In this document: one piece after another, positions 1 to 44,721 of the stretch
Position numbering within the stretch: the stretch's first letter is position 1
How the letters are laid out: each line of letters starts with the position of its first letter
DNA from: Gammaproteobacteria bacterium
GTDB lineage: Bacteria > Pseudomonadota > Gammaproteobacteria > GCA-2400775
NCBI GenBank assembly: GCA_002400905.2
Contig: NVRQ02000074.1
Coordinates: 1-44,721, forward strand
Length of the DNA: 44,721 bases
Direction of reading: 5' to 3'
Program-made: the position numbers and the translations under genes
Notes under the pieces: generated by a model
Seen by the model: only the letters and a program-made list of their open reading frames with translations
Told to the model about the DNA's origin: nothing
Database searches by the model: none

Positions 1-93
1 ACTCAGTGCGCTCAGGTCTTCTGGCGTTTTAAGGTCTTTGGCTAGCTCGGCGGCTAGCGCATGTATTCTTGTTTGCTTCATTGTCATACTCAT
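1..93 (-). CDS. IS256-family (mutator-type) transposase, N-terminal fragment cut by window edge
   Basis: Thirty-one codons are visible, from an ATG at 93 down to the first base of the window. The peptide begins MSMTMKQTRIHALAAELAK and continues KTPEDLSALS, which resembles the start of IS256/mutator-type transposases, where a short helix and a '(K/S)xEDL' segment precede the DDE domain. A good Shine-Dalgarno (GGAG, about 7 bases before ATG) supports this start. No catalytic residue lies inside the window, so whether the gene is intact cannot be judged. Confidence 0.6.
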   Translation of the reverse strand, partial: MSMTMKQTRIHALAAELAKDLKTPEDLSALS

Positions 94-152
94 TATTGTT
101 CTCCATCAGAACGTTAATCAATAATGAGCCGTTACACAATTTAATTTACAGC
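1..152 (-). mobile_element. End of an IS256-like insertion sequence
   Basis: The segment 127-152, read on the minus strand, begins CTGTAAATTAAATTGTGTAA, a TA-rich terminal sequence of the kind that ends many IS256-family elements, and it lies about 35 bases upstream of the transposase start. The outer boundary is therefore put near 152. The element's other end is outside the window, so the inverted repeat and target duplication cannot be confirmed. Confidence 0.5.
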
Positions 153-628
153 CTCTCTTCCAAGGGAATACCCACATTAAGATGGTTAGGGTATTTCTGT
201 ATATCTCCTGTTCTGATGTAACCTCTCCTTTCATAATAGGCGATAAGCTCTGTGCGCTGAGACACAACTACCATTATGTACTTTTTGGCATTCAGCTTCG
301 TAGATGCGTAGCTTTCAGCTTGATGCAATATTTCTTTTCCTACTCCAGCCCCTTGTAGCTTCGGATGTACTGCGAAAAAACCAATGTAAGCTCTATCACC
401 ATCTTTCTCTATACAAACACAAGATGTAATTTCACCATCAACAACTGCCACTAATAAATGTGCATTTGGATTTGAGAGATACCCTTGTATTTCATTAACA
501 TTTGATCTGTCTCCGCCAACAAGATTAGTTTCTTTAGTCCATCCGCTCTCCCCACGATAGGCCAGATTAACCAGATCACATATATTCTCTATTTGCTCTG
601 CTTTAGCGACTTCTAATATAAATTCCAA
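146..628 (-). CDS. GNAT-family N-acetyltransferase
   Basis: A 160-residue protein covering the whole Gcn5-related fold, which transfers an acetyl group from acetyl-CoA to an amine; the substrate is unknown. The N-terminal part has the 'LVNLAYRGESGWTKE' segment common in a subgroup of small GNATs. Motif A is clear at about residues 88-100 (VHPKLQGAGVGKEIL, with the Q-x-x-G-x-G CoA loop), and 'YYERRGYIRTGD' is a typical motif B. The only start is TTG at 628 and it has no good ribosome site, so the 5' end may have been remodelled. The stop codon and last residue fall in the end of the adjacent IS, so the C-terminus may be slightly shortened. Base composition is AT-richer than the next genes, which fits an acquired gene. 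Confidence 0.75.
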   Translation of the reverse strand: MEFILEVAKAEQIENICDLVNLAYRGESGWTKETNLVGGDRSNVNEIQGYLSNPNAHLLVAVVDGEITSCVCIEKDGDRAYIGFFAVHPKLQGAGVGKEILHQAESYASTKLNAKKYIMVVVSQRTELIAYYERRGYIRTGDIQKYPNHLNVGIPLEERL

Positions 629-1197
629 CGCTGACTGCCAAAGAGAGTGAAGCGAAGGCGGTTAGTCGCCGATAGGCAACGCTGATTTATTTTTTCGTAA
701 TTGTGAGCGATAGCGAGTGATGGAGAAGAAAATAAACACCACTAGTTGCCGTAGAGCCACTGAGGTAGTGCTGCGTAGCCGGCGACGAGCTTGCGATGTT
801 GTGGCGTAGCGGCACGAACGCAGGGCGGTCGGTGCAAAAGGAATCAGTTGTCGCGTAAACGAGTCGGTTTTGCACAGGGAAGTGCTACGTGCCCTTGGGG
901 TGCAAAATCTATCACGAGAGAGCGACACAATCGATTAACTTATCCTATTTCGTTGCAACAGCAGAGATGACCAACAGAAGTATAGTCCCTTTGCAGGGGC
1001 ACACTAGGCAAAAGGAAAAAAAGAGTGTCAAAGAGTTAAAGCCGAGGAGCCGTTGCCGAGTTTACACAAGTCAATGAGTATTTTTGCGTGTACCCCTCAA
1101 GGGGGTATTGAACAGAACCCTTGGGATCTGAGGCTATTTTAAACGCCGCCATAGCAAAAAATATGCTTCGTGCAAAGCTCTCTATTGAATAAGCTGT
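629..1197. repeat. Repeat-rich non-coding stretch
   Basis: No convincing gene is present. The 8-mer GTGCAAAA occurs at 832-839, in inverted form at 868-875 and again direct at 900-907, giving two overlapping possible hairpins. CAACGCTGA is repeated directly at 626-634 and 677-685. The right part (about 1058-1182) is a diverged relative of the MITE found at 10671-10823. Open frames across the region have unusual composition and no family resemblance. Confidence 0.55.
1058..1182 (+). repeat. Diverged, partial copy of the MITE seen at 10671-10823
   Basis: This segment shares the right half of the 10671-10823 element in the same orientation: 'GTTTACA..AGT.AATGAG' at the left, then 'GCCGCCATAGC' and 'ATGCTTCGTGCAAAG' at the right. 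It differs by about 45 extra bases (near 1086-1129) that hold a small hairpin, TACCCC-TCAAG-GGGGTA, at 1091-1107. No clear left terminal repeat is visible, so the copy is either truncated or from another subfamily. It ends about 16 bases beyond the glycerate kinase stop codon. Confidence 0.55.
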
Positions 1198-2412
1198 TTA
1201 TTGCTTTAGTAATAAAAGAAAATCAGCAACATTACTTTGCCCTTTAGCAAACGACAATAGGGCATCCACCTGCTTAAGTAGCGTCGCCGAGTCCGCAGCC
1301 GCAAGAAATTTTTGCGCTGTTTCTCGCGTAACACCCATCTTGGATAACGTTGCACCATGAACCATTGCACCCGCATAGCCGCTATTTCCATCATCACCAT
1401 CGGTAGCAATAGTCACCGCAGTCAGTCCCGCCTTACCATAGAGACGCTGCGCCAGCGCTAAGGCTAAATGGCTATTACGACCACCGCAGCCTGGGGTTTG
1501 CAATAACCGCACAGTGGTTTCGCCAAACCAAAGATGTAATCCACAAGGTGCTTCGACCAGATAATCAACAATATAGTCAGCCCAGAGGATGGCATCACCC
1601 GCCATCGCTTTGCTATGACAATGCACTTGAACACCGCAGCTCTTTGCAGCAGTCGACATTGCGTTCAATGCCCCAGCTCTGTCCGCAACCACTTCTTGAT
1701 CAACCGCTACCAGACTAACTTCAGGCCTTGGCGGCTGGTTTGCACATAATTGTCTAAGCCAGTCCGGCACACCCTCTACACCTTCCGCCTGCGCAGAAAC
1801 CGTTAGTAACCCCGAACCGATAATCGCTGAATTGTTATCGATCACATCTGACATCAGCAGGCTCGTCACCTGTGTTGCACGAATAGACGCAAGCAGTCTG
1901 CCTGCCTTGATACGCGACACACACTGGCGAATCGAATTCATTTTTTCGATATCCAAACCTGAGGCCAATAGCCAACGATTGAGTTGCTGTAATTGGTCTA
2001 AAGAAACGCCCTCAGGCAACACTTCAACTAAGGCCGACGCACCACCGGAGATCAGAAAAACTAAACTCGTATCGGAAGGAGAATTTTCGAGATATCGAAC
2101 TAAGGCGCTGCCCGCATCAAGACTACCTTGATCGGGTATGGGGTGTCCGCCAACATATTGCTCAATACAAGATGGCAGAGAAGATTTCGCTGATACGGCC
2201 TCTTTACTGATAAGCAAGCCCGATACGACCCGCTTACCAAAGTGCGCCAAGGCACCCTCTGCCATTGATAAAGCCGCCTTGCCAATAGCCACTATGCCTA
2301 TATTGCCTTGCAGCTCGGCGCGGCTGCGTAGCGCATTATGCACACAGCCCTTACCCTCAACGCTATTCAAACCTGCCTCAATAATCGTAAGCAGGTCCGA
2401 ATGAGTCGACAT
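1198..2412 (-). CDS. Glycerate 2-kinase / MOFRL family protein (TtuD/GarK type II)
   Basis: A 404-residue protein of the DUF4147 plus MOFRL family. These enzymes phosphorylate D-glycerate with ATP to 2-phosphoglycerate; older annotations say hydroxypyruvate reductase. The N-terminal domain has 'VAIGKAA' near residue 41, 'GGHPIPDQGSLDAG' and the glycine-rich 'FLISGGASALVE'; the middle has 'SDVIDNNSAIIGSG'. The C-terminal MOFRL domain ends with 'GLTAVTIATDGDDGNSGYAGAMV', the family's nucleotide/metal signature. Length is close to the usual 410-430. It starts 19 bases after the metZ stop and is probably co-transcribed with it. No strong Shine-Dalgarno precedes the ATG. Confidence 0.88.
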   Translation of the reverse strand: MSTHSDLLTIIEAGLNSVEGKGCVHNALRSRAELQGNIGIVAIGKAALSMAEGALAHFGKRVVSGLLISKEAVSAKSSLPSCIEQYVGGHPIPDQGSLDAGSALVRYLENSPSDTSLVFLISGGASALVEVLPEGVSLDQLQQLNRWLLASGLDIEKMNSIRQCVSRIKAGRLLASIRATQVTSLLMSDVIDNNSAIIGSGLLTVSAQAEGVEGVPDWLRQLCANQPPRPEVSLVAVDQEVVADRAGALNAMSTAAKSCGVQVHCHSKAMAGDAILWADYIVDYLVEAPCGLHLWFGETTVRLLQTPGCGGRNSHLALALAQRLYGKAGLTAVTIATDGDDGNSGYAGAMVHGATLSKMGVTRETAQKFLAAADSATLLKQVDALLSFAKGQSNVADFLLLLKQ

Positions 2413-2431
2413 AAGGCTTGTATCAGTAAAG

Positions 2432-3622
2432 TTATACGAGCAAAGAAAGACCGCGGTCTAAATCAGCCTTTAAATCCGCTACCTCTTCAAGGCCGACGGA
2501 TACCCTCACCAGCGAACGAGTAATACCCGCAAGCTCTCTGTCTTCTTCACTCAAGCGACCATGTGTTGTCGTCGCAGGATGCGTAATCGTACTTTTCACA
2601 TCACCCAAATTAGCGGTAATCGAAATAAACTGCGTATTATTGATCACCTTCCAGGCGTCATCTTGCCCACCTTTCACTTCAAATGAAACAATACCGCCAA
2701 AGCCTGACTGCTGTTTCTTCGCCAGCGCATGCTGAGGATGGGTTTCTAAACCTGGGTAGTTAACCTTTGCAACAGCGGGGTGTTGATCTAACCACTTCGC
2801 AACCGCCATGGCATTTTCACAATGACCCCGCATACGCACTGACAACGTTTCCAGTCCATGCAAAAATATCCATGCATTGAACGGACTCATCGTCGGGCCC
2901 GTTGTCCGGGCATAGCTATAAATATCACCACCTACCAGCGCTTTTGATCCGACCACGGCCCCACCGAGACCACGACCCTGCCCATCAATATATTTTGTTG
3001 CTGAATGAACAACAATATCCGCACCGAATTCCAACGGTCGTTGCAATACCGGTGAGCAAAAACAATTATCGACAACCAATAAAGCATCATTTTGATGAGC
3101 AATATCGGCCAAAGCCTCCATATCACCTACCTCGGTCAGAGGGTTACCTGGCGTCTCCAGAAAAAATAACCGTGTATTCGGCTGAATCGCCGCACGCCAC
3201 GCTTGCGTATCAACTAATGAAACAAAACTCGCTTCAACACCAAAGCGCGCCATAACGTTTTTAAATAATAATATGGTCGAACCAAAGACGTTCAGCGAAC
3301 ACACAACGTGATCGCCTGATTTGAGCAGGCCCATCATCACCGCATTGATTGCTGCCATACCTGAACTTGTTCCAACAGCGCATTCCCCCCCTTCCATAGA
3401 GGCCAAGCGCTCTTCAAACATGCGTACACTAGGGTTAGTAAACCGCGAATAGAGATTGCCGGGTTCTTCACCGGAAAAACGTGCTGCTGCTTGTTCCGCA
3501 CTATCGCAAACGAAACTTGATGTCGTATAAATTGATTCGCTATGCTCGCCTTCATGCGAGCGCGAAGTTCCGACTCGCACCGCCCGAGTACGAATACCTA
3601 ATTGAGACAAGTCTTTATCCAT
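2432..3622 (-). CDS. metZ: O-succinylhomoserine sulfhydrylase
   Basis: A 396-residue PLP enzyme of the Cys/Met metabolism family. MetZ converts O-succinylhomoserine and sulfide to homocysteine, the direct-sulfhydrylation route to methionine. The PLP lysine is K210 in 'VVHSATKYIDGQGRGLGG', wording that is typical of MetZ rather than MetB or MetC. 'NLYSRFTNPS' near 57-66 and the C-terminal 'SLVRVSVGLE' arginine motif are also present. In Pseudomonas metZ directly follows purF; here an accessory block of about 4.4 kb separates them, and metZ instead has its own promoter with a SAM-II-like riboswitch and terminator. This regulation supports the methionine-biosynthetic role. Confidence 0.95.
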   Translation of the reverse strand: MDKDLSQLGIRTRAVRVGTSRSHEGEHSESIYTTSSFVCDSAEQAAARFSGEEPGNLYSRFTNPSVRMFEERLASMEGGECAVGTSSGMAAINAVMMGLLKSGDHVVCSLNVFGSTILLFKNVMARFGVEASFVSLVDTQAWRAAIQPNTRLFFLETPGNPLTEVGDMEALADIAHQNDALLVVDNCFCSPVLQRPLEFGADIVVHSATKYIDGQGRGLGGAVVGSKALVGGDIYSYARTTGPTMSPFNAWIFLHGLETLSVRMRGHCENAMAVAKWLDQHPAVAKVNYPGLETHPQHALAKKQQSGFGGIVSFEVKGGQDDAWKVINNTQFISITANLGDVKSTITHPATTTHGRLSEEDRELAGITRSLVRVSVGLEEVADLKADLDRGLSLLV

Positions 3623-3716
3623 TACAACCTCGCCGATTTTATCGACCCATTAAAATAGAGTAACGCTATCATTAAGCATAAAATGCTAAACATAAAATAT
3701 TATGAAATACCAGGCA

Positions 3717-3761
3717 TAAAAAAACCCACTTATTTATCCGAAAACGATAGCTAAAGCGGGT
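3717..3761 (-). terminator. Rho-independent terminator in the metZ leader, with a competing antiterminator
   Basis: On the minus strand ACCCGC (3761-3756) can pair with GTGGGT (3729-3724), with TATC/GATA pairing inside, followed directly by seven T. The strand containing ACCCGC is also half of a perfect 10-bp alternative stem, AGCTAAAGCG (3776-3767) with CGCTTTAGCT (3758-3749). The two structures exclude each other. The GCTAAAG arm of the alternative stem belongs to the 3' part of the SAM-II aptamer, so ligand binding would free the terminator. Confidence 0.65.
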
Positions 3762-3820
3762 CCTCTCGCTTTAGCTGCATTTATTACGCGCCCGCAAGCT
3801 GAGTTTTTCAAATCCGGCGC
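3759..3820 (-). ncRNA. SAM-II (SAM-alpha) riboswitch upstream of metZ
   Basis: Read on the minus strand, the leader begins GCGCCGGATTTGAA, then AGCTTGCGGGCGC and GTAATAAATGCAGCTAAAG..GAGAGGA. This has the same order as the SAM-II pseudoknot: a GC-rich P1 arm, a GATTTAA-like loop, CTTGC, the other P1 arm, then (G)ATAAATG-AGCTAAA and a purine-rich tail. P1 would be GCGCC/GGCGC, and the AGCT in the loop can pair with the AGCT of AGCTAAAG to form the pseudoknot. The aptamer begins about where the promoter would start the transcript and lies about 140 bases before the metZ ATG. The assignment rests on recalled family sequence, not on a covariance model search. Confidence 0.75.
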
Positions 3821-3826
3821 AATTAA

Positions 3827-3855
3827 AGCTTATTTCTATATTAACAAGGTGTCAA
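3827..3855 (-). promoter_or_regulatory. Sigma-70 type promoter of metZ
   Basis: TTGACA (perfect -35, 3855-3850) is followed after 17 bases by TAAGCT (-10, 3832-3827; four of six matches to TATAAT). Transcription would begin near 3820, which is exactly the 5' edge of the riboswitch aptamer. Confidence 0.65.
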
Positions 3856-3861
3856 GCACTA

Positions 3862-4070
3862 GAGCTTCTTGAAATAGTTCCAAATGTGAGAGATACGCTT
3901 TAAGCAAAATTATGGCAAACATCTCAAATATTCTACAAATAGGTTCTGGCATCACCTTAGGGATATCTAATTCATTCAATACATGTTGAAAAAACTTGAC
4001 TACTTATAAATAAAGCGCAGAAAGTACCTTTCACACCATACGCTACACAACGCAAAAGATACCATGAATA
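3862..4070. other. AT-rich intergenic DNA between the M48 protease gene and the metZ promoter
   Basis: No open frame of note, RNA gene or repeat was recognised between the stop of the protease gene and the metZ promoter. A terminator for the protease gene is not obvious here. Confidence 0.5.
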
Positions 4071-6392
4071 TCATATACCGAGATACCCACCATAAATCGT
4101 GCCTCCAACAATAGTCAATGATACCGTCAAACGACAAGCGGATGGAACAAAACCATGTGCCAACTGAAAGCTGTCCCAAAACCCTAGCTTGCGCTGCAAC
4201 TCATTCTCGTTTCCAGGCAATAAAATTGGATATTGTGAAGGGACGACTGCTAACTGCGGAGCATCGCCAGGAAGAGTACTTTTCAACAAATGTCTGCGCA
4301 AAGATTCTTCAGTGTTAATAAGCTCTTCAAGAGTAACCTCAGCAAGCACCTGTAAAGCATTGGCAACCTGACTAGCTGATTCGTAAGCAGGTGAGCACCA
4401 ATCACCTAAATTATTCTTGTCAACCTGCACAAAATCAAAGATTAGGCATTGTTCAGACCAGCTTTCTACTCCTAGCGCCTCAGTAATAATAGACGGCAGC
4501 TGTATTTCGACAATCCGCGCTGACACCTCATTCATCACACCTTGAAATTTCACACAAACCTTTAACAAGCGCTTTCTCTCCCCAGCGCTGACTTTTCCGT
4601 CCGCCATAATTATTTGCCAGGTATTCTCAAATAACGCCCGTTCATCGTCGACGCATGCACTAAGATGTTCAACACAATGCAATAAGTGAATAAGGCTCAG
4701 CAGATATTCTTTCCAACCTCCACCTAGCTGCTCAGCAGCTTGCAAGTGTGCTCGCCGACAACTTGCATCATGTGCCATTAACCTACTGCCTACTTCTCTG
4801 CGCTCTGTAACAATTTGTTTAATCGCATCAGGTATCTCGTCTTTTCTAAGCTCCTCTCCACGATGACGAATGACGCCACCAGAAGGCTTCAGCTCACCGC
4901 GGCCTAATGCTTCCAGTGTGCTACTCTCAACATCGAGGTTTCGCGCTGCCTCTAAATCATCAGCTAATGACTCAGGATATAACTTTGCCAACGACTCAGT
5001 CGCACTAGCACTCAAGTTCCCGCCGCTAAGTATAGCGTCAATATCAGAGAAATTCCTGACAGAGCTTCGGCTAAGATAAACACCTCGATATTCAGGCGAA
5101 TACCATGCTTTGGCATAGCGTTGCTTGACCGCTTCAAAAGGAGATGCTAACTGCATTTTCTCCACTTTTTCTTCTGGATAGAAAATCAAACTAAGTTTCC
5201 TCCTTAAACAACCTGGGTCAACAAATAATTCCCATGAAGAACGGTCATCAATATCTGCTGCAACATAAGTCTGTTTCGCATTTTCCTCACGATCACTATT
5301 CGCAGGGTGAGTTGCCCACATCTGTGGTGGCAACGCAGACTCTTCATGGAATATGCGATGATCATGACGATTTAAATCTGGCATCTTTGGTGTTGCAGCA
5401 TATTCAGGGTTATTTAATACTCGTCTCATTTCTTCAATTACAGCAGTTTGTGCTAAAAATATATCTTCGAGTATCTTTTCGTCCGCAGCCTCTTTACTCG
5501 CAATACTTAACGCCGTCTGCCATGCCTGGTCTGCATTCTGCAGCTTGTGCAGCGCATGAATCAAAGCATCACTACCTGTAATAGACACCGCCACCAAGTC
5601 AGCATTAAATTCCATCTCACGACTTAAGGCACGCTCAGCTATAATTACTAATTTGAATAGAGAATCCATTAATGAACGAATCGACCATACAATCAAAGTA
5701 AGCAACCAACCAAGCCACGCAATACGAATATCAATTCGTGAAACAAACTTCAATAAGGAATCCAGCCAATCTCGTGTACCCACCATATGACTAATTATCT
5801 GTTGCGCCGTGTAAACCCAACGACCCACCATCATCGATCCTTGTGAAAAATGACCAAATTCATGAGCAAGCACCGCTTTAAACTCACCTAAGTTTAGGAC
5901 ATTTACTAAACCCAAACCTACAATGAGATTCTTTTTCGAAGGAAAAATAAGATTCACTAGTGACAAATCATAAAATACAGCGGCATTGACTTCTGAGGTA
6001 ATAAACACTCGATGAGGCTTAGGTGCGCCTATCTCATCTGACAACGTGTAGAGAAATTCAAATAAATGTGGCTCATCCTCACTGCTAACCTCGACACCCC
6101 CAGGCTGCCCAACCTTACGTACCGCGAAAAGCGATTTCGCCATAAATACCGTTAACAATATGACGCTGCCCGTAATAACCATCTGCCACAAGCCAGCATG
6201 ACCCGCTTTAATCGCCAACATACCTTTATAGCTAACCAGTCCAAAATAGAATGTCATAGCAACATAAAAGCCAATAAAACAAACCAACCCAGCCAGTGCA
6301 AACCACGCCCGCCTTTTATAACTTGCTCTCGCTTCGGTAAGCTCGCTAGGTACACCCTGCGGGCTCTCCGGATAGTACGACTGCTTCGACAT
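4071..6392 (-). CDS. Membrane-bound M48-family zinc metalloprotease with long C-terminal region
   Basis: A 773-residue protein. Hydrophobic segments at about 30-58 and 68-90 precede the peptidase domain. The zinc site is HEFGH at 177-181, with E261 in 'SREMEFNADLVAV' as the likely third ligand, the M48 (HtpX/Ste24-like) arrangement. More hydrophobic stretches lie at about 225-255 and at the extreme C-terminus. Residues about 300-750 are soluble-looking and much longer than HtpX (about 290 residues); part of this region ('IMADGKVSAGERKRLLKVCVKFQG') resembles a TerB-like helical segment. It probably cleaves membrane or membrane-proximal proteins, substrate unknown. AAGGAAG about 7 bases before ATG supports the start. 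The gene stands alone in the block separating purF from metZ and may be acquired. Confidence 0.8.
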   Translation of the reverse strand: MSKQSYYPESPQGVPSELTEARASYKRRAWFALAGLVCFIGFYVAMTFYFGLVSYKGMLAIKAGHAGLWQMVITGSVILLTVFMAKSLFAVRKVGQPGGVEVSSEDEPHLFEFLYTLSDEIGAPKPHRVFITSEVNAAVFYDLSLVNLIFPSKKNLIVGLGLVNVLNLGEFKAVLAHEFGHFSQGSMMVGRWVYTAQQIISHMVGTRDWLDSLLKFVSRIDIRIAWLGWLLTLIVWSIRSLMDSLFKLVIIAERALSREMEFNADLVAVSITGSDALIHALHKLQNADQAWQTALSIASKEAADEKILEDIFLAQTAVIEEMRRVLNNPEYAATPKMPDLNRHDHRIFHEESALPPQMWATHPANSDREENAKQTYVAADIDDRSSWELFVDPGCLRRKLSLIFYPEEKVEKMQLASPFEAVKQRYAKAWYSPEYRGVYLSRSSVRNFSDIDAILSGGNLSASATESLAKLYPESLADDLEAARNLDVESSTLEALGRGELKPSGGVIRHRGEELRKDEIPDAIKQIVTERREVGSRLMAHDASCRRAHLQAAEQLGGGWKEYLLSLIHLLHCVEHLSACVDDERALFENTWQIIMADGKVSAGERKRLLKVCVKFQGVMNEVSARIVEIQLPSIITEALGVESWSEQCLIFDFVQVDKNNLGDWCSPAYESASQVANALQVLAEVTLEELINTEESLRRHLLKSTLPGDAPQLAVVPSQYPILLPGNENELQRKLGFWDSFQLAHGFVPSACRLTVSLTIVGGTIYGGYLGI

Positions 6393-6515
6393 GACAATAC
6401 TTCCTTTTAAGAAAACTACGAATCAAAATAATTGCGTATATCCAGCCCTCGAAATATTTCTCCTAAGCCAAGATAAGCTTCAATTTAAATCAAACGTAAA
6501 ATTTTTTATTTAATC

Positions 6516-7613
6516 GCGGATTTCAGTCATAAGTGCGCCACGCATATTTCATGACGCTAGTTTCATTTTTGCATAAACTTCTTCAGGTGTTTTAAAGCCA
6601 AGAAGTTTTCGCGGTCTTTGATTCAAACGAGTTCGTATATCCATGACCTGTTTTGTAGTCACTTTATCTAAAGGCTTATCTTTGGGCAAGTATTGCTCCC
6701 CAAGGGCACGTGGTCGAATAAGTCCGTTGTGGTTTTCATTCAAACCACGCTCCCATGACCGGTAGGGGTGTGCAAAATACGTGTCAACATTCAATGCCTC
6801 GGCTACTTTTTCGTGGTAGGAAAATTCTTTGCCATGATCAAAAGTGATTGTGTGCAACACTTTTTTATAAGGCTTAAACATCGCTATAATCGCTTCTGTC
6901 ACGCCTTCCGCATGTTTGGAGAAACATGGGAAATTAAGTTTGATTTGCTAACACGTTCGGTCAGCGTCACTAGTACGCCCTTGTGCCCTTTACCAATCAC
7001 AGTGTCCGCCTCCCAGTCACCTATACGGGTTTTCTCATCAACGATAGCCCGCCGCTCTTCTATGCTAATACGATTGCCTATCTGGCCGCGTGCATCAGGC
7101 GACCTTGCCCGCCGTTTATATTTTTTATGCTGTAGATTTTTGTGTAAATCGCCTCCTTTGGCTTTGTCTTCCCTAGTAAAGTGATAAATACTGCCAGGGC
7201 AAACAGCCTCTAGCCCCTCATCCAGCAGCCGCCCCTATATTTGTTCTGGACTCCATTGATGCGACAGATCATGGGTTATTCGCACCACCATCGATTCCGT
7301 CATCTTTATTGACTTCGGCTTGTTCTGATGCCGACTTTGCGCAAGATAAGCAGCTTGCTGCGGTCGATACCCTCTTAATCCAGTGTTCCTGACTAACTCT
7401 CTTTTTATGGTGCTCTCATGTCGGTCTAATTCCTGTGCAATGAATGTATTGGAAAATCCAGCTTTCTTATAGGCGTAAATCTGGTATCGTTCCTCTTGGG
7501 TCAGGTGGGTATAGTACTTGCTCATAAGTCTCTCACATTGTGTTTTAGTCGACCAGTGAGAGTACTCTCTGGCCCAACTATTTCAATGTGGCGCATTTAT
7601 GACTGAAATCCGC
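6516..7613 (-). mobile_element. IS30-family insertion sequence, inactivated
   Basis: The ends form an inverted repeat: GCGGATTTCAGTCATAAGTG... from 6516 and its complement ending at 7613 match over about 26 bases with one mismatch. The element is about 1.1 kb, normal for IS30, and carries one transposase frame that is now broken. No convincing short target duplication is seen at the junctions. Confidence 0.85.
6549..7525 (-). pseudogene. IS30-family transposase, broken by a stop and a frameshift
   Basis: The N-terminal piece (7525-7238) starts MSKYYTHLTQEERYQIYAY and has the IS30 helix-turn-helix (FIAQELDRHESTIKREL). An in-frame TAG at 7235-7237 interrupts 'SPEQI-GRLLDEG'. Reading on, 'IGDWEADTVIGKGHKG' supplies the first catalytic Asp. 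A frame change near 6925-6945 is needed to enter 'VTEAIIAMFKPYKK', then 'TFDHGKEF' (second Asp) and 'ENHNGLIR' (Glu) complete the DDE triad. Both lesions must be bridged to make a full transposase, so the copy is inactive by itself. Its intact ends could still be moved by a related IS30 enzyme. Confidence 0.88.
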
Positions 7614-7682
7614 TTTTTTTTCAAAAGCTTAGACATTAAATTAAATATAGGGTTATCACTATTAGTTAGTATTGTTAGCGAC

Positions 7683-8003
7683 CTACCAAAGTTCATAACC
7701 ACTAATAAAGTACAAATTGATGGCACCCACCACAAGCGACACAATAATTATTACTTTCCAAATAGTCGGATATTGACCAAAGTTCTGTGGCTTATTAACG
7801 CCGAATTTCTTCATCATTTCCTCACCATCAATGGGGAAGAAACTCATCCCTACACCTACTATTGAAAAAGCAGGAAATAATAAGCTAAATGCCACATAAT
7901 AAGTTCCCGTGTCTAAGGCTTGCAGCCAAAAGTAAGAGGTTGCCCAAGCAAAACCCAATGCCATTATTGCGCCTATTAATCTTTGGTTATTTATCGATGG
8001 CAT
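7683..8003 (-). CDS. Small integral membrane protein of unknown function
   Basis: A 106-residue protein with three hydrophobic segments, at about 9-28, 35-55 and 82-102, separated by a polar loop (FPIDGEEMMKKFGVNKPQNFG at 56-76). I do not recognise a named family. The ATG is preceded by an AGGAGGGTGATG-like run (CTAGGAGGGTG on the minus strand), a strong ribosome site, which argues that it is expressed. It lies between the dead IS30 copy and purF in the accessory block, in AT-rich DNA. Confidence 0.6.
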   Translation of the reverse strand: MPSINNQRLIGAIMALGFAWATSYFWLQALDTGTYYVAFSLLFPAFSIVGVGMSFFPIDGEEMMKKFGVNKPQNFGQYPTIWKVIIIVSLVVGAINLYFISGYELW

Positions 8004-8090
8004 ACATCACCCTCCTAGCTAGATGATATTAATCAAGACCATAAATAGAGCTTTATTCAAAAAAACTATCTCCGCTTTCCACGCTTGGAA

Positions 8091-8207
8091 TTAATGGATA
8101 CCCATCTGACTGGCCCCTATGTAATCCACTTCATTTGTAAGGTCTCCGTTAGAGCCTATTGTATATATCTTGTCATTATGAAGACAACAACCAATAAGCA
8201 CAGTCAT
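8091..8207 (-). CDS. Possible 38-residue peptide
   Basis: A short frame starts with ATG at 8207, preceded by GGAG seven bases upstream, and reads MTVLIGCCLHNDKIYTIGSN with a C-terminal half ending GASQMGIH. The ribosome site is well placed, but I know of no related family and the frame is short. It could equally be the remnant of a longer gene or chance. Confidence 0.25.
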   Translation of the reverse strand: MTVLIGCCLHNDKIYTIGSNGDLTNEVDYIGASQMGIH

Positions 8208-8513
8208 TTTTAGTCTCCACTTTCGGTGGAAAAAAATTATATATTATGTTCAATATTGTCACTTCGGATGCCGGGCGAGTCATTGCTATCCATAGCAATA
8301 TAAACAATACAATGAACAAAGAAAGTAACCATCTAACTATTTTAATAGCCAACCTCCCCCCCGGCAGTATTGGATTAAACTTGGATTACACATTCTACAA
8401 TGTCATAAATAGCACTTACCGTAACCAATGGTATCCGCCCTTCTAGTTTACGACACAGGCCCAACCAAAATCTTCCACCTCACAGAGCAAAAGCATTTAT
8501 CTTGCTTTGATCA
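8208..8513. other. Non-coding gap before purF
   Basis: AT-rich DNA with no coding frame that I can support, no tRNA and no clear repeat. It lies downstream of purF on the minus strand. No strong terminator hairpin was recognised. Confidence 0.5.
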
Positions 8514-10025
8514 TTACGAGGCGTTATAAAAATCGATGCGCGTCACTTTTGATGAACGTTTTTTCTTCGAGTTATCACTACGCATATCTTCAAGGCCCCG
8601 CAAATACTTTTTATCAATATCGCCGCTGATGTAGTCACCGTTAAAACAAGACGTTTCAAAACGATCTATATCGTCTTGCTTTCTGGAATGAACGGCTTGC
8701 TCAAGATCAGCTAAATCTTGGTAGATAAGCCAATCGGCTTCAAGGTATTCAGCAATTTCATCTTCGTTACGATCGTGCGCAATAAGCTCACTGGCAACTG
8801 GCATATCAATACCATAGACATTAGGGTAGCGCACAGGTGGCGCAGCAGAAGCGAAATACACTTTCTTGGCGCCCGCCTCGCGAGCCATTTGGATGATTTG
8901 CTTGGAGGTCGTGCCACGCACAATCGAATCATCAACCAATAAGACATTTTTACCCTTAAATTCAAGTCCAATCGCGTTCAATTTCTGCTTAACTGATTTT
9001 TTCCGTTGTTTTTGGCCTGGCATAATAAAGGTTCGACCAATATATCTATTCTTAATAAAGCCTTCACGATATTTGACCCCTAGCTTGTAGGCAAGCGGCA
9101 AAGCCGCTGTCCGACTCGTATCAGGAATAGGAATGACCACATCAATATCATGATCAGGACGTAAGCGTAATATTTTATCTGCTAAAACCTCACCCATGCG
9201 CAGACGTGCTTTATAAACAGAAATATTGTCGATAATTGAGTCTGGGCGCGCCAAATAAACATATTCAAACAAACACGGCGAATGCATTTTTGCTGGAACA
9301 CATTGGCGCGACGATAACTTACCATCCGTGCTGATATAGATCGCTTCACCCGGTTGAATATCACGTACCAAGTCAAAACCTAAGACATCTAATGCAACAC
9401 TTTCAGAGGCAACCATATACTCAGTGCCTTTTTTGGTCTTGCGCTTGCCATAGACTAAAGGACGAATACCGTACTCATCACGAAACGCGACAAGGCCATA
9501 ACCCATAATCATCGAAACCGTGGCGTAGGCACCTTTGCAACGTCGCGAAACACCGGCAACCGCATCAAAAATATCATCTTCACTCAGATCGAGCTTGCCC
9601 ATCTGTTGTAGTTCTTGAGCAAACACATTAAGCAGCACTTCAGAATCAGACTGCGTATTAATATGACGCAAGCCCTCTTTAAAAAGATCTTTCTTAAGCT
9701 CTTCAACATTAACAAGATTGCCGTTATGAGCTAAGGCAATACCATACGGCGAGTTAACAAAGAAAGGTTGTGCTTCAGCGGAGGAATCACAACCCGCTGT
9801 CGGATAACGAACATGACCAATACCGATATTGCCTTTAAGGTCTGCCATGTGTCGCGTGCGAAAAACATCGCGTACGAGACCATTCCTCTTGTGCAAAAAG
9901 AGGTGATTACCATCCGATGTCATAATGCCCGCCGCATCCTGGCCCCGATGCTGTAACACCGTTAACGCATCGTAAATAGACTGGTTAACTTTCTCTTTGG
10001 CGACAATGCCAACAACTCCGCACAT
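8514..10025 (-). CDS. purF: Amidophosphoribosyltransferase
   Basis: A 503-residue protein of normal length. It catalyses the first committed step of purine synthesis, PRPP plus glutamine to 5-phosphoribosylamine. Maturation exposes Cys2 (MCGVVGIV), the Ntn-type glutaminase nucleophile; 'HVRYPTAG' and 'LAHNGNLVN' complete the glutaminase domain. The phosphoribosyltransferase domain has the PRPP loop '[14 protein letters not shown]' near residue 365. It is the last gene of the truA...cvpA-purF cluster on the minus strand, as in Pseudomonas. A weak hairpin followed by T residues between cvpA and purF may attenuate it. Confidence 0.98.
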
Positions 10026-10071
10026 GCAATGATCCTCGGGAATAGAATGCGTATTTTACCTGGGCAAACAC

Positions 10072-10096
10072 AAAAAAACGTCGCTAACTTGGCGTT
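10072..10096 (-). terminator. Weak terminator/attenuator-like hairpin between cvpA and purF
   Basis: On the minus strand AACGCC and GACGTT flank an 8-base loop and are followed by five or more T. One pair in the stem is mismatched, so it is weak. Since purF follows in the same direction, it could attenuate rather than end transcription. Confidence 0.3.
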
Positions 10097-10145
10097 TCCA
10101 AGCATTTCTCCTGGCATTTTCTAAAAATTTGTTGCGTATTAACCC

Positions 10146-10649
10146 TTATAGCGACCTTAGCCGTTGAAACAGTCCTTCACTAAAGTTATCAGGCATCCAA
10201 TTCAGCACTATCACCAGCAGCTCACGACTGTAGCCCAACAACATCGATTGCTCCCACCATACTTCCTCTGCCAACGGACTAATGCCAACAAAAAAAGTGA
10301 TCGTCAATACGATAATAACGCCTCGCGCTACGCCAAATATCAGGCCTAACAAACGATCCCCCAAGCTCAAGTGAACCACACTGATAAGTTTAGAGGCAAT
10401 AAAACCAATGATGGCGCCGGTAAGCACCACTGCTATAAAAATAAGAAAAAAAGCAAGCGCTTGGCGCGCAGGCTCCAGCGTAATATATTGCGTCAAATGT
10501 AATGACAGGTTTGGCCCAAAACGCAGCGCCAAGCCAAATGCCAGCAACCAACTTACAAGCGAGATAACTTGCTGAACAAACCCTCTGACCAAACTGATCA
10601 CCGTTGAAACAACGATGACAGCAATAATAATGTAGTCGACCCAAATCAT
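10146..10649 (-). CDS. cvpA: CvpA family membrane protein
   Basis: A 167-residue inner-membrane protein with four hydrophobic segments (about 3-22, 28-48, 64-86 and 100-122). It starts MIWVDYIIIAVIVVSTVISL and has the typical 'SLVRGFVQQVISLVSWLLAF' of the CvpA (colicin V production) family. The molecular role is not settled, although the family is linked to envelope stress resistance and it lies upstream of purF in many gammaproteobacteria. There is no clear Shine-Dalgarno; a MITE ends only 21 bases upstream of the ATG and may have replaced the original leader. Confidence 0.9.
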   Translation of the reverse strand: MIWVDYIIIAVIVVSTVISLVRGFVQQVISLVSWLLAFGLALRFGPNLSLHLTQYITLEPARQALAFFLIFIAVVLTGAIIGFIASKLISVVHLSLGDRLLGLIFGVARGVIIVLTITFFVGISPLAEEVWWEQSMLLGYSRELLVIVLNWMPDNFSEGLFQRLRSL

Positions 10650-10670
10650 CGATAATTACAACTAAACACT

Positions 10671-10823
10671 ATGGCCCGAGACTTTTGCACGATGTAGATT
10701 TTTCGTTAGGGCAAGGCAAAAATCGTCGAAAAAGCGCAGTTTACATGAGTAAATGAGCTTTTTGAGACTATTTTTAACACCGCCATAGCGGAAAAGATGC
10801 TTCGTGCAAAGGTCTCGGCCCAT
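10671..10823. repeat. MITE-like element with 22-bp terminal inverted repeats
   Basis: The element is 153 bp. Its ends, 10671-10692 and 10802-10823, are inverted repeats matching at 20 of 22 positions (core GAGAC-TTTGCACGA). It has no credible gene. It fills almost the whole dedD-cvpA gap: it ends one base before the dedD stop codon and 21 bases before the cvpA start. A diverged relative of its right half is at 1058-1182. No clear target duplication was seen. Confidence 0.8.
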
Positions 10824-10824
10824 G

Positions 10825-11442
10825 TTATTTAGATTCATAAGATTTAATAATAGACCGCGCACCCAGCAGCTTTTCTAACTTCGCCAAAAATGGCTCAAGC
10901 TTCGTACGGTCAGCGTTAGGACCAACCAATACACGATAGTTGACCACACCGCTGCTAACCCCTTTCTCAACAAAAACCTTGTAATTATCCGCTTTGAGGC
11001 GATCGCGTAAGGCATTTGCATTGTCAGTACTAGAAAAACTGCCCACCTGAATCACCCACTCTTGATTAGCGTTTAAGACCGGGGTTAGTGCAACACTGCT
11101 ACCCCCTGCGGCCTTACTAGAATCGATAACGGCCTTGGGCTGGCCTGCAGGCTTAGGCTCAATCTTGGGCTTGGGCTGATCAGTCGCTACCGAAAAATCA
11201 GTAGGGAAATCTTTAGGAATTGTCGGTTTACGCGGCGGCTTAGGTTTTTCTATAGGTAAGACTTTAACCGTGTGATTCGCCGGTTTTGGCGGTATATCTA
11301 CCCGCTGCAATACCTCGATCTCTTCATCATCACGACTCGGCAGAATTAAAACAATGATAATAAATAGCGCCACCAAAACGACGGTGCCCACTATACGTTG
11401 CTTGGTCTTACCGGTAGATTGTGGGCTGCTTGCGTTCGCCAT
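10825..11442 (-). CDS. dedD: SPOR-domain membrane protein, DedD-like
   Basis: About 205 residues from the ATG at 11442; a TTG at 11460 would add six. One membrane segment (about residues 14-34, 'IVGTVVLVALFIIIVLILP') is followed by a proline- and lysine-rich linker and a C-terminal SPOR domain from 'EWVIQVGSFSSTDNANALRD' to 'VLVGPNADRTKLEPFLAKLE'. SPOR domains bind glycan strands stripped of stem peptides at the division septum, so the protein likely acts in cell division. It has the same place between folC and cvpA in Pseudomonas. The MITE follows immediately after its stop. Confidence 0.85.
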   Translation of the reverse strand: MANASSPQSTGKTKQRIVGTVVLVALFIIIVLILPSRDDEEIEVLQRVDIPPKPANHTVKVLPIEKPKPPRKPTIPKDFPTDFSVATDQPKPKIEPKPAGQPKAVIDSSKAAGGSSVALTPVLNANQEWVIQVGSFSSTDNANALRDRLKADNYKVFVEKGVSSGVVNYRVLVGPNADRTKLEPFLAKLEKLLGARSIIKSYESK

Positions 11443-11653
11443 AGTACAGAGATATGCCAATCAGTGCTGAGCTGCAATCATACCATTATTGCCCCAGATA
11501 ATATTATTCGAGTGCAGGCCGCCCCATTTCATAACTTATTAATGGCCCTATTTTTCACCCTGCAGCGTTGCTCGTTGTCGCCATGGCCCACTAGAACTTC
11601 GCCTCGCGCCTTACCTGGTAATTCTAATGTTACAAAATGAGTGACCACCTACA

Positions 11654-12952
11654 CTAGCAATCAATCTCTTCCGCCAACGCCTCATCCAAAGACATGATCG
11701 CCGCCACCGTATAAAACGAACCAAAGATCACAATTCGATCCCCTGCCTCAGCCCCAGCCAACACCCCCTGCCAGGCATCCGCCGTGCTAGCATGACTATC
11801 GAGCTGCTTGGCACCCGATGCCAGCAAAGCCGTACTAAGCTGATCCAACGATGCAGCGCGCTCAGAATCCAAAGTGAAGATATGCCAGGCATCAATCAAA
11901 TTGATGAGCGGCGACACCACCCCAGCAATGTCTTTATCCGCAAAGATACTTGTCACAGCCAACGTCTTACCCGTACAAGGCAAGCTTTGTAAGCGCTTCG
12001 CTAATTCAATCGCAGCACCAGGGTTGTGCGCCACATCATAGATACGTGCCACTGGCGCAGGCACCACCTGAAACCGCGCAGACAAAGTTACGCCCCGCAA
12101 GCCCGCTCGAATATCAGATTGCGACAAAGGAAACCGCTCAGCCAAACTTTCCAATACCGCAATCGACGCCGCGGCATTAGCCAACTGCACCTCACCACGC
12201 AAAGCCGGAAACGGCAAAGCACTGCGCTGCTTAGCAACGCCATGCGCATCGGACGACCACCAAGTCCAACTAGCCACTTCTTTACGATAACCAAATTCCT
12301 CGTTAGCACCCCACCACTCAGCACCTAACTCAGCAGCCACCCGCCGCACATTAATGGGAGGGTCTGCATCGCCACACACCGCCGGGCGCCCAGCACGAAA
12401 CACCCCCGCCTTCTCTCGACCAATCGACTCGCGGTTATCACCCAACCACGCAACATGATCGATACTAATACTGGCGATCAGCGCTGCATCCGCATCCACC
12501 GCATTGGTCGCGTCTAAACGTCCACCCAAACCCACCTCAAGAATCGCCACATCCACCTTAGCCTGAGCAAAAATATCAATCGCCGCCAAAGTCCCAAACT
12601 CAAAATAGGTTAAAGGCGTCTCACCCCGCGCCCGATCAATGCGCTCAAAACTCTCACACAACGCCTCATCAGACGCAGGCTTACCCTCCACAGCGACACG
12701 TTCGTTATAACGCAAGATATGCGGCGAGGTATAAGCACCCACGCGATAACCACCTGCACGTAACATCGCCGATAATAACGCCACACACGAGCCTTTGCCG
12801 TTAGTGCCAGCAACAGTGATTACAGTGTAAGGAGGTTGCGCAAGCCCCATACTCGCAAGAACGTGTTGCACACGCTCTAACGCCATATCGACCTTTTTGG
12901 GATGTAAAGTTTCTTGCCAATCGAGCCATTGGCCAAGGGTTTGGAATCGCAT
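11654..12952 (-). CDS. folC: Bifunctional dihydrofolate synthase / folylpolyglutamate synthase
   Basis: A 432-residue Mur-ligase-like enzyme that adds glutamate to dihydropteroate and later to tetrahydrofolates, using ATP. The P-loop is 'ITVAGTNGKGSCVALLSAML' near residues 44-63; 'AILEVGLGGRLDATNA' is the Mg/substrate region, 'SISIDHVAWLGD' follows, and 'YDVAHNPGA' opens the C-terminal domain. Length is normal. It lies between accD and dedD on the minus strand, as in many gammaproteobacteria, but a 17-bp near-perfect hairpin separates it from accD and may limit readthrough. The 211 bases downstream (11443-11653) hold nothing recognisable. Confidence 0.97.
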   Translation of the reverse strand: MRFQTLGQWLDWQETLHPKKVDMALERVQHVLASMGLAQPPYTVITVAGTNGKGSCVALLSAMLRAGGYRVGAYTSPHILRYNERVAVEGKPASDEALCESFERIDRARGETPLTYFEFGTLAAIDIFAQAKVDVAILEVGLGGRLDATNAVDADAALIASISIDHVAWLGDNRESIGREKAGVFRAGRPAVCGDADPPINVRRVAAELGAEWWGANEEFGYRKEVASWTWWSSDAHGVAKQRSALPFPALRGEVQLANAAASIAVLESLAERFPLSQSDIRAGLRGVTLSARFQVVPAPVARIYDVAHNPGAAIELAKRLQSLPCTGKTLAVTSIFADKDIAGVVSPLINLIDAWHIFTLDSERAASLDQLSTALLASGAKQLDSHASTADAWQGVLAGAEAGDRIVIFGSFYTVAAIMSLDEALAEEIDC

Positions 12953-13014
12953 CGAGGTTTTCTTTGGTTGGTTCGTTAAGGTGTTATGGTAGCAGGAAGG
13001 GTTTTGTCTTTATC

Positions 13015-13055
13015 TATTATTGTTTTTCGCCTAAGAAAGGCGAAAAATAATAATA
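13015..13055. terminator. Hairpin between accD and folC (possible bidirectional terminator)
   Basis: Arms 13015-13031 (TATTATTGTTTTTCGCC) and 13039-13055 pair over 17 bp with one mismatch, around a seven-base loop. The stem has a GC-rich top and an A/T-rich base that supplies T tracts on either strand. It may end accD transcripts or reduce expression of folC. Confidence 0.65.
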
Positions 13056-13104
13056 AAAGCGTAGATTCCCTTCTCAAAAATGACGGTGCAGACGCAGATA
13101 AAAC

Positions 13105-14001
13105 CTAAGACTCTACCGCGTCCAGCGGCTCCACCACTTCCCCAGAAACCACCGGCGGCGATAACATAGACAAAACCGAATGCAATTTATCCCGCATCTC
13201 ACGACGATCAATAATCATATCGATAGCACCATGATCCAGTAAAAACTCACTACGCTGAAAACCTTCAGGTAAGGTTTCACGTACAGTTTGCTCAATCACA
13301 CGCGGGCCAGCAAAACCAATTAAAGCTTTAGGCTCACCGACATTGATATCACCCAGCATGGCGAGACTTGCTGAAACGCCACCCATGGTTGGGTCGGTTA
13401 ATACTGAAACAAAGGGAATGCCTTTTTTAGATAGGCCCGCTAAAGCAGCGCTGGTTTTGGCCATTTGCATCAAAGAGATCAAAGCCTCTTGCATGCGCGC
13501 GCCACCGCTAGCGGAGAAACATACTAACGGACAAGAGGCTTTTTCTGCGGCGGCAACAGCACGAACAAAGCGCTCTCCTACCACTGAACCCATTGATCCA
13601 CCCATAAAAGAAAACTCAAAGGCTGCGACAACTATCGGCATCTCTTTGAGCTTGCCTTTCATGACGACTAAGGCGTCACTTTCTTCGGTATTTTTTTGTG
13701 CTTGAATTAAACGATCTTTGTATTTTTTACTATCTTTAAATTTAAGCATATCTATCGGTTGCAGATCTGCCCCTATCTCTTCTTTATCACCTTCATCAAG
13801 AAACAGGTTAAGTCGAGTACGTGCACCGACACGATGATGATGATCACACTTAGGGCAAACGCTGGCGTTACGCTCTAACTCTGCGCGATACAGTATAGCG
13901 TTACACTTAGGACATTGAGACCAGAGTCCTTCAGGCACTGTTTTTTTTGACCCACCTTCGGTACGAATACGCGATGGTAATAATTTCTCAAACCAACTCA
14001 T
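13105..14001 (-). CDS. accD: Acetyl-CoA carboxylase carboxyltransferase subunit beta
   Basis: A 298-residue subunit of the carboxyltransferase that moves CO2 from biotin to acetyl-CoA to form malonyl-CoA, the first step of fatty acid synthesis. The N-terminal zinc ribbon has four cysteines (C30, C33, C49, C52). The crotonase-like fold follows, with '[16 protein letters not shown]' and the oxyanion-hole stretch '[21 protein letters not shown]'. It is followed by folC and preceded by trpA with 56 bases between, the classic trpFBA-accD-folC order. Confidence 0.98.
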
Positions 14002-14057
14002 TCAGCTTCACTCTAACTTCTTAATGTATTTCTTAGTGTTTAAATCAGCATGGGTGC

Positions 14058-14867
14058 TTATGCTGCATTATCCATAGCGTGACGAAACTTGCTTAGTGTT
14101 TCACCAATTATGCCTGGTATCTTATCAGGCTGGTCGGCATTTTCCTCAACTATCTTAACTAGGGTGCTGCCAACAATCACTCCGTCAGCAATTGAGGCCA
14201 AATTGGCTGCATCGGCAGGTTCTCTTACACCAAAGCCAACACCAAGTGGTAATTGACTGATGCCACGTATCTCAGCCAATTTTGCTTTGACAGAATCGAT
14301 ATCAAGGTTCGCTGCGCCGGTAACGCCTTTTAATGAGACGTAATAGATAAACCCACTCGCTAACGCATTGATACGTGCGATGCGGCCTGCGTTACTGGTG
14401 GGCGCCACTAAAAAGATAGGATCGATATCTTTGCCTTTCAGTGCTGCAACTAAATCTTTCGCTTCTTCTGGCGGCATATCTACTGTTAAGACACCATCAA
14501 CTCCGGCGTTGGCGGCATTTTCTGCAAAGGCTTCATAGCCCATTGCTTCGACTGGGTTGAGATACCCCATTAACACCACCGGAGTTTCATTATTGGTTTC
14601 ACGAAAACTTTTGACCATGCCAAGCACGTCGTACAAGCTGACGTTATGCGCCAATGCGCGCTCACTAGCACGTTGAATCACGGGGCCATCAGCCATTGGG
14701 TCTGAAAATGGCACGCCTAACTCGATAATATCGGCGCCGGCTTTTACCATTGCATGCATTAGCGTGACGGTTATACCTGGCTCTGGATCACCTGCGGTGA
14801 CAAAAGGGATCAGCGCTTGACGATTAGCCTTTGCTAGATCAGCAAAACACGTGCTTATACGGCTCAT
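14058..14867 (-). CDS. trpA: Tryptophan synthase alpha chain
   Basis: A 269-residue TIM-barrel subunit that cleaves indole-3-glycerol phosphate to indole and glyceraldehyde 3-phosphate; the indole is channelled to TrpB. The catalytic Glu and Asp lie in '[22 protein letters not shown]' (about E49 and D60). The phosphate-binding '[12 protein letters not shown]' and '[10 protein letters not shown]' are present. It overlaps the trpB stop by four bases (ATGA), so the two are translationally coupled, as expected for equal amounts of a complex. Confidence 0.98.
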
Positions 14868-16108
14868 ATTTCAATCCCTTCGTGCGCGGCGACGGTATGG
14901 ATATCTTTATCACCACGGCCTGACAAGCTAACTATAATCATGGCGTCTTTACCATAATTACACGCAATTTTTTTAACGTGCGCCAGGGCATGGCTGGTTT
15001 CTAGCGCTGGCATAATGCCTTCAGTACGCGTTACCTCGTGAAACGCGTCAAGCGCTTCAATATCGGTTGCCGCCGCGTATTCAGCGCGGCCACAATCTTT
15101 TAACCAGGCATGCTCGGGCCCTACGCCCGGATAATCCAAACCTGCTGAGACTGAATGGGTTTCGATAATTTGCCCTGAATCGGTTTCCATTAGATAAGTA
15201 CGGTTGCCATGCAATACACCCGGCCGACCACAGTTCAGCGGCGCCGCATGCCGACCTGTTTCCAGACCATCACCTGCAGCTTCAACACCGATTAACTCAA
15301 CGTCATGATCACCTATAAACGGGTAGAACAAGCCCATTGCATTGGAACCGCCACCGACGCAAGCAACTAGGGCTGCTGGCAATTTGCCGGTTTGTGCTAA
15401 GGCTTGCGCTCTGGCTTCACGACCAATTATCGACTGAAAATCACGCACCATCGCTGGGTAAGGATGTGGACCCGCCACAGTACCGATAATATAGAAGGTG
15501 TCATCAACGTTAGTCACCCAATCACGCATGGCTTCGTTGAGTGCATCTTTTAGTGTTTTAGAGCCTGACTCAACGGCAACCACTTCTGCACCCAATAAAC
15601 GCATGCGAAAGACATTAATCATTTGACGTTTGATGTCTTCTGAACCCATATAAACAACGCAATCCAGGCCCATACGTGCACAGACGGTGGCAGTAGCAAC
15701 ACCGTGCTGACCGGCACCGGTCTCAGCGATAACACGGGTTTTACCCATGCGTTTCGCGAGCAATGCTTGACCCACTGCATTATTAATTTTGTGCGCACCA
15801 GTGTGGTTTAAATCTTCGCGCTTAAAATAGATTTGCGCGCCACCAATGTCTTTCGACCAACGCTCGGCGTGATAGAGCGGCGACGGGCGACCAACAAACT
15901 GATTAAAGTCAGCGTCTATTTCTGCCATAAAGTCTGGATCATTACGGTAGTGCTCATAGGCTTCGCGTAATTCATCTATCGGTGCCATTAAAGTTTCAGC
16001 AGCAAAGCAACCACCGTAAGGTCCAAAGTGACCGTCTTCATCAGGCAAGTTCAACAAGTCATCAAAATCACTGTTGCGACTGTCACTATTCACTGCATCT
16101 TTAGGCAC
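14864..16108 (-). CDS. trpB: Tryptophan synthase beta chain
   Basis: A 414-residue PLP enzyme that condenses indole with serine to tryptophan. The PLP lysine is in '[22 protein letters not shown]' (about residue 105), with '[12 protein letters not shown]' and the phosphate-binding '[10 protein letters not shown]'. The first 25 or so residues before '[15 protein letters not shown]' form a polar extension slightly longer than in Escherichia coli. The start overlaps the trpF stop by eight bases, and the stop overlaps the trpA start. Confidence 0.98.
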
Positions 16109-16718
16109 TGCTCACACTCCGCATAAAAGCTTTCATTTTTTTTGCATCTTTAATGCCCTTGGCCGATTCAATACCACCGCTGACATCGACCGCAAAGGGC
16201 TGCACTTGTTCGATTGCTGAGCCAACATTCCCTGGCGTTAGCCCACCTGCTAAAATAATGGGACAATCCAGCTCGCTAGGAACACGCGCCCAATCAAAGG
16301 TTTGACCTGTGCCGCCAGCGACACCCGCTTGATAACTATCTAACAATAAACCACGTGATTTTTCGTGTTGCACTGCCAGGCCAAGTAAATCAGTCTCTTC
16401 ACGCATTCGCACGGCCTTAATATAAGGCCAGTCATAAGCTTCGCACTCTTCGGCGCTTTCATCGCCATGAAACTGCAGTAAATCTATCGGTAGCTCGGTC
16501 AACACCGCTTCCACATCATCGACCTCAGGATCAACGAACAGTGCAACAACTGTAACAAAGGCAGGCACTGCAGCGATTACTGCTAACGCTTGCTCTATGG
16601 ATACTGACCGCGGGCTTGGTGAATAAAACACCAAGCCTATCGCGTCCACGCCCAGTTTTGCTGCTACGTGCGCGTCTTCTGGACGTGTTATTCCACAATA
16701 TTTGACTCGCGTACGCAT
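16101..16718 (-). CDS. trpF: Phosphoribosylanthranilate isomerase
   Basis: A 205-residue TIM barrel starting [16 protein letters not shown]. It catalyses the Amadori rearrangement of phosphoribosylanthranilate in tryptophan synthesis. The catalytic Cys is in 'KYCGIT' and the Asp in '[17 protein letters not shown]'; 'LLQFHGDE' is the other hallmark. The ATG at 16718 is preferred over an upstream GTG at 16724, because AAGG lies seven bases before the ATG but only one or two before the GTG. It is monofunctional, separate from trpC, and heads the trpFBA group. Confidence 0.97.
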
Positions 16719-16813
16719 CCACACACCTTATGACAGTGGCAAGCATCACCTGCCATGATCAAACGAGTAAGAATATCAGATATACCGAGGACGCATCCAG
16801 CGCTATCGCTTAC

Positions 16814-17599
16814 TTATAGACAGAAACCAAGCTCACTGGCACGCTGAGGTAGAGGCATTGAATCCGGGTATTTCACGCCAACCAGATAAAGACCGTCTGG
16901 CTTGGCAGTCACTCCACCTTGACGCCGGTCTTTGCTCGCCAACACCTCTGCCGCCCAGGATACCGGCCGTGCACCCTCACCAATCGCAATAAGTACACCG
17001 GTGATATTACGGACCATATTATGCAAAAAAGCATTAGCCTCGACTTCTATCATTATCGTTTCATTTAAGCGGCTTACTTTAATATCAATAATGTTTCGAT
17101 TAGGTGTGTGCGCTTGGCACGACGATGCACGAAATGAACTGAAATCGTGTTGGCCAAGCAGAGCTTGCGCAGCTTCATGCATCTGCGCTTCATTTAAAGG
17201 ACGTGGGTGCCAACTCATTGCGGCGGGTAAAACACCAGGACGTGCACGGCGATTAAGCAATAAATAACGGTAACGTCGTGTTAGTGCGCTAAAGCGTGCG
17301 TGAAATTCGTCATCAACGGGTTGCGCCCAATGCACGGAAATATCTTTTGGCAATGTCGACGTAACACCCAACATCCAATTGTAGGGGGCACGCGATAGCT
17401 CGGTATCAAAATGCACGACTTGCTCTAACGCATGGACGCCAGCGTCGGTTCGTCCAGCGGCAATTGTTTTAATTGTGGTGTTAGCGACCTTGCTTAATGC
17501 GGATTCTAAACAGCCCTGCACTGTACGCTGACAAGGCTGGCTTTCCCACCCTTTGAAATCGGTGCCGTTATACTCAACGCCTAAGGCAATTCTCATCAT
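16814..17599 (-). CDS. truA: tRNA pseudouridine(38-40) synthase
   Basis: A 261-residue enzyme that converts uridines 38-40 of the anticodon arm to pseudouridine. The catalytic Asp is in 'TIAAGRTDAGVHALEQVVHF' (about residue 52), with 'YRYLLLNRRARPGVL' and 'EVEANAFLHNMVRNITG', both standard TruA motifs. It starts MMRIALGVEYNGTDFKGW, and the second Met could also be used. It is the most upstream gene of the minus-strand cluster seen here, 95 bases before trpF. Confidence 0.98.
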   Translation of the reverse strand: MMRIALGVEYNGTDFKGWESQPCQRTVQGCLESALSKVANTTIKTIAAGRTDAGVHALEQVVHFDTELSRAPYNWMLGVTSTLPKDISVHWAQPVDDEFHARFSALTRRYRYLLLNRRARPGVLPAAMSWHPRPLNEAQMHEAAQALLGQHDFSSFRASSCQAHTPNRNIIDIKVSRLNETIMIEVEANAFLHNMVRNITGVLIAIGEGARPVSWAAEVLASKDRRQGGVTAKPDGLYLVGVKYPDSMPLPQRASELGFCL

Positions 17600-17705
17600 C
17601 TAGCTCGCTATCACTGCAAGTGATAGTAGTGGTTGTTAGTTGGTGTACAGATTAATTCAGCGGCGCCACTATATCACCATGCACTCTGTCTCTACGCAAA
17701 CCACG

Positions 17706-18495
17706 ATGAATGCAATATTCGATTTTTGGTTTGGTCAGGAGAACTCAACAAAAGCGCAGAGCACTATGGTTGACCGCTAGCGAGGATGTCGACAGCGAGA
17801 TTCGCGAGCGCTTTCAACAACACATAGTGGCAGCATTAAACAAGCAGTATATAGATTGGTGAAAAACTACGTACGATCGCCTAGCATTGATTTTATTGCT
17901 CAATCAGTTCACCCGGAATATTTACCGCAAAAGCAGTAAAGCCTTTAGCGGCGACACACTCACCGCTGACCTTTGCCTAGCAAAGGCATAGCTTCTGGCC
18001 ACGATCAGTTACTATCTATTCCTCAACGCAGCTTTTACTCTATGCCGCTAGCACTCCAACAAGGTTATATTGATGGAGGACTAGCGCCTCTTGAACACCA
18101 AAATGACTCCGTGCGACTGTTCGCCCAACTCGCAGAACACTCTTATACTGAATGTCGGAGGCTAACAGAAAATTCCTACCACTATGCAAGCAACATCACT
18201 GCTGTCCCGTTAACTTTCGGTGAATTCAGCTAGCAGCCATACTGATACAAGACAGGGGGATAAACAGAAGCATGGGAGACATGCAAATCAAAAAAGAGTG
18301 TTGTCATCTCGGACGGCGTTGTGCTGATCCAGAATCCATGCCTTTCAATGGCTGACTGGATACCGGCCTGCGCCGGTATGACGAATTTTAGTTAACGGGA
18401 CAGTAGTGAAGCAACATCATAAAATCATTCAGCATTTTGGTCACTTCCCACATCGCAATGCCGTCTTGGCACGCGAATCAACAAAGAGGAATTGA
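17706..18495 (+). pseudogene. DUF924 family protein, pseudogene split by a MITE
   Basis: Pieces of one DUF924 protein appear in order. 'MNAIFDFWFGQEN' opens at 17706. After a frame change come 'EDVDSEIRERFQQHIVAALN', a TGA at 17860-17862 and 'YDRLALILLLNQFTRNIYR'. After a second disruption (TAG at 17989-17991) come 'ASGHDQLLSIPQRSFYSMPL' and 'HQNDSVRLFAQLAEHSYTE'. After the 212-bp insertion at 18197-18408 the gene resumes with 'KQHHKIIQHFGHFPHRNAVL' and 'ARES'. Several one-base shifts are needed, so the gene was decaying in addition to being interrupted. Family function is unknown. Confidence 0.88.
18188..18417. mobile_element. 212-bp MITE with 19-bp inverted repeats and 9-bp target duplication
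   Basis: The element spans 18197-18408. Its ends CACTGCTGTCCCGTTAACT (18197-18215) and 18390-18408 are inverted repeats with one mismatch in 19. AAGCAACAT directly flanks both sides (18188-18196 and 18409-18417), a clean 9-bp target duplication. The interior has a GC hairpin, ATACCGGC-CTGC-GCCGGTAT, at 18360-18379, part of a widespread 'GGATACCGGCCTGCGCCGGTATGAC' type repeat. It has no gene, so a transposase must act in trans; the 9-bp duplication and CTGTCCCGTTAA-type ends would suit an IS4-group enzyme (inference). Confidence 0.88.
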
Positions 18496-18508
18496 TGACT
18501 TACCCACG

Positions 18509-19381
18509 CTATGTCTTTACCAAACTCTCCCTGATCTGTAGCAATTCATCAGTTTGCCTCACATTTAAGCTCGGATATTTTAGGTCGAGAGACTCCAAGG
18601 TCTCCGCGACAATCTCCGCCACCTTAATACGCATAACGCGTTTATCGTCAGCAGGGATCGCATACCACGGCGCCCATGGCCGGGAGGTTTCGTTCAAGGC
18701 AGCCTCATAGGCGACCATATACTCATCCCAATGCCCTCTTTCTTCGACATCAGCAGAGGAAAACTTCCAATTTTTCTCTGGGGTATCAATCCGAGCCAAA
18801 AACCGCTCCTTTTGCTCATCTTTAGATACATTTAGCCAAAATTTAATGACTACCGTGCCATTTCGCGCCAAATGCTGCTCATGCTGACGAATAGACTCGT
18901 AGCGCTGCTGCCAAAATTCGCTGCCTTCTACCCTATTGGGCAAGCGTTGATAACGTAAATACTCAGGATGAACACGAACGACCAGCACCTCTTCATAGTA
19001 GCTGCGATTGAACACCCCAATCCGACCGCGCTCAGGCATGCGCTTAGCCGTTCGCCAAAGAAAATCGTGGTCTAACTCTTCGCTCGATGGCTGCTTAAAA
19101 CTATATACCTGACAACCAGAGGGATTAATCCCTCTGGTCACGGCGCGGATAGTGCTGTCTTTGCCAGCAGCATCCATCGCCTGGAAGACTAACAACACCG
19201 AATGATGGTTTTGGGCATAGAGCATTCGCTGATCGTTGTCGATACGATCATTCAATTGATTTAAATTTTCTTGGTATGAACTTTTATTATAATTAAGGCT
19301 ATCTATTTTTGTTAGGCTTTTCTCTATGGAAAAACTGCCGTCAAATGGAACTAAAAAATCATTACTTATCGCATTAAACAT
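18509..19381 (-). CDS. Polyphosphate kinase 2 family protein
   Basis: A 290-residue single-domain PPK2. This family transfers phosphate between polyphosphate and nucleotides, usually making NDP or NTP from polyP. The Walker A is 'MDAAGKDST' at 69-77 and the Walker B region 'IGVFNRSYYEEVLVVRVHP' at 121-139, with the lid region between ('PSSEELDHDFLWRTAKRMPERG'). Length matches single-domain (class I or III) enzymes; nucleotide preference cannot be read from sequence alone. It stands between the DUF924 pseudogene, convergent with it, and tRNA-Ser. Confidence 0.92.
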   Translation of the reverse strand: MFNAISNDFLVPFDGSFSIEKSLTKIDSLNYNKSSYQENLNQLNDRIDNDQRMLYAQNHHSVLLVFQAMDAAGKDSTIRAVTRGINPSGCQVYSFKQPSSEELDHDFLWRTAKRMPERGRIGVFNRSYYEEVLVVRVHPEYLRYQRLPNRVEGSEFWQQRYESIRQHEQHLARNGTVVIKFWLNVSKDEQKERFLARIDTPEKNWKFSSADVEERGHWDEYMVAYEAALNETSRPWAPWYAIPADDKRVMRIKVAEIVAETLESLDLKYPSLNVRQTDELLQIRESLVKT

Positions 19382-19420
19382 ATTCCAAATATACCTGTTA
19401 ATAAATAACCCATATTAGTA

Positions 19421-19510
19421 TGGCGGAGAGGGTGGGATTCGAACCCACGTGGGGCAAAACCCCCAGCCGATTTCGAGTCGGAGCCGTTGTGACCGCTTCG
19501 GTACCCCTCC
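19421..19510 (-). tRNA. tRNA-Ser (anticodon CGA)
   Basis: Read on the minus strand, 90 bases begin GGAGGGGTACCGAAGCGGTC. The acceptor stem pairs GGAGGGG with CCTCTCC, the anticodon loop is CTCGAAA (CGA, reading UCG), and a long variable arm of serine type (TGGGGGTTTTGCCCCA) follows. The T arm is GTGGGTTCGAATCCCAC and the 3' end is discriminator G plus an encoded CCA (19421-19423). Confidence 0.97.
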
Positions 19511-19644
19511 GTTGAAACTGAAAAATAACAACAAAACCCCTAAAGCGCCTGGAAATTGACGCTCTCTTATGCTAAGGTTAACCCTCCCTTAGCAGTATTG
19601 ATAACTAATAAGCGTGCTCTTGTCTGTTTATCAATTCTACATCA

Positions 19645-21075
19645 ATGGTCCTGTACATGGTTGTTATTCCTGCACTTAAGACAACAAAGCGTTCTGCGCC
19701 CTGGCTATTATCAATAGCTGTCGCCGCAAGTCTTGGTCTGTCTGCGTGCAACCAAACCACTTCCGCCTTGCAGCAAGTTAAAGACTCGAAGCAGCTCGTC
19801 GTTGTCACGAGAAACAGCGCCACAACCTACTATGAAAGCAGTGACGGTCCTGCCGGACTCGAATATGAGTTACTTAAACGTTTTGCCAATTCCCTAGATG
19901 CCGAACTTAGCCTGATCGTATCAGGCAATCTACAAGAAGTTATTCCTATGGCAGCCAATAGCGAAGTTCACTTTGCCGCTGCGGGCCTAACAATAACCGA
20001 AGATAGAAAGAATTTCGTACGGTTTTCTGAGCCTTATCAAGAAATCACGCAACAGCTTATTTATCGCGCAGAGAATGTAAGACCAAGAAATATTGACGAT
20101 GCCGCCAAGCAAAAATTCGCAGTAATTGCAGGTAGCAGCCATGCCGAATTACTTAACAAACTAAAACCCAACCATTTAGACCTCACATGGCAGGAAAGCA
20201 CCGATAGTGATGAAGAAGACATGCTTAACCGTGTTTGGCGTAAAGAGCTCGATCTAACTATAGCGGACTCGAATACGCTCATTCTCAATCGGCGGCTCTA
20301 CCCCGAGCTACGTGTCGCTTTTGACCTGACCGAACCTGAGTCTCTCGCCTGGGCTTTCCCGAAATCTGACGATGACAGTCTCTTTCAAGCGGCAAACCAG
20401 TTTATTAGAGATTTAAAAACCAGCGGCGAAATGAATCAACTGATTGAACGCTATTATGGGCATCTGGACAAGTTCGACTACGTCGAAACTAAGCGCTTTG
20501 GCCAACATAGGCAGCAACGCTTGCCCGAATTCGAGCCATTTTTTATCCAGGCAGGCGCCCGCCATGGCGTTGATTGGCAATTATTGGCTGCAATCGGCTA
20601 CCAAGAGTCACATTGGCTACCAAGAGCCAAATCTCCAACCGGCGTACGCGGCATCATGATGTTAACCCTGCCGACAGCTCAACAGCTTGGCGTAAAAAGT
20701 AGACTCGACCCGGTACAAAGCATTTGGGGTGGCGCTAAATATTTCAGCCAACTGAAAGGTTCTTTAAAAAAAACCGTATCCGAACCTGACCTCACTTGGC
20801 TGACACTAGCCGCCTATAACATCGGCCTTGGCCACGTCAGAGACGCGCAAATTCTTGCAGAAGAACAGGGCGGCAATCGTTATAAATGGCTTGATGTTAA
20901 AGCAGCCCTGCCTTTGCTTCAACAAAAGCGCTGGCACGCAACTACGCGCCACGGCTATGCTCGGGGCAAAGAAGCCGTAGCCTATGTAACGAATATCAGA
21001 GAATATTACGACCAACTGCGCGAAGCGTATAGCCCATTGCAAGCCTCATCTATTCGCTTTGAAGAAGCGTCCTAA
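19645..21075 (+). CDS. mltF: Membrane-bound lytic murein transglycosylase F
   Basis: A 476-residue lipoprotein (464 if the ATG at 19657 is used). The signal 'WLLSIAVAASLGLSACNQ' ends in a lipobox Cys, so the enzyme is expected on the outer membrane's inner face. Residues about 45-275 are a periplasmic amino-acid-binding-like (SBP type 3) domain; residues about 295-450 are an SLT lysozyme-like domain. The catalytic Glu is near residue 321 in 'AAIGYQESHWLPRAKSPTGV'. It cleaves glycan strands of murein, giving 1,6-anhydro-MurNAc ends. No good Shine-Dalgarno precedes either start. Confidence 0.95.
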   Translation: MVLYMVVIPALKTTKRSAPWLLSIAVAASLGLSACNQTTSALQQVKDSKQLVVVTRNSATTYYESSDGPAGLEYELLKRFANSLDAELSLIVSGNLQEVIPMAANSEVHFAAAGLTITEDRKNFVRFSEPYQEITQQLIYRAENVRPRNIDDAAKQKFAVIAGSSHAELLNKLKPNHLDLTWQESTDSDEEDMLNRVWRKELDLTIADSNTLILNRRLYPELRVAFDLTEPESLAWAFPKSDDDSLFQAANQFIRDLKTSGEMNQLIERYYGHLDKFDYVETKRFGQHRQQRLPEFEPFFIQAGARHGVDWQLLAAIGYQESHWLPRAKSPTGVRGIMMLTLPTAQQLGVKSRLDPVQSIWGGAKYFSQLKGSLKKTVSEPDLTWLTLAAYNIGLGHVRDAQILAEEQGGNRYKWLDVKAALPLLQQKRWHATTRHGYARGKEAVAYVTNIREYYDQLREAYSPLQASSIRFEEAS

Positions 21076-21121
21076 CAAACACTTAACCCCTCCACCTTAA
21101 TTAACTATAATTAGAGCCTTT

Positions 21122-21700
21122 CTAAGGAAAAGCAGCACCTTGCGTTGCGCCGTGACGAGTATCGCGATCATAACGATTTTCTTGCCTCAAATAGTTTGCC
21201 AGCACTCTAGATGCTACGCGCTGGGCTTTCATCCGTAAAACCAAGCAATCTCTCTCGTAATCCATAGCCAATAATTTTTGTTCTATAGATTGAGCCGCTC
21301 GCACACCCCAATCTCTATGGCCATACTCATGAGCTAACAGTGCATCATAATATTTTTTCCAATGAACCTTTGTTTGCGATGACGCCTGCTCTCTATCGGC
21401 CCAGAGCGGCAATGTGTAACTCACATTAATATCACTTGCTACCGTGGTGATTCTACATCCCCTTAAATCATCATCATAACTAAAATGCCAATTTAAAAAC
21501 CAAGACACATAAGCGTCATAACCACCTTTTACGTGACCTCGTCGCTGCGCATTCATGCTCTGTCTAATTAATTGTGGAGTGCTGCCAACCACAGAATAGT
21601 AACGATATTGCTCAGTGATGCTTGGCTCTGACTTTACGTCTGTTGACACGGCAATACAAAAAAACAATATGGATAAATAACATTTATTATCTATTTGCAT
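21122..21700 (-). CDS. DUF922 family protein, predicted secreted zinc protease
   Basis: A 192-residue protein with a probable signal peptide (about residues 1-24, hydrophobic 'YLSILFFCIAVSTDVKS'). The central region resembles the DUF922 domain, with a substrate-strand-like 'CRITTVASDINVSYTLPLW', then HEYGH at 124-128 ('LLAHEYGHRDWGVRAA'), a zincin-type motif. Substrate and partners are unknown. It is convergent with mltF and immediately downstream of tadA; the gap to tadA is only 14 bases, so the two may be co-transcribed. Confidence 0.75.
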   Translation of the reverse strand: MQIDNKCYLSILFFCIAVSTDVKSEPSITEQYRYYSVVGSTPQLIRQSMNAQRRGHVKGGYDAYVSWFLNWHFSYDDDLRGCRITTVASDINVSYTLPLWADREQASSQTKVHWKKYYDALLAHEYGHRDWGVRAAQSIEQKLLAMDYERDCLVLRMKAQRVASRVLANYLRQENRYDRDTRHGATQGAAFP

Positions 21701-21714
21701 GACTGAAATTCATG

Positions 21715-22206
21715 TTAGCGACGCTTACGGAAGAATTCTTTGAGCAGTTGCGCACTGTCTTCTGCCGCCACACCGCAACAAACGCTAACGCGATGATTAA
21801 AAGCAGTGTTTGAAAACAAATCAACCACACTGCCTGCAGCCCCAGCGCGCGGATCAGTCGTCGCATAAACAATACGCTTAATACGCGCATGAATAATTGC
21901 GCCGGCACACATGACACAAGGTTCTAAAGTGACATAAAGCGTTGTATCGAGCAGACGGTAATTATTAAGTGTTTTCGCTGCGGCGCGTATTGCCATAATC
22001 TCAGCATGTGCAGTAGGGTCAACATCGCCAATAGGCCGATTCCAACCTTCAGCAATTAATGCACCTTTTTTAACTATACAAGCGCCAACTGGCACTTCAC
22101 CTTCCTGCTCAGCTCTACTCGCCAAACCTAAAGCATGCCGCATCCAATAGCTATCTTGCTCTTCCAGATCAGATATGGACGATTGCGATTCTGGCAAATC
22201 AAACAC
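21715..22206 (-). CDS. tadA: tRNA-specific adenosine deaminase
   Basis: A 163-residue deaminase that converts A34 of tRNA-Arg(ACG) to inosine. The zinc site is H67-A-E69 ('PTAHAEIMAI') and 'EPCVMCAGAI' (C97 and C100). 'YRLLDTTLYVTLEPC' and 'IKRIVYATTDPRAGA' are typical of TadA. Its position beside mltF is conserved in gammaproteobacteria. The start is an ATG (MFDLPESQSS); a few N-terminal residues may be non-conserved. Confidence 0.96.
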   Translation of the reverse strand: MFDLPESQSSISDLEEQDSYWMRHALGLASRAEQEGEVPVGACIVKKGALIAEGWNRPIGDVDPTAHAEIMAIRAAAKTLNNYRLLDTTLYVTLEPCVMCAGAIIHARIKRIVYATTDPRAGAAGSVVDLFSNTAFNHRVSVCCGVAAEDSAQLLKEFFRKRR

Positions 22207-22288
22207 CGATTATCCCCCTTCGATGGCAAACAAGACGCCTGTGCACGTCGACGCACTAGACAAATTCAACCTTCAACGATATCCCCTC

Positions 22289-23605
22289 TCACAGAAATGA
22301 CATCGCATCCAACAACAAAAGAACCACGAACGTCATGCCTAACAGCAAAAATAGCGTGATAGCAAATACCCAGCGCTGCAAAAAATGCTCACCGGCATTG
22401 AACGCTCTTTGCCAGACACTCGTTTTCCAGAGCCTACCCCATTTCACTAACCATAAAGCGCGCAATCCTGGCAAAATACTGATTCCTAACCAACATCCCC
22501 AGCGAACGACGGCTGCCACCCAGCGTTCAAGCCACAGCGCCGCACCAGCCGTCTTCCTAAACCCGGATGGGATCCTCCCACTTGCCTCCAACCATGCGAG
22601 GCCAACCACCATTATCGCCAACCCCAATCCCACCAAGACAACGAAGACAGGCGCCGAATCTCCGTACTGGTTCCATACGGAGGGATCGCGTAAGCCAGCG
22701 CCCAAGCCCATGGCAAACATCCCCGTCGCAATAATAGCAACATAGGCGGGTAACTGTATCCATTGTGCCCGCATCAACCCAAACAGCGTGGCATAAAGAA
22801 TTCCAACCGCGCCAACAGCCTGGAGCAGCATCCCCGGTATCGGCGCGGTGATCTCACCGAGCGGTAACCAACGCACGGCGCCAAACAATCCTGTGGCGAC
22901 CGGAACCCCCCACAATAAAAGAGCCACTGGTGGGCGGGCTGAACCATAAGCTAATGGGAGCCATACGTGCAGCGGCCAAACACCCGTTTTGAGGGCGAAG
23001 CCGGCGATCGCCATCGACAGATAGAGAACAGAGAATGGTGACAGCGTCATTGCACCGGCTGCGACTGCGAAGCCTAAGTCATTCGTTGACGCAGCAGCGA
23101 CCAGAAGAGCTTCAAGTAAGGCGATGTCCGCGAAAATCAGCAACACCAGGTATACCCGTCCGGCGCGACGCACCCTCTCATCACCATCAGCAACCAATAG
23201 ACCAATAAACGCGTAGCCCATTAGGGTCATAAATGTGAAGAAGCTAACCATATCCGTCGCCAGAATCGCACCCATCTGACCTGCCATGGTCAACAGAAAC
23301 AAGGTTGCCAAGCGGTTACAAGCACCACGTCCACCGGGGACATGTAAAAAGGCTGCGACTGCGGCCCACGTCACCACTGCCATCGCCAGCCACCAGCGGG
23401 ATACCGAGTCGATACCCAGCCCACCGCCCAGCAACATCCAAGGCAGTTCAATAAAGATATCCGCTGAGATGAACAGCAGAATAGTCGCCGGCAACAGAGC
23501 GATAAGCCCAGGCCAAGGCAGGCGACGGTGCAAGGCAGGAAACGCCAGCAACAGCGGTAACCCTGGTACTGAGATAAGCAGGAATGCACTCAATATATCG
23601 TTCAC
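22289..23605 (-). CDS. Proton-conducting antiporter subunit, MnhD/NuoN-like (third copy)
   Basis: About 438 residues from a GTG at 23605 that overlaps the previous stop (GTGA); a longer frame exists upstream but overlaps the preceding gene. It is a multi-pass membrane protein of the NuoL/M/N-MrpD family, the proton or cation channel of complex I-like antiporters. Conserved features are weaker than in the two upstream paralogues: 'FALKTGVWPLHVWLPLAYGSARPPVALLLWG' corresponds to the K/H-bearing broken helix ('KxxxxPxHxWLPxAxxxAP'). It ends the operon. Downstream there is a short gap to tadA. It is likely the most divergent channel subunit. Confidence 0.85.
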   Translation of the reverse strand: MNDILSAFLLISVPGLPLLLAFPALHRRLPWPGLIALLPATILLFISADIFIELPWMLLGGGLGIDSVSRWWLAMAVVTWAAVAAFLHVPGGRGACNRLATLFLLTMAGQMGAILATDMVSFFTFMTLMGYAFIGLLVADGDERVRRAGRVYLVLLIFADIALLEALLVAAASTNDLGFAVAAGAMTLSPFSVLYLSMAIAGFALKTGVWPLHVWLPLAYGSARPPVALLLWGVPVATGLFGAVRWLPLGEITAPIPGMLLQAVGAVGILYATLFGLMRAQWIQLPAYVAIIATGMFAMGLGAGLRDPSVWNQYGDSAPVFVVLVGLGLAIMVVGLAWLEASGRIPSGFRKTAGAALWLERWVAAVVRWGCWLGISILPGLRALWLVKWGRLWKTSVWQRAFNAGEHFLQRWVFAITLFLLLGMTFVVLLLLDAMSFL

Positions 23606-25098
23606 GGCGTGAATTCTCGGCTCGTAATTAATCTTGCCCATTCCAGCGGACTGAACGGCGCAAACGCCAGTAGCCCCAGGACTAATGTCAATAGTGCAGT
23701 AACCACGGGGGGTGCCAGTAACGCCCAGGCTGTCTCATAGCGCCCAAAAAAACGTTCGGCTGGCCAACTAGCGGGAGGCGCCTTGAACCAAGCGGTATAC
23801 AATATGGGCAGTAAGTAGGCCGCATTAAGCAAACTGCTGCCGACCAGAATAATTAACACCCAGCTTTGATCGGCATCCAATGCCCCCAGTCCGAGATACC
23901 ATTTACTGATAAAACCTGCCAGGGGCGGCGCCCCAATCATACCAAAGGCGCCCACCGTAAATGCTGCCATGGTCCAGGGCATGCGCCGCCCGACCCCGTT
24001 CATTTCGCTAATTTTGTGAATCCCCAGCGTCTCGGCGAGATTGCCTGCACAAAAAAACAGTGTGATTTTCTGCACGCCCTGGTGCACCAGATGAACCAGA
24101 CCGCCAATAGTCGCCATGGGCCCGGCTACTGCCACACCGAGCACGATATACGACACTTGGCTGATTGTGGAAAAAGCAAGTCGGCGTTTCAAATCATCCT
24201 GAAATAACGCCCGCAATGAGCCGTAAATGATGGTCACCGACGCCAGTATCGCCAGCGGCAAGGTCACACCGAGACTGGCCGCAAACTCGACCCCATACAC
24301 ATCATAGATTACGCGAACGATACCAAAGGCGCCCGCTTTCACCACGGCCACCGCGTGCAGTAATGCACTGACCGGTGCTGGCGCCACCATGGCTTGCGGC
24401 AGCCAGCCGTGAAAGGGAATCAACGCTGCCTTGACACCCAGCCCGGCAATCAGCAGTACAAAGATGACGACCAATGCTGGATGGTGAACGGCATCCAGGC
24501 CTGACAAGAAGCCACGCGCGGTAAATTCCAGCGTACCCGTCAGAGTGTATAGCCACACCGTAGCCAGCAACAACAAGGCGCCTCCACCCACCGTATAGAT
24601 CAGATAATTGCGCCCTGCCAGACGCGCTGCCTCAGTGCCACGATGCACGATCAGCGGATAAGTAACCAGCGTCAGCAATTCGTAGAACAGCAAGAAAGTC
24701 AGCAGATTGCCCGCCAGCGCCAGGCCGACGGTGGCAGTCACACACAGGCTGAAAAAACCGAAAAAGCGGCTGCGATGGGGGGAATCTTCGAGGTATCCAA
24801 TGGCATAGACCGTGGTGACAAACCACAGGCCGGTGGAGAGTGTCACGAACAGCATCGAGAGTCGATCTGCACGCAAAACGAGGTCAAGCCCAGGCAGCAG
24901 TGGCAGGCGGACCTCATAGTGATGGCCATGAAAAACGCCCCAGAGCATGACTCCTGCCAACGCCAGCTTGACCAATACACCAAGCATATTAAGGGTAATA
25001 CGGGCGGCAACCTGTTTCTCGGCTAGAAAGAAGATGATCAGCCCTGGTATAAGGGAGCTAACGACGATCAATAACGGCAGTGCCGTATCCCAGCTCAT
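23602..25098 (-). CDS. Proton-conducting antiporter subunit, MnhD/NuoM-like (second copy)
   Basis: About 498 residues from the ATG at 25098, which overlaps the upstream stop as ATGA; a longer in-frame reading upstream is only overlap with the previous gene. Around 14 hydrophobic segments are present. The channel motifs are clear: 'LLFYELLTLVTYPLIVH' (conserved membrane Glu), 'VKAALIPFHGWLPQAMVAPAPVSALLHAVAVVKAGAF' (broken helix with Lys and His) and 'HLVHQGVQKITLFFCAGN' (further Lys). It belongs with the MrpA/MrpD channel subunits and couples ion transfer across the inner membrane. Confidence 0.9.
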   Translation of the reverse strand: MSWDTALPLLIVVSSLIPGLIIFFLAEKQVAARITLNMLGVLVKLALAGVMLWGVFHGHHYEVRLPLLPGLDLVLRADRLSMLFVTLSTGLWFVTTVYAIGYLEDSPHRSRFFGFFSLCVTATVGLALAGNLLTFLLFYELLTLVTYPLIVHRGTEAARLAGRNYLIYTVGGGALLLLATVWLYTLTGTLEFTARGFLSGLDAVHHPALVVIFVLLIAGLGVKAALIPFHGWLPQAMVAPAPVSALLHAVAVVKAGAFGIVRVIYDVYGVEFAASLGVTLPLAILASVTIIYGSLRALFQDDLKRRLAFSTISQVSYIVLGVAVAGPMATIGGLVHLVHQGVQKITLFFCAGNLAETLGIHKISEMNGVGRRMPWTMAAFTVGAFGMIGAPPLAGFISKWYLGLGALDADQSWVLIILVGSSLLNAAYLLPILYTAWFKAPPASWPAERFFGRYETAWALLAPPVVTALLTLVLGLLAFAPFSPLEWARLITSREFTP

Positions 25099-26543
25099 CC
25101 GGCACACCCCACGCCGAACGGTGCACCAATGCCCATCAGCTCGAACGCGGCGGGCGAGATGAATCCCAGAAGTATCGCTACAAACGCCAGCACCAGAGCG
25201 GTCCACTCCATTCTGGCAGGCACCACACCGGCCTCATGGGGTAGCTCGGCCTGGGTGAATGCATAGCCGATGACTCTGAAAACATAGGCGGCGGCCAGTA
25301 GTCCGCCCAAGATCAGAACAATCGCCCACCACCACTGCCCCGAATTCATTGATGCTTCCAATAGCAACCATTTGGCAACGAATCCGCCGCTAGGTGGCAG
25401 ACCCATGATGCTGACCCCGGCCAGGGAAAACGCAGCCAACGTCAGGGGCAGGCGTTGCGCTACCTGATCGAGATCCGCGATGCGGTCATGGCCGCCATAA
25501 CGCAAAATATTGCCCGCTGCCATGAACATGGCAGCCTTGGCCAGCGCGTGAGAAAACAGCAGATAAAGCATCCCCGTCCAGGCGCAACTCGTCGCCAACG
25601 GAAACGCCAGAAACAAATAACCCAGTTGCGCCACGGTCGAATAGGCAATCAGCATTTTGAGTCGCGTCTGGCGCAGCGCCATTAGCCCGCCCCAAAGCAC
25701 AGCAGCGGCACCGAGCAGGCCCAGAAGTTGGCTGAATGCAGTATTGGTCTGCGGGAAAACTTCCAACCACAGACGCAGCAGAATATAAAACGACGCCTTG
25801 ACCACCAGCGCCGACAACAGCGCACTCACCGGGGCCGGGGCACTAGCATGGGCTGCTGGCAACCAGAAATGCATCGGAAACAACGCAGTCTTGAGAAGCA
25901 GGCCGACACTCATCAGCCCTACTGCTGCCCACACCGCAGGTGATGGCTCCACTCGTTGCGCCAGTATCGCGATATCCAGACTGCCAAAACTGTGGTAGAG
26001 CAGCACGACACCCAGCAGGTAAAACAACGAGCCCAACAGGCTGACCAACAGGTAACGCATGGCCGAGGTCAAGGCACCCCTGCCACCCGCCAAGGCTACC
26101 AACGCCACCGCCGCCAATCCCAGCAATTCCAGTGTGACGTAGAGGTTGAAGAGGTCTGCGGACAGGAACAATGCATTCAGCGCTCCCCACAGGAACAACC
26201 ACAGCGGCCAAAAATGGTTCGCTTTATCGCGACTGAAATAACCGCTGGAATAAACGCTGACACCCAGTCCCACTAGAGCCGCCATCACGAGCATCAGCAG
26301 GCTCAGCCCATCGGCGTAAAGATCAATACCTAACGACGCGCCCCAGCCACCGATTGCATAGCGTTGCGCACCCTCTTCTACCAGCTGCCAACTCAGGCCA
26401 CCCACAGCAGTAAAAATAGCCAGTGCGGTCATTAGACCCAGTGATTTCGATATTGTCGGAAACAGGAAGCACGCCATGCCCCCCATCAAAGGCAACACGA
26501 TCAACACCACAACCCAGGGAATAGCCACGATATCGCCTATCAT
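25095..26543 (-). CDS. mnhD: Proton-conducting antiporter subunit MnhD/MrpD-like (first copy)
   Basis: About 482 residues from the ATG at 26543 (MIGDIVAIPWVVVLIVLP), which has a GGGGA about nine bases upstream; the reading frame extends further 5' but there overlaps the chimeric ORF. A NuoN/MrpD-type channel: 'NLYVTLELLGLAAVALVAL' holds the membrane Glu, 'LKTALFPMHFWLPAAHASAP' and 'VSALLSALVVKASFYI' give the Lys/His elements, and 'FSHALAKAAMFMAAGNI' a later Lys. It starts 40 bases after the chimeric ORF and overlaps the next channel gene by four bases. Confidence 0.9.
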   Translation of the reverse strand: MIGDIVAIPWVVVLIVLPLMGGMACFLFPTISKSLGLMTALAIFTAVGGLSWQLVEEGAQRYAIGGWGASLGIDLYADGLSLLMLVMAALVGLGVSVYSSGYFSRDKANHFWPLWLFLWGALNALFLSADLFNLYVTLELLGLAAVALVALAGGRGALTSAMRYLLVSLLGSLFYLLGVVLLYHSFGSLDIAILAQRVEPSPAVWAAVGLMSVGLLLKTALFPMHFWLPAAHASAPAPVSALLSALVVKASFYILLRLWLEVFPQTNTAFSQLLGLLGAAAVLWGGLMALRQTRLKMLIAYSTVAQLGYLFLAFPLATSCAWTGMLYLLFSHALAKAAMFMAAGNILRYGGHDRIADLDQVAQRLPLTLAAFSLAGVSIMGLPPSGGFVAKWLLLEASMNSGQWWWAIVLILGGLLAAAYVFRVIGYAFTQAELPHEAGVVPARMEWTALVLAFVAILLGFISPAAFELMGIGAPFGVGCAG

Positions 26544-26583
26544 GCGTGCCAATCCCCAAGCCGACTGAACGACTGATTTTCTG

Positions 26584-27327
26584 TCAGTTCGGCCAGCACC
26601 ATTCGCGTATCTCCGGTTTATCAATGCCGTTCGCATGAGCGCATTGATGACAATCGATCTGCAGGTCTGGCAGCTTTTCTTTCACGTGTGCCGAGGGAAC
26701 CTGTAATCGTGGCACTCGGTTAATGGCCTCAATGACCAGGCTGAAGCGGTCGATCTCATTGCCCATGGCCAACTCCAACGAGGTGTTGATGTTGCCTGTT
26801 CCCTTGTAACCACGCACAGACAGGTTGTTGTAATGGGTGCGCCGATAAGCAAAGCAATGGCTTAGCCAGGGATAGCCGTGAAAATTGAAGGTAATCGGCT
26901 TGCCGATGATAAACAGGCTGTCAACGTCACTATCGGGCAACCCATGCGAATGTTCGCCCGCACTCTGCATGCAGAATAAATCGGCCACGTCGGCCAGCCA
27001 CAACTTCTTGCTGACTTTTTCCAAGCGGGTGATGACCTCCGCGTCGATAAGCACCGAGGCTAAGAATTTATTCCCTCCATGAACTACACAGTGGCCAACG
27101 ACGTCAGATAGTGAAAGCCGGCTTACCGATTCTTGCTCTACGAGCGGGGTGCCATGTATGGTATATAGCAGCTTGGCATTCGCGCTACCGATCTGCTCCA
27201 GCTGACCACCGACCAAGGTCTGTTCGGTCGGCATAGCGAACAGCCGGAATTTTATAGAGGAACGGGCCAAATTGATGGCCAGAATAGTTGTCAGGCTTTC
27301 CGTTATATCGATCCCGTTCGCGCGCAT
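26584..27327 (-). CDS. Chimeric ORF: acetate kinase N-terminal fragment fused in frame to phosphoketolase C-terminus
   Basis: A 247-residue frame from ATG 27327, one base after the mnhC stop. Residues about 14-105 match acetate kinase: 'ILAINLARSSIKFRLF' (usually INxGSSSxKF), 'GQLEQIGS', 'VGHCVVHGG' and 'SVLIDAEVITRLEKVS'. Residues about 106-247 match the phosphoketolase C-terminus: 'LADVADLFCMQSAGEHSHGL', 'KPITFNFHGYPWLSHCFAYR', 'NLSVRGYKGTGNI', 'DRFSLVIEAINRVP' and a genuine C-terminal 'EIREWCWPN'. Each half lacks most of its catalytic domain, and the GS-rich loop of acetate kinase is altered (A-R in place of G-S), so neither reaction is likely. It looks like a deletion fusion of ackA and xfp, yet it has no stop codon and lies within a tightly packed operon. 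Confidence 0.8.
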   Translation of the reverse strand: MRANGIDITESLTTILAINLARSSIKFRLFAMPTEQTLVGGQLEQIGSANAKLLYTIHGTPLVEQESVSRLSLSDVVGHCVVHGGNKFLASVLIDAEVITRLEKVSKKLWLADVADLFCMQSAGEHSHGLPDSDVDSLFIIGKPITFNFHGYPWLSHCFAYRRTHYNNLSVRGYKGTGNINTSLELAMGNEIDRFSLVIEAINRVPRLQVPSAHVKEKLPDLQIDCHQCAHANGIDKPEIREWCWPN

Positions 27328-27328
27328 A

Positions 27329-27637
27329 TCAGTCCCGATCTCTATCGGGGAGTTCATTTTTTCCTGTTGCCCCATTCACCTTCAGCATCAAGATGAGTGC
27401 CAACGCGGTAGCCGACACCGCAACCACAATGCCGGTGATCACCATGGCATGCGGCACCGGGTCTGGCAGAGTATCCTGGTTACGGCCCGCCAGCGCCACC
27501 AATACCAAAAACACTCCAGTGCCCATCACATTGATAGCCAGGATCTTACGGAGTAAATGCGCGTGCACAATCAAGGCGTACAAGCCCAGGACGAACAACC
27601 CCACGCCAAGCAGCGCATAGAGAAAGACGTGACTCAT
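27329..27637 (-). CDS. mnhC: Antiporter subunit MnhC/MrpC (NuoK-like)
   Basis: A 102-residue protein with three membrane segments, related to NuoK. 'LFVLGLYALIVHAHLLRKILAINVMGTGVFLVLVALAGR' contains the conserved stretch between the first two helices, and 'DPVPHAMVITGIVVAVSATALALILMLKV' is the classic third helix (consensus DPLPQALVLTAIVIGxAxTAxxLAL). It overlaps mnhB by four bases and is followed one base after its stop by the chimeric ORF. Confidence 0.94.
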   Translation of the reverse strand: MSHVFLYALLGVGLFVLGLYALIVHAHLLRKILAINVMGTGVFLVLVALAGRNQDTLPDPVPHAMVITGIVVAVSATALALILMLKVNGATGKNELPDRDRD

Positions 27638-28317
27638 TTATCCAGCCCTGCTTCCGGCCGGCCACCCAGGAACAGGGCAGCCAGTGTTACGCCGATAGAC
27701 AACGTAGCCGCCGCTTCGACCATCAATATCAGCTCACCAGCCAAGGCAGACGGATATTCCATAAACACGTTTCCGATCAAGAGAAACCCGCCACCTGCTG
27801 TGACAAATGCGCCAAGGCCCAAGATTAAGATTACCCTCAGCGGCAGCCCTGCGAATATTTTTTCGAGGCGCCAACCGGAAAGCAGCAGCAATACTCCCGC
27901 TGCCCCCAGCACCGATCCGGCCTGAAAGGCTCCCCCCGGCGCGTGAGTGCCCACCCACAATAGATAACCGGCCACCAGAATCAGCATGGGAACCAACAGG
28001 CGCGACAGGGTATCCAGGACCGGCCCTGGGCTTGATTCGCGATAATCAGGTATGCCGCCGAGTGACCACACGCCAATCAGAGCCACCAGCAACACTGCCA
28101 TTTCCAGCAAAGTATCGTAACCGCGAAAGTTAAGCAGCACCGCAGTGACCGGATTGCTGACTCCGCTGGCTTCTAGGTTGGTCGCCACCTGTTTACTTAA
28201 GCCACCGGCCGACGAGTGAAGCTCCAGCACGGCATAACCCAGCCCCACCGCCATGACAGTTAGAAGCAATACAAGCAACAGACGAAACGTCTTGCCCGTT
28301 TGTCCGTTAGCTGTCAT
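27634..28317 (-). CDS. mnhB: Antiporter subunit MnhB/MrpB with MrpA C-terminal-like N-domain
   Basis: About 227 residues from ATG 28317 (a GTG at 28320 is also possible). Residues about 12-90 ('NPVTAVLLNFRGYDTLLEMAVLLVALIGVW') resemble the C-terminal part of MrpA (MbhE type), where an 'xVxxxLVDFRGxDTLxE' motif is typical. Residues about 105-225 are the MnhB domain ('RLLVPMLILVAGYLLWVGTHAPGGAFQAGSV'). So this is a fusion of two modules that are separate in other Mrp or membrane-bound hydrogenase systems. It overlaps DUF4040 upstream and mnhC downstream. Confidence 0.9.
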   Translation of the reverse strand: MTANGQTGKTFRLLLVLLLTVMAVGLGYAVLELHSSAGGLSKQVATNLEASGVSNPVTAVLLNFRGYDTLLEMAVLLVALIGVWSLGGIPDYRESSPGPVLDTLSRLLVPMLILVAGYLLWVGTHAPGGAFQAGSVLGAAGVLLLLSGWRLEKIFAGLPLRVILILGLGAFVTAGGGFLLIGNVFMEYPSALAGELILMVEAAATLSIGVTLAALFLGGRPEAGLDK

Positions 28318-28615
28318 CACCCTTGGTTTCTCCGCAATCGCTATCGTCCCTATATAAATCGCCCATTGACTTAAGTCTTGCCAGCGCGGCCAGCAACAGA
28401 GCGCCAGTCAAGCCCGCGCCGATAGCCGCCTCAGCTAAGGCAACATCTGGCGCATCGAGCCGTACCCAAGCCAACGCCATCAACAGGCCAAAGGCGATGA
28501 ACAACACAATAGCCTTGAATAGATCCGGGCTCGCCAGTGCACGCCCGGCCAGCCAAAACAGGCACAGCACCAACAGACTATCGAACACCCATTGCAACAG
28601 GGTTAACGCCTCCAC
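28307..28615 (-). CDS. DUF4040 protein (MrpA C-terminal / MbhD-like antiporter subunit)
   Basis: About 102 residues from a GTG at 28615, which overlaps the mnhG stop by 13 bases. 'LFKAIVLFIAFGLLMALAWVRLDAPDVALAEAAIGAGLTGALLLAAL' is the DUF4040 core, with the 'DxPDVAxTEAAVGAG' motif found at the MrpA C-terminus and in MbhD. It provides membrane helices that bridge the channel subunits. Its separation from any NuoL-like MrpA N-domain shows that this operon has a split MrpA. A longer frame starting at 28693 overlaps mnhG and is less likely. Confidence 0.85.
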   Translation of the reverse strand: MEALTLLQWVFDSLLVLCLFWLAGRALASPDLFKAIVLFIAFGLLMALAWVRLDAPDVALAEAAIGAGLTGALLLAALARLKSMGDLYRDDSDCGETKGDDS

Positions 28616-28902
28616 GGCTGGATACCCCGCTGCAGCGCACGACTTGCAATCAGATGAGAAATACTGGCTCCCGCAAGCAGCACCAATACCCAAATCAGCA
28701 GCAACTTGCCCACCGCGGCCCAGCTTTGCGCCTGAACAGCAAGCCCCGCAACAACCAGACCCAAGCCAGCGTTATCGGCTTTGGTCAAGGCATGAAGGCG
28801 CGTATAAACATCCGGAAATCGCAACAGACCCAGGGTGCCCGCGAGAAAGAAAATGCCCCCGGCGATTAACAGGACGGCGGAGAGAACATCAATTGGCGTC
28901 AT
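28603..28902 (-). CDS. mnhG: Antiporter subunit MnhG/MrpG
   Basis: About 99 residues from ATG 28902 (MTPIDVLSAVLLIAGGIFFL); the frame extends 12 codons further but those overlap mnhF. Three membrane segments are present. The family motif 'GTLGLLRFPDVYTRLHALTKADNAGLGLVVAGL' is complete, including the RFPDxYTRLHAxxKAxTLG-like core. It overlaps mnhF by 14 bases and DUF4040 by 13, consistent with coupled translation of small subunits of one complex. Confidence 0.94.
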   Translation of the reverse strand: MTPIDVLSAVLLIAGGIFFLAGTLGLLRFPDVYTRLHALTKADNAGLGLVVAGLAVQAQSWAAVGKLLLIWVLVLLAGASISHLIASRALQRGIQPWRR

Positions 28903-29167
28903 GCTTTGTCTCCCTTTCCAGCCAGGTACGCTGGGCAAAGGCTACCGCTGTCACCGCAGCAAGCAGGGCCAACACCAGCGCCACGTCACGCAAGGCTGCT
29001 TTGTTAGTAGCCTGCGCCAGCAATAAAAGCGCAGCCACTGAGGTCGTGCCGAACAACTGTGCCGCCAACATGCGATCGGCAACGGTAGGTCCGCGCAGCA
29101 CCCGCCACATCCCGGCAATGAGGTTCAGCAAGAGGAATAACGCCAGTGCAAAATAAAGCGTTTGCAT
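28889..29167 (-). CDS. mnhF: Antiporter subunit MnhF/MrpF
   Basis: A 92-residue protein with three membrane helices. 'RVLRGPTVADRMLAAQLFGTTSVAALLLLA' is the MnhF signature (consensus RxxxGPTxxDRxxAxxxxG). It starts seven bases after the second universal stress gene and overlaps mnhG. MrpF is a small, essential part of the antiporter core. Confidence 0.94.
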   Translation of the reverse strand: MQTLYFALALFLLLNLIAGMWRVLRGPTVADRMLAAQLFGTTSVAALLLLAQATNKAALRDVALVLALLAAVTAVAFAQRTWLERETKHDAN

Positions 29168-29173
29168 ACGGGT

Positions 29174-30157
29174 TTAGTCGTCCAGTGCGACCGGTGTTTC
29201 AAAGCCAGGTGGTTTGATCGCCAGTACGGAACAATCGATCTGGTTCAGGATAGTCTCCGCGGTATTGCCCATGATGAAGCCGCGAATACCCGTACGCGCC
29301 ACAGTCCCCATGATGATGCAATCGACCTGCAGGCGTTTAGCCAGTGCCGGAATCTCCTGACGGGCAGGCCCTTTCAGCAGGTGTAGTTGGGGTATGACGT
29401 AATCCATAGCATCCGCCCCCAGTTTCGCGCCCGTCTCTTGTATCAGAGTATCCAGAAGCTGAGAATGATGCTGGCTAATCTGATCGACATAGGCGTTAAC
29501 CTTGTCTTCCGGCTGGCCCATGAATGCACTATGGCGTAAAGCGTTCTCGCCTATCACTTCCCAGGCATGCACTACATGCAGTTGCGCAAACTCCGATACC
29601 GCTAAAGAACCGGCCAGTTCCACGACCATAACGTTCAATGCCTGGCGTGTCTTCAGTTCGACTGAAGGATAACTGTCATCCACATCCACGGCCGCCAGAA
29701 TCTGCCGGTAAGAACCCGGCTCCTCTGGCTTGATCAGCCAAACCGGACAGGGACACTTGCGCAGCAGATGCATATCATCACTGGTGAAAAACCGGTCCAA
29801 CCAGTCCGGCGATTCAGGGCACTTAATCACCAGGTCATTGCCATTGCGCAAGACCTCTCTAATGATTTCCAGGAACGAGGTACCAACAAACACCTTGCTG
29901 TTGATTTCGACTTGTGTCTTGTAAGGCTCGATCAAAGTATCCAGCCACCGCACCCGGGCATCCTTCAACCTGGCCTGTAAGTCCGCTAGGGTAGACTTAT
30001 CTTGTAGCAACTTGGCAGCAGCCGGCACGCTCTCGATTACTGTGGCGACCGTCACCCGCGCCTGGGTGTTCTCTGCCAACGCCACTGCACGCTCAAGGGC
30101 ATGCCGGTCAGCAGGTTGACCATCAATCACGCAAAGTATGTTCTTAAACCGTTTCAT
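29174..30157 (-). CDS. Tandem universal stress protein, UspE-like (copy nearer mnhF)
   Basis: A 327-residue protein with two UspA domains, about 1-145 and 155-320, starting MKRFKNILCVIDG. The second domain ends with a nucleotide-binding-like loop 'MGTVARTGIRGFIMGNTAETILNQIDCSVLAIKP' (G-x2-G-x9-G-N/S pattern), wording close to E. coli UspE. 'RKCPCPVWLIKP' ends the first domain. A strong ribosome site (AGGTAGGAAAG) precedes the ATG. It is paralogous to the next gene upstream and is embedded between mnhE and mnhF, so it may adjust antiport activity to energy or pH stress (inference). Confidence 0.9.
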   Translation of the reverse strand: MKRFKNILCVIDGQPADRHALERAVALAENTQARVTVATVIESVPAAAKLLQDKSTLADLQARLKDARVRWLDTLIEPYKTQVEINSKVFVGTSFLEIIREVLRNGNDLVIKCPESPDWLDRFFTSDDMHLLRKCPCPVWLIKPEEPGSYRQILAAVDVDDSYPSVELKTRQALNVMVVELAGSLAVSEFAQLHVVHAWEVIGENALRHSAFMGQPEDKVNAYVDQISQHHSQLLDTLIQETGAKLGADAMDYVIPQLHLLKGPARQEIPALAKRLQVDCIIMGTVARTGIRGFIMGNTAETILNQIDCSVLAIKPPGFETPVALDD

Positions 30158-30185
30158 CTTTCCTACCTCTTTTCGTCATTAATCA

Positions 30186-31175
30186 TCACGCGCCCAACGT
30201 AACCGGCGTTACAAATCCTTGCGGTTTGATCGCCAGTACGGAGCAATCGACCTGGCTCAGGATGGTCTCCGCGGTATTGCCCATAATGAAACCACTAATA
30301 CCCGTGCGTACCACAGTCCCCATGACGATACAGTCGACCTGCAGACGTTTGGCCAGCGCCGGAATCCCCTGGCGGGCAGACCCTTTCAGCAGATGGGTTA
30401 GAGGTTTCAGGTAGTCCAGTGTGTCCCGTGCCGCATTACTCTTGATCTTGATATGCCGTATTGACTCATCAAGAAGCTGCTGCTGTTGCCGCCGCTCCTG
30501 TTCAACGTTGGAAACGAACCCCTCCCTTGATATATCCGAAGAGAAAGCAAGACCATTGAATAACTCGGTTATCGGCTCCCATGCATGCACAACGTGCAGC
30601 TCTGCAGATTCCGAGAGAGCTAAAGAGACCGCCATTTCCAGTATTTGCACATTTAACCGGTGACGTGTATTCAATTCTTGCGGCGGGTAACAGTCGTCTA
30701 CATCCACAGCCGCTAGAATGCGCTTATAGGATATCGTTGCATGAGGCTTGATAAGCCAAACCGGGCACGGGCACTTGCGAAGGACATGCATGTCGTCACT
30801 GCCAAATAATCGGTCCAACCAATCCTGATGCTCAGGTACTTTGATTACCAGGTCACGCCTGTTGCACAGTACCTCGCGGATGATCTGCAAGAAGGGCGTG
30901 CCAACCAATACCTTGGTTTCTATCTTAGTCCGCTTAGCGTAAGGAACAACGATTGCCTCCAGTCGTTGTTTGTGGCTGTTTACCATCTCAGCCTGCAAGT
31001 CGACTGAGATAGGACCGCTCTTAAGCATCCCGACACCCGCAGTGAGGTGTGGAACCACGTCTACCACCGTGAGGCTAGCCTGATTATTCTCTGCCAGCGT
31101 AACGGCGCGCCCCAAAGCAGGTTCGCAAACCCCTTCTGCTTCCACTACGCAAAGTATGTCTTTAAACCTCCTCAT
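30186..31175 (-). CDS. Tandem universal stress protein, UspE-like (copy nearer mnhE)
   Basis: About 329 residues from ATG 31175 (MRRFKDILCVVEAEG), chosen because AGGAGG lies eight bases upstream; a GTG at 31184 would be too close to that site. Two UspA domains as in the neighbour, with 'RKCPCPVWLIKPHATISYKR' ending the first and 'MGTVVRTGISGFIMGNTAE' in the second. The pair share many stretches and clearly arose by duplication. It overlaps the mnhE stop by 14 bases, which ties it to the antiporter operon. Confidence 0.9.
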   Translation of the reverse strand: MRRFKDILCVVEAEGVCEPALGRAVTLAENNQASLTVVDVVPHLTAGVGMLKSGPISVDLQAEMVNSHKQRLEAIVVPYAKRTKIETKVLVGTPFLQIIREVLCNRRDLVIKVPEHQDWLDRLFGSDDMHVLRKCPCPVWLIKPHATISYKRILAAVDVDDCYPPQELNTRHRLNVQILEMAVSLALSESAELHVVHAWEPITELFNGLAFSSDISREGFVSNVEQERRQQQQLLDESIRHIKIKSNAARDTLDYLKPLTHLLKGSARQGIPALAKRLQVDCIVMGTVVRTGISGFIMGNTAETILSQVDCSVLAIKPQGFVTPVTLGA

Positions 31176-31722
31176 TGCATTCACCTCCTTTAACCTTCTG
31201 CAAGGATGTGCCGAACATTCGAGCTACGGCTCGTTCCACCGTCAGGAGTTCCGATAAAACACTTTTCCGTGTGTCGAGCACATGAACTTTCAGACAGTTC
31301 GCACCCAACTCGGCACTTAATGTGCCAGGTAGCAGGCTGACCGTATTGACCATGAATACCCTAGGCATTCCCGGGGGCAGGCGTAACGGGTAGTCAACGA
31401 GACCCGGAGCGATGGGCATTCCAGGGTGAAATGCGCGCCACGCCACATCCGCGCCGCCGCGCAGCGAGTGCCAAATAAAAAACGGCACAAAGTATACGAC
31501 CCCTGATGGGGACAAGGAAAAAGGCGGCACTAGCGCCATGCTAACCAGCGTAGCAATCAGCACCACCGGTGCACCAATCAGCCATGAACCCATTGCACCC
31601 GCAGTGAGCAACCACCAAAGCAAGGCAAATGCAACAGCACGTAACCACCCCCTTCGAAACTGGTTAATCACCGAGTCACGGGACCTGAAGGCTAAACTCC
31701 GCCGTCGAGACACTGATTCCAT
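31162..31722 (-). CDS. mnhE: Antiporter subunit MnhE/MrpE
   Basis: About 186 residues from ATG 31722 (MESVSRRRSLAFRSR); an in-frame start at 31767 is less likely. Two or three hydrophobic segments ('AVAFALLWWLLTAGA', 'APVVLIATLVSMALVP', 'VVYFVPFFIWHSLRGGADVAWRAF') and the MnhE-type tail 'NTVSLLPGTLSAELGANCLKVHVLD' are present. It is the first gene of the antiporter operon here, with about 330 bases upstream before guaA. MnhE is a small accessory subunit of the Mrp complex. Confidence 0.9.
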   Translation of the reverse strand: MESVSRRRSLAFRSRDSVINQFRRGWLRAVAFALLWWLLTAGAMGSWLIGAPVVLIATLVSMALVPPFSLSPSGVVYFVPFFIWHSLRGGADVAWRAFHPGMPIAPGLVDYPLRLPPGMPRVFMVNTVSLLPGTLSAELGANCLKVHVLDTRKSVLSELLTVERAVARMFGTSLQKVKGGECNEEV

Positions 31723-31921
31723 AGTCAATCCCCCATGATCAATATAGTGTGTCGCATCCCGAATCAATCCTCTCTATTCAATTCCTTTCGTCAGATGACT
31801 TTGCTTTCATATTCGATCGACTTCAAAAGCTTTTAAACGCTCGCAATGAGTGCCACACCAGTATGACATCAACAAGCCCAGAATGGCCACTCAGGCCAGC
31901 AAGTGATCTGTAGTGATCTAA

Positions 31922-31975
31922 TAGCACCGGACACTTTAAGTAAGAGATAATTATTATCAATAATTAAGGTGCCAT
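31922..31975. promoter_or_regulatory. Palindromic AT-rich sequence with a Fur-box-like core
   Basis: GATAATTATTATCAATAAT at 31946-31964 matches the Fur consensus at about 14 of 19 positions. It sits within a longer imperfect palindrome (TAGCACC...CACTTTAA and TTAAGGTG...GGTGCCA). The site is about 225 bases upstream of mnhE and just after the guaA terminator. It may be an operator, or the remnant of a mobile element; the match is only moderate. Confidence 0.3.
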
Positions 31976-32005
31976 AATAAAAAACCCAGCAATTACACTG
32001 GGTTT
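31976..32005 (-). terminator. Rho-independent terminator after guaA
   Basis: On the minus strand AAACCCAG (32005-31998) pairs perfectly with CTGGGTTT (31989-31982) around an eight-base loop, followed by TTTTTTATTAT. It lies 48 bases after the guaA stop and ends the guaBA operon. The rest of 31723-32052 holds the palindrome and no gene. Confidence 0.88.
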
Positions 32006-32052
32006 CGTGGTTTGGGTGCCTGTTGTTGCCAGACGTTGCTTACCAGTGCCGG

Positions 32053-33651
32053 TCACTCCCACTCAATCGTTGCGGGAGGCTTGCCTGAAATATCGTAAGT
32101 TACACGAGAAATACCATCAACTTCGTTAATGATTCGGTTAGAAATACGACCAAGAAGATCATAGGGTAATTCGGCCCAATGCGCCGTCATAAAATCGGTA
32201 GTCACTACAGCACGTATTGCGATGACGTAATCATAGCGACGTCCGTCCCCCATCACACCAACGGATTTGACAGGCAAAAACACGGCAAAAGCCTGACTGG
32301 TTTTATCGTACCAATCAGCCTTGTTTAGCTCTTCAAGATAGATCGCATCCGCCTTACGCAACAGGTCCGCATATTCTTTTTTGACTTCACCAAGAATACG
32401 CACACCCAAACCTGGGCCTGGAAACGGGTGGCGATACACCATTTCAGCTGGCAAACCTAGCTCTACGCCGATTTTTCTGACTTCATCTTTAAATAATTCG
32501 CGTAGTGGCTCAAGCAACTTTAGCTTCATGCGTTCAGGCAGCCCACCGACATTGTGATGCGATTTTATTACCTGCGCCTTGCCAGTACGCGAGCCTGCTG
32601 ACTCGATAACATCCGGGTAAATCGTGCCTTGCGCGAGCCATTCCACATCCTGAATTTTCTCGGACTCAGCATCAAACACATCAATAAACAGACCACCAAT
32701 GATTTTTCGCTTTGCTTCTGGATCAGCCTCGCCAGCCAAGGCATCGAAAAATAGCTTCTCTGCATTCACACGGATTACATTTATACCCATGTGCTGTGCC
32801 ATGGTCGCCATGACTTGATCACCTTCGTTAAGACGCAGCAATCCAGTATCCACAAAGACGCAGGTTAGTTGATCACCAATGGCCTTATGCAATAAGGCTG
32901 CTACCACGGATGAATCTACTCCACCCGACAAACCCAACAACACCTTGTCTTTTCCAACTTGGGCTTTAATTGCCACAATACTTTCATCAACAATATTAGC
33001 AGGCGTCCAATTTGATGGGCACTGACAGATATCATGAACAAAGCGAGAAATAATCCGCTCACCTTGTTTGGTATGCACCACTTCGGGGTGAAACTGTAAA
33101 CCATAGTAATGACGCGACTCATCTGCAACGGCTGCATAAGGTGCGTGCTCACTACTGGCAATAGCATGGAAACCTTCGGGGATTTGGCTGACTCGATCAC
33201 CGTGACTCATCCATACATCAAGCAAAGCCGTTCCACTTGAGTCAACACGATCTTCAATATCATTGAGTAATACGCAGTCGCTTATTACTTTCACTTCAGC
33301 GTAACCAAACTCGCGTTCTGTCGAAGACTCAACAGCGCCACCTAATTGGGCTGACATAGCTTGCATGCCGTAACAAATCCCTAAGATAGGCACGGCTAAA
33401 TCAAAAACAATTTGCGGCGCGGCCACCCCATCATTATCAACGACTGACTCCGGGCCACCCGATAAAATTATGCCATTTGGCGCAAACTCAGCGATCTCTT
33501 CGCTCGTCACGTCATAAGGATAGATTTCGCAGTAAACCCCAGCCTCGCGCACCCGGCGACCGATTAACTGAGTATATTGTGAACCAAAATCGAGTATTAA
33601 TATACGGTGGGCATGCGCCTTATAGGCATTTTCATTCATAGTAGTATTCAA
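32053..33651 (-). CDS. guaA: GMP synthase (glutamine-hydrolysing)
   Basis: A 532-residue enzyme that aminates XMP to GMP with ATP and glutamine. The class I amidotransferase domain (about 14-200) has the catalytic Cys in '[17 protein letters not shown]' and His/Glu in '[12 protein letters not shown]'. The PP-loop domain has '[20 protein letters not shown]', and the C-terminal dimerisation region ends '[17 protein letters not shown]'. It follows guaB by 15 bases and is ended by the terminator at 31976. Confidence 0.98.
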
Positions 33652-33666
33652 GGCGTGTAACGTCTG

Positions 33667-35133
33667 TTATCGGTTGCTATCGACGCGATAATTGGGTGCT
33701 TCTCGCGTTATCGTTACATCATGTACATGGCTTTCTTGCATACCAGCACCTGTAATACGAACAAACTCGGGCTTAGTTCGCATTGTCTCAATGTCAGCGC
33801 AACCGGTATATCCCATGCTCGCACGCAAACCACCCATGAGCTGATGGATGATACCTACCGCAGTACCCTTGTATGGCACACGTCCTTCAATACCTTCTGG
33901 CACCAATTTTTCTACTGCCGACGCTTCCTGAAAGTAACGATCACTCGAACCCTGTTGCATCGCGCCGATCGATCCCATACCACGATAAGATTTATATGAT
34001 CGCCCTTGGAATAACTCGACTTCACCTGGTGATTCTTCGGTCCCGGCAAACATACTACCGATCATCACTGCATGCGCTCCTGCAACAATACATTTAGCCA
34101 AATCACCAGAGTAACGAATGCCACCATCAGCAATCAACGGAATATCGCTGCCTTTTAGGCCTTCAGCAACGTTAGCAATTGCTGTCACCTGCGGTACACC
34201 AACGCCTGTGACAATACGAGTGGTACAAATAGAACCTGGGCCGATACCTACTTTAACGGCATCGGCACCCGCCGCGGCTAGCGCCTTTGCGGCAGCTGCA
34301 GTAGCAATATTACCGCCGATAACCTGCACATCCGGATATTGCTTCTTAATCCAACTCACTCGATCTAGTACACCTTGCGAATGACCATGCGCGGTATCGA
34401 CAGCAATAACATCAACACCAGCGCGTACTAACGCATCGATACGTTCTTCTGAATCTTCTCCTGTCCCTACCGCTGCACCAACGCGTAAGCGCGCATAACT
34501 ATCTTTACACGCATTCGGAAAGTCCGTTGCCTTTTGAATGTCTTTGACAGTGATCATTCCACGCAGTGCAAACGCATCGTTAATCACCAAGACTTTTTCA
34601 ATACGATGCTGATGCAGCAAAGCCATCACTTCTTCGCGTGAGGCGCCTTCTCGCACCGTGATCAAACGCTCCTTTGGCGTCATAACACTTGAAACGGGTG
34701 CGTCAAAACGTGTCTCAAAACGCAAATCGCGATGCGTCACGATTCCTACTAACTCTTCGCCATCGACAACCGGCACACCAGAAATTTTGTGCCGCTGAGT
34801 TACGCGCAACACTTCTTCAATACTCGTCCCAGGCGTCACGGTAATAGGGTCTTTAATGACTCCACTTTCAAATTTCTTAACGATGGCAACTTGGTCATGT
34901 TGCTCTTGTATGCTGAGATTCTTATGGATAATGCCGAGCCCGCCTTCTTGCGCCAAACATATCGCGAGGCCAGAATCGGTGACAGTATCCATTGCAGCAG
35001 ATAATAGTGGAATATTAAGGGATATCTCTCTCGTCAAGCGCGACTGTAGTGATGTTTCTTTGGGCAACACAGTCGAGTGCGCGGGCAGCAAAAGAATGTC
35101 GTCAAATGTGAGGGCTTCTTGGACGATGCGCAT
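33667..35133 (-). CDS. guaB: IMP dehydrogenase
   Basis: A 488-residue enzyme oxidising IMP to XMP with NAD, the committed step to guanine nucleotides. It has a TIM barrel interrupted by a CBS pair (about 95-205). The catalytic Cys is in '[22 protein letters not shown]'; '[13 protein letters not shown]' and '[10 protein letters not shown]' follow. It is the first gene of guaBA. An extended -10 promoter lies about 27 bases upstream of the ATG. xseA is divergent. Confidence 0.98.
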
Positions 35134-35159
35134 GTGTTCACCAGAATAGTAAACGCCTT

Positions 35160-35189
35160 ATTATATCAAGGACTTGCCGTCAGGGTAAA
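35160..35189 (-). promoter_or_regulatory. Promoter of guaBA
   Basis: On the minus strand TGATATAAT is an extended -10 with a perfect TATAAT (35165-35160). A weak -35 (TTTACC) lies about 18 bases further upstream. Transcription would begin near 35153, about 20 bases before the guaB ATG. Confidence 0.55.
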
Positions 35190-35241
35190 CCAAAATCAGC
35201 AATCACGCACAATCCCTGCCCTCTACGCTATCATTGCCAGC

Positions 35242-36627
35242 ATGAACCAATATAATTTCGACGACAACTACGGTGAAAACCACCCCGTAGACACTATTTA
35301 CTCGGTTTCTCAGCTAAACGGTGAGGCCAAAGTGCTGCTAGAGTCCAACTTTCCCTCAATTTGGGTTGAAGGTGAAATCTCCAATTTGGCGCGTCCTTCA
35401 TCTGGCCATATCTATTTCTCGCTCAAAGATGATAGCGCTCAAGTACGCTGCGCGATGTTTCGCGGCAACAATCAGCGTCTGCGCTTCAATCCAGAGCATG
35501 GCATGCTGGTCAAGGTCCACGCACGCGTCAGCCTCTACCCAGGTCGTGGCGACTTCCAACTGATCGTCGACAGCATGGAGAAAGCCGGTACAGGCGCGCT
35601 ACAGCAGGCCTATGAGCGCCTGAAACAAAAACTTCATTCCGAAGGCCTGTTTGATTCAGAGCACAAACAAAAATGGCCAAAAATACCGCAACAAATCGGC
35701 GTCATTACCTCTCCCACTGGTGCTGCACTGCGCGATATTCTCAGCGTACTCAAACGACGCTTTCCTTTAACACCGGTGATTCTTTATCCAACACCCGTTC
35801 AAGGTGAAGGGTCTGGCGCTAAAATCGCTCACGCCATCAATACTGCCGGACAACGTAACGAATGCGACGTGCTCATTCTCAGTCGCGGCGGTGGCTCACT
35901 AGAAGACCTGTGGGCCTTCAACGAAGAAGTGGTCGCACGAGCCATTTTCAATTGCCACATTCCGCTAATTTGCGGCGTTGGCCACGAAGTCGATTTCACT
36001 ATCGCTGATTTTGTCGCCGATGAGCGCGCGCCGACGCCATCAGCTGCCGCAGAGTTGATCACTCCTGACCAAAATACGCTGCATCAGCAGTTAAGACTCA
36101 CTGCACAAACATTAATTGCGAAGATGAAAGGGTTACTGGAGACACCACAGCAACGAATCGATTGGCTCGAAAGACGTTTAGCGCAGCGCCATCCTGGACA
36201 GTGGCTATCTCAACAACAACAGCGATTACTAGAACTTAAACAGCGTCTTGCGAACGCACAACGAAACATACAACGTCATTGTAATGAACGCGCCATAGCG
36301 CTGAAAAAACGTGCGATGCAACAAAACCCGAGATACCAACTGCAACATTGGCGTAGCCAACAACAGTCGCTAAGCTCGCGTCTTTATCTGGCATGCCAAC
36401 AACAGCTCAAATCGGCAAAACAACGCTTTCAACACGCCAGCCATAACCTTGGCACCGTGAGCCCACTTGCGACGCTGGGGCGTGGCTACGCTATCGTTAC
36501 TCAAGCGAACTCCAATCAGGTCATTTCAGACGCAGCAACCGTTCAAACTGGTAGTGAAATCGACGCTCGGCTGAGCCAAGGCTCCTTGCGCTGCAAAGTG
36601 TTAAGACAAACGTTAAAACAACCCTAA
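35242..36627 (+). CDS. xseA: Exodeoxyribonuclease VII large subunit
   Basis: About 461 residues from ATG 35242 (MNQYNFDDNYGENHPVDTIY). An upstream in-frame extension to 35077 overlaps guaB and its promoter and is rejected. The N-terminal OB-fold region 'YSVSQLNGEAKVLLESNFPSIWVEGEISN' is typical, then 'GHIYFSLKDDSAQVRCAMF', 'QIGVITSPTGAALRDILSVLKRR' and 'ILSRGGGSLEDLWAFNEEVVARAIF' from the catalytic domain, a long glutamine-rich coiled coil (about 290-400), and 'SPLATLGRGYAIV' at the end. With XseB it degrades single-stranded DNA. xseB is not in the window. Confidence 0.97.
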   Translation: MNQYNFDDNYGENHPVDTIYSVSQLNGEAKVLLESNFPSIWVEGEISNLARPSSGHIYFSLKDDSAQVRCAMFRGNNQRLRFNPEHGMLVKVHARVSLYPGRGDFQLIVDSMEKAGTGALQQAYERLKQKLHSEGLFDSEHKQKWPKIPQQIGVITSPTGAALRDILSVLKRRFPLTPVILYPTPVQGEGSGAKIAHAINTAGQRNECDVLILSRGGGSLEDLWAFNEEVVARAIFNCHIPLICGVGHEVDFTIADFVADERAPTPSAAAELITPDQNTLHQQLRLTAQTLIAKMKGLLETPQQRIDWLERRLAQRHPGQWLSQQQQRLLELKQRLANAQRNIQRHCNERAIALKKRAMQQNPRYQLQHWRSQQQSLSSRLYLACQQQLKSAKQRFQHASHNLGTVSPLATLGRGYAIVTQANSNQVISDAATVQTGSEIDARLSQGSLRCKVLRQTLKQP

Positions 36628-36742
36628 CCCTTTCTAGGTCTGCACCAGAAAAATTGGCCCAAAAGCTTACTGAGACATAACCAAACTCAGGTAAAAACAA
36701 GATAAATAAAGTCTGCCGATCAAAAGTCGATAATTAACTATC

Positions 36743-36771
36743 GGGATAATAATTATTGCACCAATTATCCC
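36743..36771. promoter_or_regulatory. Perfect 8-bp hairpin upstream of the GGDEF gene
   Basis: GGGATAAT (36743-36750) and ATTATCCC (36764-36771) form an inverted repeat with a 13-base spacer. It lies 49 bases before the diguanylate cyclase start and 115 after xseA. It lacks a following T tract, so an operator or processing site is as likely as a terminator. Confidence 0.35.
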
Positions 36772-36819
36772 AATGCGAAGGATATCGTAGTATAAAAACA
36801 GTGGTATAGGATAGTAATA

Positions 36820-37818
36820 ATGTCTAAAGTAATACTGGCCAAAGATTTCATGTCATCCCCAGTCACAACAGTAAATATCTCAGCGAGCCTAATTGATATA
36901 GTAAAGGTAATGAGCGCGCGAAAAATTTCATGCTTATTAGTACTAAAAAATGGTTTGCCCGTGGGAATGATAACCGAACGTGACATCGTGACGTTCCTTG
37001 CAAGCCACTTACCTAAGCCCACAGATCATACAACAGCAAAAGAACTCATGACTTCGCCATTAATTACCATCAATGAAAATGATTCATTGTTCGCCGCAAC
37101 GGTATTATGTCGCAGTCAAAAAGTACGGCATGTCCCGATTCTTGAAAACAACGGGACACTCGCCGGAATCATTACCTATTCCGATCTCGTTGAAGCAAAC
37201 CACTTGCAACTAGAGAGACAAGCCGCTTTGTTTGGCAAAAAGAATGGTAGCAACATTATGGAACTCAACGAACACTTAATAGAACTGACGCTTACCGACC
37301 CATTGATGGAGATTGGCAACCGACGCTCTATGGAAATGGATCTACAGCAGACGCAGCAATTATCTAAGCGCTACAAGCGGCCTTTCTCTCTGATCATAAT
37401 TGATATAGATTTTTTCAAACTATTTAACGATCACTACGGCCATTATGCCGGCGACGAATGCTTAAAACACTTTGCCTATGTACTGAAGCAATGCATCCGA
37501 GATGTCGACCGTTTATATCGCTATGGTGGCGAAGAAATATTGGTTCTACTCCCCGAAACCACACCTGATAACGCTATCATTCTTGCTAGACGAATCATTA
37601 GTAGCATCTATGAAGACTACTACGAACACATCAAATCAAGCTTTGAATTTTTGACAGCCAGCGCTGGCGTCAGTGGGTATGATGCAAGCAAGGATGCTGT
37701 CTTACCTAGCCCTGGTGAACTAATAATTCAAGCTGATAATGCAATGTACGAAGCAAAACGCCAAGGAAGAAATTGCGCCAGGTTATATGAAGGTGGTGAA
37801 ACGCAAGCGACCTTGTAA
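36820..37818 (+). CDS. Diguanylate cyclase with a CBS pair (CBS-CBS-GGDEF)
   Basis: A 332-residue soluble protein. Residues about 8-128 form two CBS repeats ('ERDIVTFLASHL', 'VRHVPILENNGTLAGIITYSDLV'), which usually bind adenine nucleotides or SAM. Residues about 155-325 are a GGDEF domain with 'LTDPLMEIGNRRSMEMDL', active-site GGEEI at 236-240 and a complete inhibitory site RDVD (227-230) five residues before it. It is therefore predicted to make c-di-GMP with product feedback, perhaps gated by cellular nucleotide state. No transmembrane segment is present. It is monocistronic as far as seen. Confidence 0.93.
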   Translation: MSKVILAKDFMSSPVTTVNISASLIDIVKVMSARKISCLLVLKNGLPVGMITERDIVTFLASHLPKPTDHTTAKELMTSPLITINENDSLFAATVLCRSQKVRHVPILENNGTLAGIITYSDLVEANHLQLERQAALFGKKNGSNIMELNEHLIELTLTDPLMEIGNRRSMEMDLQQTQQLSKRYKRPFSLIIIDIDFFKLFNDHYGHYAGDECLKHFAYVLKQCIRDVDRLYRYGGEEILVLLPETTPDNAIILARRIISSIYEDYYEHIKSSFEFLTASAGVSGYDASKDAVLPSPGELIIQADNAMYEAKRQGRNCARLYEGGETQATL

Positions 37819-38002
37819 CACATCAAACATAGAATGGCATAAGGAAACGAGTGTCACCACCACACAGGCCATACTAGAGAAACAGAAATCAAAAATATAA
37901 TTGAATCTAACCTATTTTTGTCGCTGTCATGGCTAACAAATATATTGGCTCAAGTTTCGCTTTTTCTATTGCTTCTCGTGAGTAGCTACTAATCTCCACA
38001 TC

Positions 38003-38725
38003 TCATTCAGGAAAAAGCTTGTCATAAGGTGAGTAGCGCTCAAGTGGGCTAGAGTCGTAACGCCATTTTTCTAAAACCACATCTTGCCACTGAGCAATAG
38101 GAAATAGCGCTCTAATCTTGCCAAAGTCGGCCATAATAAACATTTCGTGCCCGTGAAAATGCATCGGCACATCAAAATATATAGCGCCGCCTGGCTTTAA
38201 TACACGATAAATCTCAGCAATGCATTCCTCATAGTTCGATGGTTTTCTGGTTCCACCCGTACATTTCTGTCCCCAATGCTCCATGGTTTGTACGCCATAA
38301 ATGAGATCAAACGTATTGTCAGGAAAAAGAATTTCTGTGGCGTGACCATAACCACCGCCACCCAATGAAGGCTTATTGCCTTTAGGCTGTTGGGGTTCAA
38401 TACCAGACCAAACACCGCCACTGCGTTGAACGAGATTTTTTCCTAGCGAAAACCGGCCATAGCCTATCTCCAATACCTGTTTATCATTACAATCATTTAG
38501 ATACGCTTCAACACTCGACACCACACACTTTCGCAATGGCGTGCCAAAACTTATTGTGCATGCCTTATTGCTTCTATCTAATCGAGGACAGTGATTGCAC
38601 GATACACTGCGCAGCCCATCATCATCTTTCTGCCAATATTCACCCGCCCAGAGCTTGCGCATTGCAGCCGGATTCGCAACAAGACTGTGCCAACGTTTAC
38701 GAATAGAATTACTTAAACTATGCAT
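38003..38725 (-). CDS. SAM-dependent methyltransferase
   Basis: About 240 residues from ATG 38725 (a TTG at 38761 is less likely). The class I methyltransferase fold shows motif I 'QVLEIGYGRFSLGKNL', an acidic loop region with 'GIEPQQPKG', 'FDLIYGVQTMEHWGQK' as motif IV and 'IYRVLKPGGAIYFDVPM' as the post-motif region (UbiE/methyltransf_11 type). A Cys-rich segment, 'SCNHCPRLDRSNKAC', near the N-terminus could bind metal. The substrate is unknown; the surroundings give no clue. An AT-rich gap of about 180 bases separates it, convergently, from the GGDEF gene. Confidence 0.8.
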   Translation of the reverse strand: MHSLSNSIRKRWHSLVANPAAMRKLWAGEYWQKDDDGLRSVSCNHCPRLDRSNKACTISFGTPLRKCVVSSVEAYLNDCNDKQVLEIGYGRFSLGKNLVQRSGGVWSGIEPQQPKGNKPSLGGGGYGHATEILFPDNTFDLIYGVQTMEHWGQKCTGGTRKPSNYEECIAEIYRVLKPGGAIYFDVPMHFHGHEMFIMADFGKIRALFPIAQWQDVVLEKWRYDSSPLERYSPYDKLFPE

Positions 38726-38949
38726 TATTATGCTGACACTCTTAATTATTAAACTAAGCAAAATATGTGCGAAAAATCATTCCACACATAACACCTATCG
38801 TTCGCTTACCGCCACCTATCTATCTGCCGTGGCTTATCACAACTCCAACATCACTCTATTACAGCATCGCTGCTCAATTTAAATGCGCGGTAAGAACAAC
38901 AGGGTATTACCAACGCTCATCACACCAAGCGACCTCATGCGCTGTTTAG

Positions 38950-39363
38950 CTAAACATGCAAACGGCATTTATCGCCTAATTTTGCATAAAGTACTGCAGT
39001 AATTCGATCAATGTTTTCAGCAGAATAGGGTAGCCGCTCTATTGTGCCCCAGACGACGCTGGGCCAACAAAAGTCCGCTGGGCTACGGCCCACCACATGA
39101 ATATGCAGCTACCAATCACTGCAATATTAAGCTTTGAACTACCAAAGTAGCTTTTTATAAAAACGGACAACAGATTGATCTCATCCAAAACCCTAAGCTG
39201 GTCAGCCATAGATAAGCCTATCAGCTCAATTTCATCTGTGCGGGGGGACAAGAACAAACCAGGGGACTAGCGAGTTGTTCATTAGCAATACAAAGCTAAT
39301 ATCCATCTCTGCGATCACCACGCCATCGCTAAGCAATCTAGGATCTAACGCAAAATCACTCAT
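38950..39363 (-). pseudogene. HIT-family (histidine triad) protein, pseudogene
   Basis: The sequence reads MSDFALDPRLLSDGVVIAEM and 'ISFVLLMNNSLVPWFVLVP' until a run of six C (39242-39247), where one extra base shifts the frame. Then come 'RTDEIELIGLSMADQLRVLD' and 'SSKLNIAVIG'. A small deletion near 39108-39113 shifts it again, after which 'LHIHVVGRSPADFCWPSVVW' carries the HxH part of the histidine triad, and the tail is 'PYSAENIDRITAVLYAKLGD'. Both shifts must be corrected to rebuild a HIT (FHIT/HINT-like) nucleotide hydrolase of about 140 residues. Confidence 0.85.
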
Positions 39364-39637
39364 TATTTTATCGTTTGTATGGAGAGAGTGCTGCTCTTGC
39401 CGATAGAAACAGGCAAGGGACGAGAAAAATGCGGGGAGTCATTTTCTGAATGATAAATCAACCATTAAAAACATCAAAAAATTATTTTGAATTCGAATAA
39501 ATGATGGTTTTTTCTACTTTACCCTTCACAAAACGTGGTGACTGAGGCAACACGCAAAACTTCGCTGGCTAAAGTACCGCCAATGAATTGCTATGTCTAT
39601 TCTGTGCCCTCAGCCACACACGCAAGTGATAAACCGA
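39364..39637. other. Intergenic region downstream of cspA
   Basis: About 270 bases of AT-rich DNA with a small hairpin, CTTGCC/GGCAAG, at 39396-39417. No gene or recognisable terminator for cspA was found. Confidence 0.4.
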
Positions 39638-39844
39638 CTAAGCAGGAATAACGTTATTAGCGCAAGGCCCTTTTTGACCTTGACCAACTTCAAATTCTAC
39701 CGACTGACCGTCAGCAAGTGTCGCGTAATTATCACCGCTTTTTATTTCAGAATGATGAACAAAAAGATCTTTTCCACCATCTTCAGGAGTAATAAAACCA
39801 AAACCTTTATCTGCATTGAACCACTTTACTGTGCCTTTAGCCAT
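39638..39844 (-). CDS. Cold-shock-domain protein (CspA family)
   Basis: A 68-residue OB-fold protein, standard for the family. RNP1 is 'KGFGFIT' (about 13-19) and RNP2 'LFVHHSEI' (about 27-34); it starts [18 protein letters not shown]. It binds single-stranded nucleic acid, acting as an RNA chaperone. Which paralogue (CspA, CspC, CspE or other) cannot be stated. It is transcribed alone, with a divergent M23 peptidase gene about 390 bases upstream. Confidence 0.96.
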
Positions 39845-40232
39845 TTCGTTATATTCCTATCTCAGTTAAATTTTACTTTGTATTGACGGCGGCCATTATC
39901 ACCATTTTTGATGCCAATTAATATAGCTATATTCTATTCGCACCATCTTCCCATTAAATCCGTCAATAAAGTGGCAGCATTGTTAGCGCCGACCACTTCC
40001 CTGTGCGTCTATTTAATCGCCTTTCATTCGTATTTATCGCTATTTTCTCCACCACCACGACATATCATTATTGAGCTGCTAATTAGAGCCAAGCCCATGC
40101 TAACCGCACAGATTACGTTATTATTCTTCCATTCTTTTTGAATTCAAGCTAATTTAATATGAGAAGAAGGCCATACATAGCCGTCATGTATTACACTGAG
40201 TTATATCTTTAAATTAGAACTTCGAACAACAC
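39845..40232. other. AT-rich divergent intergenic region between the cspA-like gene and the M23 peptidase gene
   Basis: Contains the regulatory regions of two divergent genes. I see several A/T-rich hexamers that could be -10 boxes but none with a good -35 partner. A long 5' leader on the cspA-like gene is likely from family knowledge, but no cold-box was identified. Confidence 0.4.
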
Positions 40233-41108
40233 ATGAATCGACATGACCGTTTAAGTACACTGCACTCAGCATCCCGTTACGCTATCGTGTTATTTTTCCT
40301 GGCAATGACAGTTAGTACTAGCTCTTTCGCTACCAACTTGCCTCAGTCAAATGCCGTTCCAGGCGGCGTAGCAGTGATTGCCCTGCCGGATGATACTGAC
40401 TTTACAACGGTAAAATTTGTAAAAAAACGTATTCTGACAGTCGTCAACAAGGATCGGTGGTATGCCGTGGTGGGGCTATCACTGAACGTGGCGGCTGGCG
40501 AGCATACCCTTTCTTACACAAATAAAAAGGGTGAAGCATCCAGCATCAATTTCAATGTAGAAGAAAAAATATATCGCGAACAGCGCATTACACTTAAAGA
40601 TAAACGTAAGGTTAACCCCTATAAAAATGACCTTGAACGCATTGGCAAAGAACGCAAACTGATTCGCGCTGCATTTTCGAAGTGGACGAATCGTAGCGAT
40701 ATTAATATGCAGTTTGAGCAGCCGGTTAACGGGCCATTTAGCAGTCCGTTTGGTTTAAAACGCTTTTTTAACGATCAACCACGCAATCCGCATAGCGGTC
40801 TTGACATCGCAGCGCCAACTGGCACACCCATCTATGCGCCTGCTGATGGAGTAGCCGTTGAGTCGGGCGATTTCTTTTTTAATGGCAATACGGTATTCAT
40901 TGATCACGGACAAGGGTTAATTACTATGTACTGTCATATGAGTAAAATTGACGTCGCTAACGGTGACGTAATACGCCGCGGCGATATTCTTGGTGAAGTC
41001 GGCGAAACAGGCCGCGTGACGGGCGCTCACTTACATTGGAGCGTGAGCTTAAATGGCACTCGGGTTGATCCGATATTATTTCTACCCGATAACAGTAAAA
41101 TTGAATAA
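40233..41108 (+). CDS. M23-family murein peptidase (LytM domain), secreted
   Basis: A 291-residue protein with a signal peptide at about 1-33 ('AIVLFFLAMTVSTSSFATN'). Residues about 35-115 form a beta-rich domain of the kind preceding some M23 peptidases. Residues about 165-285 are the M23 domain, with 'NPHSGLDIAAPTGTPIYAPADGVA' (His and Asp), 'MYCHMSKI' and 'GAHLHWSVS' (HxH) completing the zinc site. The Zn ligands are all present, so it should be an active endopeptidase on peptidoglycan cross-links, although some relatives act on other proteins. No strong Shine-Dalgarno is visible before the ATG. Confidence 0.92.
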   Translation: MNRHDRLSTLHSASRYAIVLFFLAMTVSTSSFATNLPQSNAVPGGVAVIALPDDTDFTTVKFVKKRILTVVNKDRWYAVVGLSLNVAAGEHTLSYTNKKGEASSINFNVEEKIYREQRITLKDKRKVNPYKNDLERIGKERKLIRAAFSKWTNRSDINMQFEQPVNGPFSSPFGLKRFFNDQPRNPHSGLDIAAPTGTPIYAPADGVAVESGDFFFNGNTVFIDHGQGLITMYCHMSKIDVANGDVIRRGDILGEVGETGRVTGAHLHWSVSLNGTRVDPILFLPDNSKIE

Positions 41109-41233
41109 CTAAGGAACTTCTAACTTATTCTGGAGGAAGTACTCTTAAGGTATGAAGATTTGCCGAACGCAGAAGCTGAATGTTTTAGGCACAAGATATG
41201 AGCTCATAAATAGATCAGAGGCTCCCTGACACG

Positions 41234-42634
41234 TTATCGGTTTTTTGCGTTCTTTTTAACCCGCTTCATAAGACGCTTACGCTTATAGTCCTGTCGTGGT
41301 GTCAGCACATTATGTTTACCCTTATAAGGATTTTCATGGCCCTTAAACTCAATACGCAAGGGCGTACCATGAAGCTTAAGCACTTTACGAAAGGTATTGG
41401 ATAAATAACGCTTATAACTATCTGGCACGCGCTCAACCTGATTACCGTGCACAACGATAACCGGCGGATTACGGCCACCTTGATGGGCATAACGTAACTT
41501 AATACGACGGCTGCGCATAATCGGTGGTTGGTGCTGCGTAACCATATCTTCCAGCAGCCTGGTTAATAACGGTGTTGGAAAATGCTTCATAGCACTTTCG
41601 TAAGCCACGTCTACTGACTCAGTTAAATCACCGACACCCGTGCCATGCAATGCTGAAATAAAATGAATATCAGCAAAGTCGACGAAGGTAAGCTTCCTGC
41701 TTAAGGTCGTACGAATACTTTCACGTTGATCTTTTGGTAAGTGATCCCATTTGTTGACAGCAATGACTAATGCGCGGCCTGCCGTTAAAGCATGACCCAG
41801 CAAACGAACATCTTGATCAGTAATGTCTTCTTGCGCATCGATCACGCTAATCACCACATTACTGTCGTCTATGGCTTTAAGTGCTTTGACGACACTGAAC
41901 TTTTCAATCATGTCATCAACACGACTGCGGCGACGAATACCTGCGGTATCGATTAAGGTGTAAGGCTTACCATCACGCTCAAAAGGAATCGTAATACTGT
42001 CACGAGTCGTACCAGGCATATCACAAGCGACTACGCGCTCCTCACCCAAGAGGCGATTAATCAGTGTTGACTTACCTACATTAGGACGGCCAACAACTGC
42101 AATGCGTGGACCGGTATCCTCTTCATCATCACTCGTTTCGTCAAGAGGGAAGTCGGCTAGAATAGTCGACATCATATCGCGCACGCCTTGACCATGCGCC
42201 GAGGCGATTACTGACGGCTCACCGAAGCCTAAGGCCAAGAAATCAGCCACAGTGCGGTCATAAGGCAGACCTTCTGCTTTATTAACAACAAGCTGAATTG
42301 GCTTGCCACGGCGACGTAACTGCTGTGCAATAGCTTCGTCTGAAGCATTTAGACCTGCCCGCCCATCGGTAAGAAAGCAAATGACATCGGCTTCATCAAT
42401 AGCATTCCAAACTTGATCTAGCATGAGGCCATCTATGCCATCTAACTCACCGCTAATACCGCCGGTATCAATAACGATAAAACTATGATCATCGTGCTTG
42501 CCTACACCGTAAATACGATCGCGCGTTAATCCAGGCTGATTGGCAACCAATGCGTCCCGACTACGAGTTAAACGATTAAATAGCGTCGATTTACCAACAT
42601 TGGGAGAGCCCACAAGGGCGATTACAGGTTTCAT
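41234..42634 (-). CDS. der: GTPase Der (EngA)
   Basis: A 466-residue protein with two tandem GTPase domains and a KH-like C-terminal domain. It acts in 50S ribosomal subunit assembly. The first P-loop is 'GSPNVGKS' (about 9-16) and the second 'GRPNVGKS' (about 182-189); 'NKAEG' and 'NKWDH' are the G4 motifs. The basic tail '[15 protein letters not shown]' is normal. bamB lies 15 bases upstream, completing the usual bamB-der pair. Confidence 0.98.
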
Positions 42635-42649
42635 ATTAGACAGTGAAAG

Positions 42650-43789
42650 CTAAGAGGCAGAACGTAATTGAACGGCGTTAATGCTGCCGTTTTTTCCGAA
42701 GACGAACAGTATATCATCGGCAACAGTTGGCGTACTTAAAACACCTTTACCCGCGACACGGCGCCGCGAAACAAAACTACCATCCACTTTGCTAAGCCAA
42801 TGTATATAACCGTCGAAATCGCCGACAACCACATAGTCGCCATGCAAAGCTGGACCGGTAATAGAACGTCGCTTAAGTTTTTCTTGTGTCCGCAGAGTGG
42901 CACCTGTCTTTAAATCTAAGGCCCAGACGTTATCATCGGCGTCACTAATATAAATAGCCTTATCATCCGCGACCAAGCCTGCATACGACGACATATCACG
43001 CGACCAGAGTGAGCGACCACCCTCAAGACTCAGCGCTGCAACACGCCCCTGGTATGAGGCAACATAAACCACGTTATCTTGGACGATCATGTCACCATCG
43101 ACGTCCGCAATACGTTCTAGCTCAGTACGACCTTGTGGCACACCAGCAGTAACGCTCCACACCAGCTTACCGTCTGCAATATCCAACAGATCAAGATGGC
43201 CGCTAGCAAAACCGGCTAGTACGCGATCACCTAATGGAACGGGTGCGCTACCACCTTGTAAAATCAATGCAGGTGTCTTTCGTTGATGTGTCCAAATACG
43301 TTGGCCATTATCGCTGCGATGACCATAGAGATGGCCATCGGATGTCGGCACGACGACGACACCGCTGCCTTCCTGTGGCGCAGCCAACACTTCACTCGCA
43401 ACATTGGTCTGCCAGACGATTTCACCGCTTTCGCGGCTTAACGCCAAAACATCGCCTTCGTAGCTGCCGACGTAGACATGCGACTCACCCACGCCGACAC
43501 CGCCACCTAGGCGTAATTTAGTGTTAACACGCCATATCTTTTTACCCTTATCACGTGAAAAGGCTGCCACATAACCCTCTTCAGTCGCCGCAAAAACACG
43601 ATCATTAGCAACTTGAATTTTTAGGCGCGCAAAACTTTCTTTCGCTTTATTTGGCAGTGATGATGACCACACATTACGCGTCTCAACACTTTGTTGGATT
43701 TTGTTGAGTGGGGTTGGCGGCTCCAGCTTTTTACTTGTTCCACATGCTACCAGAGAGGTCGCTATAAATAATAGAGCTAAAACTCTCAA
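42650..43789 (-). CDS. bamB: Outer membrane assembly lipoprotein BamB
   Basis: A 379-residue beta-propeller lipoprotein of the BAM complex, which inserts beta-barrel proteins in the outer membrane. The signal 'VLALLFIATSLVACG' has the lipobox Cys at residue 16. PQQ-like repeats follow, with recurring 'DGKLVWS', 'RVAALSLEGGRSLWSR' and 'VWALDLKTGATL' blades. The start overlaps the yfgM stop by four bases (ATGA); der follows. Confidence 0.97.
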   Translation of the reverse strand: MRVLALLFIATSLVACGTSKKLEPPTPLNKIQQSVETRNVWSSSLPNKAKESFARLKIQVANDRVFAATEEGYVAAFSRDKGKKIWRVNTKLRLGGGVGVGESHVYVGSYEGDVLALSRESGEIVWQTNVASEVLAAPQEGSGVVVVPTSDGHLYGHRSDNGQRIWTHQRKTPALILQGGSAPVPLGDRVLAGFASGHLDLLDIADGKLVWSVTAGVPQGRTELERIADVDGDMIVQDNVVYVASYQGRVAALSLEGGRSLWSRDMSSYAGLVADDKAIYISDADDNVWALDLKTGATLRTQEKLKRRSITGPALHGDYVVVGDFDGYIHWLSKVDGSFVSRRRVAGKGVLSTPTVADDILFVFGKNGSINAVQLRSAS

Positions 43790-44475
43790 CTGCTTTCACC
43801 ACTTTGACTATCCTCCTCCGCTTCACCCATTTCGCTATCATGTGCACCGTGGTCTTCGCCAAGACTATCCAGTTTCATACGCAGTTGTTGTCCATTCGCA
43901 AGCGCCGAAGGATCGACCAGCGCACTTTGATACGCTTCGCGTGCCTTTGCTACATCACCTTGCGCGAGATAAATATCACCTCGTAATGCTTGATAATGCG
44001 GTTCAAAGGCATTGCCATCTTCACTGATTAATAACAGGGCGACATCATAGCTTAACTGTGCAAAAAGCAGACGTGCCAAACGCAACCGTGCGAGCTGGTC
44101 GATACCATCAATGGCGGGCTTGTCGATAATCGATTGCAGCACGTTCTTTGCCTTATCCCTCTCGCCCAATCCAACCAATGCTTTCGCCTTAATTAAACTG
44201 GCAAACCCTGCTTGACTATTGCCACCGTACTCACCAAGAATACCGTCGGCCTTCTCAGTAATACTCGCATCGTCACCAACGTTGAGTTCGTTCAGTAAAA
44301 GCGCGAGCTCTGCCGAAGCCGCTTCAGAGCTTAGTTGTTTGTGGTCAAACCAAGCACGGCCGCCAAACAGCACTGCGATACCAATAATAAAACCGATAAT
44401 GGTTACCGTGCCATTCTCAGACCACCATTTTTTTAATGCTTCAAGTTGTTCGTCTTCACCGGGATGCGTTGCCAC
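43786..44475 (-). CDS. yfgM: YfgM family tetratricopeptide protein
   Basis: A 229-residue inner-membrane protein, with an N-terminal cytoplasmic 'EDEQLEALKKWWSENG', one membrane helix (about 24-44, 'VTIIGFIIGIAVLFGGRAW') and periplasmic TPR-like helices. In E. coli YfgM associates with SecYEG and PpiD. The C-terminal tail is acidic and low in complexity ('HDSEMGEAEEDSQSGESS'), longer than in E. coli. It sits between hisS and bamB, as in most gammaproteobacteria. Confidence 0.92.
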   Translation of the reverse strand: MATHPGEDEQLEALKKWWSENGTVTIIGFIIGIAVLFGGRAWFDHKQLSSEAASAELALLLNELNVGDDASITEKADGILGEYGGNSQAGFASLIKAKALVGLGERDKAKNVLQSIIDKPAIDGIDQLARLRLARLLFAQLSYDVALLLISEDGNAFEPHYQALRGDIYLAQGDVAKAREAYQSALVDPSALANGQQLRMKLDSLGEDHGAHDSEMGEAEEDSQSGESS

Positions 44476-44520
44476 CGGAATCTCCTTAATAAATTTAAAC
44501 TGATCATGCCCTAACTAGGA

Positions 44521-44675
44521 GGCGTTCTCAATCACCGTTCGCGGCAAGGTTCTGGCCCTTTTTCGCGCTGGCGGCGTTGCGGTTCGTTGCAATAGAACAA
44601 CACTTACTCCTCACCGCGCCTTGCCAGCACAAAAAATGCCTCAGAATCATGCTCACTCAGGTAATTGAGAACGCC
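44521..44675. repeat. 155-bp inverted-repeat element overlapping the hisS 3' end
   Basis: GGCGTTCTCAAT at 44521-44532 and its exact complement at 44664-44675 bound a 155-bp segment with internal GC-rich hairpins and no gene. The flanks extend the symmetry weakly (CTAACTAGGA versus CCTGCTAAGG). It is MITE- or REP-like. It carries the stop codon and last codons of hisS. Confidence 0.7.
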
Positions 44676-44721
44676 CCTTAGCAGGATCGCCAAACAACTC
44701 TGCTAGTAACCGAGCAACACC
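44653..44721 (-). CDS. hisS: Histidyl-tRNA synthetase, C-terminal end only
   Basis: Twenty-two codons and a TGA are visible, ending GVARLLAELFGDPAKG then RSQLPE. Together with the position immediately upstream of yfgM-bamB-der, this fits the C-terminal anticodon-binding helix of HisS (E. coli ends 'QDSVAAHLRTLLG'), extended by about ten residues. The last six residues and stop are encoded by the inverted-repeat element. The assignment rests mainly on gene order. Confidence 0.6.
   Translation of the reverse strand, partial: GVARLLAELFGDPAKGRSQLPE

Follow-up and report, generated by a model that had tools for sequence, protein, structure and literature searches.

The metZ gene in this gammaproteobacterial genome is very probably controlled by a SAM-II riboswitch whose expression platform acts as an OFF switch on transcription, as judged from sequence comparison and modelled folding. 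The leader lies on the minus strand of the DNA that we analysed (44,721 nucleotides, here termed the window), where it runs from 3855 to 3717, and its seven-U end is 95 nt 5' of the metZ start codon. By covariance model and by conservation it is an RNA of the SAM-II class and would be expected to bind SAM. This is a good but unsurprising identification, as the same switch precedes metZ in many gammaproteobacteria. It places a well-supported SAM-II switch that falls below the Rfam threshold in an uncultured gammaproteobacterial genus, and that genus is distinguished by a single additional G where P1 meets the SAM-binding loop.

Promoter, leader and controlled gene

The features of the leader and its surroundings are as follows.
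3827 to 3855, minus strand: sigma-70-type promoter, assigned from sequence
3855 to 3850, minus strand: -35 element TTGACA, perfect consensus
3832 to 3827, minus strand: -10 element TAAGCT, three of six positions as in TATAAT
3768 to 3821, minus strand: SAM-II aptamer, assigned from the R1 model (see below), a sub-threshold RF00521 match and P1 covariation in relatives
3820 to 3816 with 3792 to 3788, minus strand: helix P1, GCGCC with GGCGC
3815, minus strand: additional G separating P1 from the conserved GAUUUGA
3814 to 3808, minus strand: loop L1, GAUUUGA
3799 to 3794 with 3775 to 3768, minus strand: predicted P2 (pseudoknot), GCUUGC with GCUAAAGC
3786 to 3776, minus strand: L3
3749 to 3776, minus strand: antiterminator hairpin AGCUAAAGCG / CGCUUUAGCU, 10 bp with a loop of 8
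3718 to 3761, minus strand: intrinsic terminator, ACCCGCUU (3761 to 3754) with AAGUGGGU (3731 to 3724), plus seven U (3724 to 3718)
2432 to 3622, minus strand: metZ, O-succinylhomoserine sulfhydrylase, the controlled gene (NCBIfam NF006003)
4071 to 6392: M48 peptidase reading frame, between the metZ leader and purF (interval 4071 to 8003)

The original prediction of a perfect TTGACA followed by a 17-nt spacer was correct in its pieces and coordinates. The -10 element matches the consensus at only three of six positions, and because of this the automatic promoter scan does not list it. The -35 element, the spacing and the -10 block are kept in three relatives from the genus; the contig of the fourth stops short of the promoter.

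The identity of the downstream gene was also borne out, with the metZ product scoring 669.7 bits against NF006003 (cut-off 522). A DUF4147/MOFRL glycerate kinase-like gene (1198 to 2412, same strand) begins 19 bases past metZ and may be co-transcribed with it under the riboswitch. In the closest named relative, the sister species Gammaproteobacteria bacterium M_MetaBat.81 (L009; MetZ identity 92%), the end of purF lies directly upstream of the metZ leader, so that purF and metZ are adjacent. In the window purF is about 4.5 kb farther upstream, with the M48 peptidase gene and other reading frames intervening. One of the reading frames between metZ and purF, a short one at 6549 to 6902, resembles a transposase fragment by eye and has no Pfam match.

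The aptamer and its genus-specific G

After the promoter, the minus strand of the leader reads U-GCGCC-G-GAUUUGA-AAAACUCA-GCUUGC-G-GGCGC-G-UAAUAAAUGCA-GCUAAAGC-GAGAGGACCCGCUUUAGCU...AAGUGGGUUUUUUU. P1 is lengthened by a U-G pair, such that U3821 and 3820 to 3816 pair with 3792 to 3787. A plain minimum-free-energy fold of the leader was uninformative (z -1.1).

The covariance check on the SAM-II assignment gave different answers with two models. RF00521 (SAM_alpha) scored the leader at 21.1 bits (E 0.0096 in a scan of all Rfam families over 301 nt), under its gathering cut-off of 36 bits, which is a database threshold and not a biological feature. The aptamer is nevertheless the best RF00521 match in its genome, at a sub-cut-off E of 0.016. 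As RF00521 could not settle the assignment by itself, we built a second covariance model, R1, from 59 SAM-II aptamers that all come from outside the genus of the window; about two-thirds were taken from a class-wide RF00521 scan and the others from metZ leaders chosen by sequence pattern. R1 matched the window at 66.9 bits (E 6.7e-17). In the genome of the window this is its single match (E 3.2e-15; the runner-up has E 0.2), and it found a match in all five genomes of the genus.

The nucleotides of the SAM pocket that are fully conserved (U10-U12, U20-C23 and G42-A47; PMC3764141) are, by sequence comparison, all present in the window aptamer. The proposal of a SAM-II-type aptamer is supported. 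P1 covaries among the 59 relatives, with four pairs changed on both sides and a covariation score reached by none of 500 shuffles. The strands of P2 are complementary, and its four core pairs are kept in 59/59 relatives; as this core never varies, covariation cannot test P2. In A. tumefaciens, published mutants back the pseudoknot (PMC1273637).

The extra G at 3815, overlooked in the original prediction, is present in all five aptamers of the genus and in none of 83 others, and is an insertion in the alignments to both RF00521 and R1. It explains part of the low Rfam score, and at the P1/L1 junction it could make for a weaker aptamer. A leader derived from SAM-II, in which the G has altered the aptamer towards poor SAM binding or towards another ligand while the attenuator was retained, would account for the fixation of the G in the genus, its absence from the other 83 aptamers and an RF00521 score in the low tail. 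However, every pocket nucleotide is kept, P1 and the predicted P2 are both complete, the G sits outside the SAM-touching nucleotides, the controlled gene is still metZ and the leader is kept across the genus. We therefore consider an altered aptamer unlikely, and favour a SAM-responsive SAM-II leader.

The predicted expression platform

The antiterminator is as originally described, with 10 perfect base pairs between 3776 to 3767 and 3758 to 3749 (predicted -14.1 kcal/mol). It borrows the 3' strand of P2, and the pairing is preserved in relatives through G-U changes. The terminator and its seven U are likewise present, although the stem has 8 bp including one G-U pair rather than the 6 bp first proposed; it is predicted at -14.2 kcal/mol before pairing of the U-tract is counted. 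The terminator is conserved in the leaders of all five genus members, and the arrangement as a whole is kept within the genus. Antiterminator and terminator are mutually exclusive, since both need CGCUU.

The comparison of folding with and without the pseudoknot came out as the switch model predicts. In length-by-length folding with P2 free, the antiterminator stays the most stable fold until nearly the whole U-tract has been made; with P2 locked, the terminator forms once its 3' arm exists. Transcription would start a few bases 5' of P1. At low SAM, the P2 3' strand GCUAAAGC would pair with the downstream GCUUUAGC to form the antiterminator, and polymerase would continue into metZ. Binding of SAM would lock P2 and free the downstream CGCUU, which would join the ACCCGCUU/AAGUGGGU stem with its U-tract and switch metZ off. 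We infer from this modelling a kinetic SAM-off attenuator, with termination dependent on bound SAM. The originally proposed SAM-off switch at the level of transcription is thus supported by the overlapping helices, the predicted folding and conservation in the genus. Weighing against it are the sub-cut-off RF00521 score, the extra G at the P1/L1 junction, the weak -10 element and a P2 core without covariation.

The same two hairpins could in principle be a plain leader attenuator or a constitutive terminator that responds to no ligand, because by themselves they would form in any transcript. Such a leader would leave the conserved core of GAUUUGA, GCUUGC and AAUAAAU without a cause, and it does not account for a SAM-II match at E 6.7e-17. 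We regard it as highly improbable and retain the SAM-II OFF switch.

Distribution and relation to known elements

We examined 369 genomes from across the GTDB class, which takes in the former Betaproteobacteria. RF00521 matched 117 of these at E 0.001 and 30 above its cut-off, while R1 matched 171 at 1e-6; thus the RF00521 cut-off performs badly in this class. Thiofilum flexile (L065) is among the named carriers, as are several 'Gammaproteobacteria bacterium' metagenome-assembled genomes. Among 88 distinct readable aptamers, 75 have a metZ-like reading frame downstream, and 61 of those 75 have a terminator. Other aptamers lie before metK (L128, L147, L174), metF (L176, L191) and a metN-like gene (L153), names that reflect translations judged by eye and not a profile search. 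None of the metZ leaders of Acinetobacter, Thiomicrorhabdus and Marinobacter in the set matched the SAM-II sequence pattern, and the distribution is therefore patchy.

SAM-II in gammaproteobacteria had already been reported in 2005 (PMC1273637, with Coxiella in the alignment) and 2007 (PMC2258182). According to the latter, SAM-II in alpha- and betaproteobacteria is most often associated with a transcription terminator. The suggestion that a transcriptional SAM-II on a gammaproteobacterial metZ is noteworthy does not survive these reports and the 171 of 369 genomes that carry the element: SAM-II attenuation of metZ is common in the class, not exceptional.

Several variations were seen among the relatives. 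AUUGC replaces CUUGC in the P2 5' strand at nine loci (L145, L156, L162, L185, L186, L193, L196, L197 and L201). Locus L130, in genome G250, has two SAM-II aptamers in tandem before a reading frame without recognized identity; by R1, G250 has five matches and G361 has six. In about one-third of relatives (L021, L044, L091, L151, L180, L203, L207 and others), UCAGCUU in the aptamer is perfectly complementary to AAGCUGA just 5' of the terminator 3' arm, and the two might form a second antiterminator helix. Its mean of 4.97, against 4.69 +/- 0.07, is above all 300 cross-sequence permutations, with relatedness uncontrolled. We set this helix aside because AGCUGA also lengthens the terminator stem, the pairing is absent from the window and relatedness is uncontrolled.

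At the window (3719 to 3849, plus strand), L209 and L210, the strand opposite the SAM-II leader gives a match to RF02424 (Bp2_287, 'Burkholderia sRNA'). The window might accordingly encode a plus-strand antisense small RNA of this type, but the match reaches 23.1 bits against a cut-off of 70, and the promoter and U-tract indicate the minus strand. Moreover, the reverse complement of the RF02424 consensus, GCGTC-GATTTGA-TTT-CAGCTTGC-G-GACGC-...-GCTAAAG, holds the full SAM-II core. In the search of the class, RF02424 matched one genome (G159, E 1e-6; two genomes of its order were searched), in which this site and an R1 match overlap on opposite strands. An antisense RNA is thus extremely unlikely here, and the minus-strand SAM-II leader remains our reading. 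From its consensus, RF02424 is probably a SAM-II relative filed on the wrong strand. In PMC3521395, Bp2_287 was located 5' of metZ and metX, and its neighbours include purF.

A betaproteobacterial metX/metZ leader element with a pseudoknot and terminator (PMC4239095) is, compared by description, perhaps also a SAM-II relative. We lean towards the view that one SAM-II group of Gamma- and Betaproteobacteria has been split in three, as RF00521, the mis-stranded RF02424 and a 'metXZ element' called novel; if it is one group, RF00521 misses most members at its cut-off. In PMC4239095, Rhizobiales and Rhodobacterales are the only groups reported to have SAM_alpha, as would be expected if the threshold is too strict for the GTDB class. 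With a model tuned to members of this class, many more SAM-II RNAs would be annotated; an orphan regulatory element and an 'sRNA' family assigned to the wrong strand would probably also find their place.

Compared with known systems, the window leader shares with RF00521 SAM_alpha, the metA motif of PMC1273637, the order of P1, GAUUUGA loop, CUUGC, L3 and predicted GCUAAA pseudoknot, together with a methionine gene downstream, a promoter directly before P1 and a terminator after P2; it differs in the extra G between P1 and L1 and in its sub-cut-off score. SAM-V, described from Cand. Pelagibacter and marine metagenomes (PMC2704228), has a similar pseudoknot and binding core but lacks the last 3' pairing element of most SAM-II RNAs, and was absent from the results of the Rfam scan on the leader. 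Bp2_287 has the SAM-II core in reverse complement and the same position upstream of metZ or metX, but is filed on the opposite strand and has a longer L3. The metXZ element shares the metX or metZ leader position and the combination of pseudoknot with terminator and antiterminator, and was published as a separate element. The Sinorhizobium meliloti metZ riboswitch (PMC9373788) has the same target and the same predicted SAM-driven termination of transcription; it is alphaproteobacterial and its effects were measured at the RNA level, whereas the window leader is known from sequence and folding.
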